A stretch of 64,000 bases of DNA, taken from assembly GCA_903877165.1 (NCBI GenBank), contig CAIRCU010000034.1:1-64000 (forward strand), given 5' to 3'. A model generated the notes under the pieces. That model made no database searches. It was not told the origin of the DNA and saw only the letters and a list, made by a program, of their open reading frames with translations. How positions within the stretch are numbered: the stretch's first letter is position 1; every line of letters starts with the position of its first letter. Source of the stretch: Methanobacteriota archaeon (GTDB lineage: Archaea; Thermoplasmatota; E2; DHVEG-1). The position numbers and the translations under genes are program-made. Shown one piece after another: positions 1 to 64,000 of this stretch.

Positions 1-652
1 CGTCCTCGGTCCTCACCGCAAAGACCTCGAAAAAGACAAGAACAACAACCCCGAGAAATGGAAAATCTGCACCACCACCAACGCTGAAGGACGCACCGGA
101 AACCAAGCCGACGCCATGAAAGACACCGACATCGTCCTCGCTGCCAGCAAACCCGGACCAGGCACCATCCAAAAAGACTGGATTAAAGCCATGGCCGATG
201 ACGCCATCGTCTTCGCCACCGCCAACCCCGTCCCCGAGATCTGGCCCTGGGAGGCCGAAGAAGCAGGAGCCCGTATCATCGCCACCGGACGCAGCGACTT
301 CCCCAACCAAATCAACAACAGCCTCGGATTCCCCGGCATCTTCCGCGGCACCCTCGACGTCCAAGCCACCACCATCACTGACGAGATGTGCCTCGCCGCT
401 GCCTACGAACTTGCCAAAACCGCAGAGGACGGCGGCCTCAGCGACACCAACATCGTTCCCACCATGGACAACTGGGAGGTCTTCCCCCGAGAGGCGACCG
501 CAGTCGGCATGAAGGCCATCCAGCAGGGCATCGCCCGCAAGAAAATGAGCAAGACCGAGCTGCACGACCGTGCGGCAGCGCTCATCAAGCGCGCCCGGGA
601 CGAGACCGCGGCTCTGATGCGCGACGGGTTCATCACACAGCCGAAACCGTAG
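1..652 (+). CDS. NAD(P)-dependent malic enzyme, C-terminal part (5' end outside window)
   Basis: Only the last about 216 codons are present; the frame is open from base 2, before the first internal ATG at 116. Malic enzyme oxidatively decarboxylates malate to pyruvate in the cytoplasm. Visible family signatures are an aspartate-rich stretch ending the NAD-binding loop (DADVVL-like, here DTDIVLAASKPG), the segment VFATANPVPEIWPWEAEEAGARI, and the strongly conserved FPNQINNSLGFPGIFRG block. The C-terminal end is helical and charged. Family assignment is secure; cofactor preference cannot be read from this fragment. The product, pyruvate, is the substrate of the oxidoreductase encoded at 56843-59763. 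Confidence 0.93.
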   Translation, partial: VLGPHRKDLEKDKNNNPEKWKICTTTNAEGRTGNQADAMKDTDIVLAASKPGPGTIQKDWIKAMADDAIVFATANPVPEIWPWEAEEAGARIIATGRSDFPNQINNSLGFPGIFRGTLDVQATTITDEMCLAAAYELAKTAEDGGLSDTNIVPTMDNWEVFPREATAVGMKAIQQGIARKKMSKTELHDRAAALIKRARDETAALMRDGFITQPKP

Positions 653-714
653 CGTTTCACGGCATCCCCGTCGCCCTAAGCATCCCAGAGTCTCGGAGGG
701 CTGAAAGGCAAACC

Positions 715-801
715 CTTAAAATACGCCAGCCGTTCACGGTCACGGCGAACTCATACCCTTTCCTGCACCCACGCCACATTACATCTCACTCTAAAGGGGG
801 G
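715..801 (+). promoter_or_regulatory. Promoter and ribosome binding site of the hydrogenase operon
   Basis: A TATA-like box (CTTAAAATA, 715-723) lies in the 159-base gap between the malic enzyme stop and the first hydrogenase gene. A G-rich Shine-Dalgarno-like run (AAGGGGGGC, 794-802) stands about 10 bases before the ATG at 812. The remaining three hydrogenase genes have no room for promoters of their own, so the whole cluster is probably transcribed from here. The assignment rests on position and composition only. Confidence 0.5.
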
Positions 802-811
802 CAAATTCTGT

Positions 812-2746
812 ATGAATCACCCGACACTCACCATCACCAAAAAAGAACTCGCTGTTTTCGTCAACAAACTCATTGCTGACACAACCTACGACGTCGTCGG
901 CCCCAAGGCCAAAGGTAAACGCTTCGCGTACGAGACCCTCGAGAACGCAAGCGACCTTCGCCTCGACCACGACGTCACCATCCTGCCCCCGAAGAAATAC
1001 TTCCTGCCCATCTGTGAGACCCTCCTGCACTACAACCTCAAGAAAGCATTCGACGCCCACCCGGAAGCCGAGGACAAACCCCGCATCATCATTGGCATGC
1101 ACCCGTACGACATCATCGCCCTGCAGCAGAGCGATAAAGTCTATCTCGACTACCAGAAAGACGACTTCTATCAGAAACGACGCAGCAGCACCATCATCAT
1201 CGGCGCGGACATCGAGACCGTCAGCGAACGCAGCTTCGCAGCCAGCATGGAGACCCACACCACCAATGAGGGCTTCGACCTCCTGCTCACCAGCATCGGT
1301 GCCAGCTACGCGGTTACCATCGGCACGGACAAAGGCAAAAAACTCCTCGACAAATACGCGGTCACCAAGAAGATCACGCCCGTGGACCTCAAGAAAGTCA
1401 CGGACATGCGCAGCCGCCTCACCGGCAGATACAAACGCAGCGTCAAAGCACCCAAGGAGGACTGGCCCAGGATCCTCGCCGCCAACCACGACCATGCCAT
1501 CTGGGAGGAGAAATCGGACCACTGCATGGAATGCAGCTCCTGCACCATGGTCTGCCCGACCTGCTACTGCTACGACGTCCGCGACACCACAGACCTCAAC
1601 CTCACCAACGGCGGCCGGTTCCGCACCTGGGACGGCTGCATGCTCAAGGACTTCGGCAGAATCGGCAGCGGCGAAGTCTTCCGCAAAGACATCAAAGATC
1701 GCTACCGTCACCGCTTCTACCGCAAAGGCAACTACATCCCAGCCCGCTACGGTTACATCGCCTGCGTCGGCTGCGGCCGCTGCGGCATCGCCTGCCTCCC
1801 CGACATCGCGGACCCCTGCGACGTCTTCAACGACCTCTCCCGCTTCGGCCAACAGCCGGACACGGACCGCTACTACATCCGCCGCACCACCAAACCCCAG
1901 GAGAAAGGCATCATCCACATCCCCCGCAGCGCTACGATCACGCGCATCCAGCGGCTCACCACGGCCGAGACGCTCTACGAACTCGAACTCGACGACAAGA
2001 AACCCCTGGGGCACAAACCCGGGCAGTTCGTCGAGATCTCCGTGCTCGGCATCGGCGAAGCCCCCTTCTGCGTCTCCTCCGCGCCCTCACCGGCCCCGGT
2101 TTTCGAGATCGCGGTCCGGAAAGTCGGTAACGTCACATCCAAACTCGCCACGCTCTCCGTCGGTGACAAGGTCGGCGTCCGCGGACCCTTAGGCGTCGGC
2201 TTCGACGTGAAAGCCTACGAGAAAAAAGACCTCCTGTTCACCAGTGGCGGCATCGGCATCTTCCCCATGCGCAGCCTCGTCAACTACGTCCTCGCCCCGG
2301 AGAACCGACCCAAGTACAAGAGCATCACGATCCTCTACGGCGCCAAGACGCCTGCGGAAGTCCTGTTCCAAAACGAAATCAACGCGTGGAAAAAAGTCGA
2401 AGGCGTCCAGGTCGAACAGACCGTGGACCGCTGCGAAAAGAATGAATGCTGGATGGGCTGCACCGGGCTGATCACCACCCTCTTCCCCAAGGTCGAGACC
2501 AAGAAGCTCGACATCAAGAACACGATTGCGGTCGTCATCGGACCCCCCATCATGTACCGGTTCGTCATCAAATGCCTGCAGACCATCGGCGTCACCGACG
2601 ACCACATCTTCGTCTCCCTGGAACGACGTATGAAGTGCGGCGTCGCGAAATGCGGACACTGCCAGATGAACGGCGTCTACGTCTGCAAGGAAGGACCCGT
2701 CTTCAACAACGCGGAACTCCAAAACCTACCGGAGGCGTTCGAATGA
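812..2746 (+). CDS. hydBG: Fused beta-gamma subunit of cytosolic NiFe hydrogenase (sulfhydrogenase, group 3b): FeS protein plus FAD/NAD(P)H reductase
   Basis: This 644-residue protein joins two polypeptides that are separate in Thermococcales sulfhydrogenase. Residues about 1-350 match the beta (HydB) subunit, a two-cluster 4Fe-4S electron carrier: Cys238, 241, 244, 248 (and C251, C253) and Cys318, 321, 324, 328. Residues about 365-644 match the gamma (HydG) subunit of the ferredoxin-NADP reductase/dihydroorotate dehydrogenase PyrK family. This part has an FAD-binding PFCVSSAPS segment, a nucleotide-binding GGIGIFPMRSL loop, and a C-terminal four-cysteine 2Fe-2S motif (KCGVAKCGHC...YVC). It would pass electrons between NAD(P)H and the hydrogenase core. 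The stop overlaps the next ATG (ATGA). No frameshift or linker stop is visible, so the fusion appears genuine. Confidence 0.92.
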   Translation: MNHPTLTITKKELAVFVNKLIADTTYDVVGPKAKGKRFAYETLENASDLRLDHDVTILPPKKYFLPICETLLHYNLKKAFDAHPEAEDKPRIIIGMHPYDIIALQQSDKVYLDYQKDDFYQKRRSSTIIIGADIETVSERSFAASMETHTTNEGFDLLLTSIGASYAVTIGTDKGKKLLDKYAVTKKITPVDLKKVTDMRSRLTGRYKRSVKAPKEDWPRILAANHDHAIWEEKSDHCMECSSCTMVCPTCYCYDVRDTTDLNLTNGGRFRTWDGCMLKDFGRIGSGEVFRKDIKDRYRHRFYRKGNYIPARYGYIACVGCGRCGIACLPDIADPCDVFNDLSRFGQQPDTDRYYIRRTTKPQEKGIIHIPRSATITRIQRLTTAETLYELELDDKKPLGHKPGQFVEISVLGIGEAPFCVSSAPSPAPVFEIAVRKVGNVTSKLATLSVGDKVGVRGPLGVGFDVKAYEKKDLLFTSGGIGIFPMRSLVNYVLAPENRPKYKSITILYGAKTPAEVLFQNEINAWKKVEGVQVEQTVDRCEKNECWMGCTGLITTLFPKVETKKLDIKNTIAVVIGPPIMYRFVIKCLQTIGVTDDHIFVSLERRMKCGVAKCGHCQMNGVYVCKEGPVFNNAELQNLPEAFE

Positions 2747-3492
2747 GCAAACCACGCGTCGCCATCTTCGACTTCGCGGACTGCGAAGGCTGCGAACTGC
2801 AGATCGCGAACCTCGAAGAAGAAATCCTCGACCTCATCACCATCGTCGACGTCGTCTCATTCCGCGAAGTCATGAAAGAACACTCTGACGACTACGACAT
2901 CGCGATCATCGAAGGCAGCATCATGCGGCCCATGGACGAGGAGCGCCTCAGGTTCATCCGCAGCCGCGCCAAGATCCTCGTCGCCCTCGGCGCCTGCGCC
3001 ACCATCGGCGGCGTCAACACCCTGCGCAACCAATGGACCCCCGACGAAGTCAAGAAGGAAGTCTACGGCAGCGCCAAACTCAACGAGACCCTCTTCGACG
3101 TCGGCCCGGCCAAGGCCATCAACGAAGTCGTCCCCGTCGACTACTACATCCACGGCTGCCCCATTGACCTCGACGAGTTCAAAGCCGTCGTCACCTCACT
3201 TGCCCTCGGCAAGAAACCTGAGATCCCCACCTACCCAGTCTGCGTCGAGTGCACAAAGAACGAGAATGTCTGCCTGTACGAGCTAGGCAAGTTCTGCCTC
3301 GGCCCGATCACCCGCGCCGGCTGCAAGGCCATCTGCCCCACGCACAACTCGCCCTGCGACGGCTGCCGCGGCATCCTCAAGAAGCCGGAGACGGAATGTG
3401 TGAAGGACCTCGTCGCTCGCTACGACCTCACCTACGAGGAGCTCGCCCAACGCTGCACGGTGTTCAACTCCGGCAAGGAGGCCTGCAAATGA
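2743..3492 (+). CDS. hydD: NiFe hydrogenase (group 3b) small subunit, delta
   Basis: A 249-residue FeS small subunit that conducts electrons to and from the NiFe site. It starts at the ATG overlapping the upstream stop by four bases. The N-terminal DCEGCELQ (Cys14, Cys17), GACATIGG and HGCPID motifs bind the proximal cluster. The C-terminal third carries cysteine-rich segments (CVECTKNENVCLYE, CLGP, CKAICPTHNSPCDGC) for the medial and distal clusters. There is no twin-arginine signal, as expected for a cytoplasmic group 3 enzyme. Family identification is strong; its partner is the large subunit translated next with another ATGA overlap. Confidence 0.94.
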   Translation: MSKPRVAIFDFADCEGCELQIANLEEEILDLITIVDVVSFREVMKEHSDDYDIAIIEGSIMRPMDEERLRFIRSRAKILVALGACATIGGVNTLRNQWTPDEVKKEVYGSAKLNETLFDVGPAKAINEVVPVDYYIHGCPIDLDEFKAVVTSLALGKKPEIPTYPVCVECTKNENVCLYELGKFCLGPITRAGCKAICPTHNSPCDGCRGILKKPETECVKDLVARYDLTYEELAQRCTVFNSGKEACK

Positions 3493-4793
3493 CCAAAGAC
3501 CTCTCCGTCCACGTCCACCACCTTACCAGGGTCGAAGGCCACGGGGACATCGTCCTCGATGTCAAGGCCGGCAAGATCCAGCAGCTGCAATGGCAGGTCG
3601 TCGAAGCACCACGGTTCTTCGAAGCGATGCTGCGCGGCCGCAAGTACTCGGAGCTGCGTCTGATCACCTCGCGGATCTGCGGCATCTGCTCGATTGGCCA
3701 CTCCCTCGCCTCCCTGAAGGCCACGGAGGATGCCCTCGGCATCAAGATCTCGGAGCAGACCCAGATATTGCGCAGGCTTGCGATCAACGCGGAGAACATG
3801 CAAAGCCACATCCTGCACATCGGGTACCTCGCCGCCCCGGACCTCCTCGGCGTCGGCAGCGTCGTGCCCCTCGCCGGCTCCAAGCACCACGACGTCCTCC
3901 TCAAGATCGTCACGCTGCATCGGCTCTCAAATGTGATGTCCAACCTCATCTGCGGACGCACCACGCACCCCATTCGGCTCACGGTCGGCGGCTTCACCAA
4001 AGTCCCCACGAAACACCAGCTCGAAGACCTCAAAGCCAGCCTGCAGGAAGCACTCCCACTCGCCAAAGACCTCGTAGGCGTCCTGCAGTCCCTCCAAAAC
4101 AAGATCCCGGACTTCGAACGCGAAACCGAGTACATCGGCCTCTCCAGCCCCAAGGAGTACGCCCTCTACGACGGCACCATGACCTCCACGGACACCGGCC
4201 CGTTCCACGAGAACAAGAACTACCAGTCACTCATGAAGGAGTACGTCGTCCCCCAGTCCACCGCCAAATACGCCAAACACGCCCGCGCCTCCTACCTCGT
4301 CGGAGCCCTAGCCCGCTTCAACCTCAACAGCAGCCAGCTGCACCCCCAGGCCCAGGAGGCAGCCGAGTACTTCGACATGCACGCCCCCTGCACCAACCCC
4401 TTCCTCAACACCTACGCCCAGATGATCGAGTTCATCCACAACATCGAAGACTCCCAGCTGCTCATCGACATGCTGCTTTCCCGCGGACCCAGAGACGAAA
4501 AACCCGTGACGGTCACACCCAAGGCCGGCCGCGGCGTCGGCATCGTCGAAGTCCCCAGAGGCATCCTCGTCCATGACTACACCCTGGACAAGAACGGGAA
4601 CTGCACCAAAGCCAACTGCATCATCCCCACCAACCAGAACCACGCCAACATCCAGCTCGACATGGAGGCACTCGTCCCCACCATCCTGCACAAATCCCCA
4701 CAAGACATCGAACTCACCCTCGAGATGCTCGTCCGCGCGTACGACCCCTGCATCTCCTGCTCCACCCACTACCTCACCATCCACTTCATCTAG
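3489..4793 (+). CDS. hydA: NiFe hydrogenase (group 3b) large catalytic subunit, alpha
   Basis: This 434-residue subunit carries the NiFe site that makes or consumes H2. Both nickel-binding motifs are intact: RICGICSIGH near the N-terminus (Cys64, Cys67) and DPCISCSTH near the C-terminus (Cys421, Cys424, His427). Seven residues follow His427, so the precursor has the short C-terminal peptide that maturation proteases remove after nickel insertion. The encoded protease is the next gene. The start chosen is the ATG overlapping the hydD stop; a longer open frame upstream only overlaps hydD. Group 3b is assigned from the partner subunits and order, which matches the Thermococcales B-G-D-A order. 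Confidence 0.95.
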   Translation: MTKDLSVHVHHLTRVEGHGDIVLDVKAGKIQQLQWQVVEAPRFFEAMLRGRKYSELRLITSRICGICSIGHSLASLKATEDALGIKISEQTQILRRLAINAENMQSHILHIGYLAAPDLLGVGSVVPLAGSKHHDVLLKIVTLHRLSNVMSNLICGRTTHPIRLTVGGFTKVPTKHQLEDLKASLQEALPLAKDLVGVLQSLQNKIPDFERETEYIGLSSPKEYALYDGTMTSTDTGPFHENKNYQSLMKEYVVPQSTAKYAKHARASYLVGALARFNLNSSQLHPQAQEAAEYFDMHAPCTNPFLNTYAQMIEFIHNIEDSQLLIDMLLSRGPRDEKPVTVTPKAGRGVGIVEVPRGILVHDYTLDKNGNCTKANCIIPTNQNHANIQLDMEALVPTILHKSPQDIELTLEMLVRAYDPCISCSTHYLTIHFI

Positions 4794-4799
4794 ACTGTT

Positions 4800-5273
4800 A
4801 TGAACGTCGGCATCATCGGACTCGGCAACCCCCTGCGCGGGGACGACGGCATCGGCATCGTCCTCCTCAACCGCCTCCAGACTCTGAAGAAACCAGCCTG
4901 GCGCGACTTTGAGTTCCTCGACGGCGGCACCGGCGGCCTCTCCCTCGTCCACGACCTCGCCAGATACACCCACATCCTCATCATCGACGCAGTCGATTTC
5001 CAAGGAGAACCCGGACGGCACCATCTCTTCTCGGCCAAGGACTTCCTCGGCTGCAACATGCCGCCGAAGACTCTTTCTACCCATGAGCCCGGCCTTGCAG
5101 AAGTCCTCCACCTCGCCTCGGAGATGCATACCCTCCCGGACATCGTGAGAATCTTCGGCGTCCAACCCGCTTCACTGACGTTCGATACCGATTTGAGCGC
5201 CCCGGTCATAGCGCAGGTGGACTCGCTGACCCGGAGTCTCTCGTCGCTGCTGGACCAGTTTCCCCGTTGGTAA
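4800..5273 (+). CDS. Hydrogenase maturation protease (HycI/FrxA family)
   Basis: A 157-residue aspartate/glutamate-type endopeptidase expected to cut the C-terminal peptide from HydA once nickel is in place. Characteristic motifs are GLGNPLRGDDGIG at the N-terminus (metal-sensing acidic residues), DGGTGG, LIIDAVDF, the STHEPGL segment and the FGVQPAS block. It lies six bases after the hydA stop, so it is the last gene of the operon. Its 3' end overlaps the convergent membrane protein gene by 68 bases. No other hydrogenase maturation genes (hypA-F) occur in the window. Confidence 0.92.
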   Translation: MNVGIIGLGNPLRGDDGIGIVLLNRLQTLKKPAWRDFEFLDGGTGGLSLVHDLARYTHILIIDAVDFQGEPGRHHLFSAKDFLGCNMPPKTLSTHEPGLAEVLHLASEMHTLPDIVRIFGVQPASLTFDTDLSAPVIAQVDSLTRSLSSLLDQFPRW

Positions 5274-6510
5274 TGGCGTCAGGTTCCCTTGGCTGCTCCG
5301 GCGGCATCCTTCGTTTCACGACATATGAGATCACCACGGTCGCTGCGACGCTTCCCGCAAGCAACACGACCGGCGCCCAGACGTTCTGCAACGCCATGAA
5401 GTCCACCACGAACAGCACGCCAAACGACAGAATCATGATGCCGGACAGCAGCTTGAGCTGCCGACCCCGCCATTCCGACAGCTTCGCTCGCCCCAGCGTG
5501 AACGTGAACGCCATCAGGATGATGATGAGCGGGATGACGTAGACGATGTTGTACAACACCAGATACAGGTAATAGGAGGCTGCCGGCAGATGATACGCGG
5601 CCAGCTGTGTGGTGTACACCAGTGGGAAACCAAGGGTGCAGAGCAGTTCGTAGAAGTTCACGGTGACCGCGAGGAAGACTGCGCCGCCGAGGATCGCAGG
5701 CAGATACGTGGTATGGACCAGCCGGCGCATCCGCCCGAAGATCACGGGTCGTTTCTCCTCCGGGATGCTCAGCGATGGCCCCTGCTTGAAGAAAAAGAAG
5801 TCCTTGATGTTCAAGACTCCCATAGCGATAGCGATGACGCCAGCCACAATGGAGATGATCCAGATGTTCTGCACTACGGCCAAGGCGTTGAACAGGACGA
5901 ACATGAACAGGAAGTAGATGAATCCGGAGAAGAAGATGAAGATGCCGCCGATCAGCAGCATCCGTCTACGCGATTGCAGGGAGAAGAGCAGGCTAAGAAG
6001 GAAGAAGAGGACGAAGAACGAGCAGGGGTTGATGCTGTCCAGCGCCCCGAGCGTCACCGTCAGGACCGGCAGGGACAGCGTCTTGGTGTCCACGCGGCCG
6101 AAGAACGGCACGTAGATGATGGTCTCATCCTGGAAGTACCCCGGACCGAGGTCATGGATATAATTATTAAGGATAGTCTTCACGGTGTCATAGGTGATAT
6201 TGTCGCCTAACACCATGGTCTCGTTTTGGATCAGGACCGCCGGGTATTGGGGAGACCCGTGCGCCTGCCAGTCCTGCATATTGGTGCTGTTCGTGAGCTC
6301 CCGCCAGAGGACCACGACCGTAGTGCTGTAGTTTGTTTCGATGGCCTGGATCACCGGGATTTTCTGCTGGCAATGCGAGCAGGTCGAGGTGTAGTAGAAA
6401 TCCAGGGTGATGGCGTTTTTCGCCTCAACCTGTAGAGGGATGATAAGCATCGATAAAACGGTGATGAGGCAGATGCCCAGGATCATCCAGCGGATTCGTC
6501 GTCTCAACAT
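5206..6510 (-). CDS. Thioredoxin-like domain fused to a CcdA/DsbD-type membrane protein
   Basis: This 434-residue protein probably handles thiol-disulfide exchange across the membrane. It has an N-terminal hydrophobic anchor (residues 8-30) and a thioredoxin-fold segment with a CSHC redox motif (Cys44, Cys47). After about residue 150 come some six hydrophobic segments of the CcdA/DsbD type, including the Cys-containing DSINPCSFFVLFF and NFYELLCTLGFP helices that supply the usual membrane cysteine pair. The start is the ATG at 6510 in front of the signal-like segment; a longer open frame would overlap the upstream gene. It follows the sulfur-carrier gene by 25 bases, so a shared operon is likely. 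Substrate unknown. Confidence 0.8.
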   Translation of the reverse strand: MLRRRIRWMILGICLITVLSMLIIPLQVEAKNAITLDFYYTSTCSHCQQKIPVIQAIETNYSTTVVVLWRELTNSTNMQDWQAHGSPQYPAVLIQNETMVLGDNITYDTVKTILNNYIHDLGPGYFQDETIIYVPFFGRVDTKTLSLPVLTVTLGALDSINPCSFFVLFFLLSLLFSLQSRRRMLLIGGIFIFFSGFIYFLFMFVLFNALAVVQNIWIISIVAGVIAIAMGVLNIKDFFFFKQGPSLSIPEEKRPVIFGRMRRLVHTTYLPAILGGAVFLAVTVNFYELLCTLGFPLVYTTQLAAYHLPAASYYLYLVLYNIVYVIPLIIILMAFTFTLGRAKLSEWRGRQLKLLSGIMILSFGVLFVVDFMALQNVWAPVVLLAGSVAATVVISYVVKRRMPPEQPREPDAITNGETGPAATRDSGSASPPAL

Positions 6511-6535
6511 GCTGGCCTCTCCATCCTTTTTAATC

Positions 6536-6790
6536 TTATCCTCCGGAGACGACGGGCGGGGCGATCGCCACCTGGTCGCTGTGCTGAAGCGGGGCGTCAT
6601 GGGCGGACAGGACACCATTCTTCGAGACCATCATGTGCCGGGCGTCTTTAGCAAACACGGGGAACAGCTTCACAAATGCGTCAAGAACATCCTGAATGGA
6701 TTTCTCTTCCTCAAGCTGCAGAGTGATGGTTTCGCTGCGGGCTGCGTCCCGGTAGCGTCCATAGAGTCGTATGGTGAAGTGGAGGGTCAT
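6536..6790 (-). CDS. Ubiquitin-like sulfur carrier (MoaD/ThiS/SAMP family)
   Basis: An 84-residue beta-grasp protein ending in Val-Val-Ser-Gly-Gly. The C-terminal diglycine is the site adenylated by an E1-like enzyme and then thiocarboxylated or conjugated. Family members donate sulfur to molybdopterin, thiamine or tRNA thiolation, or act as archaeal protein modifiers (SAMPs). The ATG at 6790 overlaps the stop of the E1-like gene by four bases, so the two are translationally coupled. No molybdopterin or thiamine genes are nearby, so the pathway served is open. Confidence 0.85.
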   Translation of the reverse strand: MTLHFTIRLYGRYRDAARSETITLQLEEEKSIQDVLDAFVKLFPVFAKDARHMMVSKNGVLSAHDAPLQHSDQVAIAPPVVSGG

Positions 6791-7512
6791 CGGTGTATAT
6801 TCCTCCCGCAGCAGGTGCATTTGGGGTTGCGTTTCACGTTAAGAGTCTCGCAGCGCTGCTGCTCCGCATCGTAGATGATCAGGCCCGATGGTGATTTTCC
6901 TTGGAGGATGCGGATGGCTTCGACGACCTGGAACGATGCGGTGATCTGCGGCAGGTATCCATGGATAGGGAAGGCATCGGTCTTGGGTTCCGGCAACGTA
7001 TGGGCGAGGCAGTGGAAGCAGGGGGTCTTGCCTGGGATGATTCCGAGGACCATCCCGCAGGTCTCGTACACCCCGGCGTACACCCAGGGGATCTTGAGGT
7101 CGACGGCCGTCTGGTTGATGAGCTGGCGCAGAGGCAGTGAGTCCGTGCCGTCCAGGACGATGGAGGCTTTGTCCAGGAGCGTGATGATGTTCTCTTTGGT
7201 GACCGTGATGTTGTGGTCGTAGACGGCGACGTCATGGTTCACCGTGCGGAGGTGTGCGGCGAGGACTTCGCTTTTCGGTTTGCCGATGTCGGCTTCTGAG
7301 AAGACCGCGGTGCGGTGCAGGTTGGTGAGGTCCACGGTGTCGTGGTCGATGAGGTCAATCGTGCCGATGCCCATGCGGACGAGGGTGCTTGCGCTGTGGC
7401 TGCCGAGTCCGCCGCAGCCGATGACGACGGCATGGGCTTTGTGCAGGCATCGTTGTCCTTCCGCTCCGAAGGTTTTGACCAGGGTTTGTCGGTGGTACCG
7501 CGATGGATTCAT
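6787..7512 (-). CDS. E1-like adenylyltransferase (MoeB/ThiF/UbaA family)
   Basis: A 241-residue enzyme that activates the C-terminal glycine of a ubiquitin-like protein with ATP. It shows the nucleotide loop GCGGLGS (residues 32-38), the acidic DHDTVDLTNLHR segment that positions ATP, the DGTDSLPLR loop, and two zinc-binding CxxC pairs (Cys165/168 and Cys232/235). It has no C-terminal rhodanese domain. The downstream overlapping gene encodes the matching diglycine protein, which strongly supports the pairing. It heads the probable three-gene unit E1, carrier, thioredoxin/CcdA protein. Confidence 0.9.
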   Translation of the reverse strand: MNPSRYHRQTLVKTFGAEGQRCLHKAHAVVIGCGGLGSHSASTLVRMGIGTIDLIDHDTVDLTNLHRTAVFSEADIGKPKSEVLAAHLRTVNHDVAVYDHNITVTKENIITLLDKASIVLDGTDSLPLRQLINQTAVDLKIPWVYAGVYETCGMVLGIIPGKTPCFHCLAHTLPEPKTDAFPIHGYLPQITASFQVVEAIRILQGKSPSGLIIYDAEQQRCETLNVKRNPKCTCCGRNIHR

Positions 7513-7597
7513 AGGCCGCGTCTTCTTTGGGTATGGTAACTGAGCAGGCTGTTTTTATAGGTTATCCCAACTGGGGAAAAGAAAAGGATTGTCGTCG

Positions 7598-8326
7598 TTA
7601 TTGGCTTGGTGGTTTCTGTGGGAGTTCGCGGGCGGGGACGCCGCCGTAGATTTTGCCTTTCTGTAGAATCTGGTGTTTGGTGACGAGTGCGCCGGCTGCG
7701 ACCGTGACGTCGTCTTCGAGGACCACGCCTGGCATGATGATGGCGCCGGCGCCGATGACGCAGTTGTCGCCGACTGTGACGGTGGCCATCTCGATGGTCT
7801 CGTGCTGCATGTTGTGGATGTGGCCGTAGATGATTGCGTATTCCCCCATGGTGACGTTGCTGCCGAAGGTGGTGATGCAGGGGTCCTTGATGACGCCGCC
7901 GACGAGGGTGTTGGCACCGATCTTCATGCCGAGGAGCCGGTAGTACGCTGTCCTGGTCCTAGCGAGGGGGAGGATTTCAAAGATCTTGCGGCCTGGGGTG
8001 TAGAGGCTGCAGACGATGATCCATTTGAAGGCGTCTTTGTCGTGGTAGTTGTAGACGTGCAGGCCGGGGGCGTAGGTGATGTGGAAGATGCGGACGATGC
8101 AGGCGGGGATGAGGGTGATGCCTTGGATCGTGATGATGATGCCGATGTAGACGACGGCTGGGAGGAGCAGGATGTGCCACCAGATGGTGAGGTTGAGGTA
8201 GTGCCAGGCGAGGACGCCGAGGAGCAGGGGCGGCAGGAGGCCGACGTAGAAAATAAGGAGCAGGATGAGCGGGAGGAGCAGCTTGTTGATGGAAAAGGGA
8301 TCTTTGGTGGTGCTGGTTCCTGGCAT
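7598..8326 (-). CDS. Membrane protein with C-terminal left-handed beta-helix (hexapeptide) domain
   Basis: A 242-residue protein with two or three hydrophobic segments in residues 14-85 and hexapeptide repeats of the acyltransferase type in residues about 130-225. Repeats such as IGANTLVGGVI, VTVGDNCVIGAGAIIMPGVVLEDDVTVAAGALV and the ending GVPAR are typical of left-handed beta-helix acetyl/acyltransferases. The arrangement resembles the C-terminal transferase region of Pls/Pos-type proteins, but no adenylation domain is present. A role in cell-envelope glycan or lipid acylation is plausible but not shown. Confidence 0.75.
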   Translation of the reverse strand: MPGTSTTKDPFSINKLLLPLILLLIFYVGLLPPLLLGVLAWHYLNLTIWWHILLLPAVVYIGIIITIQGITLIPACIVRIFHITYAPGLHVYNYHDKDAFKWIIVCSLYTPGRKIFEILPLARTRTAYYRLLGMKIGANTLVGGVIKDPCITTFGSNVTMGEYAIIYGHIHNMQHETIEMATVTVGDNCVIGAGAIIMPGVVLEDDVTVAAGALVTKHQILQKGKIYGGVPARELPQKPPSQ

Positions 8327-8378
8327 CTTGTGTGTGGGAAACTCGCTGGAACCTATTAAACCTATGGGGACTTTGGGA

Positions 8379-9665
8379 TTAGTGGATGAGGAGGTACTCC
8401 TGGTACGCCTGGTTCATGGCGGTCAGGTAGGCTGTGAGGCCGTCCGGTCCATTGAAGGCGACGAGTGCTTCGTGTTGCGCGGTGGTGGCGTTGGTGTAAT
8501 GCTCTAGGTTGGTGCCGGTGAGGTTCTCGCCAAGCAACGTTTGGTACATGCGGAAGACGAGCTGGGTGAGGCTATGGGCATAGGCTGCGGTCGCCGGGTC
8601 CATGGTGTGGTTGCCTTCGGGGAACATGTTCTGGCGGCTGGCGTCCATAGCGTCGGTGTAGACGGGGGTGAGGTGGCTGCTGTCGATCCAGATCCAGGGT
8701 TCCTCGCCGGTCATCTGGGGGAAGATGTAGTCATGGACGGTATATGCCTCGTCGCTGGGGCTGCAGATGCGCAGGATGACGTCGTTTTTCTGTTCGAAGG
8801 GTGTTTTACCGCTGTGGGTCTGGCAGAGGATCCAGCCGTAGCAGGGGCAGTAGTACTCCAGCATGTAGTGCATCTGGACCCAGTAGGTGTTGTGCTGGCT
8901 GACCATGATGGAGCGGGCGGGGACGCCTTCGGCGCGGAAGAGGGCGCTTGCGAGGTGGGCGCGACCCGGGCAGTCGCCGCTGCGGCGCAGCACGGTCTTT
9001 GCGTCCTGGCTTTTAAGGGTGCCGAGGTCGTACTGCAGGATGTAGAAGAGCTGGCGGTGGTGGGCGACGAAGAACATGACGCGCTGGGCGTAGCGCAGCA
9101 GGTTCGTGCTGCCGCGGCGCAGTTCAAAGGCTTTGAGTAGGATGGGGAGGCTGTGGGATTGGACGACATGGCTTGGGGAGAGCCACTGCCAAGTCTCGGT
9201 CGGCAGGTCCCAGAGGGCGGGGAAACGGACGTAGCTGGGGAGGTCGGAGAAGACGTGGTTGTTGAGCAGCACCCAGCTGTTGAAGTGGATGAGGACGGTC
9301 TGGTTCGCATGGAGGTCTGCGAGGGTGAAGGTGACCAGCTTGTTAGGCTCCTGGGTGTCGTTGACGATGGTATAGGAGAGGATGGTGGCGGTGGTGTCCG
9401 GGAGGATCTCCAGCATGACCGGGACCTGGTACTGGTAGTCCGGGGGGAAGACGTAGGAGACGTGGCAGATGCCGATGTCGTCGCTTGCATGAAGGACGAG
9501 GTAGTTTTCGTTGCGCAGGAGGTACACGGTGGTCGAGGCGTCTGTCGGCTGCGGGGTTTGGGCATGGGGTGCCGGTGTAGCAGCACTGACCAAGCCACCG
9601 AGGAGAAGCAGTAGTGCCGTGAGAATGACTAGGGGATACCCTGGTCGTGATGATCCCAGACCCAT
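8379..9665 (-). CDS. Secreted transglutaminase-like protein
   Basis: A 428-residue protein with an N-terminal signal segment (hydrophobic residues about 12-29), followed by a beta-rich region and a papain-like transglutaminase core. The catalytic cysteine is Cys232 in RRSGDCPGRAHLASALFRAEGVPAR, the hallmark of this superfamily, and His266 in QMHYMLEYY is the likely histidine. Archaeal members are usually proteases or protein-modifying enzymes outside the cell. Several NxT/NxS sites fit surface exposure. It sits between the hexapeptide protein and a large C25 protease, all on the same strand. Substrate unknown. Confidence 0.78.
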   Translation of the reverse strand: MGLGSSRPGYPLVILTALLLLLGGLVSAATPAPHAQTPQPTDASTTVYLLRNENYLVLHASDDIGICHVSYVFPPDYQYQVPVMLEILPDTTATILSYTIVNDTQEPNKLVTFTLADLHANQTVLIHFNSWVLLNNHVFSDLPSYVRFPALWDLPTETWQWLSPSHVVQSHSLPILLKAFELRRGSTNLLRYAQRVMFFVAHHRQLFYILQYDLGTLKSQDAKTVLRRSGDCPGRAHLASALFRAEGVPARSIMVSQHNTYWVQMHYMLEYYCPCYGWILCQTHSGKTPFEQKNDVILRICSPSDEAYTVHDYIFPQMTGEEPWIWIDSSHLTPVYTDAMDASRQNMFPEGNHTMDPATAAYAHSLTQLVFRMYQTLLGENLTGTNLEHYTNATTAQHEALVAFNGPDGLTAYLTAMNQAYQEYLLIH

Positions 9666-9743
9666 AGGTGAAAAGTAGACGTGGGAACTATATAAGAGTT
9701 ATTATAAATTTGATTTAAATGGGAAGAATAGGAGTGTACGCCC

Positions 9744-12344
9744 CTATCTTGAAGTCACTCCCAAAACGAAGAACAGTAGTACGAAGCTGTTCATTGAATT
9801 TGAGATATCCCCGACCCGAACGGTTATCGTGGTCCTCCCAAAAGAGAACGGTATGGCCCGTATTTTCACTTCGCCGCCCATGGGAATATCAACGGTACCG
9901 GATGTGTGGCCAAGGATGAACATAGAAGACGGTTTGATGTCCCAACTCACGCCCGTCAAGTCGGTTGTTCCTGTGTTTGTAATAGTGGCCGTGATGCCGA
10001 AACCGCCTTTGATATCGACCTGGATGATCTTGTGAATGGTGAAGGTCACGTTTTTCCAATGCTCTATATTGCCAGCACGGTCCACAGAGTAATAGACGAT
10101 GGTATGGTCACCATCGAGAGAAATGATGAACGGAGACGAATATGTCTTGAATGAGCCATTGTCCACTTGATACATCGTGTAGTTGATCCCGGAATAATCA
10201 TCGGTTGCATTCAAGGTGACTTTCACATTACTCGTGTATACATCTCCTTCCATGGTGCCGTTCAGCGTGCAGGTGGTGACAGGAGGGACGGTCTCGCGGG
10301 GGGCTTTTATCACTTGGGCCGGGTCTGCAAAGAGCGTGCACCCTTCAATGACGGCCCTCCAGCCTTGTGCTGCACTTGCCCATGTCCAATTGATCGTCGG
10401 AGCCATCTCGTCTTTGGAGAACGCATGGGCCCTCCCTAGTTGCCAGTTCTCAGGGCCTCCCGAGTTATTCGTCATATCAAAGAAATAGTCCCAGAAGCAT
10501 TTCTGCTGGAGAGCACTAGAACAATTGGTGTCATCAATGGATCCCATGCCGTAGCAAGTGTTGTAGACACAGCCGAAGGCGAGAGAGGTGTTAGATCGGA
10601 ACAACATGGAGTCTAAGACTCCGTCATCTGAGGCATCGAAATCGCCACAATGACAGCCGTAATCGGTGATGAAAAAGGGATGGGTGTTGTGATAGAGACT
10701 CTCCCAATCGTAGTCATACACATCCAGGGACATGTGACAGTCGGCGTGGGCGACTCCGCTCAGTAATGTTACCTGATCATTGTTGATTGCATCACGGAGC
10801 CCATACACAGAGGCATGGATTGTTCCTCCTTTCCATCCGGGGTTTGGGCCTACCTCAGCAGTCCATCTCACTGAGAGGTTGAAGGGTATATGCTGATTGG
10901 TCTGGTTCCACGTCTCAAACCCATATTGGAAGCCGAGCCAGGCCGGGTATTGCCCATGGCTGCCGGGGCGGGGGCCAAGCCAGTCGTCTGTCCCCTTAAT
11001 CGCGCTATAGTCAACGGAATCATCACCCCTAGCATAGCCGAGGGCACCAGCGTAGAACGCAGCGTTATCCAGAACCAAGGGATCAGTTTCGTTAGCATAT
11101 TTGAAGCTCTTGGTCATCCAGTTGGAGACATCCTGGGGTGTATCGCACGTGAGACGTCCGATAAACAATTCAGAGTACAGATCAAAACCGTTATCGTCTG
11201 CTTCACCCCAAAGACTGTCATGGTCAGCGTTGAAGGTTTTATCGAGGTTGCTCCAGTAGATGTCGGCGTCGACGTCATATTCACCGCTGTACGCCATGTC
11301 TCGTGCTGGGATCCACTCTCCGTCCCCACCAATCAGCACATACTGGGTACCCCAATCTTGATAGGCATCCTTACAAAATTCACGAATGTGGGCTTGAGTA
11401 TCGTTGAAGAGAGGGTCCGAGTTGTAGTAGCCGGAGCAGGCATTAATGGCTTCCACGGTCACCTTCGCAGGATAGAGCTGGTTGTGAGCATTCATAAGAC
11501 TTTCCCAATTGTAGGGCGTGGAGTCGTTGGTGTCCCAATAGTCAAGGCCGTTTTGGGTCGTCGTAATGATAACATATGCATGAGATTGGCTCGGGTCACA
11601 GAGCCCGCCAGGATAGTCAATTGGCGTAAAGGCTACTGTGCGATAGCTTGCGACAACATCGGGGTTACTCACAAGTTTCGACACATAGTTTTCATCGGCG
11701 GCCGAGTTGCGGAAGAAGGGATTCATCTCAGCAGAGCGTAAGGAAAGCGATACAGTAAGTTGTGGGGAATACTGCAGCCTGCCTTGGCTTGGAATGTACC
11801 GGACTGGCGTCAGGGCAAAGGAGACAATCGTGTAGCCGCGGCAATAATCTATCGAAAAATGACCATCGAAAGTACTTTGTGGATATGGATTGCTGCTGAG
11901 GTAGAGCGTCTCATTAACGTCAAGCCCGGTGGGTGCAACATCACCTATAGGAACTTCCTGTTGGTAAGGGATAATCGGTGTCGAAAAAAGGTCATAGGTT
12001 GTATGAAGCGGTACGGTTTGTCCGGTGACTGTAACATGATCAACGGTCGTATGGGGCGGTACTGCAAGTATTATGAAAGATACCGGAGTGGTGGGTCCGC
12101 CAATGTCAGCGCTTAAGGAGATGCCACCAGGCATAGAAATGCGGGTATATTCTTGGTTCCCGAGTCGTTGGACTTCGAGCGTCGGTTCCGGGAAGTCAAA
12201 TGTATACGTGAGTGTATTTGGTGTTTGATTGTCATCTTTTTTTGCAAAAACTGTAGCGGATGTCGTGCACATGATGAGACATAAAACGAAAACCACGAGT
12301 TGGGTGAACGGCTTTCTTTTCACAGAAGCATGATACGTTGCCAT
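9744..12344 (-). CDS. Secreted C25-family (gingipain-type) cysteine protease with C-terminal surface module
   Basis: An 866-residue secreted protein. After a signal peptide (residues about 14-34) comes a beta-rich propeptide-like region. The caspase-fold catalytic domain occupies about residues 250-680. The likely dyad is His533 (in GVAHADCH; His537 is an alternative) and Cys564 (in TDYGCHCGDFD), 31 residues apart as in gingipains. Residues about 690-770 form an Ig-like segment with the DYSGINYTMYQVDNG and DRAGNIE motifs typical of such repeats. The last about 95 residues form a module shared with the protein at 27442-28416. Base composition is more AT-rich than neighbours, and the protein has many NxT/NxS sites. 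Extracellular protein degradation is likely. Confidence 0.85.
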   Translation of the reverse strand: MATYHASVKRKPFTQLVVFVLCLIMCTTSATVFAKKDDNQTPNTLTYTFDFPEPTLEVQRLGNQEYTRISMPGGISLSADIGGPTTPVSFIILAVPPHTTVDHVTVTGQTVPLHTTYDLFSTPIIPYQQEVPIGDVAPTGLDVNETLYLSSNPYPQSTFDGHFSIDYCRGYTIVSFALTPVRYIPSQGRLQYSPQLTVSLSLRSAEMNPFFRNSAADENYVSKLVSNPDVVASYRTVAFTPIDYPGGLCDPSQSHAYVIITTTQNGLDYWDTNDSTPYNWESLMNAHNQLYPAKVTVEAINACSGYYNSDPLFNDTQAHIREFCKDAYQDWGTQYVLIGGDGEWIPARDMAYSGEYDVDADIYWSNLDKTFNADHDSLWGEADDNGFDLYSELFIGRLTCDTPQDVSNWMTKSFKYANETDPLVLDNAAFYAGALGYARGDDSVDYSAIKGTDDWLGPRPGSHGQYPAWLGFQYGFETWNQTNQHIPFNLSVRWTAEVGPNPGWKGGTIHASVYGLRDAINNDQVTLLSGVAHADCHMSLDVYDYDWESLYHNTHPFFITDYGCHCGDFDASDDGVLDSMLFRSNTSLAFGCVYNTCYGMGSIDDTNCSSALQQKCFWDYFFDMTNNSGGPENWQLGRAHAFSKDEMAPTINWTWASAAQGWRAVIEGCTLFADPAQVIKAPRETVPPVTTCTLNGTMEGDVYTSNVKVTLNATDDYSGINYTMYQVDNGSFKTYSSPFIISLDGDHTIVYYSVDRAGNIEHWKNVTFTIHKIIQVDIKGGFGITATITNTGTTDLTGVSWDIKPSSMFILGHTSGTVDIPMGGEVKIRAIPFSFGRTTITVRVGDISNSMNSFVLLFFVLGVTSR

Positions 12345-12524
12345 AGAGTATCACTTTATTTGTTTTAAATGAAAGGATACTGAGACCGGATGAATATCTT
12401 TTATTGATTTTCCGCTCAACTAATCTTCTCCCTATTGAATTAATAAAATTCATCTTTAAATATTTATTGTTATAAAAATGTAAAATATGATTGTTCTTTA
12501 AGAAGAGCGTAGGGGGGTATTTTT

Positions 12525-13220
12525 CTATCCTTGGGTCTTCTGGGCGATGATGAGGAACTGCCAGTCCCAGGGTTTTCCTGATGAAAGCAGGAGACGGAAT
12601 CCCGTGCTGGTGAACAGGTCCTCGACCCATGCTCGCGTGTGTGCGATCTTGTAGGCGTCGAGATGATAGGTAATGACGTTTTTCGGGGCGGTCCGCAGCC
12701 GCATCAGGAGACGGAGCAGGGCCAGCTTCCAGCGAGGATAGTCCTTATTCAATCCCTGCAGGATGACGACTCCACCTGGTTTCAGAACGCGGTTGATCTC
12801 CTGGAAGCTTTTTTCTGGTTGGTTCCAGTACGGGAGGCTGAAGCGGGTGACGACTCCCTCCACCATCCCTGATTTAAGGGGAAGTGCTTCAGAGACACCT
12901 TGCAGCCAATGAACCGCGCTGGACGAAGTTTCCCTTGTATTATCCTTAGCAAGCCGTAGCATGGTTCTCAAGGGATCCAGTCCAAGGAGGGTGGCCGTTG
13001 GATAACGCAGCTGCAACTCCAATGTAAGCAGTCCCGTCCCGGCTCCGAGATCCAGAATGACCGGCGTCTGAGAAGAAAGATGTTCTTGGACACAGGAGGC
13101 CAACGACTGATACAACTCAGGGTACCGCTTCATGTATGTGTTAAATTGCTCGGCGGTCTCTGCGTTCACATCACTTGAAACACTCATAGGGTCATCATCG
13201 GAAACCGCAGGGGACGGCAT
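12525..13220 (-). CDS. Class I SAM-dependent methyltransferase
   Basis: About 231 residues from the ATG at 13220; an ATG at 13187 is an equally possible start. SAM-binding motif I is ILDLGAGTGLLTLELQ, followed by an acidic post-I residue (GLDPLRTML), a motif III-like EALPLKSGMVEGVVTRFSLPYW segment and LKPGGVVILQG. These are typical of UbiE/type-11 methyltransferases acting on small molecules or lipids. Substrate unknown. The gene follows the transglutaminase-like lipoprotein by eight bases and is probably cotranscribed with it. Confidence 0.82.
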   Translation of the reverse strand: MPSPAVSDDDPMSVSSDVNAETAEQFNTYMKRYPELYQSLASCVQEHLSSQTPVILDLGAGTGLLTLELQLRYPTATLLGLDPLRTMLRLAKDNTRETSSSAVHWLQGVSEALPLKSGMVEGVVTRFSLPYWNQPEKSFQEINRVLKPGGVVILQGLNKDYPRWKLALLRLLMRLRTAPKNVITYHLDAYKIAHTRAWVEDLFTSTGFRLLLSSGKPWDWQFLIIAQKTQG

Positions 13221-13228
13221 AAGAGTTA

Positions 13229-14308
13229 CTATGACTGCAAGGACCGCGTCCCGTTCGTGTTGATGACCAGTTGCTTCGAGGAGACGACCTGGTAGTCCTG
13301 CACGATCGCAAACGAGGCGGGCGGCTCCACGTTCTCGGTGAATACGATGCCGGTGAGCGACGCGGCGAGCGAATCGTTGTTCCCCATGTCCTGGAAGACG
13401 CGGACATGGAAGCAATCCTCGACGCCGAAGTTCTGCTCAATGTCGGTCTGCACGGAATTACAAATACACGAGCATTCCACGGGGATCCAGCCGCCGATGC
13501 CGATGCCGGTGCCGACGAAGACCTCCACCCACGCATGGGCGACGGCCTGCATCGGCTGTGTATCACTAATCAGATAACCGCGGATGAACCTAGCGGGGAT
13601 GCCGACCGAGCGGCACAACGAGACATAGAGGAACGACAGGTCGTCGCAGTCCCCGGTCTTCAGCGCAAGCGTCATCGCTGCGGGCTGCACGCCCTCAGTT
13701 GCATGCGTCTGATAATGCACGTTCTCCTTCAGCCATTTGAACAGGGCTTTCGCGAGGAGCAGTGCGTTCGTCGACGAGGTGTTCAACACGCTATCCGCGA
13801 TGGCTTTGATCTGCGGGTCCGCTGGGTCGATGTACCGGATGCTCTCGTTGCTCTGGACGCGCGTGTAGCGGTTGACGTAGTCCTCTGCGTTTGCACGCAG
13901 CTGCGAAAGAGACAGCGCGCCCTTGCCCATGAGATCAGGAGAGAGGTACGTCTGGGCGTTCACCTCGGTTTGCACCCCGAGGGTGTACTGTTGCGGGTCT
14001 TTGCCGCTGAGATTCCAGGTGACGACCGTGTTGTTCGCCCGCTCCCGTTGCGTCCCCCCCGTGGTGTTGAGGATTGTGTAATGGCTAGTGCCGATGAGGA
14101 CTTCAGGAAGATCGCTGGTGTACCTCACCTCGTAGTGGCCGTTCCCAGTGATATTAACGTAGTAGCCGTAGCGGAGCGTGTACTGGACTTGGATGGGATG
14201 GGTGACGTACGTGGTCGTCTGCCCACCAGGTAGAAACGACGTGCATCCTGACAAACCTATGATGAGGGTCAGGACGATGCATACGGTCAGGATCGAATGA
14301 GGGCGCAT
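13229..14308 (-). CDS. Transglutaminase-like lipoprotein
   Basis: About 359 residues from the ATG at 14308, one base after the HerA-like gene stop; an ATG at 14335 would overlap that gene. The N-terminus is a lipoprotein signal with lipobox Leu-Ser-Gly-Cys, so the protein is probably lipid-anchored outside the membrane. The transglutaminase core has Cys221 in KTGDCDDLSFLYVSLCRSVG and His258 in AVAHAWVEVF, then GGWIPVEC with the expected acidic residue. Enzymatic activity (protease or crosslinker) is not determined. It is packed tightly between a HerA-like ATPase and a methyltransferase, an unexpected pairing. Confidence 0.85.
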   Translation of the reverse strand: MRPHSILTVCIVLTLIIGLSGCTSFLPGGQTTTYVTHPIQVQYTLRYGYYVNITGNGHYEVRYTSDLPEVLIGTSHYTILNTTGGTQRERANNTVVTWNLSGKDPQQYTLGVQTEVNAQTYLSPDLMGKGALSLSQLRANAEDYVNRYTRVQSNESIRYIDPADPQIKAIADSVLNTSSTNALLLAKALFKWLKENVHYQTHATEGVQPAAMTLALKTGDCDDLSFLYVSLCRSVGIPARFIRGYLISDTQPMQAVAHAWVEVFVGTGIGIGGWIPVECSCICNSVQTDIEQNFGVEDCFHVRVFQDMGNNDSLAASLTGIVFTENVEPPASFAIVQDYQVVSSKQLVINTNGTRSLQS

Positions 14309-14309
14309 C

Positions 14310-16166
14310 TTACGCGGATCTCCGTAGTAACCCATGTTTGTGCAGTGGCCCGGGTGCCGGTGCGTGAGGCTGCTGCGCGAGCCAGTGCTGACATCCGGAG
14401 TTCATGGGGCAGTGGGCGCAGGAGGGTGAGGCCTCATGGCAGACGGTCTTGCCGAGCTGCGCGAGGCTGTCGAGGTACTTGAAGACGTTCTCCTGCATCT
14501 CCTCGGCTTCTGCGCTGAGGAACTGGATTGTCTGATCCGGTGTCTTGGTCTTGACCCAGCCGAGGCGGGTGGCGACGCGATGGACGAGCATAGCTTTTTC
14601 TGTGGAGTGTTTCTGCGCTTCTTTCTGCTGCTGCGACGGCAATGGGGGAGCTTTTGGTAGCTTGGGTTTGTAGTCTGAGGGGTCGATGTCCTTGAAGACG
14701 GTGACGGATTTACCGCCGTGGTCCGTCTCCCTGGTGCGGATCTCGACGAGGATCGGGACCTGAATCGACGCGCCAGAGATGAGGGCGACGCCGATGGGCA
14801 GCCGCTGGATCTCGTCATACGTCTGGCTGGTGAGGCCTTCGACGGACTGGATGATGGCCTTGAGGTCGTTAGGGTTCGTGACCTTCAGGATGATGTTCGT
14901 GTTGCACTGTGATATAATATTCTTATCGATCTTGGCGGGACGCTGGCTTACGACGCACAGTCCCATGCCGAACTTGCGGCCTTCGCTGGCGACCGTGCGC
15001 AGCATCTGACTGCTGACGGCATGGCCGATGCCGTGCTCCGGGCAGTAGTTGTGCGCCTCTTCGACGACGAAGAGGAACGGCGGGATCTTACCAGCCTTGC
15101 GGTCCTTGAAGAGTTCTTCGGTGAGGCGGGCAACGACCACGTCCTGGATGTCCGGGGGCACGCCGCGCATGTTGATAATCGAGCATTTCCCTTTCTGCAC
15201 GAGTTCGCCTGCCTCGGTGCCTTTGTCGCTGAACACGCCTATGGAGTCTAGGGATTCGAGGCTGGCGATGACGTTCCAGCGGGCGTTGCTCTTGGTGTGC
15301 TCCACGGCTTCGATGATGTCCCGGATGGTGTAGTTCTCCTTGAACTCCTTGAGTTCCTTAATGGTCTGGTACAGAACCGCTATCTGTGGTCCGGAGAGCT
15401 TCGCCTGTAAAAGTTCGAGGATGTCGCGGCCTTCAAGGCAGAGGCCGTTGAGCGTGAGATGCTGAGTACCGTCCTCAGAATTCAGAGGAGAATAGGCGGT
15501 GATCTGGCTGGCGTAGTCGTTGGCTTTGACGCCGAACTTCTCCATGTTTTTTTCGTCTTTCTTGTCCTTGTTCGGCTTGCCTAGCGAGGTGTACTCGCCG
15601 TGCGTGTCGATGATGACTAAAGGGATTTTCTTCTTGAGGAGTTCTTCGATGAGGACGCCGCAGGCGTAGCTCTTGCCTCCACCGGTCTTGGCGAGGATGC
15701 AGATGTGTTTCTGCACGAGTGAGTCGATGTTGAGGTAGACGGGCAGGTCATGGCCTTTGAGGAGTCCGAGGTACGCGCCGTTCTGTTTCTCCGCCTGCAG
15801 TCCGAGCACATGGCGGATGAGGTCCTCGTTCGCGAGCGTAATCTGCGCGCCGGCTTCGAACGGGCTGCGCGGTGCCTGGAGATGGCCTTCCTTGTCGCGG
15901 AAGCCGATGACCTCGGCATAGGCGCTCACGTCGCTTTTAATGGGCGGCAGGGTGCCGTTGGTTTTAATCGTGATTGCGTCCTCGAACTTCAGGTCTGAGT
16001 AGCCTTTGATGTCCATGACCTGGGCGAGGACGTAGCCTTCCTCGTGTGGCGCGGCGACGTAGTCGAACTTCCGCAGGTTGTGGCCGTTGACCGTGAAGTT
16101 GAACTTGGTCGAGCCGACGTCTCCATAAATGAGACCGATGGCGTCGATTTTTTGTTGCTGTGGCAT
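14310..16166 (-). CDS. HerA-like (FtsK/VirB4-type) ATPase with C-terminal four-cysteine motif
   Basis: A 618-residue protein. Residues about 1-100 fit an N-terminal HAS-barrel-like region. The ATPase core has Walker A AKTGGGKS (Lys165) and Walker B FLFVVEEAHNY (Glu369-Glu370), plus the SQRPAKID sensor-like segment and a QCNTNIILKV motif found in HerA proteins. HerA pumps DNA during end resection, usually with NurA nuclease, but no nurA, mre11 or rad50 is in the window. The C-terminus has Cys576, 583, 586, 592 spaced x6-x2-x5, the pattern of the iron-sulfur loop in endonuclease III. It lies downstream of dph5 by 40 bases and just upstream of the lipoprotein gene. Confidence 0.88.
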   Translation of the reverse strand: MPQQQKIDAIGLIYGDVGSTKFNFTVNGHNLRKFDYVAAPHEEGYVLAQVMDIKGYSDLKFEDAITIKTNGTLPPIKSDVSAYAEVIGFRDKEGHLQAPRSPFEAGAQITLANEDLIRHVLGLQAEKQNGAYLGLLKGHDLPVYLNIDSLVQKHICILAKTGGGKSYACGVLIEELLKKKIPLVIIDTHGEYTSLGKPNKDKKDEKNMEKFGVKANDYASQITAYSPLNSEDGTQHLTLNGLCLEGRDILELLQAKLSGPQIAVLYQTIKELKEFKENYTIRDIIEAVEHTKSNARWNVIASLESLDSIGVFSDKGTEAGELVQKGKCSIINMRGVPPDIQDVVVARLTEELFKDRKAGKIPPFLFVVEEAHNYCPEHGIGHAVSSQMLRTVASEGRKFGMGLCVVSQRPAKIDKNIISQCNTNIILKVTNPNDLKAIIQSVEGLTSQTYDEIQRLPIGVALISGASIQVPILVEIRTRETDHGGKSVTVFKDIDPSDYKPKLPKAPPLPSQQQKEAQKHSTEKAMLVHRVATRLGWVKTKTPDQTIQFLSAEAEEMQENVFKYLDSLAQLGKTVCHEASPSCAHCPMNSGCQHWLAQQPHAPAPGPLHKHGLLRRSA

Positions 16167-16206
16167 CCAAACCCCTACTAGGTGGGCGAAATAAATTACG
16201 AGGTTC

Positions 16207-17022
16207 TTATAGTTTATGTAAGAGTCTGCCGAGGTCGGGCGGCAGCCCGGCGAAGGCGGTGAGCGCGTCGACTTCGATGAAGTGCAGGGTGCCGGGGATG
16301 ACGAGGATGTGCAGCGCGGGTCCGAAGTCCCGGTTCACTAGGGCTTTGATGCGGTCTGCGGCCACGATTGGGTTTTCCGATCCTGCGCGGGCGACGACGC
16401 AGGCGAGCGTGTCGTCGGTAATCGCCGTATCGTTGAGGTGTTGTCCCATCTCCAGGATGAGGCGCAGGCCTTCGGTCGCGGTCATGTAACGGTTGTTTTC
16501 CGCTTGGATGTCGAGGAACACGAGGGTGTGCAGCCCGCTTTTAAGGTTCGCGGCGATGACGTCGTAGGGACTGGTGGGGAAGAAGTTCTTCTGTGGAAAC
16601 GCCAGGGTCGTACTACGGCCGAACTTGTAGGTCTGCAGCCCGAGGATCCCTGGTGCGGCGGTGAGGATGCTGCTGGCGTGGATGATGCGGGTGGGGATAC
16701 CTGCTTTGGCGGCGCGCAGGCGCAGGTCCACGTGCGTGGTGGCGGTCATCGGGTCGCCGCAGACGAGCAGTGCTATGTGTTTGGTCCGTGCTGCGGCGAG
16801 GATTTCGTCCGCGCCTTCGGTCTGTGCGCGGGAGAGGATCGTGATGGGTTTGCCGATCTGCTGTTCGAAGGCATGGTGGTCGAAGCTGCCGAGCCTTGAG
16901 GTGTAGAATTCAGCGTAGACTGCCTCGGATTCATGCAGTTCGTGCAGGCCGCGCAGTGAGAGGTCGTGGGTGCCGTAGAGGCCCAGGCCGATGAACGTGA
17001 GTGAACCAATGGTTTGTGTCAT
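16207..17022 (-). CDS. dph5: Diphthine synthase (diphthamide biosynthesis methyltransferase)
   Basis: A 271-residue tetrapyrrole-methylase-fold enzyme that methylates the modified histidine of elongation factor 2 during diphthamide synthesis, using SAM. Diagnostic features are FIGLGLYGTHDLSLRGL at the N-terminus, the LLVCGDPMTATTHVDLRLRA motif, IIHASSILTAAPGILGLQTYKFGR and the FLDIQAENNRYMTATEG block. The start is the ATG at 17022; a TATA-like box lies about 50 bases further upstream (17073-17082). Length and motifs match the archaeal family. Confidence 0.95.
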   Translation of the reverse strand: MTQTIGSLTFIGLGLYGTHDLSLRGLHELHESEAVYAEFYTSRLGSFDHHAFEQQIGKPITILSRAQTEGADEILAAARTKHIALLVCGDPMTATTHVDLRLRAAKAGIPTRIIHASSILTAAPGILGLQTYKFGRSTTLAFPQKNFFPTSPYDVIAANLKSGLHTLVFLDIQAENNRYMTATEGLRLILEMGQHLNDTAITDDTLACVVARAGSENPIVAADRIKALVNRDFGPALHILVIPGTLHFIEVDALTAFAGLPPDLGRLLHKL

Positions 17023-17072
17023 GGGAACGTCTCGCAGACGAAATCGTGTGTAAGTGAAATATTTCGAAAACA

Positions 17073-17082
17073 TTTAAAAGTA
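17073..17082 (-). promoter_or_regulatory. TATA-like box for dph5
   Basis: The minus strand reads CTTTTAAATG here, about 50 bases before the dph5 start. The region also holds the start of the gap leading to the small plus-strand gene at 17258. Evidence is composition and position only. Confidence 0.45.
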
Positions 17083-17172
17083 ATTACCTATACTACTCAC
17101 GGGGCGACAACTACCGGCTTTCCTTTTTTCACCTATTATACGTGCGCACTGGATTTTTTTCCCGCAAAAAGC

Positions 17173-17250
17173 CTCCTGGATATAAAGATTGTGCCAGGAG
17201 AAAATTAAGAAAGATTTAAATTCCCATCATAGCATCTCCCTGCTGGAGGT
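17173..17250 (+). promoter_or_regulatory. Leader with inverted repeat, TATA-like box and strong ribosome binding site for the 61-residue gene
   Basis: A seven-base inverted repeat (CTCCTGG at 17173-17179 and CCAGGAG at 17194-17200) is followed by a TATA-like GATTTAAAT (about 17212-17220) and a Shine-Dalgarno GGAGGT at 17245-17250. The spacing to the ATG at 17258 is seven bases, which favours that start over the ATG at 17251 in another frame. The inverted repeat could be an operator or the terminator-like end of the divergent region; its role is unknown. Confidence 0.4.
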
Positions 17251-17257
17251 ATGAGTT

Positions 17258-17443
17258 ATGCCTTACCTACACCAAGGATGGACTTTATACACACGCAACG
17301 TAAACTTGAAAGGAGGAAGGAAGCAAACCATTTACTTCTTCAGCAAACGCTCACCAAAGAGCGGGACACCCTGCGACTTACCCACCGGCTATGCCGTTGG
17401 CGTCAACAAGAGAACTGGACTGCCGTACCTGCGCAAAAAGTAA
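17258..17443 (+). CDS. Small GRK/KRTG-domain protein (61 residues), function unknown
   Basis: A 61-residue basic protein that is one complete domain. Its shared elements with the C-terminus of the protein at 35507-36820 include LYxR, GRKxT, FSKxxPKxGTP, LPxG and VNKRTGxPYLxKK; about half the positions match. This conservation, plus a strong GGAGGT site seven bases upstream, shows that it is a real gene and not a chance frame. I recall similar stand-alone small archaeal proteins but cannot name the family. Strong positive charge suggests nucleic acid or ribosome contact. The next gene, 81 bases downstream, encodes an RNase P subunit. Confidence 0.8.
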   Translation: MPYLHQGWTLYTRNVNLKGGRKQTIYFFSKRSPKSGTPCDLPTGYAVGVNKRTGLPYLRKK

Positions 17444-17524
17444 GCAGCCCTCTTTTTTCTCTTTTTTTGTCTCCTCTTTTTATGACCCGGCTTTTCTCGT
17501 CTCGTCTGCTTTGAGGCGGTTCGT

Positions 17525-17884
17525 ATGTATCGTAAGCACCAGGCCCGCAAACGACAGCAACAACAGATTGCGGTGCAGCGCATCGAAACCCTGGAGCGTC
17601 TCGCCGAAGCCAAAGCACTTTCCGGTGACTTCGCGCTCGCGCAGCGGTACATACAGCTTGCGCGCAACATCGCGACGCGCCTGGTCGTCTCGGTGCCGTC
17701 GTCGGTGAAACGCCGCGTCTGCCGTCAGTGCGGTGCGTACCTGCTGCCCGGGGTTTCAAGTCGGACGAGAATCCACCGTGGCCGCATCATCGTCTACTGC
17801 ACCCAGTGTCATGCGTACAGCCGCTACCCGCTGCATCAGAAAACCATCAGGCCACAGACGGTGCAGCCGCTCAAGGATCAATAA
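17525..17884 (+). CDS. rnp4: Ribonuclease P protein component 4 (Rpp21/Rpr2 homologue)
   Basis: A 119-residue zinc-ribbon protein of archaeal RNase P, which removes the 5' leader from tRNA precursors. An N-terminal helical region has QRIETLERLAEAKALSGDFALAQRYIQLARNIATR. Two cysteine pairs follow (CRQC and CTQC) in the zinc ribbon, with the conserved RRVCRQCGAYLLPG and RIIVYCTQC contexts. Length and motif order match the family. The 3' end overlaps the convergent lipoprotein gene by seven bases. Confidence 0.92.
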   Translation: MYRKHQARKRQQQQIAVQRIETLERLAEAKALSGDFALAQRYIQLARNIATRLVVSVPSSVKRRVCRQCGAYLLPGVSSRTRIHRGRIIVYCTQCHAYSRYPLHQKTIRPQTVQPLKDQ

Positions 17885-18264
17885 GGCCCAGACGCCAGCT
17901 TCGCCAGGTTCCACTGTTCAAGCAACGACGAGGACGTCAAGAGCAGATTGGTGTCGTTCTGCGAGAATAAAAACGTGTACTCGACCGGGGTGCTGCCATT
18001 CATGGTCTTCGTCAGTATCACGCCATCGACGGTCCATGTGCCGTCGTCCCTGATCAATGGGATGGAGGCGTGGTAGGTGCCGTCCGTGCGGAACGTGATG
18101 TTGGCAGGGACCGTGTGAGTGAAGTTACCCGCCCAAGCATACGTGCCGATCCAGGTGCCGATGAATGGGCTCAGCTCAGTGTTCTGTTGCTGTGTGCACC
18201 CGCTCAGGCATGTGCCTGCGAGCAGCACGACCCCTAAGAGGAATACTATCTGATGTCGTCTCAT
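17878..18264 (-). CDS. Small predicted lipoprotein (lipocalin-like fold possible)
   Basis: A 128-residue protein with a lipoprotein signal ending in the lipobox Leu-Ser-Gly-Cys (Cys23). The rest is beta-rich, with a GTWIGTYAWAG opening, DGTYHASIP and DGTWTVDGVIL segments. This pattern resembles small lipocalin-like lipoproteins found widely in archaea and bacteria. It carries three NxT sites. No specific ligand or partner can be inferred; the next gene upstream on the other strand is a surface beta-helix protein. Confidence 0.72.
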   Translation of the reverse strand: MRRHQIVFLLGVVLLAGTCLSGCTQQQNTELSPFIGTWIGTYAWAGNFTHTVPANITFRTDGTYHASIPLIRDDGTWTVDGVILTKTMNGSTPVEYTFLFSQNDTNLLLTSSSLLEQWNLAKLASGPY

Positions 18265-18432
18265 GGTGTTTTTCCTTTTTGTTTTTTGGATATTTTTTTT
18301 ATCCAGAATCCCTTATATGAAGGTTGCCTCTTCGATGATTCATCACAAAACAATAATATTTCGAAGTGTGCTGGCGTAAGATTAATAAATGATACATGTA
18401 TACATGCTACAAGTTAACATTGATGGAAAAGT

Positions 18433-19872
18433 ATGAAGGGAAAAGGAGCCCACAGGAAACAGTCGGCAATCCTGCTTTCGATCATTGTACTCATTCCCAC
18501 AACATCGTTTGCGGTGGTGGGATCCGCTGCCATAGCACCGCCGCAGGGAAAACCTCTTGCATGTTTAGGTCACATCATCTATGTGGGAGGAACAGGGCCT
18601 GGGAATTTCACAAAAATCCAGGACGCAATCAATTCTGCGAACGATGGGGATACGGTCTTTGTATTCAGTAAAAACACACCCTACGTCGAACATCTCACCA
18701 TCAACAAATCCATCGACCTGCTCGGGGAAGACAGAAACATCACCAAAATCGATGGCCAGGCAGACATCGACGTCGTCTCCGTCACGAAGGATGATGTGCG
18801 GATCTCCGGATTCACCATCAAGAACATGTACGCAGGAATCTCCTTCGCGAATGGACTAAGTGCAGGAAGCATCAACAATCTAACCGTCACCGACTGTAAA
18901 ATCTATCACAATAAAATGGAAGGGATGCGGCTCGTCAACGATAACCACGTCAATATCTCTCATAATTATATTATGACGAATGGACTGTATGGGATTGAAC
19001 TTGATGAGTGTTCGGATATCGATATCTGTGCCAACGACATCGTGGACAATCCCTCGCATGGACTGTGCGTGTATGATTGTTCGAATCTCCGCCTCGCCGA
19101 CAACAACATCTCCAACAACTGCGAAGGGATCCTTTTTTCCTCCAGCGTCCATACATCCACGATCACGGGAAATCTGATCTCCAACAACTCAGGAAACGGC
19201 ATAAACCTGCAATACTACTGCACCCACGTCAACATCTCTGGCAACACTATCCTCAACAATGTCTACAAAGGCATTCTCATCAAAGAAGACAGCCATAACG
19301 CCTCGATCACCAAGAACCTCGTCATGGGGAATAACCGTGATTACTTCCATTCAGACAATAACGGGGGAGGCATCAGCGTCTTCTCTTCAAACGACCTCCT
19401 CATTCAGGGAAACGAGATCCAACACAACACGCACGAACAACTCTATGTCAGCGGCATTACGCGCGCCTCGATACTCCACAACGATATCAGAAGCGACTAT
19501 GGATATGCCACGCTGAGTATGGACAACTGTTTTTACTCGACCATACAAGACAACAACTTCCGAAGAGAATCAAGAGACCACGTTGGTATCTACTTCAGCG
19601 CATGGGGCGACCGATCGACATTGATCCACACCGCCGCTCTGATCAACACCGACTCGCTGTCGCAGAACTACTGGGGACGGCCCCGGCTCTTGCCAAAAGT
19701 GCTGCGTACCCCTTTCACCTTTAAATTCGGGTACCCGGAGTGGCCCGGGATCTCCGTAAGCCTCCCCTACGTCCTCATCGATTTCCACCCCGTTATACTT
19801 CCCTACCGAATAGCTCTGAGCAACGACTCCCCCTGCAAAACGAACCAAACTGGCGACTTTTTCTCGCCTTAA
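18433..19872 (+). CDS. Secreted parallel beta-helix (NosD/PbH1-type) surface protein
   Basis: A 479-residue protein with a signal segment in residues about 10-35. The motif IYVGGTGPGNFTKIQDAINSANDGDTVFV opens a right-handed beta-helix built from repeated PbH1-type rungs (residues about 60-400). Repeats rich in N-x-I/S and asparagine ladders (such as ITGNLISNNSGNGI) are plain. Such proteins are periplasmic-site or cell-surface carbohydrate-binding or structural proteins; NosD itself helps assemble nitrous oxide reductase, but no such genes are here. The same opening motif occurs in the protein at 45537-47723. No C-terminal anchor is visible. Confidence 0.8.
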   Translation: MKGKGAHRKQSAILLSIIVLIPTTSFAVVGSAAIAPPQGKPLACLGHIIYVGGTGPGNFTKIQDAINSANDGDTVFVFSKNTPYVEHLTINKSIDLLGEDRNITKIDGQADIDVVSVTKDDVRISGFTIKNMYAGISFANGLSAGSINNLTVTDCKIYHNKMEGMRLVNDNHVNISHNYIMTNGLYGIELDECSDIDICANDIVDNPSHGLCVYDCSNLRLADNNISNNCEGILFSSSVHTSTITGNLISNNSGNGINLQYYCTHVNISGNTILNNVYKGILIKEDSHNASITKNLVMGNNRDYFHSDNNGGGISVFSSNDLLIQGNEIQHNTHEQLYVSGITRASILHNDIRSDYGYATLSMDNCFYSTIQDNNFRRESRDHVGIYFSAWGDRSTLIHTAALINTDSLSQNYWGRPRLLPKVLRTPFTFKFGYPEWPGISVSLPYVLIDFHPVILPYRIALSNDSPCKTNQTGDFFSP

Positions 19873-19919
19873 TTCCCCGACTTTCCTCCTTAAAGAAAGG
19901 CTCTTTCGCGGGCCAATAC

Positions 19920-19928
19920 GCTTAAATA
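19920..19928 (+). promoter_or_regulatory. TATA-like box for the S19e ribosomal cluster
   Basis: GCTTAAATA lies about 50 bases before the S19e ATG, in a 106-base gap after the beta-helix gene. Following genes are closely spaced through L31e, so this is the likely operon promoter. Assignment is by position and sequence. Confidence 0.45.
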
Positions 19929-19978
19929 ACAATGCATTTATTACCGATACCCACTTTCGGAAGGAAACGGTATCGACT

Positions 19979-20431
19979 ATGACATCTGCCTATGATGTTC
20001 CTGCCAAGGAACTTATTACCGCACTGGCCAAGAAACTTCAAGCCGAGCAGGCCATGACACCCCCGCAATGGAGCGTCCTCGTCCGCACCGGCGTCACCAG
20101 AGAGAACACCCCGGAGCCCAAGGACTGGTGGTACATTCGCTGCGCCTCAATCCTACGCAAGCTGTATCTGCAGAAGAACATCGGCGTCGAACGCCTCCGA
20201 GCCTTGTATGGCGGCCCGCGGGACCGCGGCTCCAAGCCCAACAAGGCCATGGCCGGCAGCGGCGCCATCGCCAGGAAAGCCGTCCAGCAGCTCGAAGCAG
20301 CCGGCTTCGTCACCAAAATCAAGGGCAAAGGCCGGATGCTCACCCCCAAGGGCGTCTCATTCCTCGATCACACATCGTTTGAAGTCAAGCAGTCGCTTCT
20401 CGAAGCCATGCCTGCCTTAAAAAAATATTAA
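19979..20431 (+). CDS. rps19e: 30S ribosomal protein S19e
   Basis: A 150-residue archaeal/eukaryotic small-subunit protein. Diagnostic blocks are YDVPAKELITALAKKL, the WWYIRCASILRKLYL helix, RLRALYGGPRDRGSKPNK and the C-terminal GRMLTPKGVSFLD. It starts the cluster S19e, PDCD5-like, L39e, L31e, an arrangement commonly conserved in euryarchaea. The identification is secure by motif and length. Confidence 0.97.
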   Translation: MTSAYDVPAKELITALAKKLQAEQAMTPPQWSVLVRTGVTRENTPEPKDWWYIRCASILRKLYLQKNIGVERLRALYGGPRDRGSKPNKAMAGSGAIARKAVQQLEAAGFVTKIKGKGRMLTPKGVSFLDHTSFEVKQSLLEAMPALKKY

Positions 20432-20480
20432 AGAATAGACCGTTTCAATATATCTGATACCGGCGAGGTTCAGTAGCGTC

Positions 20481-20813
20481 ATGGATGAGTTAGAAGCGCT
20501 CCGAAAAAAACGGCTGAGGGAACTGCAACAGCAAGCCGAGGACCAAGAGCAGTTCCAGGAAGAACGCACCGCGGAGTACGAAGAGCAGAAGAAGAACGCG
20601 ATGCGAGCAATCCTTACCGACGACGCCAGGGAACGGCTCGGACGGATCCGGGTCGCCAGACCGGAACTGGCCGAGAATCTGGAGCAGCAGTTGATCATGC
20701 TGGCGCAGTCCGGCCGGCTCAAAAGTAAAATAAACGACCAACAGTTACGGGAGATTCTCGAAAAGCTTCTCCCGAAGAAACGCGACATCAGTATCCGCAA
20801 ACGAGGGATCTAG
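20481..20813 (+). CDS. DNA-binding protein of the PDCD5/TFAR19 family
   Basis: A 110-residue helical protein, homologue of human programmed cell death protein 5. The N-terminal [18 protein letters not shown] coiled-coil-like helix, [24 protein letters not shown] core and [21 protein letters not shown] end are typical. Archaeal members bind DNA weakly and are encoded beside ribosomal proteins, as here. Their exact role is not known; a part in translation or chaperoning is suggested by gene neighbours. Confidence 0.94.
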
Positions 20814-20817
20814 ACCT

Positions 20818-20976
20818 ATGTCCGACCATAAATCCTTAGGAAAAAAACTCCGACTTACCAAAGCAGTCAAGAGCAACCGCCGTGTACCCGCCTGGGTCAT
20901 GATTCGGACGAACCGCCGGTTCACCCGCCATCCCCATACGCGCAACTGGCGTCGCAACAACCTGAAACGGAGCTGA
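20818..20976 (+). CDS. rpl39e: 50S ribosomal protein L39e
   Basis: A 52-residue basic protein, too short for ordinary gene finding but plainly L39e. It begins [17 protein letters not shown], contains the invariant [12 protein letters not shown] segment and ends [12 protein letters not shown]39e lines the exit tunnel of the large subunit. The ATG at 20818 is four bases after the PDCD5 stop, and the stop at 20974-20976 is seven bases before the L31e start. Length matches the family (about 51). Confidence 0.97.
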
Positions 20977-20983
20977 GTACGCC

Positions 20984-21640
20984 ATGGCCGATAAACCCGC
21001 TGAGCAAGAACTCGAACGCATCTACGTTGTCCCACTTTCCACGATTAAGAAAGGCCGCACCTCGGTCGCCGCGCCTCGCGCGGTCAACGAAGTCCGCAAA
21101 TTCCTCATCAAACACATGAAGGTCGAGAAGAAGAACGTCTGGATCGACGACAGCGTGAACAAGGAACTCTGGGCCCATGGGAAATACTGGATCCCAAGTA
21201 AGATCCGCGTCCGCGCCGTGAAGTTCGACGACGGCGTCGTCGAAGCGACGCTTCCGGAGCTTGCGGAGAAGACGTCCCGACGTGAGCTGCTCAAAGAAGA
21301 AAAAGAGAAGAAGACCCCGATCCTCAAGAAAGAGGAGGCGCCCGCTGAGGAAGGCGTCGCCGGGGCTGAGGATTACACGATCACGCCCGGTGCCGATGGC
21401 GATGTGAAGATTAAGAAGAAGAAGGCGCCCAAGGAAGGCGAAGAGGCCGAGAAAGAAGAGGCCACGCCGGAGAAGCCCGCCGCAGAGGAGAAATCCGAGG
21501 CATCCAAGGAAGAAGCCCCGGCGGAGAAGCCTAAGGCACCCAAGAAAGAGGAATCTGAGGAGAAGCCCAAGAAAGACGCCTCGGAAAAGAAAAAGAAGGC
21601 TGCTCCGAAGAAAGCAACCCAGAAAAAAGAAGAAAAATAA
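20984..21640 (+). CDS. rpl31e: 50S ribosomal protein L31e with long Lys/Glu-rich C-terminal extension
   Basis: The first about 95 residues are a normal L31e: RIYVVPLSTIKKGR, RAVNEVRKFLIKHMKVE, VWIDDSVNKELWAHGKYWIPSKIRVRAVKFDDG. The protein then continues for about 120 residues of low-complexity lysine, glutamate, alanine and proline (KKEEAP-like units), giving 218 residues against the usual about 90. The tail is in frame with no stop or frameshift visible. It is likely disordered and exposed near the tunnel exit, where L31e sits. Its function is unknown. Confidence 0.93.
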   Translation: MADKPAEQELERIYVVPLSTIKKGRTSVAAPRAVNEVRKFLIKHMKVEKKNVWIDDSVNKELWAHGKYWIPSKIRVRAVKFDDGVVEATLPELAEKTSRRELLKEEKEKKTPILKKEEAPAEEGVAGAEDYTITPGADGDVKIKKKKAPKEGEEAEKEEATPEKPAAEEKSEASKEEAPAEKPKAPKKEESEEKPKKDASEKKKKAAPKKATQKKEEK

Positions 21641-21644
21641 ACCG

Positions 21645-21672
21645 ATTTCTTCTTTCTTTTTTCTATTTTTTC
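21645..21672 (+). terminator. T-rich transcription terminator after the ribosomal cluster
   Basis: A pyrimidine run with several blocks of four to six T lies just after the L31e stop. Archaeal RNA polymerase terminates at such T-runs without needing a hairpin. The next gene has its own TATA box a few bases downstream. Confidence 0.6.
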
Positions 21673-21688
21673 GCTTTGTTAGGTTAAA

Positions 21689-21696
21689 TTTATATA
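21689..21696 (+). promoter_or_regulatory. TATA box for aIF-6
   Basis: TTTATATA in the 84-base gap between L31e and aIF-6. The start codon at 21725 is about 29 bases from the end of the box, so the transcript would have almost no leader. This helps to choose the TTG start of the next gene. Confidence 0.6.
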
Positions 21697-21724
21697 CTGT
21701 TCTATAAACTACCCTCCCGATACT

Positions 21725-22408
21725 TTGACCCTAGAGACACCCCAGCTTTCCTTAATCGATTTCAACGAAAACCCCAACGTCGGCATCTACTGCCGGGCTA
21801 ACAATACAGTTGCCTTTGTACAACGCGGACTGACCAAGAAGACCAAGCAGCTCGTCGCCACCACGCTAGCCGTCAAGGTCGTCGACGTCAGCATCTGCGA
21901 TGCGACCATCATCGGCTCCCTGCTCGCCTTGAACTCCACAGGCATCATCGTCACCGAATCCATCGATAGCGTCTCCCATAAGAAACTCAAGGACCAGGGA
22001 CTGCATATCCTCCTGCTCAAGGACGTGATCAACGCCGCGGGCAACGATATCCTCGTCAACGACCATGGCGCCCTCGTCCACCCCGATATGAAATCCCCGA
22101 CGATCAAGAAGATCCAGGATACGCTCGGCGTCCCGGTCGAACGCGGTAGCATCGCAGGCCAAGGCACCGTGGGCATGGCCGCGGTCGTCACCAACAAAGG
22201 CTGCCTATGCCATCCCAAGATTGACCACGCGGAACAGAAGCAGCTCGAAAGCCTCTTCAAAGTCAAAGCCATGATCGGTACCGTGAACCACGGGTTCCCC
22301 ATGATCGGCAGCGGGCTCGTCGCCAACGACCACGGTGTGCTCATCGGCAAGTTCACCACGGGCATCGAAATGGGCCGTATTGATGAGGCATTGGGCTTCC
22401 TCCAATAA
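21725..22408 (+). CDS. eif6: Translation initiation factor 6 (aIF-6), TTG start
   Basis: A 227-residue factor that binds the large ribosomal subunit and blocks premature joining with the small subunit. Signature segments are NPNVGIYCRANN, the repeated ALNSTGIIVTE, DILVNDHGALVHPDM, VGMAAVVTNKGCLCHP and GSGLVANDHGVLIG blocks of the pentein fold. No ATG or GTG is available upstream of the conserved N-terminus; the TTG at 21725 sits about 29 bases after a TATA box, which fits a leaderless or near-leaderless message. Its proximity to L31e is normal for archaea. Confidence 0.95.
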   Translation: MTLETPQLSLIDFNENPNVGIYCRANNTVAFVQRGLTKKTKQLVATTLAVKVVDVSICDATIIGSLLALNSTGIIVTESIDSVSHKKLKDQGLHILLLKDVINAAGNDILVNDHGALVHPDMKSPTIKKIQDTLGVPVERGSIAGQGTVGMAAVVTNKGCLCHPKIDHAEQKQLESLFKVKAMIGTVNHGFPMIGSGLVANDHGVLIGKFTTGIEMGRIDEALGFLQ

Positions 22409-22677
22409 AATGTATTCACTCCTGAAGACTTCGGTGCGGCAACAGGAGGTCCTAGATTTTTTCGAAAAATTCAAATAGCACAATTTGCTTACTAGTGTCA
22501 GGCGGAGAGATGGGATTGCAAGTGTAACACAAGTACGTTTTTTTGGGAAATCGGAGTATACACCTCCGCCGCCTCCCCCAAAAACCTCCTTTTAATGTCT
22601 TTTTTAATTTTTTTTAACGTCTTCTTTGTGTACCAGTACTTTTAAAAACCAGGTATTGTTTTAGGCCTCGATTCACC

Positions 22678-24570
22678 ATGAAACTCCTCCTTATCCACAG
22701 CGATTTCATCGAATACGAGGTCAAGGAAAAAGCCATTCCTCAGCCTGAAGAGATTACGGTCAAGTCCGGACGGCTCGAAGAAGCCTTAACAGTGTTCGTC
22801 GCCGTCGAAAAAGTCGATGAGAAGGCACCAGTACAGGCCGTCAAGGAAGCTGCTGACGCTATCGTGAAGATGGCGGAGCAGCTCAAGGTCTGCAACATCA
22901 TGCTCTACCCGTATGCCCACCTCTCCAGCAGCCTCGCAAGCGCCAAGGTCGGCAAAGAAGTCCTTGTCAACCTCGAAGCCGAGCTGAAAACCCGGGGCGC
23001 CTACACCATCAAACGGTCCCCCTTCGGCTGGTACAAGGCCTTCACCATCAAATGCAAAGGCCACCCGCTCTCCGAGCTTTCACGGGAGATCGTCCCAACA
23101 GGCGAAGCAAAAAGCAGTGGGGAAGAAACCGAGTCCTTAAAGCAGGAGCGCAAACTCAGCTCCTACTGGTACATCCTCTCCGAGAATGGGACGCTGCAAG
23201 AGATCGATGCATTCAACTTCCAGGGCCATGAGAACCTCAAGAAGTTCGCGTTCTACGAAAAAGAGAAATCACGTGCCGTCAAACAAGAACCACCCCATGT
23301 CAAGCTCATGAAATCCTTGGAGATCGCGGACTACGAGCCGGCCTCCGACGCGGGCAACATGCGGTTCTACCCCAAAGGCCGCCTCATGAAAAGCCTCCTG
23401 GAGGAGTACGTCACCGAACGGGTCATCGACTACGGCGGCATGGAAGTCGAAACCCCGATCATGTACGACATGGACCATCCGACGCTGTCGAAGTACCTGG
23501 CGCGGTTCCCAGCCCGACAGTACCAGATCGAGAGCGACAAACGCAAGTTCTTCCTGCGGTTCGCCGCCTGCTTCGGCCAGTTCCTCATGGCGCACGACGC
23601 GACGATCAGCTACAAGGACCTCCCTCTCAAACTCTACGAGCTCACGCGCTACTCCTTCCGCCGCGAGCAGTCCGGGGAACTCACCGGGTTGCGCAGGCTG
23701 CGGGCCTTCACCATGCCCGATGTCCACGCGATGGTCTCCGACATGGACATGGCGATGGATGAGTTCGTCATCCGCTACAACCTCTGCCTCAGCGTCCTTG
23801 ACAACATCGGCATCACCACCGATGACATCGAGATGGCGCTGCGGACCACCAAGGACTTCTATGAGAAGAACAAGGCCTTCATGGTGGGTCTCGCCAAGAA
23901 GTTCGGCAAGCCCGTCCTCCTGGAGATGTGGGATGAGCGCATCTTCTACTTCATCCTGAAGTACGAATTCAACTTCGTGGACACATCCGACAAGGCATCC
24001 GCCCTCAGCACGGACCAGATCGACATCGAAAACGGCGAACGCTACGACATCACGTTCACCGACAAAGACGGCGTACGCAAACACCCCTACATCCTCCACT
24101 GCAGCCCCTCAGGCGCCATCGAACGCGTCATCTACGCCCTCCTGGAGAAAGAGGCCATCAAGATCAGCAAGGGACAGAAACCGATGCTTCCGCTGTGGCT
24201 GTCGCCCACCCAGGTCCGGTTCATCCCGGTCACCGACGAGTTCCTCCCTGACTGCGAGCGATTCAACAGCGAACTTACCATGCTCTCCCCCTACTATGTC
24301 ATCCGCAGCGACATCGACGACAGAGAGGAAAGCGTCAGCAAGAAGATCCGGGAAGCAGAGAAGGAGTGGATTCCCTACATCATCGTCATCGGAGACAGGG
24401 AACGCAGCAGCGGAACCGTCACCCCGCGCTGCCGGCTCCCAGAGCTAGGGGGCGGCGAGTACACCATCGCCCAGTTCCACGAGCACGTCATCGCCCGGAC
24501 CAGGATCTACCCACAGAAGAAGCTTCCCCTCCCCCTGTACCTCTCTAAACGCCCGAAGTTCACCGGATAG
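22678..24570 (+). CDS. thrS: Threonyl-tRNA synthetase (archaeal type with D-aminoacyl-deacylase-like editing domain)
   Basis: A 630-residue class II synthetase. Residues about 1-145 are the archaeal editing domain, which removes serine mischarged to tRNA-Thr (MKLLLIHSDFIEY, NIMLYPYAHLSSSLA, KRSPFGWYKAFTIKCKGHPLSELSR). The catalytic core has FAACFGQFLMAHDATIS, LYELTRYSFRREQSGELTGLRRLRAFTMPDVH and the HCSPSGAIERVIYALL motif 3; the zinc-binding Cys and two His are present in these blocks. The anticodon-binding domain is at the C-terminus (QVRFIPVTDEFLP). A T-rich 269-base gap precedes it with a TTTTAAAA box about 40 bases before the ATG. Confidence 0.97.
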   Translation: MKLLLIHSDFIEYEVKEKAIPQPEEITVKSGRLEEALTVFVAVEKVDEKAPVQAVKEAADAIVKMAEQLKVCNIMLYPYAHLSSSLASAKVGKEVLVNLEAELKTRGAYTIKRSPFGWYKAFTIKCKGHPLSELSREIVPTGEAKSSGEETESLKQERKLSSYWYILSENGTLQEIDAFNFQGHENLKKFAFYEKEKSRAVKQEPPHVKLMKSLEIADYEPASDAGNMRFYPKGRLMKSLLEEYVTERVIDYGGMEVETPIMYDMDHPTLSKYLARFPARQYQIESDKRKFFLRFAACFGQFLMAHDATISYKDLPLKLYELTRYSFRREQSGELTGLRRLRAFTMPDVHAMVSDMDMAMDEFVIRYNLCLSVLDNIGITTDDIEMALRTTKDFYEKNKAFMVGLAKKFGKPVLLEMWDERIFYFILKYEFNFVDTSDKASALSTDQIDIENGERYDITFTDKDGVRKHPYILHCSPSGAIERVIYALLEKEAIKISKGQKPMLPLWLSPTQVRFIPVTDEFLPDCERFNSELTMLSPYYVIRSDIDDREESVSKKIREAEKEWIPYIIVIGDRERSSGTVTPRCRLPELGGGEYTIAQFHEHVIARTRIYPQKKLPLPLYLSKRPKFTG

Positions 24571-24626
24571 AACAACAACCCTCAAAAACCACCAACCAAT
24601 TACCACATACCGGGGAGCGTCCACCA

Positions 24627-25757
24627 ATGCTAACGAGAGGAGACATCCAAAGACTTGCTGAATCCTACGACCCATCACAAATCACCATCGGCGTGTTAGG
24701 TGGTCATTCCGCCCTCGACGTCTGCCGCGGAGCCAAGAAATACGGGTTCCACACCCTCGCCGTCTGCCAGAAAGGCAGAGAACAGACGTATGCGAAATAC
24801 TACCGGACCAGGCCGGACGGCCGCGGCTGCGTCGATACTACCATCGTTCTCGACAAATTCGCGGACATCACCAAGCCAGCAATCCAGGAAAAGCTGCGCA
24901 GTCAGAACACCGTTTTCATCCACAACCGCTACTTCTGGGTCTACTTCGACTTCAAGGACATCGAAAACACCTTTCGTGTCCCAATCTTCGGCACCCGTGG
25001 CATGCTCAAACTTGAGGAACGCGACGTCCCCAAGAACCAGTACTACCTCCTCGAAAAAGCCGGCATCCGCCACCCCAAGATCTTCCAGACACCCAAGGAC
25101 ATCGACCGCCTCGTCCTCGTCAAAGTCAACGAAGCAGCCCGCGGCTACGAACGCGCCTTCTTCTACGCCTCCACACCACAGGATTATCAACGCAAGTCAG
25201 ACGAACTCCTCAAGAAAAAAACCATCACACCGGACGCCCTCAAGAAAGCGGTCATTGAGGAGTACATCATCGGCGCCCAGATCAACTTCAACTACTTCTA
25301 CTCAGCCCTCGACCACGAACTCGAAATCATGGGCACGGACACCCGCAGGCAGACCAACCTCGACGGCCTCATCAGACTGCCCGCCAACGAACAACTCGAA
25401 GTCCTCCACTACCTCCAACCCAAGATCATCGAAACCGGGCACATCGCGGCCACCACCAAAGAATCCATCATCGAAAAAATCTTCGAGCTCGGAGAACGAT
25501 TCGTCGCCACCACCCAAAAGGAATATCCCCCGGGTATCATCGGCCCGTTCGCCTTACAGGGCGCCATGGCCGCGGACAGCGGCAAAGAAGAGATGGTCGT
25601 CTTCGATGTCTCCATGCGCATCCCAGGAAGCCCTCTCACCCCGTTCACCCCGCACACCAGCTACCTCTACGGCACCTCGATTAGCTACGGGGAACGCATC
25701 GCCATGGAACTGAAAAAAGCGGTGAACACCGGCCGACTCAAAGAGATCGTCACCTGA
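24627..25757 (+). CDS. purP: 5-formaminoimidazole-4-carboxamide ribonucleotide synthetase (PurP)
   Basis: A 376-residue ATP-grasp enzyme that makes FAICAR from AICAR, formate and ATP, the archaeal replacement for the PurH transformylase step. Characteristic stretches are IGVLGGHSALDVCRGAKKYGFHTLAVCQKGRE, FIHNRYFWVYFD, VPIFGTRGMLKLEERD, VKVNEAARGYERAFFYAS, EEYIIGAQINFNYFYS and VFDVSMRIPGSP. Some archaea carry paralogues that may not catalyse the reaction; I cannot distinguish these with certainty. It is 56 bases downstream of thrS. Confidence 0.92.
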   Translation: MLTRGDIQRLAESYDPSQITIGVLGGHSALDVCRGAKKYGFHTLAVCQKGREQTYAKYYRTRPDGRGCVDTTIVLDKFADITKPAIQEKLRSQNTVFIHNRYFWVYFDFKDIENTFRVPIFGTRGMLKLEERDVPKNQYYLLEKAGIRHPKIFQTPKDIDRLVLVKVNEAARGYERAFFYASTPQDYQRKSDELLKKKTITPDALKKAVIEEYIIGAQINFNYFYSALDHELEIMGTDTRRQTNLDGLIRLPANEQLEVLHYLQPKIIETGHIAATTKESIIEKIFELGERFVATTQKEYPPGIIGPFALQGAMAADSGKEEMVVFDVSMRIPGSPLTPFTPHTSYLYGTSISYGERIAMELKKAVNTGRLKEIVT

Positions 25758-25764
25758 TGTCGTC

Positions 25765-26331
25765 TCATTTCTCAGGGATAATCGTCCGCTGCTCCGTCAC
25801 GATCATATCCAGGCTCACATCGTGGGGTTCCACCGCGATCGCCTTGACGACCTGCAGCTCAAACGCAAGCCCAACCTTCAACGCCTGATGCGGATAATGC
25901 AGGAGGCGGTCGTAGAAACCCATCCCGTGCCCGATGCGATGCCCGGCCTCGTCGAACGCGACCCCGGGGATAATGCAGAGGTCGCAGTCCTCAAACCTCG
26001 CTGGCATACGGTATTCCATTCGTGGCTCAGGGATTGTGTACGCCCCGGGGATGAGGTCATCCCAGCGGCGGAGGTACGAGAGCGACAGGGTTTTTTCGAC
26101 AGTGTTCGCGCAGGGGACGACGACCCGTTTACGCATCATGAGGCTTTCCTTGATCATCTCATGTGTGTTGACCTCGTTGTCGTACGACACATAGAACAGG
26201 ATGGTCTGCGCTCTGGTGAATCCTGGCAGCATGAAGAGCCGCTGCTTGATCGTCTCGCTTTTCACCTGAACTTCACGCGGCAGCATCGCTAGACGGCGCG
26301 CGACCGCATCGGAACGAATGTCTTCCTTCAT
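25765..26331 (-). CDS. 5-formyltetrahydrofolate cyclo-ligase family protein
   Basis: A 188-residue ATP-dependent enzyme converting 5-formyltetrahydrofolate to methenyltetrahydrofolate. The diagnostic C-terminal motif GVAFDEAGHRIGHGMGFYDRLL is clear, with the usual DLCIIPG just before it and an ILFYVSYDNEVNTHEMI block near the N-terminus. The stop lies seven bases from the convergent purP stop. Its ATG overlaps the upstream methyltransferase stop by four bases. The pairing with purP is suggestive because both deal with formyl groups, but archaeal folate or methanopterin use is not known here. Confidence 0.88.
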   Translation of the reverse strand: MKEDIRSDAVARRLAMLPREVQVKSETIKQRLFMLPGFTRAQTILFYVSYDNEVNTHEMIKESLMMRKRVVVPCANTVEKTLSLSYLRRWDDLIPGAYTIPEPRMEYRMPARFEDCDLCIIPGVAFDEAGHRIGHGMGFYDRLLHYPHQALKVGLAFELQVVKAIAVEPHDVSLDMIVTEQRTIIPEK

Positions 26332-26939
26332 GTCTCCTTCCTCCTGAAGAGTATTGCGGATTTTGCATTCGGATATTTAAGGATTGAGTCGATGGCGAAG
26401 ACGGAGGAGAACTCGTCCGTTTTCAACATGGCTTCGACATCGTCATGGTTGCTTCTGCACAGGATACGGGCGGAGAGTTTCATAGTCGTCGCGAGGTGCC
26501 GTAGCACTCTATCGAGCGGCCAGACGTTGATGGCGATGAAGATCGCATCGAAATCATTGACAGGGAAGTACCCTCCATCCCCGTACTGGATGGTGATGGT
26601 TTCCGTCAGGTTCTTGTGTTTGATGAAGCCTTGCGCGATTCGTACCGCGATTTTGTTGTTGTCGATGCCGACGACGTGGACCGGAGCGGTCTGGGCGATG
26701 AGGAGAGATGCGGTCGGCAGCGACCCGCAGCCGAGATGCAGGATCTTTTCTCCCGGGATAGGATGCAGGGCGGCGATTTCCTTTGAGAAGACAGGCCTAC
26801 GCCAGGTCATCAGGAGGCGTTCGAAGTAGGAGGACCGTGTGGCGAGAATCTCCAGCAGCGTGTAGGTATAGCAGGAAATGACCCTCCTGGTTTTATCCAG
26901 GGGCCGGGCGGTGGTGGTCTGCCGTTTGTCTCGTGGCAT
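26328..26939 (-). CDS. SAM-dependent methyltransferase-like protein (nicotianamine synthase-like possible)
   Basis: A 203-residue Rossmann-fold protein from the ATG at 26939; an alternative start lies at 26957. The nucleotide-binding segment is KILHLGCGSLPTASLLIA followed by HVVGIDNNKIAVRIAQ. A later DFDAIFIAINVWPLDRVLRHL section resembles nicotianamine-synthase-like and related methyltransferases. The TATA-like TTTTTATA at 26977-26984 on this strand puts the transcription start near the chosen ATG. It overlaps the folate cyclo-ligase gene by four bases. Substrate unknown. Confidence 0.7.
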   Translation of the reverse strand: MPRDKRQTTTARPLDKTRRVISCYTYTLLEILATRSSYFERLLMTWRRPVFSKEIAALHPIPGEKILHLGCGSLPTASLLIAQTAPVHVVGIDNNKIAVRIAQGFIKHKNLTETITIQYGDGGYFPVNDFDAIFIAINVWPLDRVLRHLATTMKLSARILCRSNHDDVEAMLKTDEFSSVFAIDSILKYPNAKSAILFRRKET

Positions 26940-27040
26940 GACGCTCCTGTATTCCATATCTGATATCGTCTGGTTCTATAAAAACTCCGTCGACAAGGGT
27001 CGTACCAGGGTATGAAAAAAATCCTTGAATATATAAAAAA

Positions 27041-27048
27041 TTTAATAA
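27041..27048 (+). promoter_or_regulatory. TATA-like box before the ATG-TGA small gene
   Basis: TTTAATAA within a very AT-rich stretch (27028-27056). Its position about 20-28 bases before base 27068 would place the transcription start near the ATG there, as for other leaderless genes in this window. A second TATA-like AT run at about 27030-27037 is also possible. Confidence 0.4.
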
Positions 27049-27067
27049 ATAAATACCGGATTCTTTT

Positions 27068-27310
27068 ATGTGAAATAGTGGGGGAATTTCTATCGACAGC
27101 GAGGAGTTAACGTTCGAGGATGGTATCGCCCTCTGTAAGCATATCTTCCAGTGCGCGATCCATAAGACGTTGCATGGCGTGCCTGAGGAGTGGTCAATCC
27201 TCTACAAAACCCATCAGGTGCTCAACGAACTGGGGTACGTCACCGATTTAGAGGAACTACAGGCCGTGCTCTTCAAACTCAACCTGGACAACGTCTACAC
27301 GAAAGTCTGA
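27068..27310 (+). pseudogene. Small coding frame with in-frame TGA directly after ATG, or a gene with a non-standard start
   Basis: An open frame of about 78 codons runs from just after 27073 to the TGA at 27308-27310. It encodes a convincing soluble helical protein (EELTFEDGIALCKHIF, HGVPEEWSILYKTHQVLNEL, LEELQAVLFKLNLDNVYTKV) with coding-like G/C third positions. No ATG, GTG or TTG occurs in frame before about residue 30, except an ATG at 27068-27070 that is followed at once by TGA (27071-27073). Possible readings are an ATT/ATC start at 27086 or 27092 with the GGGGG run at 27080-27084 as ribosome site, a sequencing error, a decayed gene, or recoding. I do not recognise the family. Confidence 0.6.
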
Positions 27311-27441
27311 CCTGAACTCTGCAAGGATCTGCGGTGGACGGCGCCTCTCTTGGGTTTTCCATAGACGATATTGTGTCTTCCATTTTTTTATAGTCTAGAC
27401 TGAATGTAAGAAAAAAAGAAAAGAGGGGGGGGGATGATCGG

Positions 27442-28416
27442 TTATTTCAATCCCACGATGAAGAAGAAGATCACCGTCGCGATCTTCGATATCTCGATGG
27501 TCTTCACGTTGGCCCCGCCGACCTGTATGGTGATCGTGACCGCGCCTAACCCGAAGACTGAACCTAGCTTGATGGCGGTGGAGTTCCCAGGGGCGAGGTC
27601 GGCCATGGTCCCGTTGGTATGAACGTTGATCAGTCCAAAGATGCCGCCGACAATCGTGATATTCCACCAGAGGTCCTGTGCGGTGACGTTCCCAGCGTTG
27701 GTGATGGTCAGCCCGTGCATGTTGACAGTGCATGTCAGGCTCGCCTCAGGCAGCCCATAGGTGCGGAAGCATGTATCCCAGGTCCCGTCTCCTATGGGTC
27801 GCGGCTGGGTCTGTGGCGATACTCCCTGCAGGTTTGGTTCGGACTCGGGGGTCGAGTTCCAGTTTATCCCATCGAGGGAGTACCAGGCGCATCCGTTCGG
27901 GTACGAGTCAGAGTCGTTGTTTGCGCACCAGCCGTACCAGTTGTTGGTGACGTTCTCAGTCGTGCAGACGATATAATAGGTTGTGCCTGGGACGACCCAG
28001 GAGTCCGGCAGATTGAACTCGACCCACGAGAAGTTGCTGGTCGGGATCTGCGCAGCAGGAACAACAATCTGGGCGAGGTTGCTGCCACTGAGCACCTGCC
28101 GGATTGCGACGGTCAGCGGGAGTGTCGTTGATGCGTTTTTCGCCAGCTCCAGCTGCACGCGGGTCAACAGTGCCTTGGTCGGTATGAAGGATTGGGCGAC
28201 CTGGATGTTATAGGGCAGCTCCACAATCGGCAAATGCCCGATAGGGATAAAACTGTTCGGGGTCATGACTTCTTGTTTCTGGTCCAGCTGATCCGTATAT
28301 ACTGGTGAGACAGTCGCCTTGGGCGTGGTCGAGGATAAAACGGCGTGAGCTTGCAGCGGGACGCTACAGAGTCCGACTACGAGCATACTTACAACTAACA
28401 ACGATATCGTTTTCAT
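27442..28416 (-). CDS. Secreted surface protein with C-terminal module shared with the C25 protease
   Basis: A 324-residue protein with a signal peptide (residues 1-25). Residues about 70-215 form a beta-rich domain with VAQSFIPTKALLTRVQL, VEFNLPDSWVVPGTTYYIVC and a WYGWCANNDSDSYPNGCAWYS cysteine pair; it looks like a jelly-roll binding domain of secreted archaeal proteins. Residues about 228-324 match the last about 95 residues of the protease at 9744-12344 (TITNxG, WxI, TxGT, FGxxxITxxVG, then a phenylalanine-rich hydrophobic end and a basic last residue). I infer a surface-attachment or secretion role for that module. Specific function unknown. Confidence 0.7.
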   Translation of the reverse strand: MKTISLLVVSMLVVGLCSVPLQAHAVLSSTTPKATVSPVYTDQLDQKQEVMTPNSFIPIGHLPIVELPYNIQVAQSFIPTKALLTRVQLELAKNASTTLPLTVAIRQVLSGSNLAQIVVPAAQIPTSNFSWVEFNLPDSWVVPGTTYYIVCTTENVTNNWYGWCANNDSDSYPNGCAWYSLDGINWNSTPESEPNLQGVSPQTQPRPIGDGTWDTCFRTYGLPEASLTCTVNMHGLTITNAGNVTAQDLWWNITIVGGIFGLINVHTNGTMADLAPGNSTAIKLGSVFGLGAVTITIQVGGANVKTIEISKIATVIFFFIVGLK

Positions 28417-28557
28417 AGAACCTTCCTCCGCGCCTCCTATTCACGACATCATTCTTAAAGGTTCCGACGACCACAATTCATGCACGACGATAAAAAATAT
28501 TTCATAAATACTCGGGGGCACCTCGACTGGCCGCCACCCTCGATTCCCCGCGGTAGC

Positions 28558-28565
28558 TTTAAATA
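28558..28565 (+). promoter_or_regulatory. TATA box for the second C25 protease
   Basis: TTTAAATA about 36 bases before the ATG at 28601. A Shine-Dalgarno-like GGGGACC follows at 28591-28597, so this message probably has a short leader with a ribosome site. The 184-base gap also holds the divergent promoter of the gene at 27442-28416. Confidence 0.55.
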
Positions 28566-28600
28566 CTGAAACACCCATAGAAATTCCTAAGGGGACCTTT

Positions 28601-30520
28601 ATGAAGAAACTCCTACCTATAGTTGTTATAAGTGTCGTCGTCCTCAGTGGACTTGGAGCAAGCGGCTTACCTGCCGGGGGTAACAACCTGGCAGCAGCTC
28701 TGAAACAACCTGTGACCACCACCGCCACCCTGCGATTCACCGACCCTATTCTCATTGAAAAAGATAGTGGGGATTATCTCGTAGCGATCGCGGGCGCCAC
28801 CTCGATGCTCTCCGACCGCAACAAACCCGAGCTGCCACTCGCCATGAGCACCGTGCAGATTCCCTATGGATCGCGCAACATCCAGGTCACCTGCACCCCG
28901 ACCGAGGTCCGCAGCATGTCCCTCGACAAGGACATCGCTCCGACCCAGATCGTCCGCGTCGACCAGACGCCCTCCACGCCGGTCAAGGACCCCGAGGTCT
29001 ACGGCAGCAGCAGCCTCTATCCCTCGGCATGGTACTCCACGAACCTTGGCGCGGGACGCAACGAACACATGATCGAAGTCGTGTTCGTCTCCGTCGCCTG
29101 CTACCCGGTGCGCTACGCACCCGCGGCACACCATCTCGACTATGCCACCGGCTTTGACATCACGATCACCTACGAGCCTCCGCAGAGCACGCCGAAAAAG
29201 ACCGCAGACACCTACAACATGGTCATCATCGGTCCTGAGAAATTCAACGCAACCCTGCGGCCGCTCGTCACCCATAAGAACAGCATGGGCGTGAAGACCT
29301 TCTTCAAGAGCGTCGAGTCGATCGAAAGCCAGTACAACGGCACCGACCCCCCCGAGCAACTGAAGCTCTTCATCAAGGACGCGTACGACACCTACAACAT
29401 CAGCTACGTCTTGCTGGCGGGCGGGCTGAAATCCTATATCAACGACAAAGACAAGGACGCTATCAGCTATGGGTCCAAGGCCTGGTGGGTCCCGGTCCGC
29501 TACGTCTCCATTCCGGAGGAATCTGGCGAAGGCGGCTGCATCTGCGACCTATACTACGGATGCCTCTACAACGCGACAGGAGCCTTTGACAGCTGGGACT
29601 CCAACCATGACGGGGTCTATGCGGCCTGGGGTCTGTCTGGCTACCCGATCGACCACTTCGACCTCTACCCTGAAGTCTTCTATGGCAGGCTCGCAGCTAC
29701 GACCAAGATGGAGATGAAAAACGTTGTCAACAAAATCATCAAGTACGAGACCTCGTCTCCCAAGTCTCAATCTTGGTTCAACAACGTGATTGGTGTCGCT
29801 GGGAAAACCTTCACCTACTACCAGGGGAAGCCTGATGGAGAATGGCTCACCGACCAGGCGATCGAGAACCTCAGCCTCGTCATGCCGAACATCAACCCCA
29901 TCCGCTGCTACTCCACGAACAGGGACACCGGCGGGCTGACCCCAACACCGAAAGATATCATCAAGGAGATGTCTCTAGGCGCCAGCTTCGTGGACTTCGA
30001 AGGCCACGGCAACCCGATGAGCTGGAACTGCGTTTGGTTCGACGGCAACTATCCCCATAACTGGACCGGCGGCATCCACCTCTACCAGTTCTGGCAGATT
30101 AAGAATGGCGACAAACTACCTATGGTCATCGTCGGCGGCTGCCACAACGGCATGTTCAACGTCTCCCTCATCCCGACCCTCAAGGACACCAGCGGTGCAT
30201 CGTACTACACGTACGGCATCCCCATCCCCTGCTGCTTCAGCTGGGGCCTCATCTCCAAATCAAATGGCGGTGCGATCGGCTCAACCGGCTGCACCGGGTA
30301 CGGCCTCGGTGGTGAAAACGACCCCAACACACTGAGTGCGGCCCTCGAGAACAACTTCTTCTACGTAATCGGACATAACAATGCGACAACCCTGGGCCAG
30401 GCGATTGGTGGGGCCGTCCGCAAGTACATCAACGAGAACTCAATCGGGAAGGATGACGCATACGTCATCACGGACTGGCAGTTCTTCGGCGACCCAAGTC
30501 TGTTAATCGGTGGGTACTAA
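28601..30520 (+). CDS. Secreted C25-family (gingipain-type) cysteine protease
   Basis: A 639-residue secreted protease, second of this family in the window. A signal peptide (residues about 1-22) is followed by a beta-rich propeptide with PELPLAMSTVQIPYG, typical of the C25 N-terminal domain. The catalytic domain includes YNMVIIGPEKFNATLRPLV, the YVLLAGG segment, DLYPEVFYGRLAA, His469 in FEGHGNPMSW and Cys514 in MVIVGGCHNGMF. The end (VITDWQFFGDPSLLIGGY) is the usual close of the caspase-like fold, and no anchor follows, so it is probably released. Base composition is GC-rich like the housekeeping genes, unlike the other C25 gene. Confidence 0.9.
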   Translation: MKKLLPIVVISVVVLSGLGASGLPAGGNNLAAALKQPVTTTATLRFTDPILIEKDSGDYLVAIAGATSMLSDRNKPELPLAMSTVQIPYGSRNIQVTCTPTEVRSMSLDKDIAPTQIVRVDQTPSTPVKDPEVYGSSSLYPSAWYSTNLGAGRNEHMIEVVFVSVACYPVRYAPAAHHLDYATGFDITITYEPPQSTPKKTADTYNMVIIGPEKFNATLRPLVTHKNSMGVKTFFKSVESIESQYNGTDPPEQLKLFIKDAYDTYNISYVLLAGGLKSYINDKDKDAISYGSKAWWVPVRYVSIPEESGEGGCICDLYYGCLYNATGAFDSWDSNHDGVYAAWGLSGYPIDHFDLYPEVFYGRLAATTKMEMKNVVNKIIKYETSSPKSQSWFNNVIGVAGKTFTYYQGKPDGEWLTDQAIENLSLVMPNINPIRCYSTNRDTGGLTPTPKDIIKEMSLGASFVDFEGHGNPMSWNCVWFDGNYPHNWTGGIHLYQFWQIKNGDKLPMVIVGGCHNGMFNVSLIPTLKDTSGASYYTYGIPIPCCFSWGLISKSNGGAIGSTGCTGYGLGGENDPNTLSAALENNFFYVIGHNNATTLGQAIGGAVRKYINENSIGKDDAYVITDWQFFGDPSLLIGGY

Positions 30521-30530
30521 ACCCCACCTA

Positions 30531-30555
30531 TTTTCTTCTTTTTCTCTTTCTTGTC
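30531..30555 (+). terminator. T-rich terminator after the C25 protease
   Basis: A run of T-rich, C-interrupted sequence starts about ten bases after the protease stop, in the 84-base gap before the convergent GAPDH gene. It could serve as a terminator for the plus strand. Confidence 0.5.
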
Positions 30556-30604
30556 TTCACTCGCTTACTAGAAAAAATGTTAAAAATGGAAAAAAGGAAA
30601 TGTG

Positions 30605-31672
30605 TTAGACTTCTTGCATCAGGAAGGGGCCGAGGCACTGCAGGCTCTCCTCGTAGGAATCCGGGAAGAGGAATCGCTCGGTCGCCGCGATGCTGCTGAG
30701 TAAGGCGTTACCGTCCTGCGGGGTGAAACAGAACCCGATGGCCTCCGTGTCGTTGACGACGTGGATCGTGGGGATGACCACCACCGTCTGGTCCAAGATG
30801 CGTCCGTAGTGCCCATGATCACGGCCAAACGAGAACACGAGATTGGAGGATTTCTTATACGTAACCGCGACTCGCGGGTTGTCCGTGAACCGCTGTGCCA
30901 CCTCCTCCTTCGTGATCTTATGGTCCAGCTTCACATCGTACCAGATGCAGTGCATGTACTGCGTGTTGGTCTTCATCGAACTGGAGAACACATTCAAATC
31001 GATGCCGAGGGTCTTAAACAGATGGTAAACGTCCACCGCATGGTGCGTGCCCATGGCCGCATCCTTATGCACGTCGACCTCAGGCGAGGGGATGAAACTT
31101 TTCACCTGGCTGATGTCGTTGGCGCGGCGGATACAGAGGAACCGGCCCTCCTTCATATGGTTCTTCTTCTTCTCGATGCCCAGGGTGTTGATGATAACCG
31201 CGATGTTATGGGTGTTGCAGCTCACCACGTGGATGAACTGGTCTTTGGGCGTGATCGCATCGTCGTTGATGCCGACCGCGAACATCTTGCCGAACCCGAA
31301 CTCCGAGCCCTGCGCGATAAACCCCTTGATCTTGTTCGCGTACTTCAGATAATATTTCTCCTTGTTCTGCAGACCGGTGCCTTTCGGGGTGCAGTCGATG
31401 ACGACGCTGGCGCGCTTGATCGCCTCCTCTGCGTCGAACATCGGCTCGATGCCCAGGGTCTGGAACTCCTTGAGTTTCTCCTGGTTCACCGCCACGTTCG
31501 CCCCGCGGTTCAACAGGCCCTTAATCTTCGGGCGATCCTCCAGGGTGGGGCTGTGTTTGTAGAAGGTCACTTCATCGATGCCGAGGTCGTCTCTTGCGTC
31601 ACAAAGCAGGCCGATGAGCGGCTCGCCGATGGTTCCTGTGCCTACCACGTGGACAATATTGCCAGAGCTCAT
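30605..31672 (-). CDS. gap: Glyceraldehyde-3-phosphate dehydrogenase, archaeal type II, divergent
   Basis: A 355-residue protein from the ATG at 31672, with a GGGGA ribosome site a few bases upstream and a TATA-like box at about 31702-31709. The N-terminal GTGTIGEPL loop binds NAD(P). The catalytic Cys152 lies in VVSCNTHN, and SPEVDVHKDAAMGTHHAVD and KTNTQYMHCIWYDVKL blocks fit the archaeal enzyme. The N-terminus departs from the common form (VHVVGTGTIG instead of VNGYGTIG), and insertions are visible, so the assignment is to the superfamily member with the same catalytic motif rather than a close match. It would act in glycolysis or gluconeogenesis. Confidence 0.78.
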   Translation of the reverse strand: MSSGNIVHVVGTGTIGEPLIGLLCDARDDLGIDEVTFYKHSPTLEDRPKIKGLLNRGANVAVNQEKLKEFQTLGIEPMFDAEEAIKRASVVIDCTPKGTGLQNKEKYYLKYANKIKGFIAQGSEFGFGKMFAVGINDDAITPKDQFIHVVSCNTHNIAVIINTLGIEKKKNHMKEGRFLCIRRANDISQVKSFIPSPEVDVHKDAAMGTHHAVDVYHLFKTLGIDLNVFSSSMKTNTQYMHCIWYDVKLDHKITKEEVAQRFTDNPRVAVTYKKSSNLVFSFGRDHGHYGRILDQTVVVIPTIHVVNDTEAIGFCFTPQDGNALLSSIAATERFLFPDSYEESLQCLGPFLMQEV

Positions 31673-31785
31673 TTTCTCCCCAAGCAGGGGTAATGGCTGC
31701 CGCAATATAATAGTTCCTGTTTTACCCTGAAAAACACGGTAATGGCGATAGCCTTATCTTACTAGAGTCCATACGAGTCCAGAAT

Positions 31786-32433
31786 ATGGAGATTCATCCT
31801 ATTTTCGGCAGAGATTACGACTCAAACATCTACATTATCCCCGGCAGGGTCCCTACCGTGATTGATACAGGGACCGGGTTTCACAGCCGCGAGGTCCTCC
31901 AAGCCGTTGAAAAGGTCGCCAACCCCGCACTGATCCAGCAGATCCTGCTGACCCATGAGCACTACGACCATATCGGCGGCACCCCGGATTTCCTCCAGGC
32001 ATCCCGGGAGAAGACACGGGTCGGCGCCCACCAGGACGTCGTCTCCAAATTGAAGGCGGGTACCAGCTCGTTCGCCGAGATGCTCGGCGGCCACATGCCC
32101 TCCCTGGACGTCACCCTCCCGCTCCACGAAGGGACTACGGTGACCATCGGGGATGACGCCTTCACCGTCCTGTCCACCCCAGGACACAGCCCTGGCAGCC
32201 TCTGCCTCTACAGCTCGGATGCGAAGGTACTGTTCAGCGGCGACACCGTGTTCGCGAACGGTGGCTACGGTCGGTACGACTTCCCCGGCGGCAGCTACAC
32301 CTACCTCCTCGCCTCTGTGCAACGGCTGGCAGCCTTAGACGTCAAGGCGCTCTACAGCGGCCATGGCCCGGCCGTGACCCACGATGCAGCCGACCACATC
32401 CGCCAGGCGCTGGCGAACATGCAGTACGGGTGA
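31786..32433 (+). CDS. Metallo-beta-lactamase-fold hydrolase (glyoxalase II-like)
   Basis: A 215-residue protein with the metal-binding THEHYDHIGG motif, then the LSTPGHSPGSLCLYSSDAKVLFSGDTVF block and a GHGPAVTH histidine near the C-terminus. These provide the ligands for two metal ions. This size and layout match stand-alone hydroxyacylglutathione-hydrolase-like enzymes, whose substrates vary. The next gene starts eight bases after its stop and is probably cotranscribed. Confidence 0.88.
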   Translation: MEIHPIFGRDYDSNIYIIPGRVPTVIDTGTGFHSREVLQAVEKVANPALIQQILLTHEHYDHIGGTPDFLQASREKTRVGAHQDVVSKLKAGTSSFAEMLGGHMPSLDVTLPLHEGTTVTIGDDAFTVLSTPGHSPGSLCLYSSDAKVLFSGDTVFANGGYGRYDFPGGSYTYLLASVQRLAALDVKALYSGHGPAVTHDAADHIRQALANMQYG

Positions 32434-32440
32434 GGGCTCG

Positions 32441-32674
32441 TTGCCGGACCTCCGCACACTCCTCAACGAGATCAAATGGACCAAGGATTTCTCCAGAGTC
32501 AAAATCTGGTACCGCCACCGCGGCGCCCCGAACGACACCATGGTGCTCGCTGGCTCCGAGATCGTCAGCATCGGCCGCTCGTTTCTTGAGACGACATCCG
32601 CCTCCATCCCCTTCCACCGGATCCTGAAGATCATGTACGACGGAGAGGTGCTCTTCGACAGAGCTAGGCTTTAA
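32441..32674 (+). CDS. DUF504/UPF0248 protein (MJ1316-type RNA cyclic-end recognition domain), TTG start
   Basis: A 77-residue protein matching the DUF504 family: LRTLLNEIKWTKDF, KIWYRHRGAPNDTMVLAGSEI and IPFHRILKIMYDGEVLFDR are characteristic. Homologous domains have been proposed to recognise 2',3'-cyclic phosphate RNA ends. The start chosen is TTG at 32441, eight bases after the hydrolase stop; an ATG at 32384 lies inside the upstream gene. If the proposal is right, it would complement the RtcB ligase encoded at 36866, which joins such ends. The link is inferred. Confidence 0.82.
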   Translation: MPDLRTLLNEIKWTKDFSRVKIWYRHRGAPNDTMVLAGSEIVSIGRSFLETTSASIPFHRILKIMYDGEVLFDRARL

Positions 32675-32722
32675 AACATGTGATGCGTTGTCAGGCCGAA
32701 AAGACGAGGAGGCATCGTAGGT

Positions 32723-33987
32723 ATGGCTGACGAGAAATCATCCCTAGTGTCAGGGTTCTACAAGCTTTCCATTGACGACCGCCGCGCGTTCGTGAAACAC
32801 TTCGCCGCTCTCTCCGGTGAGGAATCCGCGTTGTTCACATCCGCCTTGGATCTACCGACCGCTGACCGCATGATCGAAAACGTGATTGGTACGTTCGAAC
32901 TGCCACTCGGTCTGGCCGTCAACTTCCGCATCAACAATAAGGACTATCTCATCCCGATGGCGACGGAGGAGTCCAGCGTCGTCGCCGCAGCAAGCAACGG
33001 CGCGAAAATGGCGCGCGTCCACGGCGGTTTTTCCACCAGTTCCACCCCACCGTTGATGACCGGGCAGATCCAGCTGCTGCAACTGCGTGATGCCGCCGGA
33101 GCCGCCCAGGAGATCATCTCCAGAAAACAAGATATCCTAAGACTAGCAAATGAGCAGGATAAAATCCTCACGGACCTTGGCGGAGGCGCCAAGGACCTCG
33201 AAGTCCGAATCCTAGATAGTCCCCTGGGGACGATGCTGGTCGTACACCTACTCGTCGACGTCCGGGACGCAATGGGTGCCAACGCCGTCAACACCATGTG
33301 CGAGGCGGTCGCCCCGGTGCTCGCGGAGCTAGCGGATGGTAAGGCCAGGCTGCGCATCTTGACGAACCTGGCGGACCGCAGGATCGTCACCGCGACCGCG
33401 ACCTTCGATACGAAGACCATCGGCGGCGACGCCGTTGTCGATGCGTTTCTTGAGTCGTATATGCTGGCTGCCATCGACCCTTACCGGGCTGCGACCCATA
33501 ACAAAGGCATCATGAACGGGATTGACGCCGTGATCATCGCTACGGGCAACGACTTCCGTGCCATTGAGGCTGGAGCCCATGCCTATGCGGCCCGCACCGG
33601 CTGCTACACCTCCCTCACCTCCTATGAACAGGATGAGGAGGGGAACCTTGTCGGGACGATTGAGCTGCCCATGGCGGTCGGCATCGTGGGCGGCGCCGCG
33701 AACATGCATCCGAAGGCCCGGCTCTGCCGCCGGATCCTTGGGATATCGTCTGCCGCGGAGCTTGGCGCGGTCGCTGGAAGCGTCGGCCTCGCGCAGAACT
33801 TCGCCGCGTTGCTTGCACTCTCTACGGTCGGGATTCAGAAGGGACATATGTCGCTGCATGCGAAGAACATTGCAGTCATGGCCGGTGCGCAGGGCGCTGA
33901 GATCGACCTGCTGGCGGACAAGCTTGTCGCAGAAGGAAAAATCAAGCTTGACCGGGCGAAGATCCTGTTAGAGGAGATACGTCGGCG

Positions 33988-33991
<4 letters not shown>
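32723..33991 (+). CDS. HMG-CoA reductase, class II
   Basis: A 422-residue enzyme of mevalonate metabolism. Class II features are ENVIGTFELPLGLAVNFRIN near residue 52, DVRDAMGANAVNTM and the C-terminal GIQKGHMSLHA histidine block; the active-site Glu, Asp and Lys regions are recognisable. In archaea the class II form is known from Archaeoglobales and Thermoplasmatales and is thought to be of bacterial origin, whereas most archaea use class I. It is needed for isoprenoid lipid synthesis. It is a single gene here, converging with pyrI, with which it overlaps by four bases. Confidence 0.93.
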
Positions 33992-35396
<1,405 letters not shown>

Positions 35397-35463
35397 CTAA
35401 CTTAAGAATGTTTTGGACTCGCGATACGAGGCGAAACCACCGGGTTTTCTCCTGGGCAAACCT

Positions 35464-35472
35464 ATTAATATA
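35464..35472 (+). promoter_or_regulatory. TATA box for the HhH/KRTG-domain gene
   Basis: ATTAATATA about 35 bases before the ATG at 35507. It supports that start over earlier in-frame ATGs, which lie upstream of the box. Confidence 0.5.
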
Positions 35473-35506
35473 CGACACAGGCTATACAGAAACGGTCTTG
35501 GATTGT

Positions 35507-36820
35507 ATGTCAGTGGAGAACCAAAAAAAACGGCAGGATATGGATAAACTCCGCAAGATTCTTGACAACCCGAACGACCCCGGTCTCGCCCATACGCTAC
35601 ACGCGGAGGATGCAAGCCTTGACTCGGTCCGCCGCCGTCTGTCACGCACGCAGACCGCATCTGCCCGTGTCCGCACTCCGGCCAGCCTGCAGCCCCATGT
35701 CACGATACGACAGCAGCAGTTCACCACAGCGGCCACAGCCACCTCTGCAGCCGTAGAAGAGCTGCCTCTCTGGACCCCGGTTGAATCCACCCCGGTTGCG
35801 CCCATGCAAATGACACGAGTCCCCAAGGCGCCGATGGATTTCTCTGACCAAGACCTTTTCGAAATCGAATTCCCTGAGTCGTCGATCCCGCAGTTCGTCC
35901 TCGTAGACGAGACCGCAGCGTCGCAGGCTCATGCCCAGACCGAACCAGTCACCTACGTTGAACCAGTACCCCAGACGCCACTACGCCAGACGCAACCGCT
36001 GCCGAACTGGGAGATTGTCACCACTCAGACCCCCACTGAACAGCCACCCGTCATTCCCCTACAAGAATTCACAGACGTCACCCCCAAGGCCCCTTTGGCA
36101 GCCCCGCAACTCTTGCCGCCTCCAGAACCGCGGCAGACCTGGCGACAGCGTCGTGCCGCAAAAAAAACCGCGCGCATCCAGGCCCGCGAGGCGAAACGCA
36201 GGGAGGAACTCAGCCGCACGAAACCCGCCCCGCAACCCGAGTCAGCCGCGCCCGTCGAGGAACCATTGCAGCAGCCAGCGGCCACCCATGCTCCCAAACC
36301 ATCCATGCCTCCAGCAGAAGCCACGGAGGCGTTCCGCGCGATTCCCAGCATCGACGACCGGACCGCGGATCTGCTCTTCCGCAGCGGGTACTGCACCGTC
36401 GAGCAGCTCCATTCGACCCCTATAAGTGCCCTCGTGAAAATCAAGGGCATCAAACGCAAACACGCCAAGCAGATCAAAAAGGATGTTGACGCATCCTTCA
36501 TCATCCCCAAGACGCGATCCACCACTCATCCCGCACCAGTGTCGAAGCGGCAACCGAAGCGAAAAACACCCAAAGAAGAGGATGAAGGCACGGAATGGGA
36601 ATCCTACGTGGCTCCCAGGGAGTCGGACCTTCCTTCCTTCTGCACCTATGAAGGATACACGTTATACCAGCGGGAGACCAAGGTCGGCAGGAAAAAAACC
36701 ACGGTGCACGTCTTCAGTAAAACACACCCGAAAGAAGGCACTCCGGTATCGCTCCCCGACGGCTTTGTGATTGACGTCAACAAACGCACGGGCATCCCCT
36801 ACCTTAAAAAGAAGAAATAA
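35507..36820 (+). CDS. Helix-hairpin-helix protein with long disordered region and C-terminal GRK/KRTG domain
   Basis: A 437-residue protein. Residues about 1-290 are mostly low complexity, rich in proline, glutamine, threonine and alanine, with a basic stretch (RQRRAAKKTARIQAREAKRRE) near residues 220-245. Residues about 273-325 form a helix-hairpin-helix domain (IPSIDDRTADLLFRSGYCTVEQLHS, KIKGIKRKHAKQIKK), a DNA or RNA binding fold. The last about 60 residues, from GYTLYQRETKV, match the entire 61-residue protein at 17258-17443. I do not know the protein; a nucleic acid binding adaptor is likely. The start is chosen from the TATA position; an ATG at 35540 is also possible. Confidence 0.78.
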   Translation: MSVENQKKRQDMDKLRKILDNPNDPGLAHTLHAEDASLDSVRRRLSRTQTASARVRTPASLQPHVTIRQQQFTTAATATSAAVEELPLWTPVESTPVAPMQMTRVPKAPMDFSDQDLFEIEFPESSIPQFVLVDETAASQAHAQTEPVTYVEPVPQTPLRQTQPLPNWEIVTTQTPTEQPPVIPLQEFTDVTPKAPLAAPQLLPPPEPRQTWRQRRAAKKTARIQAREAKRREELSRTKPAPQPESAAPVEEPLQQPAATHAPKPSMPPAEATEAFRAIPSIDDRTADLLFRSGYCTVEQLHSTPISALVKIKGIKRKHAKQIKKDVDASFIIPKTRSTTHPAPVSKRQPKRKTPKEEDEGTEWESYVAPRESDLPSFCTYEGYTLYQRETKVGRKKTTVHVFSKTHPKEGTPVSLPDGFVIDVNKRTGIPYLKKKK

Positions 36821-36834
36821 ACGGATGCGCTGTC

Positions 36835-36842
36835 TTTTTATA
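36835..36842 (+). promoter_or_regulatory. TATA box for rtcB
   Basis: TTTTTATA between the stop at 36820 and the rtcB ATG at 36866. The distance of about 24 bases indicates a leaderless message. Confidence 0.55.
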
Positions 36843-36865
36843 GCCTCGAGTCGTACACACCCGTC

Positions 36866-38341
36866 ATGAGCGCGAAATGGGACGGCCCACTGCAGAAAAT
36901 CGCGAACTACCGCTATCGCATCCCCGCTGACTATCGCGGTGAGCACCAGAACCTCCAGATGAAGACGTCGGCCGTGATCTACGCTAGCGACACCATGATC
37001 CCTTGCATCCGCGCGGACAATGCCCCGGAGCAAGCGGCGAACGTCGCCATGCTACCAGGGATCGTCGGTGAATCCCTCGCCATGCCGGACATCCACTGGG
37101 GCTACGGGTTCCCTATCGGCGGCGTCGCCGCCACCGACGCCGACATCGGCGTCATATCACCAGGCGGCGTCGGGTTCGACATCAACTGCGGCGTCCGCCT
37201 CATCCGCACGAACCTCCACCGCAACGACCTCTCCGCTTCCCAAATCCAAGCCCTTATCGATGAGATGTTCAAAAACGTCCCCTCGGGCCTTGGGTCCCAT
37301 GCGAAGGTCAGACTTTCCCACGGGCAGCTCGAACAGATGCTGACCATGGGCGCACGCTGGGCCGTCGAAAACGGTTACGGATGGAAAGAAGACGTCGAAT
37401 ACCTCGAGGAGAACGGCTGCCTGCCGCACGCCGACACCTCAACGGTCTCGGAGTCCGCTAAACAGCGCGGCGCACCACAACTCGGCTCCCTTGGCGCCGG
37501 GAACCATTTCCTTGAGATCCAACAAGTCGCGGACATTTACGATCCCGTGGCAGCGAAGACCTATGGGATTACGGGCGTCGGCCAGATCATGGTCATGATC
37601 CACACCGGGTCCCGGGGATTCGGCCATCAGGTCTGCACGGACCACCTCCGGGTTCTGGAGCAGGCGGTGAAGAAGTACAACATCTGGCTTCCTGACCCGC
37701 AGCTCGCCTGCGCCCCCGTCCATTCGAAGGAGGGAGAGGCGTACCTCAAGGCGATGGCCTGCGCCGCGAACTTCGCCTGGTGCAATCGACAGATGATCGT
37801 GCACTGGGTCCGTGAATCCTTCGAACGAATCCTGCGGCAGAAAGCCGAGGACCTTCAGATGCACATCGTGTACGACGTGTGCCATAACATCGCGAAGCTT
37901 GAGGAGCATGTCGTTGACGGCCAGAAGCGCAAGGTGTATGTGCATCGGAAGGGAGCGACGCGGTCGTTCGGCCCAGGGAGACCCGAAGTCCCCTTGAAGT
38001 ACCGGGATGTTGGCCAGCCTGTGCTCATCCCAGGCGATATGGGCACGGAGAGCTACCTGCTGCGAGGCACATCGGAGTCCGAGACAACGTTCGGGTCGAC
38101 CTGTCATGGCGCCGGGCGCATCATGAGCCGCAACGAGGCGACCAAACGCTGGCGCGGCGAAGACGTTTTCAACGCGTTGAAGCAAAAGGGCATCTATGCG
38201 CATCCGGCGAGCTGGAAGGTCATGGCCGAGGAAGCTCCTGATGCATACAAGGAAGTCAGCGAAGTCGTGAACGTCACCGATGGGGCACGGCTGTCGTTGA
38301 AGGTCGCACGGCTGCTGCCGCTGGGTGTGGTAAAAGGCTAA
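36866..38341 (+). CDS. rtcB: RNA-splicing ligase RtcB
   Basis: A 491-residue GTP-dependent ligase that joins 2',3'-cyclic phosphate and 5'-OH RNA ends, needed for tRNA splicing. Metal and guanylate-binding motifs are visible: MPDIHWGYGFPIGGVAA, GGVGFDINCGVRL (metal Cys), LGAGNHFLEIQ, HTGSRGFGHQ, and the C-terminal SFGPGRPEVP and STCHGAGRIMSR blocks; the last contains the histidine that is guanylated. No intein interrupts it, unlike some archaeal copies. Length matches archaeal RtcB (about 480). Confidence 0.97.
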   Translation: MSAKWDGPLQKIANYRYRIPADYRGEHQNLQMKTSAVIYASDTMIPCIRADNAPEQAANVAMLPGIVGESLAMPDIHWGYGFPIGGVAATDADIGVISPGGVGFDINCGVRLIRTNLHRNDLSASQIQALIDEMFKNVPSGLGSHAKVRLSHGQLEQMLTMGARWAVENGYGWKEDVEYLEENGCLPHADTSTVSESAKQRGAPQLGSLGAGNHFLEIQQVADIYDPVAAKTYGITGVGQIMVMIHTGSRGFGHQVCTDHLRVLEQAVKKYNIWLPDPQLACAPVHSKEGEAYLKAMACAANFAWCNRQMIVHWVRESFERILRQKAEDLQMHIVYDVCHNIAKLEEHVVDGQKRKVYVHRKGATRSFGPGRPEVPLKYRDVGQPVLIPGDMGTESYLLRGTSESETTFGSTCHGAGRIMSRNEATKRWRGEDVFNALKQKGIYAHPASWKVMAEEAPDAYKEVSEVVNVTDGARLSLKVARLLPLGVVKG

Positions 38342-38407
38342 CCTGGTTCTTTAAGTAGGTTTAAATCCTTTGGCAATATTCAGTCATAAGGCCTGGTGGT
38401 GCCAGTC

Positions 38408-39166
38408 ATGGAAGATGTTCAGATAGTGGATTTTGAAGAAATCGATCTTGCCGGTGGAACAGTCATCGCTGGGTTTCCCTCCATTGGGCTTGTGAGTACT
38501 ATTGTTGCGAATTACCTGATTGACGCCCTGGGGCTGCGGCAGATCGGGGCGATGGAGTCGCCGTACTTCCCGACCCTGTCCGTCGTCCACACCGGCGAGC
38601 CGTTATCTCCCGTTCGCATCTACGGGGGATCGCTGAACAACGGGCAGAAGATCGCGGTCTTCGTCTCCGAGTTCAAACCCAAGCCTAACCTCATCAACTC
38701 GCTATCAGATTCAATCATGGCCTGGTCCAAGAAGAAACGCTGCAAACTTCTCATCTCCCCCGAGGGGATGGTCGTCGAAGGTAAAACAGAAGGCGATGAC
38801 GTCATGGTCGACGCGTACGCGATCGGCTCCACGGAGGACGCCCGCAACACGCTCCAGGCCAAGAACATCCCCCAGTTCAAGAACGGCATCATCGCCGGCG
38901 TCTCCGGCGTGCTGCTCAACAAGGGGAAACATGAGAAGTTCGATGTGATCTCGATTCTTGCGGAGGCGCACCCGAACTATCCTGATGCCCGCGCCGCTGC
39001 CTCGGCCATCAATGTGATCGGCACGGTGATCGGAGTCGAAATTAACGTCGGACCTTTGTACGATGAGGCGGAGCGCATCGAGCGGCAGCTGCAGAAGTTC
39101 CATAAGCAGGCCAAGCCGATCGTCTCTGGGGCAGGGCAGATCCCGCAGCCGAACATGTACGGGTAA
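38408..39166 (+). CDS. PAC2-family proteasome assembly chaperone-like protein
   Basis: A 252-residue protein of the PAC2 family (archaeal PbaA/PbaB-like). Characteristic parts are IAGFPSIGLVSTIVANYLIDAL near the N-terminus, AVFVSEFKPKP, LLISPEGMVVEG and GVSGVLLNKGKHEKFDVISILAEAHPNYPDARAAASAI. Eukaryotic relatives assemble 20S proteasomes; archaeal ones bind proteasome or act as chaperones, though roles differ. The ATG at 38408 is preferred to the GTG at 38396, since GGTGGTG gives a ribosome site eight bases before it. A TTTAAA box lies about 45 bases upstream. Confidence 0.88.
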   Translation: MEDVQIVDFEEIDLAGGTVIAGFPSIGLVSTIVANYLIDALGLRQIGAMESPYFPTLSVVHTGEPLSPVRIYGGSLNNGQKIAVFVSEFKPKPNLINSLSDSIMAWSKKKRCKLLISPEGMVVEGKTEGDDVMVDAYAIGSTEDARNTLQAKNIPQFKNGIIAGVSGVLLNKGKHEKFDVISILAEAHPNYPDARAAASAINVIGTVIGVEINVGPLYDEAERIERQLQKFHKQAKPIVSGAGQIPQPNMYG

Positions 39167-39174
39167 TCCCCCCC

Positions 39175-39210
39175 GTTTTCCTCTTTTTTCTTCTTTCGAA
39201 TTTTTTAAGA
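39175..39210 (+). terminator. T-rich terminator of the PAC2 gene overlapping the next TATA box
   Basis: T-runs (TTTTCCTCTTTTTTCTTCTTTCG) follow the PAC2 stop, and TTTTTTAAGA at 39201-39210 is a TATA-like element about 26 bases before the ATG at 39236. The 69-base gap therefore serves both ends. Confidence 0.45.
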
Positions 39211-39235
39211 ACCCTAGGGCGTATTCCTTGTTTCC

Positions 39236-39988
39236 ATGCAGGATATTCCTAAGAGTCATCCGCGGTATGAGTCGCTCGTGCTCCGCGAGCGGATCGCTGC
39301 CGCGGTCCGTGACGGTATCGCCCATGAGACCGGGCTGATCGCCCATGGGCGCGGCGAGGCCTTCGACTATCTGCTGGGGGAAACCTCGATTCCGGAGGCG
39401 CGGGCTGCGGAGGAGGTCGCGGTCGCAGCCCTGCTCCTGGCTGAGAATCCGGTATTGTCCGTGAACGGGAACGTGGCTGCGCTCGCCGCAGACTCGTGTG
39501 TGGCGCTGGCGAAGGCGCTGCCGGCGTCGCTTGAGGTCAACCTCTTCCATCGGACTGAGCAGCGGGCCGAGAAGATCGCACAGGTACTCAAGTCTCATGG
39601 TGCATTCGGGGTATTCGGTGTGCATCCGACCGCCCATATTCCTGGGTTGGCGTCGGATCGGGGGCTGTGCGAGCAGAACGGTATTTTTTCTGCGGACGTC
39701 GTCCTCGTCCCCCTTGAGGATGGCGACCGTTGCGAGGCGCTTCGACGGATGGGGAAGACCGTGATTGCCATTGACTTGAATCCGCTGTCGCGCACCGCCA
39801 AAACCGCGTCAATCACCATTGTGGACAATGTGGTCCGGGCGCTGCCGGCGATGACGCAGTCGATACCGAAGCTTCGGCGTCTCCCTCGCTCGGCGCTTGA
39901 GAAATCCGTTGGTGGCTGGGAGAATCAAAAGAACCTGGCGAAGGTCATGGCCTTCCTGTCAAAAAGACTAAATGCCTTGTATGTATAG
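39236..39988 (+). CDS. 4-phosphopantoate--beta-alanine ligase (archaeal phosphopantothenate synthetase)
   Basis: A 250-residue enzyme (COG1701, DUF137) of the archaeal CoA route, which joins 4-phosphopantoate and beta-alanine with ATP. Strong signatures are IPKSHPRYESLVLRE, GLIAHGRGEAFDYLLGE, LSVNGNVAALAAD, EVNLFHRT, ADVVLVPLEDGDRCEALRRMGK and IDLNPLSRTAKTASITIVDNVVRA. The pathway partners pantoate kinase and CoaBC are encoded at 55948 and 54720. AspRS begins nine bases after its stop, so they are probably cotranscribed. Confidence 0.94.
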   Translation: MQDIPKSHPRYESLVLRERIAAAVRDGIAHETGLIAHGRGEAFDYLLGETSIPEARAAEEVAVAALLLAENPVLSVNGNVAALAADSCVALAKALPASLEVNLFHRTEQRAEKIAQVLKSHGAFGVFGVHPTAHIPGLASDRGLCEQNGIFSADVVLVPLEDGDRCEALRRMGKTVIAIDLNPLSRTAKTASITIVDNVVRALPAMTQSIPKLRRLPRSALEKSVGGWENQKNLAKVMAFLSKRLNALYV

Positions 39989-39996
39989 GGTGGCTC

Positions 39997-41298
39997 ATGC
40001 TGCGTTCGCGCTATTCCAAGGATATCACTGCCTCTGATTTCAACACCCAGGTGACGGTCGCTGGATGGATGGAGGAGACGCGTAATCTGGGGTCGATCGC
40101 GTTCGTGATTCTTCGTGATAGGAAAGGGACGCTGCAGTTGACGCTGCTGAAGAAGAAAATCCCGGAGCTTTTTGACCAGCTCACTGGTCTCCCCCGGGAA
40201 TCTGTTGTCTCTGTTGTTGGTCTGTGTAAACCCAATGACAAGGTCCGCAATGGCTACGAAGTACTCCCGGAGTCTGTTACGGTCTTGTCCGTGGCGGAGA
40301 CGCCGCTGCCGCTGGGCATCGTGGATAAGGTGGAGGCGGATTTTGACACGCGGCTGGACAACCGGGTGCTGGATCTGCGCAAGCCTGAGCAGCAGGCGCT
40401 GTTCACGATCCGTGACGCGGTCCTGGACGAGGCGGACGGGTTCCTGCGGTCCGAGCATTTCCTGGAGGTTCATACACCGAAGATCATCGCGAGTTCCTCC
40501 GAGGGCGGGACCGAGATGTTCACGCTGCAATATTTTGACCGCCCGGCGTTCCTGGCGCAGTCTCCGCAGCTGTACAAGCAGAGCCTGATGGCGACCGGGC
40601 TTGACCGGGTCTTCGAGATCGCGTGGTACTTCCGTGCGGAGGAACACAACACCCGGCGTCATCTGAACGAATCGACCGCAGTGGACATCGAGATGGCGTT
40701 CATCGACAGCGAAGAGGACGTCATGTCTATCCTGGAGCGGCTCGTGCAGGCGATGTGGAAGCGGGCGGGCGAGTGTACGAAAGAACTCGATGTGCTGAAG
40801 AAGACTGTGACGGTGCCGTCCGTGCCGTTCCTTCGGTTGCGCTACGATGATGTAGTGCGGGATCTGCAGGCGCGCAAGTCCCCGATTGTATGGGGGCAGG
40901 ATCTCAGCACCGAGGACGAGCGGCTGCTTGGCGACCTGATGAAGGAGAAGGGCGTCGACTTCTATTTTCTTACGAGGTATCCGTTGAAGGTGAAGCCGTT
41001 CTATACGATGCCTGAGGGGAAGGAGTATTCCCGTGGGTTCGATCTGGAGTGCAAGGGCATTGAGATCTCTTCGGGCAGCCAGCGGATCCATGATGTGGTG
41101 TTGCTGCAGGATCGGATGCGAGCCTGTGGCCTTGACCCTAAGGATTTCTCGGCGTACCTCGCCGCGTTCCGTTACGGCATGCCGCCGCATGGGGGGTTCG
41201 GCTTCGGTATCGAGCGGTTCCTTATGGAATTGTTGGATCTGCCGAACATCCGTGAGACGATCCTATTCCCACGGGACCGGACGCGTCTGACGCCTTAG
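39997..41298 (+). CDS. aspS: Aspartyl-tRNA synthetase (archaeal type)
   Basis: A 433-residue class II synthetase charging tRNA-Asp (some archaeal forms also charge tRNA-Asn). An N-terminal OB-fold anticodon domain (VTVAGWMEETRNLGSIAFVILRDRKG) precedes the catalytic core with FLEVHTPKIIASSSEGGTEMF, the motif 2 region FEIAWYFRAEEHNTRRHLNESTAVDIEMAF and the motif 3 block HGGFGFGIERFLMELL. Absence of a bacterial insertion domain and the length support the archaeal/eukaryotic type. Discrimination between Asp and Asn tRNAs cannot be decided from sequence. Confidence 0.96.
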   Translation: MLRSRYSKDITASDFNTQVTVAGWMEETRNLGSIAFVILRDRKGTLQLTLLKKKIPELFDQLTGLPRESVVSVVGLCKPNDKVRNGYEVLPESVTVLSVAETPLPLGIVDKVEADFDTRLDNRVLDLRKPEQQALFTIRDAVLDEADGFLRSEHFLEVHTPKIIASSSEGGTEMFTLQYFDRPAFLAQSPQLYKQSLMATGLDRVFEIAWYFRAEEHNTRRHLNESTAVDIEMAFIDSEEDVMSILERLVQAMWKRAGECTKELDVLKKTVTVPSVPFLRLRYDDVVRDLQARKSPIVWGQDLSTEDERLLGDLMKEKGVDFYFLTRYPLKVKPFYTMPEGKEYSRGFDLECKGIEISSGSQRIHDVVLLQDRMRACGLDPKDFSAYLAAFRYGMPPHGGFGFGIERFLMELLDLPNIRETILFPRDRTRLTP

Positions 41299-41449
41299 GA
41301 CGTCTCGGACGCTGAATCACGCGGGGCTGGAGAACCTCCTGGCGATATATTTTCGTATGAAGCAATCTGGATTCTCGACCTAGGGTAACCATGAATATAC
41401 CATAGGGAATCGAGTGGAAAAAGAGAAGAGAGGTGGGAACACCCCGTTC

Positions 41450-41779
41450 TTACTCGATGGTCATTGGTCCGTCGAATCGTGCCCACACGATGTGATTCCT
41501 CAGGACGCCGACGAATTTGCGGTCCAATGTCACGAGCTGAAGTCCATGGAGCACTCCTTTCGACCAGGTCCCTAGCCAATGTGTGCGATAATGCACCCAT
41601 ACAGCTCGGAACGTGATCTGTTTTCCCCAGTTGGTATTGCGGAGATGCAAGAAGATGCCTTGGACGACGGTTGAACCGATGGCCGTTGGGTTCTTGTCCG
41701 GAGTGACTGGTACTGAAATGGTTAACGGCATTAACGCAAAGAACGCTATGCCAATGGCTGCGATGAGCGATACCCGCAT
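41450..41779 (-). CDS. Small predicted secreted protein, function unknown
   Basis: A 109-residue protein with a hydrophobic N-terminal segment (residues 4-22) that looks like a signal peptide or membrane anchor. The rest is beta-rich (IGSTVVQGIFLHLRNTNWGKQITFRAVWVHYRTHWLGTW) with no recognised motif. A GGTGGAGGT ribosome site lies 8 bases before the ATG and a TTTAAATT box about 40 bases before it, which supports expression. No homologue is known to me. It is isolated downstream of aspS in an AT-rich stretch. Confidence 0.6.
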   Translation of the reverse strand: MRVSLIAAIGIAFFALMPLTISVPVTPDKNPTAIGSTVVQGIFLHLRNTNWGKQITFRAVWVHYRTHWLGTWSKGVLHGLQLVTLDRKFVGVLRNHIVWARFDGPMTIE

Positions 41780-42212
41780 TTATAAGACCTCCACCATTCC
41801 GAATGCGCTCACCAAATTTAAAGGTTTTGAATAAAAATTTTTAATGTTATTTTATCTTGAAAGGTTGTCTTTCCGCACCCGTTTCCCTAGTAACACCCCA
41901 TCTTACCTTCCAAGACAACGAAATATCGTTATTTTTGTTCCTTAAGTCCGACGTTGTTTTCAGGGAGTTCGCCGCTTTTTCCCCTTATAAGGGTTCCCAT
42001 GAATGCAGTTCCTGAAAGAGAGGGATGCCAAGAAAATGTTAATTACCATGGTCTCTATAAGAAAAAAACGCATGGCTAAAAAATCGTTGTACGAACGAGT
42101 ATATGGACGAATCATCGAAATTTTTTTCAAAATTTCTCCTTGGCTAAAAGGAAAAAAGTGTAAGGGGGGCGAATTTCAACACTAGGATGCCGATGGAATA
42201 GTACTCGGCATC
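41780..42212 (+). other. AT-rich gap of about 430 bases without a supported gene
   Basis: The left part holds the minus-strand promoter and ribosome site of the gene at 41450-41779. The remainder is AT-rich. It contains a short plus-strand frame at 42003-42185 (60 codons, lysine-rich, after a CTTATAAG box) that I do not consider proven. A near-palindromic CCCCTTATAAGGG at 41981-41993 is notable. No tRNA or repeat is visible. Confidence 0.5.
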
Positions 42213-42662
42213 TCATATCCTTTTGTTTTTTCTTTTCGAGTAGTAGAGGATTTCATCATGTTTCGTGTATCCGAACCGATCAAAAACTTGCATGGATGTG
42301 GCGTTCCAATTTTCGATGAGGCATGCCACGATGTCGATTCCTCTCGCTGCGAGATGATGTTCGACTTCTTCGACCAATCGTCTTGCGATCCCTTTCCGAT
42401 GGTACGCCGGGGTGACAGCGAGTCGATTAATCCATCCTTTCCGGCCATCGTGAGTCCCTAGGATTACCCCGATAATCACTCCGTCGTTCTCCGCGACGTA
42501 ATATAAACTGGTTGCTTGCCGCAATTGCCGTCGGATATCTTCTTTACTATCGCGACCCTGCGGTCTATAAGGGATGTCTCCTTGTTTCCATAGGGAGATC
42601 ACCGAGTCATAATCCTTTAGCATCATTTTCCGGATAACGACATTCGCACTTTTTCTGTTCAT
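42213..42662 (-). CDS. GNAT-family N-acetyltransferase
   Basis: A 149-residue acetyl-CoA-dependent transferase. The fold is clear from VVIRKMMLKDYDSVISLW at the start, the VIIGVILGTHDGRKGWINRLAV beta strands and the acetyl-CoA pyrophosphate-binding HRKGIARRLVEEVE motif. The end AT-MQVFDRFGYTKHDEILYYSKR matches the usual C-terminus. The substrate is unknown; RimI-like N-terminal acetylation is possible, but no diagnostic residue settles it. It lies in the AT-rich region next to tRNA-Leu. Confidence 0.85.
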   Translation of the reverse strand: MNRKSANVVIRKMMLKDYDSVISLWKQGDIPYRPQGRDSKEDIRRQLRQATSLYYVAENDGVIIGVILGTHDGRKGWINRLAVTPAYHRKGIARRLVEEVEHHLAARGIDIVACLIENWNATSMQVFDRFGYTKHDEILYYSKRKNKRI

Positions 42663-42793
42663 TGTCTCGCTACGCCTTACGGGATTCCGTTGGATGGAAA
42701 TGACACGGTCGATTTGAACGTTTCTAACCTCCCCGCATTCTTTTTCTCAGTCCTACTGTAGATTTTCCTCAAGCCTATTGTCAAAGAAAAAAG

Positions 42794-42878
42794 TGCAGGG
42801 GACGAGATTTGAACTCGCGGACCTCTACAGGACAAGACCCTCGATCTTGCGCCGTTGACCATGCTTGGCTACCCCTGC
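42794..42878 (-). tRNA. tRNA-Leu (GAG)
   Basis: An 85-base class II tRNA on the minus strand. The acceptor stem is GCAGGGG paired with CCCCTGC, followed by discriminator A; position 8 is T. The D arm (GCC...GGC), a five-pair anticodon stem (CAAGA/TCTTG), a long variable arm and T arm (GCGAG TTCAAAT CTCGT) are present. The loop TCGAGGG gives anticodon GAG, but position 33 is C, not the nearly universal T. Discriminator A73 and D-arm pattern fit leucine, not serine. The CCA end is not encoded. Confidence 0.88.
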
Positions 42879-43139
42879 ACGGCGGAGAACCCTTCCAAGG
42901 AAGTCTCCTTGTAGGTGGTCCTCCCTTAATTATGATATGGCTAATATACCTTTTCGTCAAGAAATATTGCACCAAAGGATAATTCCTCCTGATACCTTTT
43001 GTGCAAAGACTTGCACCTAATGTTCTTAGTGAGTATCCCTTATACAATGTACTTTTATGAATTGGTGACCAAGAGAACTGAATCCTACCACGACTAACTT
43101 CTTCAATTTGTCATCTTCCTAATATCCTTTGAAAACCAT

Positions 43140-43682
43140 TCACCAGAAGAGCAAAAATCTCTCAAGTTTTTCAGACAACCAAAGCCAGAAACCAGACATT
43201 GGAATGAAACGGTCATATGGAAAATCAACATAATATTTATCTTCAACTATGAGGGGGGCATAATCAGATATATCAGAGATGAACTGAAGTTTCATATGAA
43301 AAAAACTATGGGGGGAGGCATTATACCGCATACGGACAAAGTAGGCATCGTCATTGAATATTGTAAACTCGTGAACTTGTTGGGGTTCCCAGGTTTCATT
43401 CTTCCAAAAATTATCACGATGAAAATTATCAGGGTCTCTAAAAACAAAATTCCAGGTTCCGTTGAAATGTAAGGAGTGAATGGTTTTTATCCCATTATTT
43501 TGAATTTTGATTGTTACCCAAGCCAAATATTGCATTAAATCAAAGTGCCAACGAATGTCAACTACCTTTAATCCTTCAGTCGAGGTAGTAGTTTTACTTT
43601 CTCCAGTTTCAATATGGGCTAAGACGGGGATGCCAGAACCAAGAAACAGCAGAACTATTCCAACAACGAGTATTTTTTTCAT
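43140..43682 (-). CDS. Secreted or membrane-anchored protein, function unknown, AT-rich
   Basis: A 180-residue protein with a signal peptide (residues 1-22, MKKILVVGIVLLFLG). The rest is a beta-rich extracellular domain with many aromatic and asparagine residues (LHFNGTWNFVFRDPDN, WEPQQVHEFTIFNDDAYFVRMRY). No known motif was recognised. Its AT-rich codon use differs sharply from the housekeeping genes, suggesting horizontal transfer or relaxed composition. Flanking gaps (42879-43139 and 43683-43889) contain nothing I can support beyond AT-rich promoter-like sequence. Confidence 0.65.
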   Translation of the reverse strand: MKKILVVGIVLLFLGSGIPVLAHIETGESKTTTSTEGLKVVDIRWHFDLMQYLAWVTIKIQNNGIKTIHSLHFNGTWNFVFRDPDNFHRDNFWKNETWEPQQVHEFTIFNDDAYFVRMRYNASPHSFFHMKLQFISDISDYAPLIVEDKYYVDFPYDRFIPMSGFWLWLSEKLERFLLFW

Positions 43683-43889
43683 TTCCTTCTCCCTTGAATT
43701 ACAATCGATAAAGAGTCTATTAAATTTATTCCTCGAGTATATAACCCATTTTCCACAAAGAATGCTACCTTTCAGCCCTTTTTAAAGTTAAAGAATGGGT
43801 AGGTTGAAGGGATTCCTACCCTTTGATATTAAGTTTCTTCCCAAAATAGCAGGTTTTCTCCTGGAGAATATACCTTTTGGGGAAACATC

Positions 43890-44411
43890 CTAAAGAGTGT
43901 CGAGGTCCTGGCCGCAGCGCTCACTGAGCTCGGCATGCAAGGCGCGAAGCCGCACGGCGAGCTGCGGTTGCCCTTTCAGCACCGCCTTCTCAATCTCATG
44001 GGCAATCGGCTGCCGATGGTCGTTGTCGATGAGATTATCCGCATGCGCTACGATCTTCTCCTCAAGCGTCAGCGGCATATACTCCTTCTCCGGCAGTCCC
44101 AGCCGAACAGCCTCAGCCAAAGGGATGCCGGCACCCATATGCCGCTCGATGATCATGGCGACCTCCCGTGGCAGCCCGAGGTCCTGCGCGATCCGGGCGC
44201 CTTCGACCGCATGCAGCATCCCTTGCGTCCGGGACCGACCGATATCATGCAGCAGCGCACCAACCTCGACGAGCCGTACATCGGCCTGGGCTTTGCGTGC
44301 GATGATGACCGCAAGGTAGCTGACGGCTTGGCAATGAGCGATGACCTCAGACGAACATCCCGCGGACCGCAGGATCTGCAGGCACCGCTCGTACGAGGGA
44401 AGGTTTTCCAT
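43890..44411 (-). CDS. HD-domain phosphohydrolase (HDIG type)
   Basis: A 173-residue protein with an HD metal site: LLHDIGRSR is the HD core, with His in AHCQAVSYLAVIIAR before it, the ERHMGAGIPL histidine and a C-terminal IVAHADNLID aspartate. Members hydrolyse nucleotides or phosphoesters; archaeal HDIG proteins beside tRNA genes may act on cyclic-phosphate RNA ends, but this is not established here. The ATG at 44411 is four bases after the trm56 stop, and an upstream ATG at 44435 would overlap it. Probably cotranscribed with trm56. Confidence 0.85.
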   Translation of the reverse strand: MENLPSYERCLQILRSAGCSSEVIAHCQAVSYLAVIIARKAQADVRLVEVGALLHDIGRSRTQGMLHAVEGARIAQDLGLPREVAMIIERHMGAGIPLAEAVRLGLPEKEYMPLTLEEKIVAHADNLIDNDHRQPIAHEIEKAVLKGQPQLAVRLRALHAELSERCGQDLDTL

Positions 44412-44415
44412 CGAG

Positions 44416-44928
44416 TTACTCTCTTTTAGTCTCAACAGTCTTCCCCCGCGGGTTCGGCTTGATGGTCAGCTGGCCGTTGAAGAGTTTGGCCTGCCATGTC
44501 CCATGAGTATATCGGTCGAGGAAGAGGGCGACGGCCGCGACCTCGGAGTGCGGCTGGTTCCCCACAGCGATGTTCACATCAGCGGCCTCGTAAAAGGAGC
44601 GGGGGACTTTCTCCGCACCTACGATAAGGAGCAAGTCTTTGGATTGGTCGATCTTCGCGAGTCCCGTCTCGAGGGATTCTCCGTACATCGTCAAATGGAC
44701 AATGGTCCCAGGCCAGTTCCGTAGAACGGTCTTGCAGTCGACTCCGGTTTCGATGGTGAAGTCGCCACCGAAGCGGCTGACGACCGAGCGGATGGTCTTG
44801 GCGAGATGGTCGTCTCTGGTAGTAATGAAGATTTTATCAGCGCCAAAGGCGCGTGCGACCAGCGCGACATGCGTGGTGATCCGCTTGTCTCGTTCCAATC
44901 GATGCCCATGGCGAAGGACGGCGATCAC
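44416..44928 (-). CDS. trm56: tRNA (cytidine(56)-2'-O)-methyltransferase
   Basis: A 170-residue SPOUT-class enzyme that 2'-O-methylates C56 in the T-loop of archaeal tRNAs using SAM. Recognisable blocks are VLRHGHRLERDKRITTHVALVARAFGADKI, IVHLTMYGESLETGL, LLIVGAEKVPRSFYEAADVN and VGNQPHSEVAAVALFLDR, including the conserved knot-region GAEKVP and QPHSE motifs. This enzyme is confined to archaea. It is 25 bases downstream of the frameshifted small gene and directly precedes the HD gene. Confidence 0.96.
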   Translation of the reverse strand: MIAVLRHGHRLERDKRITTHVALVARAFGADKIFITTRDDHLAKTIRSVVSRFGGDFTIETGVDCKTVLRNWPGTIVHLTMYGESLETGLAKIDQSKDLLLIVGAEKVPRSFYEAADVNIAVGNQPHSEVAAVALFLDRYTHGTWQAKLFNGQLTIKPNPRGKTVETKRE

Positions 44929-44953
44929 GGGTTATTCACCTGAGAACATGTGG

Positions 44954-45287
44954 TTATGCTCGTGGTTTCTTCTTCTTTTCGATGAGGTGATCCACTTGAA
45001 GGTCAGTAGTATTGGGCCGTGCCCTGGTCTGCTTGGGTGTGGCGGCCTTATTCTTGATGGCGATGCGGTCGACGTGGGTTTCGATGTCCTCCGGCGGCTC
45101 CCAGCTCGTCCGCTTCCACGTTTTCGAGGCCTCTGTTCTCGGCGGCGTGCTGCGGTGGTCCTCGGCGATTAGCGTCTCGGTGTACTCAAGGATCGGCTCG
45201 GGCTGAGCTGGCGGCGCTGCAGGCTGTTCTTCGAGGGCTGGTGCAGTCGCGTCATGAGGCTGTTCTTTTCGTTTCAGGATCTTCCAT
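44954..45287 (-). pseudogene. Small basic/proline-rich coding frame broken by a frameshift at an A-run
   Basis: From 45287 leftwards on this strand, ATG GAA GAT CCT GAA ACG AAA begins a frame that ends in TGA within about 12 codons. A second frame, one base out, is open from there to the TAA at 44954-44956 and reads as a protein of about 100 residues, rich in Pro, Glu and Lys (KTWKRTSWEPPEDIETHVDRIA, DLQVDHLIEKKKKPRA). The AAAA run at 45266-45269 (TTTT on plus) is the natural join; dropping one A gives a single frame. A GGAGGGAG ribosome site precedes the ATG. Either a sequencing error, a decayed gene or programmed shifting; family unknown. Confidence 0.6.
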
Positions 45288-45411
45288 TTCGGCAGAGGAC
45301 TCCCTCCGTTGGATGATGTCGGGGAGTGGTACTTCCTGTTCGTTGATAAGGTTTTGTGTGAACGAAAGACATATATCCCGCCCTGAAATTCAGGAGTGCT
45401 AACACGGCTTT

Positions 45412-45485
45412 GGGCTCATGGTCTAGCTGGTTATGACATCGCCTTCACACGGCGAAGGCCGCCGGTTCGAATCCGGCTGAGCCCA
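45412..45485 (+). tRNA. tRNA-Val (CAC)
   Basis: A complete 74-base tRNA. The acceptor stem GGGCTCA pairs with TGAGCCC, discriminator A follows. The anticodon stem TCGCC/GGCGA holds loop TTCACAC with anticodon CAC and T at position 33. The T arm is GCCGG TTCGAAT CCGGC. The CCA end is not encoded. A TATA-like ATATATCC lies about 40 bases upstream (45371-45378). No intron is present. Confidence 0.97.
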
Positions 45486-45536
45486 TATCGATCTTCAAGA
45501 GAAAATGTGTTCGAATGTTAAGTTTATCACCAACAA

Positions 45537-47723
45537 TTAAATATATGGTTTTAACATTGGACTGAAATCGCGATTGAAACTCGAAATCTTGTAAGGGATG
45601 ATTCCGACACTGTCGTTGTTCGGATCAACGAATCGTTTCCACTTGAGCCCTATATAATCGTCCCAATAGTTATGAGACCAGATGTTTCGAGTGGTTGCAT
45701 CGTTGTTTCTAGCGTTGCTGACCTTGTTTCCAATAAAGTTGTTGTAGCAAATGGTATTGTGCACAGAGTACGGCCAGAGCCAAATCCCAAGGTAATTGCA
45801 TAACGAGATATTGTTGTATCGTATGGTATTGTCTCGTGCTCTACAGAGCCAAATGCCGATATCATCGTCGATGATGCTGTTGTTCTCAATTACATTATAT
45901 GAGGAATTAAAGATGATGATGCCGTACCATTCTGATTTGACGATACGGTTATCATGAATATCATTGCCAGAGGAAGAAAGATAGATGGCTGCATCATCGT
46001 AACTGTTCGCCTGTTCTGCTTCAATGGTGAAGCCAGTGATTTCAACTCTATTGGCACATACCTTGATGCCATCCTTTGTTCCGGCATGAAGAAGCACCTT
46101 GCTTTTGTTCTCTCCAACAAGTCGGATGGCCTTATCGATGACGATGTTCTCTCGATATTCCCCGCCGTAGACAAAAACGGTGTCACCATTATTTGCATCA
46201 TTGACAGCGTCTTGTATCCTGGTATAATTCCCCGGGCCACTCCCACCGACAAAGAGCGTGGAACCGTTATAGGGCTGTTCAGGTGGTTTTACTGGCGGCT
46301 GACTTCGAGTTATATTGAGAGATATCTGTAGTTTGCGTTGCGGAAGCCGGAGTCGTTCCACTGAGAGTGCGGCATGGAACAGATGGGAGATGATTTCGAC
46401 ACTGAATCCAACGCCTTGTGGAGGACGTATACGGGTTATCTCTACTGAGCCATAACGCACGGCCTGAAATTGTCTGTATATACCAAATGTACAATTGCCA
46501 TGAAGCGAGATATTCTGTTCTGTATCCTTATAATATCCTTCAATAACCCCCACCGTTTGAATGCCGCTTGAGCCGGTGGAAAAGCGTGAACGTGGGTAAA
46601 TATTGAGCAAGTTAAGATCAGGATCAGCTGTCGTTGTCAACCTGAGATGAAATGTTTTCTCATCTTTATGAGCTGTGATATTGAGATCAAGGGGTAAGTA
46701 CGTATCTGTTTCTGGAATGTAGAGAAGCCTGCTGTATGTGACGCTGATATTGGAAAAGTCCCAAAAGGTTTTTCCGTCTGGTGTAAGAGAGAGTTCTCCA
46801 CCAAGTGAATGGAAAAACCCGAAGTGCAATCCCCATCCATTCGTAAATGCGCCCCATCCCCAATCATAGCCATGGTGGTTGGCTGTACTAAGCTTCAACG
46901 GATTGAGGTCTTTTGACTGTTCAGAAAGAATCCAGGTAACAAAAGGCAGGACCTTGTGCAGATTCTTTAGGAATTCAAAGAGACTTGCAAATGATTTTTT
47001 CTCTATCCCATAGGAGAAATTTCCCCATGCATGCTCGAGATATCCAATTCCTCTCGACGTCGATGTTGTCCCATCGATGGTGATATTACCTACGACGTCT
47101 AATCGAGGGATAAACCCGTATCGACACCATCCTAATCCCCAGGGAAAATACCCGTTGGATTCATTCTGAGCAACCCAGTGAAAGTCTGAGGCCGCGTTAA
47201 GACTAATATTGAGGGTAAAGCTTTTATTCTCGTTTTCAACGTACACCGTATAATTCGGGTAGAGTCCCTTCATCGTACAATTATAATATTGGAGATCTAT
47301 GACGTTCCTTTTAAAGAAGAAAGGGATTGATTGATTCCCCTTTTTATTTTGCGAAATGGTAAAGTCAAGGGTTTTTCCGCTATCTCTATTAAAACAATAT
47401 AAGAAAAGAATGAAAACACTGAGATTAGTTCTGTTCATTGATTGTGTCTCGTATTGGAATCCCATGAATACGTCCCAATGAGCACCATTACCTAATGTTA
47501 AGACAGTATGAACAGCCCACCATTCGCAGCTGCATGGGAAATGATCCCCCTCTTCTTCAGGGGTTAAGAGTGATTGATTTCTACTTCCGATACCTTTTGT
47601 AGATTGCGTTAACGGTGAAAGGTAATTTACCAAGATAAGAACAAGCAGGATCATGACAACAAGTAGCCTTGTTTTATTTTTTACAAAACAAATGCTATGT
47701 CCTGGATGCAGTAGCCCTTTCAT
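45537..47723 (-). CDS. Large surface protein: lipocalin-like (AttH/CrtC-type) domain fused to NosD-type beta-helix
   Basis: A 728-residue protein with an N-terminal hydrophobic segment (residues about 19-36). Residues about 60-480 resemble the AttH/CrtC lipocalin-like family: a CSCEWWAVHTVLTLGNGAHWD opening, GIGYLEHAWGNFSYG and GWGAFTNGWGLHFGF segments. After a short linker (PPVKPPEQPYNG), TLFVGGSGPGNYTRIQDAVNDANNGDTVFVYGGEY opens a parallel beta-helix with PbH1 repeats to about residue 700 (NDIHDNRIVKSEWYGI, NVIENNSIIDDDIGIW). Composition is AT-rich. The domain order is unusual; likely extracellular binding or hydrolysis of glycans or lipids, unproven. Confidence 0.75.
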   Translation of the reverse strand: MKGLLHPGHSICFVKNKTRLLVVMILLVLILVNYLSPLTQSTKGIGSRNQSLLTPEEEGDHFPCSCEWWAVHTVLTLGNGAHWDVFMGFQYETQSMNRTNLSVFILFLYCFNRDSGKTLDFTISQNKKGNQSIPFFFKRNVIDLQYYNCTMKGLYPNYTVYVENENKSFTLNISLNAASDFHWVAQNESNGYFPWGLGWCRYGFIPRLDVVGNITIDGTTSTSRGIGYLEHAWGNFSYGIEKKSFASLFEFLKNLHKVLPFVTWILSEQSKDLNPLKLSTANHHGYDWGWGAFTNGWGLHFGFFHSLGGELSLTPDGKTFWDFSNISVTYSRLLYIPETDTYLPLDLNITAHKDEKTFHLRLTTTADPDLNLLNIYPRSRFSTGSSGIQTVGVIEGYYKDTEQNISLHGNCTFGIYRQFQAVRYGSVEITRIRPPQGVGFSVEIISHLFHAALSVERLRLPQRKLQISLNITRSQPPVKPPEQPYNGSTLFVGGSGPGNYTRIQDAVNDANNGDTVFVYGGEYRENIVIDKAIRLVGENKSKVLLHAGTKDGIKVCANRVEITGFTIEAEQANSYDDAAIYLSSSGNDIHDNRIVKSEWYGIIIFNSSYNVIENNSIIDDDIGIWLCRARDNTIRYNNISLCNYLGIWLWPYSVHNTICYNNFIGNKVSNARNNDATTRNIWSHNYWDDYIGLKWKRFVDPNNDSVGIIPYKISSFNRDFSPMLKPYI

Positions 47724-47872
47724 TATGTAATATAATTAATTAATGTATATATAATTACTTTTCCATACAATCAGCAAAATTCTCTCCTGTTGAACGCGAT
47801 GCATTAGGCTGACCCCATCTTTTTCCATACGATTTTTCAATCTGGTATTATAAAACAATCTGCCTTGCTTTC

Positions 47873-48091
47873 TTAGTCGACCTCGCCGCCCTTTCGGTAC
47901 CACTCGAACATCGTGGTCACCTGGCTTTCCTCCACCTGCTCCATGTCCCCGGTCTCGTACCGCACCACGAACCAGTGGCTCGGCGCAGGGTACGTCCGGA
48001 TCACGGTCGCCTTCCGCGGAGGCCGACTCGGCTCATCGGCATCATGCACCAGCACCTCGATGCCCTTGCGGATCCCGCGGTCCTCAAGCAT
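47873..48091 (-). CDS. Small acidic/basic beta-fold protein, function unknown
   Basis: A 72-residue protein with a probable small beta-barrel (SH3- or Tudor-like) pattern: IEVLVHDADEPSRPPRKATVIRTYPAPSHWFVVRYETGDMEQV. It starts at the ATG at 48091, which has a TAGGTGG ribosome site immediately upstream; a TTG at 48115 would extend it. The C-terminal segment is acidic then ends EVD. No family was recognised. It is divergent from the PGF-CTERM protein gene and shares its 112-base promoter region. Confidence 0.65.
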   Translation of the reverse strand: MLEDRGIRKGIEVLVHDADEPSRPPRKATVIRTYPAPSHWFVVRYETGDMEQVEESQVTTMFEWYRKGGEVD

Positions 48092-48157
48092 CCATCCACC
48101 TACTATCTGTATCAAGTCCGTAGTTTATTACAAATTCCCTTCCCGGCTCCGGAAGAT

Positions 48158-48171
48158 ATTTTATAAGGACA
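48158..48171 (+). promoter_or_regulatory. TATA-like box for the PGF-CTERM protein gene
   Basis: GATATTTTATAAGG about 35-45 bases before the ATG at 48204, with a GGTGAG ribosome site at 48191-48196. It supports the choice of that ATG rather than an earlier in-frame one. Confidence 0.5.
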
Positions 48172-48203
48172 CATCGGATTCTTGGACGCTGGTGAGAACT
48201 AGG

Positions 48204-48719
48204 ATGCACGCACGCACATGCTTCTACCTCATAGGCAGCTTTCTTCTCGTACTCGGGATGCTTCCGGTCTGCGCCGCCCAACACCCGTCGATTACCGTCC
48301 ATGAGCCTCAAGCCCTCGTCACCCAGACCCAACAGGTCGGCACACGGCTCATCCGGCACTACACCTTCGTCGTCACCGTCAGCAACAACGGCAGCGCCCC
48401 TTCGGACAACATCACCTTCTTCCTTATCGACCCTGAGCTCCACAGCAATTTCAGCTTAGGTAACTGCATGCTGCAGCCCGGGGAATCAAAGCAGTTCAGT
48501 ACTACTGACTACCCCATCGCAATCCAGGGCGCGTTCCTCCTCAACATCAGCTGGGCACCGACCTCACCCCAGGTTCCTCAAGACCAATACAACTCCGGCG
48601 TCAAGTCCTTCACGATTGGGGGGGCTACAACGAAGAAATCGACGCCAGGATTTGAATGCGCATTCGTCATCCTTGCCCTAGGCATCACGGCACTCGTGTA
48701 CCGGAAAAAGATCAGGTGA
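48204..48719 (+). CDS. Secreted CARDB-like protein with PGF-CTERM archaeosortase signal
   Basis: A 171-residue protein. Signal peptide at residues about 3-24, then a beta-sandwich region (HYTFVVTVSNNGSAPSDNITFFLIDPEL) of the CARDB/Ig-like type, with LQPGESKQFSTTDYP typical. The C-terminus has Pro-Gly-Phe (in STPGFECAFVILA), a hydrophobic helix and a basic end (YRKKIR). This is the PGF-CTERM signal, cut and lipid-anchored by archaeosortase A in other euryarchaea. No archaeosortase gene is in the window. Length and position of the signal are as in known substrates. Its 3' end overlaps the convergent lipoprotein gene by eight bases. Confidence 0.8.
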   Translation: MHARTCFYLIGSFLLVLGMLPVCAAQHPSITVHEPQALVTQTQQVGTRLIRHYTFVVTVSNNGSAPSDNITFFLIDPELHSNFSLGNCMLQPGESKQFSTTDYPIAIQGAFLLNISWAPTSPQVPQDQYNSGVKSFTIGGATTKKSTPGFECAFVILALGITALVYRKKIR

Positions 48720-49134
48720 TCTCCGTCGTCGAAATGACGACATGGTCAACCTTTGCGGCATCAGGACCTGAGAACAGGACCCAGTTCGCCGGCGAATAAT
48801 ATTGCTCCCTGTATCCCGGCCCCATATTCTCAAGCTGTTTGGTTTGATTATATAACAGCTTGTTGGCTGAATCGAAGAACTGTACGTTGATGTTGATGCT
48901 GATCATACGACCTGCGATGTTCTCAAACATCCAGCCGGCCTTCACCGACTCCACGCCTTTCGTCTTGTCCGAGATCCGCTCCATGCTTGAGTTGATGAAC
49001 TTCACTAGCCCGTGCGAATCCAATATGATCTTCGAGGACATATCGGACACGACAGTCCCCTGGTTTTGGCACCCGCTCAGCACCAAACAGCAGAGCACTA
49101 CTATACTGAAGAGAATAACAACCGGCTTCTCCAT
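48712..49134 (-). CDS. Predicted lipoprotein, DUF/FxLYD-like
   Basis: A 140-residue protein with a lipobox Leu-Ser-Gly-Cys after a hydrophobic signal. The mature part has beta-rich segments (AGWMFENIAGRMISININVQFFDSANKLLYNQTKQLENMGPGYREQYY), similar to the small FxLYD-type domains of secreted lipoproteins, where the FDSxGxxLxxxxxxxxxLxPGxxxxF pattern is common. The likely location is the outer face of the membrane. No function known. Confidence 0.75.
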   Translation of the reverse strand: MEKPVVILFSIVVLCCLVLSGCQNQGTVVSDMSSKIILDSHGLVKFINSSMERISDKTKGVESVKAGWMFENIAGRMISININVQFFDSANKLLYNQTKQLENMGPGYREQYYSPANWVLFSGPDAAKVDHVVISTTEIT

Positions 49135-49253
49135 GCAATCCCTCCTAAATCCAAGGACCGATATCGCCAGACCGCAATAAATAGATTTCCCTCAAGGCCG
49201 GACCGATACGTTTAACTCGCCCCCTAACATTCTTAGGGACTGGAGGTGTGGGA

Positions 49254-49706
49254 ATGCCCCATGTGGAAAAGGACGAGGTCGTCCGCAACATCCTTGAACG
49301 ACTCATCTCGATCTCCGGCCGCAAGACCGACAAGGTCTACGCCGTCATGACCATGGAGTCGCTCATCAAGGACCTCCAGCCCCAATATTCCTTTCTCAAA
49401 AACGTCCAGATCAACGAAGACCTCTACACCGAAGACGCGGTCACCATCGTCAGCCTGCGCAGCAACTTCCAGGACGTCACCGCCACAGACCTCGGCAGAG
49501 CACTCCACGCCATCATCTTCCAGCTCAACCGCTCCCTCGGCGACCGAGCAGGACATTTCTTCATCAAGGAACTGCGCAACACCCTCAGCGACGACTACCT
49601 CACTACCATGCACGAAATGGGCGTCGACCTCGGGCTCATGCAGCTCGAAACCGAAGTCACCCACTTGGAACAACAACTCTCACACCACACAACCCCAGAA
49701 GACTAA
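49254..49706 (+). CDS. Conserved-looking hypothetical protein
   Basis: A 150-residue soluble protein. The start is the ATG at 49254, six bases after a strong GGAGGT ribosome site (49242-49247); a GTG at 49248 would be too close to it. The N-terminal part is helical (EKDEVVRNILERLISISGRKTDKVYAVMTMESLIKDLQ), followed by VTIVSLRSNFQDVTATDLGRALHAIIFQLNRSLGDRAGHFFIKELRNTL and a coiled-coil-like end. I do not recognise the family. A TTTAAC box lies about 40 bases upstream. Good ribosome site and regular codon use support a real gene. Confidence 0.7.
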   Translation: MPHVEKDEVVRNILERLISISGRKTDKVYAVMTMESLIKDLQPQYSFLKNVQINEDLYTEDAVTIVSLRSNFQDVTATDLGRALHAIIFQLNRSLGDRAGHFFIKELRNTLSDDYLTTMHEMGVDLGLMQLETEVTHLEQQLSHHTTPED

Positions 49707-49723
49707 CCCATCAACTATTTTTT

Positions 49724-52288
49724 TTATCTACGGAGAACGGTCGTCGGCATCTCTACCGCGTACACGGTCCCATTCACCCCGATACATACGCATTCGTCTT
49801 CAACCAGAATATCGGTGTGCAGAGGCGTGGTGATGAAATTCTTCACCCCTTGGATAGCGTACGACGGCGTGAACCACCAGGCAGAAGCCCCACTGTCACG
49901 ATCAAAGGCATAGAGATGACCATCATCAGCGGCAACCAACACCACCGTCCCAGACACCCGGGGCGCTGACTGAATACTCGCTGTCACCGTCGCATTCCAA
50001 ACAACCGTCCCCTCCTTGGTGAGGACGTAGAGGCTGTTGTCCATGCCCCCAACGTAAATCCGGTCTCCATCGACGATAAGCGGCGCGTTAAACCCCCAGC
50101 CTGAAGTAAAAGACCATAGGAGGCTACCTGAGGTGGCGTTGAGCGCATATAGTTGTGAATCCCAAGACGCGACATACACCGTCCCCTGGCTCTCAACCGG
50201 AGGCACGGTAATCGGCCCTCCTGTCGTAAACATCCAGACCGGTTGATGGGCTGAGAAATTCAATGAATAACACGACGATCCCGCACATGCGTACACGAGG
50301 GTCCCCGTCCCAGGACCGACCAGCGCAGATGCAGGGAGCCGAGCCCGTCCTTGCGGCACACCCGTCTGTGCATCCACCGCGGTGATATTCCCCGTGTCAT
50401 CACCCACAACAACCAGGGTACCTTGCTGAACCGGAGTCGAGGTCACCAAACCAGGCGTCGGACTCATCCACAACAGCATGCCTGCTTTAGAGAAACAACT
50501 CAGACCACCCTCGTGGCCCACGTACACGGCATCGGAAGTCAGAAGCGGAGTCGTGGGGTTCAGGCCGACATTGTGTTGCCAAAGCACGACGCCCGTGGAG
50601 GCATTCATCGCGATGACCGCACCCTTCGACAACGTCCAGTACAGGATGCCGTCCGCCGATGCCCCCCTGGTTCGATTCGTCTCATTCGAAAGCACGGTAG
50701 ACCATATTACGTTCGTCGTGTTCTGCGGGGTGACGACCGTTGGCGTATAGGTCGTCGTGGTCGCATGCGGCCGCGCATAGAGCAACAGCCAGCCTGTAGC
50801 AGGGACGACCTCCGAGGAAGGCTGCGGATGATCAAACCCCGTCATGACCAGCGCGTGCTGCGGATTGCCATAATATGCCCAGAGCCCATTGTTTCGAATC
50901 AAGTCAGAGTCCGAGGCCTTACTGTCCGTGATCCACTCGCTGATCGGTAGCGTCAGCATAATGCTCTTCACGATCCCGCAGTCGATATGCCCGTAATGGG
51001 CCTTCCCTAAGGTGTCGAAGGCAATGTCTCGGTCAACCGGTCGGTACCGCAACGTCGCGTACCCAAGACTGTGATATCCGAAAAAGGTCAAAACGAAGTT
51101 CTTCACCAGTTTTTTCATCTGGAATTTCTCGGCACGGACCTCGAGATTCATCGGGTTGTTCGCGCTCCAATAGTACCCATTGAAGGTCCGCCAGATTGCG
51201 GCATGCTGATAGCCGAGGTCAAGCCGCGCGATCTCCCCGGTCTTCGTATCCCCCACCAGCCAGACCGCATTCATGCAGCCGTCGTTCCTATGACACAGAC
51301 TGTGAATCACATCGTCAATGGAGTTCCCGTACTGGATTGCGGTCCGCACCCGGATGCTGAGCGGCAGACCAACGTCGTCATAGGTCCCTTGTGGGACCGT
51401 CGTCTCCAGAAGCACGATGCCGGACTCGCTTTGATAATAATCCTCGTCGCTCCAGATGTACCCCGGGGAGGTGGGCATGAGGAACCGATGGCCTTCCGAC
51501 GGACTCACATCGACAATGATGTTCCAGCGCAGCGAAATAGAGTAGTTCCACCACCACATCGCTCCGCCGCAGATGGTTCCATGGCCGATCACAATCTGCC
51601 CATGGGAGGTCGCGTTCCCGGTCGCGATGAACCCGTTGCAGTGGTGCGCCGGCTCTTCATTCAAGAAGGCATCTAGCAGGACGGAATCGCTCAGGGATGC
51701 CATCTCCGGGACGACATCCCGGAGCTGATGAAAGAGGGTGCGGAACGGATGGATTTTCTTTTTAACGATCTCCATCTTCGAGAGGTACTCGTACATCTCG
51801 TTCAATGTTAGGATGTCTTGTGTGGTGACCGGGCGGCCGAAGAGCTGTCCGCCGTGGCCGCTGACGCCAGCCGCGATCGCCGCGATCTCCTGTTGGTACT
51901 CAACCGGATACTTCTCCCAGTATAACCGCGTAATCTCCCGGGTGCAGAACCGCCACCAGGTCTCTGACATCCGCTGGTACCGGGACTCGGAGAGGTGTGT
52001 ACTGATTCTGTCGAGGTGCGGGTGGTTGTGGATGACGTTCGCCCACCGCTGCAGGATGTCAACGATCTCCGGAGCGAGCAGGTACCCGTATTGGTAGCCA
52101 CGCTCGGTCGCGTTCCCATGGATGGAGACGTAGACCCACCCCTGGGCGTTGTACCGGCATGCGCCCTGATACTGCTCGGCGCCCCCGGTCTCTGCTACGG
52201 GGGTCGAAGTGGAGTGAAGAAGAGTGGTGAATCCCGGCAGGAGGAAGAGTCCAAGGAGTAACATCACGAGAAGAGTTCGTCGCGGCAC
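49724..52288 (-). CDS. Secreted Ntn-hydrolase (phospholipase B-like/C45) fused to PQQ-type beta-propeller
   Basis: An 854-residue secreted protein. Signal peptide at residues 5-24. Residues about 45-480 match the phospholipase B-like/peptidase C45 Ntn-hydrolase family: GNATERGYQYGYLLAPEI near the N-terminus, then HHCNGFIATGNATSHGQIVIGHGT, where Cys begins the active subunit after self-cleavage in relatives. YAR-HATTTTYT linker sequence leads to residues about 510-840, a beta-propeller of PQQ-like repeats (TLSKGAVIAMNASTGVVLWQHNVG, SQLYALNATSGSLLWSFTSGW). Such enzymes hydrolyse amides or lipids; the propeller may bind substrate or carbohydrate. The fusion appears rare. Confidence 0.82.
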   Translation of the reverse strand: MPRRTLLVMLLLGLFLLPGFTTLLHSTSTPVAETGGAEQYQGACRYNAQGWVYVSIHGNATERGYQYGYLLAPEIVDILQRWANVIHNHPHLDRISTHLSESRYQRMSETWWRFCTREITRLYWEKYPVEYQQEIAAIAAGVSGHGGQLFGRPVTTQDILTLNEMYEYLSKMEIVKKKIHPFRTLFHQLRDVVPEMASLSDSVLLDAFLNEEPAHHCNGFIATGNATSHGQIVIGHGTICGGAMWWWNYSISLRWNIIVDVSPSEGHRFLMPTSPGYIWSDEDYYQSESGIVLLETTVPQGTYDDVGLPLSIRVRTAIQYGNSIDDVIHSLCHRNDGCMNAVWLVGDTKTGEIARLDLGYQHAAIWRTFNGYYWSANNPMNLEVRAEKFQMKKLVKNFVLTFFGYHSLGYATLRYRPVDRDIAFDTLGKAHYGHIDCGIVKSIMLTLPISEWITDSKASDSDLIRNNGLWAYYGNPQHALVMTGFDHPQPSSEVVPATGWLLLYARPHATTTTYTPTVVTPQNTTNVIWSTVLSNETNRTRGASADGILYWTLSKGAVIAMNASTGVVLWQHNVGLNPTTPLLTSDAVYVGHEGGLSCFSKAGMLLWMSPTPGLVTSTPVQQGTLVVVGDDTGNITAVDAQTGVPQGRARLPASALVGPGTGTLVYACAGSSCYSLNFSAHQPVWMFTTGGPITVPPVESQGTVYVASWDSQLYALNATSGSLLWSFTSGWGFNAPLIVDGDRIYVGGMDNSLYVLTKEGTVVWNATVTASIQSAPRVSGTVVLVAADDGHLYAFDRDSGASAWWFTPSYAIQGVKNFITTPLHTDILVEDECVCIGVNGTVYAVEMPTTVLRR

Positions 52289-52363
52289 ACAGCGAATATA
52301 GGTTTTAATATTATATATTATTTATTATATAGCCCTGTTCGAAAAACAGAGGGGAAGTACGGC

Positions 52364-52753
52364 TCACTTGCGGTGGAACACGTAGAGGGTCGGGATCTTC
52401 TTCTTTTTCCCGGTCCAGTACCCGCAGGAGGGACATTTGAACTCCAGCGTGACCTCGCCTCCATACAGCGTCAGATTCTTCACCCGATCCAACGGCGCGC
52501 AACAGACCGGGCAGCGATGCATGAGCTTCTCGGGGTCGCCCTCACGGCTGTGAATCTCGATGCGTGCAACCCCGGACTGCAGGGCAAGAAGCCGCAGGCG
52601 TGGCTCACTGACCAGGTACCGTTTCTTCTTGGAGTGAAGCTCCTTTTCGACCAGTCCCTTCAGGCGATGCTGGGAAGTCACGGTGGGGTACTTCTGCATC
52701 ACCTTCCGAAGAGCGGCCAGGATCTGCTCGTCCCTAGGGACGTGATACTCCAT
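52364..52753 (-). CDS. Zinc-ribbon protein with helical N-terminal domain, function unknown
   Basis: A 129-residue protein from the ATG at 52753; the TATA-like GTTATAAG at about 52779-52786 makes this message nearly leaderless. The first part (VPRDEQILAALRKVMQKYPTVTSQHRLKGLVEKELHSK) looks like a helical DNA- or RNA-binding region, followed by a beta strand and the zinc pairs CPVC and CPSC with an intervening GGEVTLEFK. The C-terminus is basic (GKKKKIPTLYVFHRK). I recall similar archaeal proteins but cannot name them. A role in transcription or RNA handling is possible. Confidence 0.72.
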   Translation of the reverse strand: MEYHVPRDEQILAALRKVMQKYPTVTSQHRLKGLVEKELHSKKKRYLVSEPRLRLLALQSGVARIEIHSREGDPEKLMHRCPVCCAPLDRVKNLTLYGGEVTLEFKCPSCGYWTGKKKKIPTLYVFHRK

Positions 52754-52787
52754 GAAGCTGGGAATCACCCTGACCACTTATAACGTT

Positions 52788-53567
52788 TTACAGCTGAATA
52801 GTCCGCAGCAGATCCGTGCGCGTCACCATGCCGATCAGCCGGTCATGCTCCAGGATAGGAAGCGACCCGATGTTGTGCTGCAACATAGTCTGCGCGGCAG
52901 CAGCGGCTGACAGTTGCGGGATCGCCCAGACTACCGGGGCGCGCATCACGTCTCGCACCAGCATTTCATCCAGGTACCGGTTCTGATGACCCAGCGGCAC
53001 ATCCTTGACTTTTGCGAACGCCAATGCGATTTCAAAATCCGAGATCATCCCGACCAGAGTCTTCTGATCGCTCAGTACCGGCAGCCTGGCGATGTTCTTG
53101 TCGATCAGCAGCCGTCGGGCGTGGATGACGCGGTCCTCCGGGGTCGCGGTGATGATATGCGACTTCATCATGGAGGAGACCGGCACCCTGCTCTTTACTA
53201 GAGGCAGGAGGTTGGCTTTTGTGATGACACCGACGAGCTTGCCGCCGTTCAGCACCGGCAGCATCGTCGGCCCGGGCTCGCCGACCGTCCGCAGGATATC
53301 CTGCACGTCATCATCAGGAGCAATGTACGGAATGTCTTTCTCAATGACCGACGAGGCGTGGAGCCGTGACGCGGTGATTGCTCGCTTCCGAATCGACCCC
53401 AGTTTATGGGCGATGGTGTTATCGGACACGATCCCAAGGAAACTCTTCTCATCAATCACCGGAAGCTTGGTGATGGCATGTTTCTTCATCAGTTCCAGGA
53501 CGTACGTCAGGCTATCGTTCTTCCCTACGGTGATAACCTTGGTGGTCATGATCTGTTCTATTTTCAT
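52788..53567 (-). CDS. Protein with four CBS domains
   Basis: A 259-residue cytoplasmic protein made of tandem CBS repeats, which bind adenosyl nucleotides and regulate partner proteins. Repeats begin at IEQIMTTKVITVGKNDSL, and each ends with a LPVIDEKSFLGIV/LPVLNGGKLVGVI/LPVLSDQKTLVGMI/LPILEHDRLIGMV type block (residues about 45, 110, 175, 240). The start at 53567 has a GGAGGG ribosome site just upstream. No enzyme domain is fused. The regulated partner is unknown; the flanking genes are a zinc protein and Hjc. Confidence 0.92.
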   Translation of the reverse strand: MKIEQIMTTKVITVGKNDSLTYVLELMKKHAITKLPVIDEKSFLGIVSDNTIAHKLGSIRKRAITASRLHASSVIEKDIPYIAPDDDVQDILRTVGEPGPTMLPVLNGGKLVGVITKANLLPLVKSRVPVSSMMKSHIITATPEDRVIHARRLLIDKNIARLPVLSDQKTLVGMISDFEIALAFAKVKDVPLGHQNRYLDEMLVRDVMRAPVVWAIPQLSAAAAAQTMLQHNIGSLPILEHDRLIGMVTRTDLLRTIQL

Positions 53568-53717
53568 ACAGGAGCCCTCCATAGAGGTCATACGGAATAT
53601 ACAACGATTCGAGGCGCTGTTAATGAGTCATCTGGCATGGTCCCAAACATCCCTACTCTCAAAACCCTAGTTTATCCCAAATCATTAAAAGATTCACCGG
53701 TATTTTACCTTTATCCT

Positions 53718-54227
53718 ATGAGCAGCGCCTACGAACGGGAACTGAAAGGCATTCTCGAGGGCGACGAGCAGGTCCTCTCCAAGGTGACGCATTCCTGTTC
53801 CGTGACGGAAAAGGAGAACTACCACCGGATCCTCACCAAGCCCTTCATCGTCGTCCGTGCAGCAGGTTCGCTCGGCGTCGACCTCGTCGCACTCCGCGGC
53901 GACATCTCGTTCCTCATCGAAGTCAAATCCAGCCTCGAGCCGACCCTGCACTTCAGCAGCGTCGAAGGAAAACTCCAGCGACAGGCAGAGAACATGCGCC
54001 ATGGCTGCGAGAAGACCAAGACGCTGCCGGTCTACGCCTTCCGCTACAAAGGCTTCCGCGGCGACATGTGGCGGCTGTTCACCTTCGACCTCCCCATCCT
54101 GGAAGGCCGCGCGCAGATCCTTAACCGGCACCTGCCTAAACTAGCGAAAAGCAAGCAGGGCAACTACGTGATGCGCTGGGAGGACGGCCTCCCCTGCTCC
54201 GAGTTCGTCTCGTACCTCTGCCGCTGA
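53718..54227 (+). CDS. hjc: Holliday junction resolvase Hjc
   Basis: A 169-residue archaeal nuclease that resolves four-way DNA junctions. Catalytic residues of the PD-(D/E)xK fold are in place: Glu6/Glu8 near the N-terminus, Asp55 in GSLGVDLVAL, and Glu68-Val-Lys70 in LIEVKSS. A TATA-like TTAAAAGA (about 53686-53693) puts the transcription start near the ATG at 53718. A longer frame upstream overlaps the CBS gene on the other strand and is not supported. It is a single gene before uspA. Confidence 0.92.
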   Translation: MSSAYERELKGILEGDEQVLSKVTHSCSVTEKENYHRILTKPFIVVRAAGSLGVDLVALRGDISFLIEVKSSLEPTLHFSSVEGKLQRQAENMRHGCEKTKTLPVYAFRYKGFRGDMWRLFTFDLPILEGRAQILNRHLPKLAKSKQGNYVMRWEDGLPCSEFVSYLCR

Positions 54228-54276
54228 AACAACCAAAACCAAATCTTTTTAGCACGGTTCCTGTATATGACCCCGC

Positions 54277-54717
54277 ATGAAACGACTCCTGATTGCCTAC
54301 GATGGGTCCGACGCCTCACAAAAAGCACTGGACACCGCCGTGAACTGCTCCCAACCCCAAGATGAGATTGTCCTCCTCACCGTCATCCCCGCCGCTCTCG
54401 TGGAATCCACCTTCACCAACATGCTGCTGCCCACTATTGATCTCAGCCAAGTCATCCAACCCGGGACGTTCAAAGAAAAAGCCATGGAGAACCTCTCCAA
54501 GGTCGCCAAACAAATCGAAAGCAAGGTCAGCAAAGTCGACGTTGTCGTCGAGGCCGGCGACCCCGCGGACGAAATCCTGCTGATTGCCAAGAAGTACGAC
54601 GCGGACATCGTACTCATCGGGTTCAAAGGTTACGGCAAAGAAGGCCGGTTCCTGCTCGGCAGCGTCACGGACAAGGTCGTCCGACACGCCAGCCGTAGCG
54701 TACTCGTCGTCCGCTAA
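54277..54717 (+). CDS. Universal stress protein (UspA family)
   Basis: A 146-residue small Rossmann-like protein. The N-terminal LLIAYDGSDASQKALDTAV and C-terminal ADIVLIGFKGYGKEGRFLLGSVTDKVVRHASRSVLVVR blocks define the family, and the GxxGxGxxGRFxxGSVT-like loop suggests ATP binding. Function in archaea is poorly defined. It is 2 bases before the next start, and so probably lies in an operon with CoaBC and pantoate kinase. Confidence 0.93.
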   Translation: MKRLLIAYDGSDASQKALDTAVNCSQPQDEIVLLTVIPAALVESTFTNMLLPTIDLSQVIQPGTFKEKAMENLSKVAKQIESKVSKVDVVVEAGDPADEILLIAKKYDADIVLIGFKGYGKEGRFLLGSVTDKVVRHASRSVLVVR

Positions 54718-54719
54718 CC

Positions 54720-55943
54720 ATGTGGAAAGGTATGCATCCAGCCGAAGACCTCAAAGGGACGTCCAGCATCACGCTTCAAGGCAAGCGCATCCTTTTCGGC
54801 GTGACCGGCAGCATCGCAGCTGTCGAGTCCGTCCGCCTCGCCAGAGAACTTATCCGCCATGGGGCAGAAGTCTACCCAATCATGACGCCTGCGGCAACCC
54901 GCATCATCCATCCCGACGCCCTAGAGTTCGCCACCGGCCATAAAACAGTGACCCAGCTCTCCGGCCAAGTGGAGCACGTGCAATGGTGCGGCATGGTCCC
55001 GGACCCCGTCCACCTCATCGTCCTCCCAGGCTGTACAGCGAACACTATTTCTAAGATAGCGCACGGCATCGACGACACCCCGGTCACCACCTGCGTGACG
55101 ACCGCGCTCGGCTCACACATCCCAATCCTCATCATCCCAGCCATGCATGGATCGATGTACTCAAACCAGTTCGTGCAGCGCAGCATCAAAACCTGCCAGG
55201 AAGCGGGCATCGTTATCCTGGAGCCACGGCTGGATCGGACCAAAGCGAAACTCCCGGATTTCTCCACGATTATCTCTACGGTCATCCGATTGCTCTCACC
55301 GATGGCCCTCGCAGGGAAGCGGCTGCTGATTATCGGCGGCGCGACCGCCGAGGCAGTCGACGACATCCGGCTTCTGACCAATCGCAGCTCTGGGAAAATG
55401 GCGGTGGCGCTCGCGGTCGCAGCCTATGAGAACGGGGCGGTCGTCGACCTGTGGTACGGCAACGCGACAGAGCCGGTCCCACTCTTCATCAACCTCACGC
55501 CGTTCACAAGCACCCAGGATCTCCTCACGCTCGCCAGACAAAAATCGGTGGGCGCATACAATGGCATCATCCTCTGCGCCGCCATCGCTAATTACATCCC
55601 TGACCGAACAAAGGGAAAGATCCCCTCCGGGAAACCAGAGCTGGTCCTGACGTGTCATCCCGCACCAAAAGTCCTTGATGTCCTCCGGAAGCGTGCACCA
55701 TCGGTCCCTCTGATTGCCTTTAAGGCCGAAGTACAAAAGGCGCAGCTTCGGCGCAAGGCCCAGCAGCTCGTCACGCGCTACCAGCTGCAGGGAGCCGTTG
55801 GCAACACGTTAGCAGCATTCGGTGCGCAGGAAACCGAGATTTTGATGCTTCCCCGGAAGGGAAAAGCGGTCTGGAAAAAAGGCACAAAACCCATCCTCGC
55901 TCAAGAAATCCTAAAAACCTTTGAACGATTCTTCGTTCGTTGA
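54720..55943 (+). CDS. coaBC: Phosphopantothenoylcysteine decarboxylase / phosphopantothenate-cysteine ligase
   Basis: A 407-residue bifunctional CoA-biosynthesis enzyme. The FMN-binding decarboxylase half (residues about 15-190) has ILFGVTGSIAAVESVRLARELIRHG, LPGCTANTISKIAHGIDDTPVTT and the PAMHGSMY substrate motif. The ligase half includes RLLIIGGATAEAVDDIRLLTNRSSGKM and the ANYIPDRTKGKIPSGK region. The ATG at 54720 is three bases after uspA; an internal ATG at 54732 is also possible. Pantoate kinase starts five bases after its stop. With the gene at 39236, this covers three steps of archaeal CoA synthesis. Confidence 0.93.
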   Translation: MWKGMHPAEDLKGTSSITLQGKRILFGVTGSIAAVESVRLARELIRHGAEVYPIMTPAATRIIHPDALEFATGHKTVTQLSGQVEHVQWCGMVPDPVHLIVLPGCTANTISKIAHGIDDTPVTTCVTTALGSHIPILIIPAMHGSMYSNQFVQRSIKTCQEAGIVILEPRLDRTKAKLPDFSTIISTVIRLLSPMALAGKRLLIIGGATAEAVDDIRLLTNRSSGKMAVALAVAAYENGAVVDLWYGNATEPVPLFINLTPFTSTQDLLTLARQKSVGAYNGIILCAAIANYIPDRTKGKIPSGKPELVLTCHPAPKVLDVLRKRAPSVPLIAFKAEVQKAQLRRKAQQLVTRYQLQGAVGNTLAAFGAQETEILMLPRKGKAVWKKGTKPILAQEILKTFERFFVR

Positions 55944-55947
55944 GAGC

Positions 55948-56817
55948 ATGGAAGCCGCGGCCTTCGTCCCGGGTCACATCTCGGCATTTTTCGAGCCTGT
56001 TTTTTCTGCACAGCACCTCGATCGAACAGGATCACGTGGAGCCGGACTCTCCCTCACCCTCGGGGCGAGAAGCACCGTGACATGCAAACCGTCGAGCGTG
56101 CAGTACCTCGATGTGATCTTGAACGGGAAAATCTCGGCGGCACCGGTCACGAAGCTTGCCTGCAAATATCTCATCGGAGACTCACTCTATACTGTATCCA
56201 TTAAAACGGACTATGCCCTCCCTGTCAGTCAGGGGTTCGGGATGAGTGCGGCCGGCTCTTTTAGCGCTGCACTTGCGCTCGCCCGTCTCCTCGCTCAACC
56301 ACAGCATGAGGCGCTGCGGGCTGCGCATTACGCGGAAGTCCAGCTGCGCACCGGCCTTGGGGACGTCGTCGCAAGCTATATAGGCGGCATCGAGATCCGC
56401 CGGGAACCAGGGCTTCCCCCCTGGGGCATGCTGGAACATATCCCCGGGAATTACGAGGTTGTCCTCTGCGTAGTCGGGGAGAAGATCAAGACCAAGGATG
56501 TCCTCTCGGACCCGGTAAAACTCAAGAAGATCGCGTCGGTCGGGAAACGGTGCACCCAGCAGCTGCTGGAACATCCTTCGGTTGAGAACCTGGTCCGCCT
56601 CGGGCAGCGCTTCACTAAAGACACCGGGCTTGCCAGCGAACAGGTCCAGGAGGCAATCGACGCCGCATCCCCATTTGGGCTTGCTTCCATGTGCATGTTG
56701 GGCAACGCCGTGTTCGCCATCGGCAACACCCCGATGCTGAAGAAAACCCTGGAAGTGTTCGGCAACGTCTGGGTTTGCGAAATCGACTCAGCCGGAGCGC
56801 GACTCATCGAAAAATGA
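55948..56817 (+). CDS. Pantoate kinase (archaeal, GHMP family)
   Basis: A 289-residue kinase phosphorylating pantoate, the first archaea-specific step to CoA. The COG1829 pattern is present: AAFVPGHISAFFEPVF, DRTGSRGAGLSLTLG, the GHMP phosphate loop VSQGFGMSAAGSFSAALALAR and GLGDVVASYIGGIEIRREPG. The ATG at 55948 is four bases after the coaBC stop. The final segment (EIDSAGARLIEK) is typical. The product is the substrate of the ligase at 39236. Confidence 0.93.
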   Translation: MEAAAFVPGHISAFFEPVFSAQHLDRTGSRGAGLSLTLGARSTVTCKPSSVQYLDVILNGKISAAPVTKLACKYLIGDSLYTVSIKTDYALPVSQGFGMSAAGSFSAALALARLLAQPQHEALRAAHYAEVQLRTGLGDVVASYIGGIEIRREPGLPPWGMLEHIPGNYEVVLCVVGEKIKTKDVLSDPVKLKKIASVGKRCTQQLLEHPSVENLVRLGQRFTKDTGLASEQVQEAIDAASPFGLASMCMLGNAVFAIGNTPMLKKTLEVFGNVWVCEIDSAGARLIEK

Positions 56818-56842
56818 GCAGCAGACAAAGAAAGAAGTCTCG

Positions 56843-57754
56843 TTATTTTTGAAGATACAAGGCGCGGTACCGCTCCCATGTGCGGTCTATATGATTCTCG
56901 ATGACCTTGAGCTTCTCCTCGTCCCGCTGCGGCTTGAACAGATGGCTGAACCGCCCCTGATGTTTAATCCAGTCCTCGACGGGTTTACGCGGCACCTTCT
57001 TCTCCAGGAGAAGCTTGCTTTTCCCCGAGAACGTCATCACGTCGTTCTCGCACTCCCACATTGCCCAGGCGCCGCAGTCCACTGCAAGCCTGCCCATCTC
57101 CACGGTGCTATCCATGCTGAACCGCCAGCCGGGTGGGCACGGGGCGAGGATCTCGATGTACTTCGGCCCCTTGATGGTCTTTGCTTTCATGACCTTCGCG
57201 TACACGTCCTCCGGGTAGCTGATACAGGTCTGCGCCGCGTACGGGATGTGATGCGCAAGAACAATCTCCCCCATCTCCTTGCGGAACTCGGCCTTCCCGC
57301 CGACCGTAGTCGTCGTCCACGCCGCGTACGGCGTCGCGCCGCTCCTCTGGATCCCGGTGTTCGAATAAATCTGATTGTTGTAGCAGATGTAGATGAAGTT
57401 CGTCCCCCGCTCAAACGCACCGGACAGCGCCTGTAGCCCGATGTCGTACGTCCCGCCGTCACCCGCCCAGGCGACGACAGTGATGTCCTCGCGGCCTTGC
57501 TTGCGTAGCGCGGCCTCAACACCGGAGGCGCCTGCTGCTGCAGCCTCAAACGCGATGTTCATCACCGGCACATCAAACGACGTATGAGGATAGAGGCTTT
57601 CGATGACCGCGGTGCAGCATGCGGGGATGACCATCACCGTCTTCTTCCCCAAGGCTTTTAACACGAGCCGCAACCCCATGGTCGCTGGGCAGCCCGGGCA
57701 CGCAGCGTTCCCCTGGAGCATGCATTCTTCTACTGGGATGTCCTTGATCGCCAT
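56843..57754 (-). CDS. porB: Pyruvate:ferredoxin oxidoreductase, beta subunit
   Basis: A 303-residue subunit that binds thiamine diphosphate. Motifs are the GNAACPGCPATMGLRLVLKALG start with its iron-sulfur cysteines, VAWAGDGGTYDIGLQALSGAFERG (TPP and magnesium), NNQIYSNTGIQRSGATPYAAWTTT and the ILAPCPPGWRF block. The order gamma-delta-alpha-beta, all on the minus strand with little or no gap, matches the archaeal four-subunit enzyme. It converts pyruvate, CoA and oxidised ferredoxin to acetyl-CoA and CO2. Confidence 0.97.
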   Translation of the reverse strand: MAIKDIPVEECMLQGNAACPGCPATMGLRLVLKALGKKTVMVIPACCTAVIESLYPHTSFDVPVMNIAFEAAAAGASGVEAALRKQGREDITVVAWAGDGGTYDIGLQALSGAFERGTNFIYICYNNQIYSNTGIQRSGATPYAAWTTTTVGGKAEFRKEMGEIVLAHHIPYAAQTCISYPEDVYAKVMKAKTIKGPKYIEILAPCPPGWRFSMDSTVEMGRLAVDCGAWAMWECENDVMTFSGKSKLLLEKKVPRKPVEDWIKHQGRFSHLFKPQRDEEKLKVIENHIDRTWERYRALYLQK

Positions 57755-57755
57755 G

Positions 57756-58916
57756 TTACCGATCCTCCTCCACGCCGTACCAGAGTTGATGCGCTGCTTT
57801 TCCCGTCATAGCTTTTTCCACCATGGTTTCGATGTCCTGGTAGGTGACGTCTTTGCCTCCCAGACCGGCGATATAACCCTGCACGGATGTCTCTGGGATG
57901 CCGGAGACTGCAGCTTTGGTCTCCGTGAAGAGCGCGCCTTCGTTGCCGACGGAGATGTTCCGGTCGATGACGATAAGCTGCGCCTGCTTCCCGAGAGCGA
58001 TGATGTCCTCTGTTGGGAATGGGCGGAAGACGCGGACTCTCGCCAAGCCGACTTTATGGCCTTTACTCCGAAGCTCCTTAATCGCAATCTTGCTTTCCGC
58101 GCCGATCGCACCCATCGCAAGTAAGATGTACTCCGCGTCCTCACACTCGAAGTATTCGATGAGGTCGCCGTGGAAAAACCCTGAGTGCTTCTTCCATTCC
58201 TTTGCGACCTGCGGGATGAGCTGCTTGGCCTGCATCTGCGCCTGCTGCATCGCGTAACGGACCTTGATGTACGAGTCCGGGCCAATGATGTTGCCGAAGG
58301 TCACAGGGTTTTCGATATCGAGTTTCCAGCCGGGTATGTACGGGCCGAGGAAATCGTCGACGGTGCGTTGCTCCGGAATCTCAGCCGGCATGGATGTGTG
58401 GGACAGGATGAAGGCATTGAGGTTGACCATGACAGGCAGCAGGATGTTCGCGTGCTCCGCGATCTTGAAGGCTTGAATGACGGTATCATAAATCTCTTGG
58501 TTGCTGCTGCAGTAGAACTGGATCCAGCCGGTGTCTCGCTGGGAGATCGAGTCGTTTTCATCGACCCAGATGTTCCAGCCTGGACCGATGACGCGGTTGA
58601 TGTTGCACATGACCACGGGCAGCCTGGCTAACGCCGCCCAGTGGAGCATCTCATGCATGAGGAGTAACCCATGGGACGAGGTCGCGGTGAACGTCCGCGA
58701 ACCTGCTGCGCTGGCGCCGATACAGGCACTCATGGCGGAATGCTCGCTTTCCACGCAGATGTATTCTCCGGTGAATTCTTTCTTAGCGTAGTATTCCGCG
58801 ATCGCCTCCACCAGCGTCGTCTGCGGGGTGATGGGGTAAGCGGCGACCACGTCGGGTTTGGCCATGATCGCGGCTTTCGCCGCGATGCGGTTCCCGGTGT
58901 CGATGACAATGCTCAT
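57756..58916 (-). CDS. porA: Pyruvate:ferredoxin oxidoreductase, alpha subunit
   Basis: A 386-residue subunit with the pyrimidine-binding and CoA-contact domains: AAYPITPQTTLVEAIAEYYAKKEFTGEYICVESEHSAMSACIGASAAGSRTFTATSSHGLLLMHEMLHWAALARLPVVM is the typical N-terminal region (cited only as landmarks at residues 24-100). LLAMGAIGAESKIAIKELRSKGHKVGLARVRVFRPFP and the VIDRNISVGNEGALFTE block follow. Its ATG overlaps the porD stop by four bases, and the porB start is two bases after its stop. Confidence 0.97.
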   Translation of the reverse strand: MSIVIDTGNRIAAKAAIMAKPDVVAAYPITPQTTLVEAIAEYYAKKEFTGEYICVESEHSAMSACIGASAAGSRTFTATSSHGLLLMHEMLHWAALARLPVVMCNINRVIGPGWNIWVDENDSISQRDTGWIQFYCSSNQEIYDTVIQAFKIAEHANILLPVMVNLNAFILSHTSMPAEIPEQRTVDDFLGPYIPGWKLDIENPVTFGNIIGPDSYIKVRYAMQQAQMQAKQLIPQVAKEWKKHSGFFHGDLIEYFECEDAEYILLAMGAIGAESKIAIKELRSKGHKVGLARVRVFRPFPTEDIIALGKQAQLIVIDRNISVGNEGALFTETKAAVSGIPETSVQGYIAGLGGKDVTYQDIETMVEKAMTGKAAHQLWYGVEEDR

Positions 58917-59185
58917 TCGTGTTCATCCTCCCGTTTCATGGTGATGGCTTTCACTGCGCATTCCTTGGCGCAGATGCCGCAGCCTTTGCAGTACTCGTAG
59001 TCGATGCTGATTGATCCGTCGGGTTCGCGTCGGATGCTGCCTTCCGGGCAATAAATCCAGCAGCGCAGGCATTTGACGCATTTGGCCTTGTCGAGTGTCG
59101 GTCGGAAGACCCGCCAGCTGCCGGTCTTGCCCATCGCTCCTTTCTTCGGGTATGAGATGGACGTGACGACGGCGTATTTCTTCAA
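58913..59185 (-). CDS. porD: Pyruvate:ferredoxin oxidoreductase, delta (ferredoxin-like) subunit, TTG start
   Basis: A 90-residue protein with two 4Fe-4S clusters: CVKCLRCWIYC and CKGCGICAKEC, which pass electrons from the catalytic subunits to ferredoxin. The start is TTG at 59185, overlapping the porG stop (TTTTGA) with a GAGGTG ribosome site five bases before; no ATG precedes the conserved SWRVFRP segment except an internal one. The operon order and spacing fit the archaeal enzyme. Confidence 0.94.
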   Translation of the reverse strand: MKKYAVVTSISYPKKGAMGKTGSWRVFRPTLDKAKCVKCLRCWIYCPEGSIRREPDGSISIDYEYCKGCGICAKECAVKAITMKREDEHE

Positions 59186-59763
59186 AAGTTCACCTCGGTC
59201 TTGGCGTAGGCGTCCTGGGTTGCTTGGACGTTGCGTTCTCGCAGTTCCGCTTTGCCTTCCCATTTGCTGCGGATGGCGTCTTGGATGGATGCGAGGGTGA
59301 CGCGGTCGAGGATGCGGGGGATTGAGCCGAGGATCGGGGTGTTGACGACGGGGATGCCGCCGACGCGGATGTCATGGGTGATGGCGATGCCGGTGGCGTC
59401 GACGGTCGCGACGTGGAATTGGTTGGAGAACGGGAAGTCTGTAGGTTTTTTCCGGGTGTTGATGAGGATGTTTCCCTGTGGTTTGAGTCCTTTGAGGACG
59501 TCAACGATGTCCAGGATGCTTTCGTCGAGGACGATGACGATGTCCGGGGTGTAGATTTCGCTGCGGAGGTGGATTTCGTCGCCGGAGATGCGGGCGAAGG
59601 CTCGGACAGGGGCGCCGCGTCGTTCTGCACCGAAGGAGGGGAATGCTTGGACGCCTTTGTTACCGTCTTGGTGAGCGGCGGTGGCTAGGAGATTCGCTGC
59701 GGTGACTGCGCCTTGTCCGCCTCGTCCGTGGAAAACGATTTCTATAAGGGTCTTTGAGGCCAC
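59182..59763 (-). CDS. porG: Pyruvate:ferredoxin oxidoreductase, gamma subunit
   Basis: A 193-residue subunit, first gene of the operon. Signature motifs are EIVFHGRGGQGAVTAANLLATAA, FPSFGAERRGAPVRAFARI and a VNTPILGS-type segment. It contributes to the CoA and electron-transfer architecture of the four-subunit oxidoreductase. A 70-base gap separates it from the thiamine-binding protein gene upstream; the TATA-like ATTATAG-type sequence is weak there. Confidence 0.96.
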   Translation of the reverse strand: MASKTLIEIVFHGRGGQGAVTAANLLATAAHQDGNKGVQAFPSFGAERRGAPVRAFARISGDEIHLRSEIYTPDIVIVLDESILDIVDVLKGLKPQGNILINTRKKPTDFPFSNQFHVATVDATGIAITHDIRVGGIPVVNTPILGSIPRILDRVTLASIQDAIRSKWEGKAELRERNVQATQDAYAKTEVNF

Positions 59764-59833
59764 AATCGATACCTTCCCGGAACTCGAAATACAGCTACCC
59801 CATATAACTGTTTTGACTGAAGAAAACCGCGGG

Positions 59834-60127
59834 TCACTTGGTGAGGGATTTGAGTTTGGTTTCGACGGTCGCGTTTTTGTCGCGGCGGTCGTCGATCTTC
59901 AGTTGTGTGATGACTCGTGATGCGCCAGCGGCGAGGACCGCGTTATGCGCTTTTTGGACTGCGGAAAATAAGGTGGGGAGGTCTGGGGATTCGATGACCG
60001 TGGCCATGGCGTTGGGGTAGATGGTGATGGTTTTTTCTGTTCGTAGGGTCTCAAGTACGAGGTTGACGTAGTGGCTGACGCTGGTGGATTGGCCGAGGGG
60101 GACGATGCTGAGCTGTGCGATGATCAT
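59834..60127 (-). CDS. MTH1187/YkoF-like thiamine-binding protein (UPF0045)
   Basis: A 97-residue protein with the ferredoxin-like fold of the MTH1187/UPF0045 family: IIAQLSIVPLGQSTSVSHYVNLVLETL, YPNAMATVIESPDLPTLFSAVQKAHNAVLAAGASRVITQLKIDDRRDK. Relatives bind thiamine or a metabolite. Thiamine diphosphate is the cofactor of the adjacent pyruvate oxidoreductase, which makes a link plausible, but binding by this protein is not shown by sequence alone. Confidence 0.9.
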   Translation of the reverse strand: MIIAQLSIVPLGQSTSVSHYVNLVLETLRTEKTITIYPNAMATVIESPDLPTLFSAVQKAHNAVLAAGASRVITQLKIDDRRDKNATVETKLKSLTK

Positions 60128-60196
60128 ACTGCTTGGTGAATTGGTGCCGGCTTCATGAACGTTCCCAAAATAATATATATTTTTATATATCTTTTC

Positions 60197-60442
60197 TTAG
60201 AGGAGCCTGCCGAGCGAGTCGCGGTCCCGAAGGACGTCTTCCTCGTGGACTTTGAAGTCCGTTTTATCCAGATCCATGATTTCCTGCTTGACGAGGTCGA
60301 GTATTCCAACGATGGAAATGATGCTCAGTTGCTTGTGGTACCTGCGGCACGATTTGATTAACTCTCCGTACAGACGGGTCTCCATCGCTTTATACTCTAG
60401 CATCTTCGGGCTGTCTAACACGTTCGCCTTGTCGTTCTCCAT
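60197..60442 (-). CDS. Small helical protein, function unknown
   Basis: An 81-residue protein, mostly alpha-helical and charged (KMLEYKAMETRLYGELIKSCRRYHKQLSIISIVGILDLVKQEIMDLDKTDFKVHEEDVLRDRDSLGRLL). A GAGGAAGTGG ribosome site and a GATATAAATG box (about 60472-60482) precede the ATG, so it is likely expressed. No family was recognised. It lies between the aminotransferase and the thiamine-binding protein, all on the minus strand. Confidence 0.65.
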   Translation of the reverse strand: MENDKANVLDSPKMLEYKAMETRLYGELIKSCRRYHKQLSIISIVGILDLVKQEIMDLDKTDFKVHEEDVLRDRDSLGRLL

Positions 60443-60510
60443 GGCTCCACTTCCTCGTAGTGAGAATGACGTATCGCATTTATATCAGTTTTTTTCAAGA
60501 AAAGAAGGAA

Positions 60511-61722
60511 TTAATGGAGTCGTTTTTTCATGAAGGACTCCATCTCGTTAAAGGCGTTCTCCAGGGTCTCCATGGGCGGCAGGATGACGGCACGGAAATG
60601 GCCTTTGCCGTAGGTCGCACAGAACCCGGAGCCGTTCACCACGAGCACATGCGCCTGCTGCAATAGATCCAGGACGTAGTCCTTGTCCGTCTTCCACGGT
60701 CCCTTCTCAAGCGCGATCTTCGGGAAGATGTAGAACGCCCCATCGGGTCTAGCTGTGGAGATCCCACGGATCTCGTTGAGGCGCTTGTAGGAGAAGTCGC
60801 GGCGCTTTCGCAGTTTGTCGTTCACCACTTTTATGTGGTCCTGCGGGCCGCGCAGCGCGGTGATGCAAGCCTGCTGGCAGACCGAGCTTGCGCAGAGCCG
60901 TGAGCGCGCGATGCGCATGAACGCGTCTTGGATCGCCTCAAGCTCCCCTTGGTGATGGAACATGACGTGGCCGACGCGCCAGCCGGGCATCAGGTAGACT
61001 TTAGAGAACCCGTTGAACGTCACCACAGGGACCTCCTTGGAGAGGGACGCGGTGGCGTACTGCCGGCCGTCAAACGTCAGGTCATCGTAAATCTCATCGG
61101 AAATCAGGAAAATGCCGTGCTCCGCCGCGATATCGACGATCTCCCGAAGGATTTTAGGGGAGTACAAGGCGCCGGTCGGGTTGTTGGGGTTGATGAGGAC
61201 GATCGCCTTGGTGCGCTCCGAGATCTTCGCGCGGATGTCGTCGACGTCGGGCTGCCAGTTCTCCTCTTCGATGCAGTGGTACGAAACCGGCACCGCATCG
61301 TCAAACTTCGTGAGTAATGTATATTGAGGGTACGTCGGCCCGGGGATGAGGAGCTCATCGCCAGGGTCCAAGGAGGCGTTCAGCAGGATCTGTAGCCCTT
61401 CGGTGACCCCGGTCGTCACACAGATGTCGTCCATGGAATAGGTGACGGAGTTGCGCTGTTTCTCGCGATCGATGATGGCTTGGCGCAGCTCAGGGTAGCC
61501 TTCAGAGGGCGAATAGCCGTTAAAGCCGCTGTTGGCGGCCTTATAGAGCGCGTCCTTGATGTGCTGCGGGGTGTCGAAGTCATAGGCGTTCGGATCGCCG
61601 ATGTTGAGATGGAGGACCTTGATTCCCTTCTTTTCAAGCTCTTTTGCGGGCTTCAGGACTTCGCGGATGGCGTAGGAGACTCCTTGGGATCGCTTGGAAG
61701 CACTCACCTGTTTTGTCATCAT
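60511..61722 (-). CDS. PLP-dependent aminotransferase, class I (alanine/aspartate type)
   Basis: A 403-residue enzyme. It contains the substrate-side GFNGYSPSEGYPELRQAI, the CVTTGVTEGLQILLNASLDPGDELLIPGPTYPQYT block, PNNPTGALYSPK, LISDEIYDDLTF and the PLP-lysine loop FNGFSKVYLMPGWRVG. These match the AspC/AlaT fold I group; alanine:2-oxoglutarate aminotransferase is a reasonable guess and would connect to pyruvate metabolism in the adjacent por operon. Two ATGs (61722 and 61719) are possible starts; a longer frame upstream is not supported. Confidence 0.92.
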   Translation of the reverse strand: MMTKQVSASKRSQGVSYAIREVLKPAKELEKKGIKVLHLNIGDPNAYDFDTPQHIKDALYKAANSGFNGYSPSEGYPELRQAIIDREKQRNSVTYSMDDICVTTGVTEGLQILLNASLDPGDELLIPGPTYPQYTLLTKFDDAVPVSYHCIEEENWQPDVDDIRAKISERTKAIVLINPNNPTGALYSPKILREIVDIAAEHGIFLISDEIYDDLTFDGRQYATASLSKEVPVVTFNGFSKVYLMPGWRVGHVMFHHQGELEAIQDAFMRIARSRLCASSVCQQACITALRGPQDHIKVVNDKLRKRRDFSYKRLNEIRGISTARPDGAFYIFPKIALEKGPWKTDKDYVLDLLQQAHVLVVNGSGFCATYGKGHFRAVILPPMETLENAFNEMESFMKKRLH

Positions 61723-61823
61723 GCTCTCACGAGACCCAGCATGAGGATGAAAGATAAAAAGCTGCTGGTCCCCTGGAAAACCGGGCGTTTCTCCCCAAGT
61801 CTCTGCCGTGATACTGTGTTTTC

Positions 61824-62963
61824 CTAGAAGTCCGGGCGGTATTGGAACAGGTTCTTGTCTTTTATATACTCCAGGATGCCGGCCGTCTGAACGACGCTGC
61901 CGTCCTTTCGCCGATGTGCAAGAGTGACCAGCAGGACGCCCTTTTGTTTCACGGCCTCCAGCGCCTCCTTCACGGATCTGTATTCCGGGAAGGTAAAGAG
62001 CTCGGCAAGACCTTGACGCAGGACATCGTCCCGCGGGCACCCCAGATGGTCGGAGAGCCCCTGCGAACAGTCCAGGATCCGGAGATCATCAGTGAACAGC
62101 ACCATGAAGTCTGCGCTGCTCGGAACCTGTGAGTCTGAGGCTGAAGCCGGCGGTGCCGTCACGTGGAATAGCGAATGCACGTCCGTGTTCAACGCCTTGA
62201 GTTTGTCAGTTAACTGCTCGATCTGGGCCAGTGCGTTCTGGGAGTCCGAGACATCCTGACTATAACAATAGAAGGCAGTGATTTTCCCCTGGACGTCCTT
62301 CATCGGGATGATCTGGGTGCGCACAGACACCAGATGGCCGTCCGCATGGCGCATGACCTGCTCACACGTCAGAGGCATGTCGCGGTTGGAGGTAGCCATT
62401 TCGTGCAGCTGCCGACGAACAGCCTCACAGCGTGCCGCATCGAAGAACATGGCCATGTCCTTCCCAACGACGGCGTCAGCGGGCTGCCCGAGGGCCGCAG
62501 CGACCTTCTCCGTGCATGCGAAGCACCGGCCATCCGGGGAGACCTCCCACACCCATCCATCCAGGGTCTGGAGCAGATGCCGGTATTTGCACTCCGCCTC
62601 CGCCCTGGCTCTTTCCGCTTGTTCAAAAATCTCCTCCTTCTTCACCCCGACCTTATGAATCGCGAGCTTCAGACTGGCCATGACCCGATCTAAGGACTCG
62701 GTCAGCTGATTGATCTCCTCAATCTCGCTGCGCTCCAGCTGGACGTCGAGGTTCCCCTTGCTGATCTGATCGATGTTGCGCGTCAGCTTCCCCAGCGGCC
62801 GGATGATGAAATACGAGATCACATACGACGCCACGAACGTCACGACCATAATGAGGAAAAGGAACGCGGTCGCAATCTGGATATTCTGTAGACCGGAAAT
62901 CATCGCGACCGGAATCAGGCTAATCGCAAGACTCATAATGACAAGCAAGGCTCGAAGCTTCAT
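61824..62963 (-). CDS. Membrane sensor protein: HAMP and two PAS domains, no kinase domain
   Basis: A 379-residue protein. Two hydrophobic helices (residues about 5-52) are followed by a HAMP domain (IRPLGKLTRNIDQISKGNLDVQLERSEIEEINQL). A coiled coil leads to a PAS domain at about residues 125-245 (LLQTLDGWVWEVSPDGRCFACTEKVAAALG) with a PAC-like end (IIPMKDVQGKITAFYCYSQDVS), then a second PAS-like region at about 285-375. No histidine kinase or methyl-accepting domain follows. The histidine kinase gene is nine bases upstream, so the two probably act together in signal detection. Confidence 0.8.
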   Translation of the reverse strand: MKLRALLVIMSLAISLIPVAMISGLQNIQIATAFLFLIMVVTFVASYVISYFIIRPLGKLTRNIDQISKGNLDVQLERSEIEEINQLTESLDRVMASLKLAIHKVGVKKEEIFEQAERARAEAECKYRHLLQTLDGWVWEVSPDGRCFACTEKVAAALGQPADAVVGKDMAMFFDAARCEAVRRQLHEMATSNRDMPLTCEQVMRHADGHLVSVRTQIIPMKDVQGKITAFYCYSQDVSDSQNALAQIEQLTDKLKALNTDVHSLFHVTAPPASASDSQVPSSADFMVLFTDDLRILDCSQGLSDHLGCPRDDVLRQGLAELFTFPEYRSVKEALEAVKQKGVLLVTLAHRRKDGSVVQTAGILEYIKDKNLFQYRPDF

Positions 62964-62972
62964 AGTACACCT

Positions 62973-64000
62973 CTATATTTCCGCCGGAACCTGCCGGCGC
63001 GTGTTTTCCAGGCGAGCATCCTCGCCAAAGATATCTCGAATATTAGTGCGGAATCCCTCCGCATGGTCATGCCGTAGGATGAACGAGTCCTCCAGGGACG
63101 CGATGTACGTCAGGAGGTCCTCTTTCCTCAGGGCGTTCTTCTGTTTCAGCTCCGCGAACTCAACGCTGCCCATCGGCCCAAGAACGGTCATGAACTCTTC
63201 CAGGACTTTCTTTTCGATCTCGGCTTTCGGAGAGAAGAGCACCTTGATCGGCTCGATGTCATGAACCGGGGTGAGCGGAAATGTGAAATAGAATGTGCTG
63301 CCTACGCCGACCTTGCTGTCGACCCAGATCTTCCCTTTTTGTGATTCGACGATGCCGCGGCAGATCGTCAAGCCCAGGCCGGTGCCGCCGTGCTTCCGGT
63401 TCGCGGTCTTCTCCACTTGGTAGAACGGCTCGAACACCCGGATCTTATCCTCAGTGGTGAGTCCCACGCCATGATCACGGACGCTGAACTGGACGTACTT
63501 GTTGATGACCTCAGCCTTGACCTCGATGGTACTCTGCTCTGGTGAGAATTTCACCGCGTTATGGAGGAGGTTACGCAGGACCTGGCTGACCCGATCGGGG
63601 TCTAGCTCAATAATCGGTAGGCCGGTCGCTTCCATGGTGATGCGGATGTGTTTCTCCTCGGCGAACCCTTGCATGAGGCTGCCGGTCTCAGCGATGATCT
63701 CCGAAAGGTTGGTCGGCTGGAAGGCGAACTTCAGTCGCGCTGCTTCGATCCGGGAAACCTCGAGGAAATCCTCGATGATGCGATCAAGGCGATCTGCGTT
63801 GCGAAGGACGACGTCCATGCTTTCCTTCTGCTTGTCGTTGAGTGGCCCGAAAGCCTCCTGTCGCAGCATTTGCAGCTGGGCTTTGAGCGGCGTGATGGGC
63901 GTGCGCAGTTCATGGGAGGTGATGCTGAGGAACTCGGATTTCGCTTGATCGAGATGACGGCGCTCCTCGTCCATGTCTGCGAGCGCCTGGGTACTGCGAT
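62973..64000 (-). CDS. Histidine kinase, partial (5' part outside window)
   Basis: The frame is open to the window edge, so upstream residues (including RSTQALADMDEERRHLDQAKSE-type coiled coil) are missing or partial. The HisKA dimerisation box has the phosphoacceptor His in SEFLSITSHELRTPITPL, followed by N box NLLHNAVKFSPE, G1 DHGVGLT, F box FEPFYQVE and G2 GTGLGLTICRGIVE. About 95 residues follow the ATPase domain, of unknown fold. Archaeal kinases of this kind usually phosphorylate separate response regulators, none of which is in view. It is followed closely by the PAS/HAMP protein gene. Confidence 0.9.
   Translation of the reverse strand, partial: RSTQALADMDEERRHLDQAKSEFLSITSHELRTPITPLKAQLQMLRQEAFGPLNDKQKESMDVVLRNADRLDRIIEDFLEVSRIEAARLKFAFQPTNLSEIIAETGSLMQGFAEEKHIRITMEATGLPIIELDPDRVSQVLRNLLHNAVKFSPEQSTIEVKAEVINKYVQFSVRDHGVGLTTEDKIRVFEPFYQVEKTANRKHGGTGLGLTICRGIVESQKGKIWVDSKVGVGSTFYFTFPLTPVHDIEPIKVLFSPKAEIEKKVLEEFMTVLGPMGSVEFAELKQKNALRKEDLLTYIASLEDSFILRHDHAEGFRTNIRDIFGEDARLENTRRQVPAEI

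What the first reader, a model, noticed from the sequence alone, without database searches (positions are those of the whole stretch)
14391..14441. Endonuclease III-like iron-sulfur motif at the end of a HerA-like ATPase
Seen: the C-terminus holds Cys576-x6-Cys583-x2-Cys586-x5-Cys592, exactly the spacing of the FCL cluster loop of endonuclease III and MutY. Known: in those glycosylases this loop binds 4Fe-4S and contacts DNA. HerA-like ATPases normally lack it. Inferred: the ATPase may carry an iron-sulfur cluster as a DNA contact or redox sensor. It could also be a zinc site. No NurA partner is seen nearby.
Basis: partly seen in the sequence, partly recalled or inferred. Interest (0 to 1): 0.7.

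Follow-up and report, generated by a model that had tools for sequence, protein, structure and literature searches.

The report
HerA-type ATPase with captured iron-sulfur domain
In a group of uncultured sediment archaea, a ring-forming DNA-motor protein has been permanently fused to the iron-sulfur half of a DNA-repair enzyme, without that enzyme's catalytic half, so the cluster can be studied on its own in a protein that is not a glycosylase.

Summary
The motif is real and exactly where stated: Cys576-x6-Cys583-x2-Cys586-x5-Cys592 of a 618-aa HerA/DUF87 ATPase (ORF 14310-16166, minus strand). It is more than a motif. Residues ~523-598 are homologous to the C-terminal iron-sulfur domain of endonuclease III/MutY (hhalign 98.7%, E 4.7e-16; AlphaFold pLDDT ~91), joined to the ATPase by a disordered linker. 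The catalytic Asp, its His/Asn neighbour, the helix-hairpin-helix and catalytic Lys are gone. Residues whose mutation empties the cluster of human MUTYH (R241, R245, C290, P295, C306) are invariant in all 42 aligned tails, favouring [4Fe-4S] over zinc. The fusion occurs in 49 of 52 genomes of the order (Thermoprofundales/MBG-D) and four further families of the class, with a single origin and no observed loss; outgroup orthologues end before it. The FCL loop is acidic, unlike EndoIII, so "DNA contact" is weakened; a tethered non-catalytic cluster domain (redox sensing or partner docking) is more likely. The missing NurA is explained: NurA pairs with a different HerA paralogue. No held paper describes this fusion. 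New variant of a known kind; metal and function untested.

The parts
14310..16166 (-). HerA/DUF87-type ATPase with C-terminal EndoIII-type iron-sulfur domain, 618 aa
   Evidence: orthologues of the same architecture in 45 fetched loci and 49/52 genomes of the order
15972..16139 (-). HAS-barrel-like N-terminal region (residues 10-65)
   Evidence: Pfam PF09378 19.4 bits, below its 25.2 cut-off; 23.8 bits in L117
15114..15770 (-). DUF87 / HerA central ATPase domain (residues 133-351)
   Evidence: PF01935 1.3e-36
15669..15692 (-). Walker A (AKTGGGKS, residues 159-166)
   Evidence: T161, G162, G164, K165, S166 invariant in 53 aligned homologues
15051..15074 (-). Walker B (LFVVEEAH, residues 365-372)
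   Evidence: V368-N373 invariant in alignment A2
14610..14711 (-). flexible linker (residues 486-519)
   Evidence: pLDDT < 50 over 486-519 in the full-length AlphaFold model; variable length and Pro-rich in homologues
14367..14600 (-). EndoIII/MutY-type iron-sulfur domain (residues 523-600): three helices, FCL, short helix
   Evidence: pLDDT ~91; hhalign 98.65%, E 4.7e-16 to EndoIII alignment A4; Foldseek top 46 PDB hits all MutY/EndoIII/NTHL1/ROS1 glycosylases
14592..14594 (-). A525, position of the catalytic Asp of EndoIII/MutY (lost; Ala in 38 of 42)
   Evidence: alignment to EndoIII D162 of L083 and D139 of 9nzc; column counts
14577..14579 (-). R530, equivalent of MUTYH Arg241 (H-bonds cluster Cys), invariant 42/42
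14565..14567 (-). R534, equivalent of MUTYH Arg245, invariant 42/42
14391..14441 (-). FCL: C576-x6-C583-x2-C586-x5-C592, with P581 (equivalent of MUTYH Pro295)
   Evidence: four Cys and P581 invariant in 42/42 tails
16207..17073 (-). conserved upstream neighbour: diphthine synthase Dph5 (context, not part of the function claimed)
   Evidence: TIGR00522 1.6e-93; next to the fusion across the order
13229..14335 (-). conserved downstream neighbour: transglutaminase-like lipoprotein, overlapping the ATPase stop by 26 nt (context)
   Evidence: PF01841 2.6e-20; cluster found in 44 loci

Best explanation
This is a HerA-like (FtsK/HerA superfamily) DNA-motor ATPase that acquired, in one gene-fusion event in a common ancestor of part of its class, the iron-sulfur domain of an endonuclease III-type glycosylase; the catalytic half was left out. 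Shown by computation: the homology, the loss of the glycosylase catalytic residues, the retention of every testable residue known to hold the cluster, single origin and conservation. Inferred with high probability (~0.85): the tail binds a [4Fe-4S] cluster. Inferred with moderate probability (~0.45): because HerA proteins form hexameric rings, six cluster domains hang on ~34-residue flexible linkers from the ring and serve as a non-catalytic sensor/docking module, in which the state of the cluster (bound/lost, oxidised/reduced) changes how the motor engages DNA or a partner, rather than as a base-excising active site.
For: ATPase: PF01935 1.3e-36; Foldseek best hit SsoHerA 4d2i, E 1.2e-36; Walker motifs invariant. 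Tail homology: hhalign 98.65%, E 4.7e-16; 38% identity over 64 aa to the genome's own EndoIII; tail profile hits ROS1, EndoIII and MutY in the PDB; Foldseek of the tail alone hits this family first, though E is only 0.065 for so short a domain. Catalysis lost: the alignment starts at EndoIII D139 / L083 D162, which is Ala in 38/42 tails; the His/Asn position is variable; the upstream sequence is linker, so no HhH or Lys. Cluster residues kept: MUTYH R241W, R245H/C, C290W, P295L and C306W lose [4Fe-4S], while N238S, R241Q, V246F and R309C keep it (PMC12000561); R530, R534, C576, P581 and C592 are all invariant and are five of only nine invariant columns of the 42-row alignment. Single gain: one change on the tree when the contig-cut row is not counted. 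Linker pLDDT <50, domain ~91. Found in anaerobic sediment archaea (PMC6461988).
Against: No metal has been measured. In EndoIII the iron-sulfur domain also includes an N-terminal helix (own knowledge), and MUTYH W103, also needed for the cluster and lying upstream of the transferred segment, has no counterpart in the tail. No partner, substrate or phenotype is known; the neighbours (Dph5, transglutaminase lipoprotein) give no functional lead. Hexamer formation is assumed from HerA homologues.
Confidence: 0.72

Rival explanations
1. The four cysteines form a structural zinc site in a shrunken EndoIII-like domain; there is no cluster.
For: Four-Cys sites often bind zinc; the tail lacks the N-terminal helix (own knowledge) and a counterpart of MUTYH W103.
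Against: The FCL spacing and its second-shell residues (R530, R534, P581) are kept invariant although catalysis is gone; the same residues are needed for [4Fe-4S] in MUTYH. No zinc-binding relative of this fold was found.
Confidence: 0.1
2. The tail is a DNA-gripping module that works as in EndoIII: the FCL loop and helix bind phosphates and help load or hold the HerA ring on DNA.
For: Homology to a DNA-binding domain; R530 matches MUTYH R241, which also touches the DNA backbone; most tails have a net positive charge; 26 of 42 have Lys or Arg at position 585 inside the FCL.
Against: The loop between Cys1 and Cys2 is negative in 34/42 tails and positive in one, whereas all EndoIII-type sequences examined are 0 to +3. 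The HhH motif is missing.
Confidence: 0.25
3. The tail is an active glycosylase or AP lyase coupled to the motor.
For: Homology to EndoIII/MutY.
Against: Catalytic Asp, catalytic Lys and HhH are absent; the genome has separate EndoIII/MutY-type genes.
Confidence: 0.01
4. The tail is an inert leftover of a fortuitous fusion that persists by descent.
For: Single origin; no functional link found.
Against: Four Cys, two Arg and one Pro are invariant across seven family-level groups with tail identity down to 19%, while the linker is unconserved.
Confidence: 0.05
5. The fusion is an assembly or frame artefact.
For: Only metagenome-assembled genomes carry it here.
Against: Same architecture in about 50 assemblies, including single-contig chromosomes CP070798, CP070724 and CP070836.
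Confidence: 0.01

Closest known systems
HerA, the NurA-associated DNA translocase of archaea (NF040819; PDB 4d2i, 9x1l/9x1m)
   Same: HAS barrel (weak), RecA/DUF87 core, Walker motifs, fold (Foldseek E 1.2e-36)
   Different: Far below the equivalog cut-off (157.6 vs 970 bits); no NurA partner; a separate NurA-linked HerA paralogue exists in sister families; carries the iron-sulfur tail
Untailed euryarchaeal HerA-like orthologues (Methanomassiliicoccales, families f4/f5, Archaeoglobaceae)
   Same: Same orthologous ATPase core, about 41-52% identical
   Different: End at about residue 490; no cysteine domain. Woesearchaeal ones carry another extension
Endonuclease III / MutY / MIG HhH glycosylases with FCL
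   Same: C-terminal iron-sulfur domain, FCL spacing, cluster-supporting Arg/Pro residues
   Different: Tail lacks the six-helix barrel, HhH, catalytic Lys and Asp; FCL loop acidic instead of neutral/basic
Plant ROS1/DME demethylases
   Same: EndoIII-type FCL domain in a large rearranged protein; best PDB hit of the tail profile (2.1e-9)
   Different: ROS1 keeps a split but complete glycosylase core (PMC9266487); the tail has only the cluster part
Iron-sulfur helicases (XPD, DinG)
   Same: A DNA motor carrying a [4Fe-4S] cluster (own knowledge)
   Different: Unrelated cluster domain in an SF2 helicase; here an FtsK/HerA-type motor with an EndoIII-type domain at the C-terminus

Membership tests
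HerA (NurA-associated translocase) | DUF87/RecA-type core with Walker A and B | tested here: met
   PF01935 1.3e-36; Walker residues invariant
HerA (NurA-associated translocase) | N-terminal HAS barrel | tested here: inconclusive
   19.4 bits, below the 25.2 cut-off; Foldseek aligns most of the SsoHerA chain
HerA (NurA-associated translocase) | NCBIfam HerA equivalog score | tested here: not met
   157.6 vs 970 bits; the model also exceeds its cut-off in none of the control genomes, so it is very strict
HerA (NurA-associated translocase) | partner nuclease NurA in the genome or operon | tested here: not met
   None in the own genome; 1 of 53 tailed genomes has NurA, beside a different HerA paralogue
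HerA (NurA-associated translocase) | hexameric ring, dsDNA translocation | not testable with these tools
   needs purified protein
EndoIII/MutY FCL iron-sulfur domain | C-x6-C-x2-C-x5-C | tested here: met
   window and 40 of 42 aligned tails (L038 and L040 have x5 in the first gap; all keep four Cys)
EndoIII/MutY FCL iron-sulfur domain | homology of the preceding helices | tested here: met
   hhalign 98.65%; Foldseek
EndoIII/MutY FCL iron-sulfur domain | cluster-retention residues (MUTYH R241, R245, P295) | tested here: met
   R530, R534, P581 invariant 42/42 (PMC12000561)
EndoIII/MutY FCL iron-sulfur domain | bound [4Fe-4S] | not testable with these tools
   needs spectroscopy
HhH-GPD DNA glycosylase | helix-hairpin-helix and catalytic Lys | tested here: not met
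   absent; only linker precedes the domain
HhH-GPD DNA glycosylase | catalytic Asp | tested here: not met
   A525; Ala in 38/42
Anti-phage HerA systems (PADLOC) | system-level partner nuclease or effector gene | tested here: inconclusive
   HerA models match at up to 165 bits; the conserved neighbours, Dph5 and a transglutaminase lipoprotein, are not known defence effectors

The most novel reading that the evidence does not exclude
A ring-shaped FtsK/HerA-type DNA motor gated by an EndoIII-type [4Fe-4S] domain: six tethered clusters report redox state or DNA charge transport to the motor, making this a natural separation of the iron-sulfur function of EndoIII/MutY from base excision.
Probability: 0.3. 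Interest if true: 0.8.

Novelty: new variant of a known kind. Interest (0 to 1): 0.58.

Why it matters
What the [4Fe-4S] cluster of EndoIII and MutY does (structure, redox sensing, allostery to the active site) has been argued for decades, and is hard to settle because cluster and catalysis sit in one enzyme. Here evolution has separated the cluster domain at about the domain boundary, discarded the active site, kept the cluster-holding residues and fixed the result on a DNA motor throughout an order of archaea. That indicates the domain can be kept for something other than base excision, and gives a clean protein in which to test what it does.

Tried and rejected
NurA fusion-replacement hypothesis: the tail and NurA are almost mutually exclusive (1 of 53 tailed vs 18 of 21 untailed genomes have NurA; Fisher p 3e-13), but this is confounded by one clade, and NurA sits beside another HerA paralogue, so replacement is not claimed. 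Tail supplied as a separate downstream ORF in untailed homologues (L063, L069, where tblastn ran past the stop): checked, it is an unrelated small ORF. Tailed-looking ORFs in family f14: ordinary EndoIII with read-through in the frame. Tail in the phylum of the Archaeoglobus locus: of 295 genomes, 50 match, all listed frames 203-410 aa, i.e. glycosylase-sized. Tail in viruses: none. Rad50 zinc hook in 12 relatives: none over the cut-off, but the test rings in only 3 of 14 controls, so it is uninformative. Pfam gives only weak hits to the tail members (EndIII_4Fe-2S best 0.028); the profile comparisons carry the case. Literature: eight searches found no HerA/EndoIII iron-sulfur fusion.

Full report
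1. Observation. The 618-aa ORF 14310-16166 (minus strand) is a HerA-like ATPase: DUF87 1.3e-36, HerA_C just over its cut-off, weak HAS barrel; the best fold match of the AlphaFold model is SsoHerA, 4d2i, E 1.2e-36. C576, C583, C586 and C592 lie at 14391-14441 as stated. No shuffle in 20,000 reproduced the spacing.

2. It is a domain, not a motif. NCBIfam MutY matches residues 529-598 at 4e-7 and Nth matches at 1e-3. A profile of 46 tails (A1) finds ROS1 (2e-9), EndoIII (1.9e-7) and MutY in the PDB. Profile-profile comparison with 19 EndoIII-type glycosylases of the same phylum (A4) gives 98.65% and E 4.7e-16 over 66 columns. The full-length AlphaFold model has a confident ATPase core, a disordered linker 486-519 and a confident tail 521-600 with helices 523-535, 543-556, 561-574 and 593-598; the tail folded alone is the same and its first 46 Foldseek hits are all MutY, EndoIII, NTHL1 or ROS1 structures (E 0.065 at best, because the domain is short).

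3. What was transferred. The match begins at the catalytic Asp of EndoIII (D139 in 9nzc, D162 in the genome's own EndoIII L083), where the tails have Ala in 38 of 42. The six-helix barrel with HhH and catalytic Lys is absent. From own knowledge, EndoIII consists of that barrel plus an iron-sulfur domain made of the N-terminal helix and the C-terminal part; the fusion took the C-terminal part almost exactly. The genome still has a complete EndoIII with these features.

4. Cluster or zinc? PMC12000561 measured metal in variants of human MUTYH: R241W, R245H/C, C290W, P295L and C306W lose [4Fe-4S]; N238S, R241Q, V246F and R309C keep it; D236 is catalytic and linked to the cluster through Asn238 (His in EndoIII) and Arg241. 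By spacing these map to R530, R534, C576, P581, C592 (all invariant, 42/42) and to L527, L535, W595 and A525 (variable or lost). The 42-row alignment has only nine invariant columns: R530, V531, R534, G536, C576, P581, C583, C586, C592. Cluster-holding residues are kept and catalytic ones are lost, as expected from selection for the cluster itself. The mapping rests on the alignment to EndoIII and on spacing; it was not done on a superposed MUTYH structure.

5. DNA contact? The loop between the first two Cys has net charge -3 to -1 in 34 of 42 tails, 0 in 7 and +1 in one; in the EndoIII-type sequences examined it is 0 to +3.

6. Distribution and origin. Of 80 loci found in GTDB genomes, 45 carry the tail in the same frame, plus L011 where undetermined bases break the gene. 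In the phylum sample, 49 of 52 genomes of the window's order have it; the other three (G190, G205, G243) are 65-74% complete and show no query-type HerA at all. Loci L003, L008, L033 and L048 are the Thermoprofundales (MBG-D) MAGs 3300003432D, SM1-50, SG8-52-3 and M9B1D of PMC6461988, which identifies the order. Four more families of the class have it with long linkers and diverged tails (G063, G073, G126, G211). Families f4 and f5, Methanomassiliicoccales and Archaeoglobaceae have the ATPase without it; Woesearchaeota have another extension. On a tree of the ATPase core (75 rows, tail excluded) the tailed proteins need one change of state when the row cut by a contig end (G149) is not counted; the clade has SH-aLRT 93 in a quick tree. 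So: one gain, no observed loss.

7. NurA. The own genome has none. In the class, NurA is found in f4, f5 and f9, but beside a second, distant HerA of about 510-540 aa. The window protein belongs to another HerA-like lineage; its genomes mostly lack the HerA-NurA pair. Its score against the HerA equivalog model is far under the cut-off. It probably works like a HerA motor, as far as the core shows, but should not be filed as the NurA-partner HerA.

8. Context. Dph5 upstream and a transglutaminase-like lipoprotein downstream are conserved through the order; they do not suggest a DNA function.

9. Mechanism. Shown by computation: architecture, homology, lost catalysis, kept cluster residues, single origin. 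Inferred: [4Fe-4S] binding (~0.85); hexamer with six tethered clusters (from HerA); sensor/docking role (~0.45) over DNA grip (~0.25), zinc (~0.1) or inert leftover (~0.05).

10. Novelty. No paper found in the held library describes it. Both parts are known families, the combination is not; hence a new variant of a known kind.

Noticed in passing
L085:1345-2196 (+): The window genome's MutY-like glycosylase ends in a region where the four FCL cysteines are missing (...QVTARRTNIPPKTRQSKFEGSS...): a glycosylase that lacks the cluster motif in the same genome whose ATPase gained one.
   Followed up: no
13229-14335 (-) and orthologues in about 44 loci: A transglutaminase-like lipoprotein gene overlaps the end of the ATPase gene by 26 nt and is its conserved neighbour across the order.
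   Followed up: partly
9744-12344 (-): Secreted gingipain-type Peptidase_C25 with propeptide (2.7e-15), in line with the extracellular peptidases reported for MBG-D archaea.
   Followed up: no
class-wide; e.g. L176, L177, L182: The NurA-linked HerA paralogue and NurA are absent from almost the whole order but present in sister families: a clade-wide absence of the HerA-NurA pair.
   Followed up: partly
L074, L076, L078, L079, L081: Woesearchaeal orthologues of the ATPase carry a different C-terminal extension of roughly 140-200 aa, so the C-terminus of this HerA family has been extended more than once.
   Followed up: no
L069 about 7458-7750 (+), L063 about 6620-6930 (+): A small conserved ORF directly follows the untailed ATPase in Methanomassiliicoccales-type genomes (DUF357-like from memory, not tested).
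   Followed up: no
L002:1291-2601 (+): The only other DUF87 protein found in the window's genome (436 aa, 1.4e-6), distant from HerA; role unknown.
   Followed up: no
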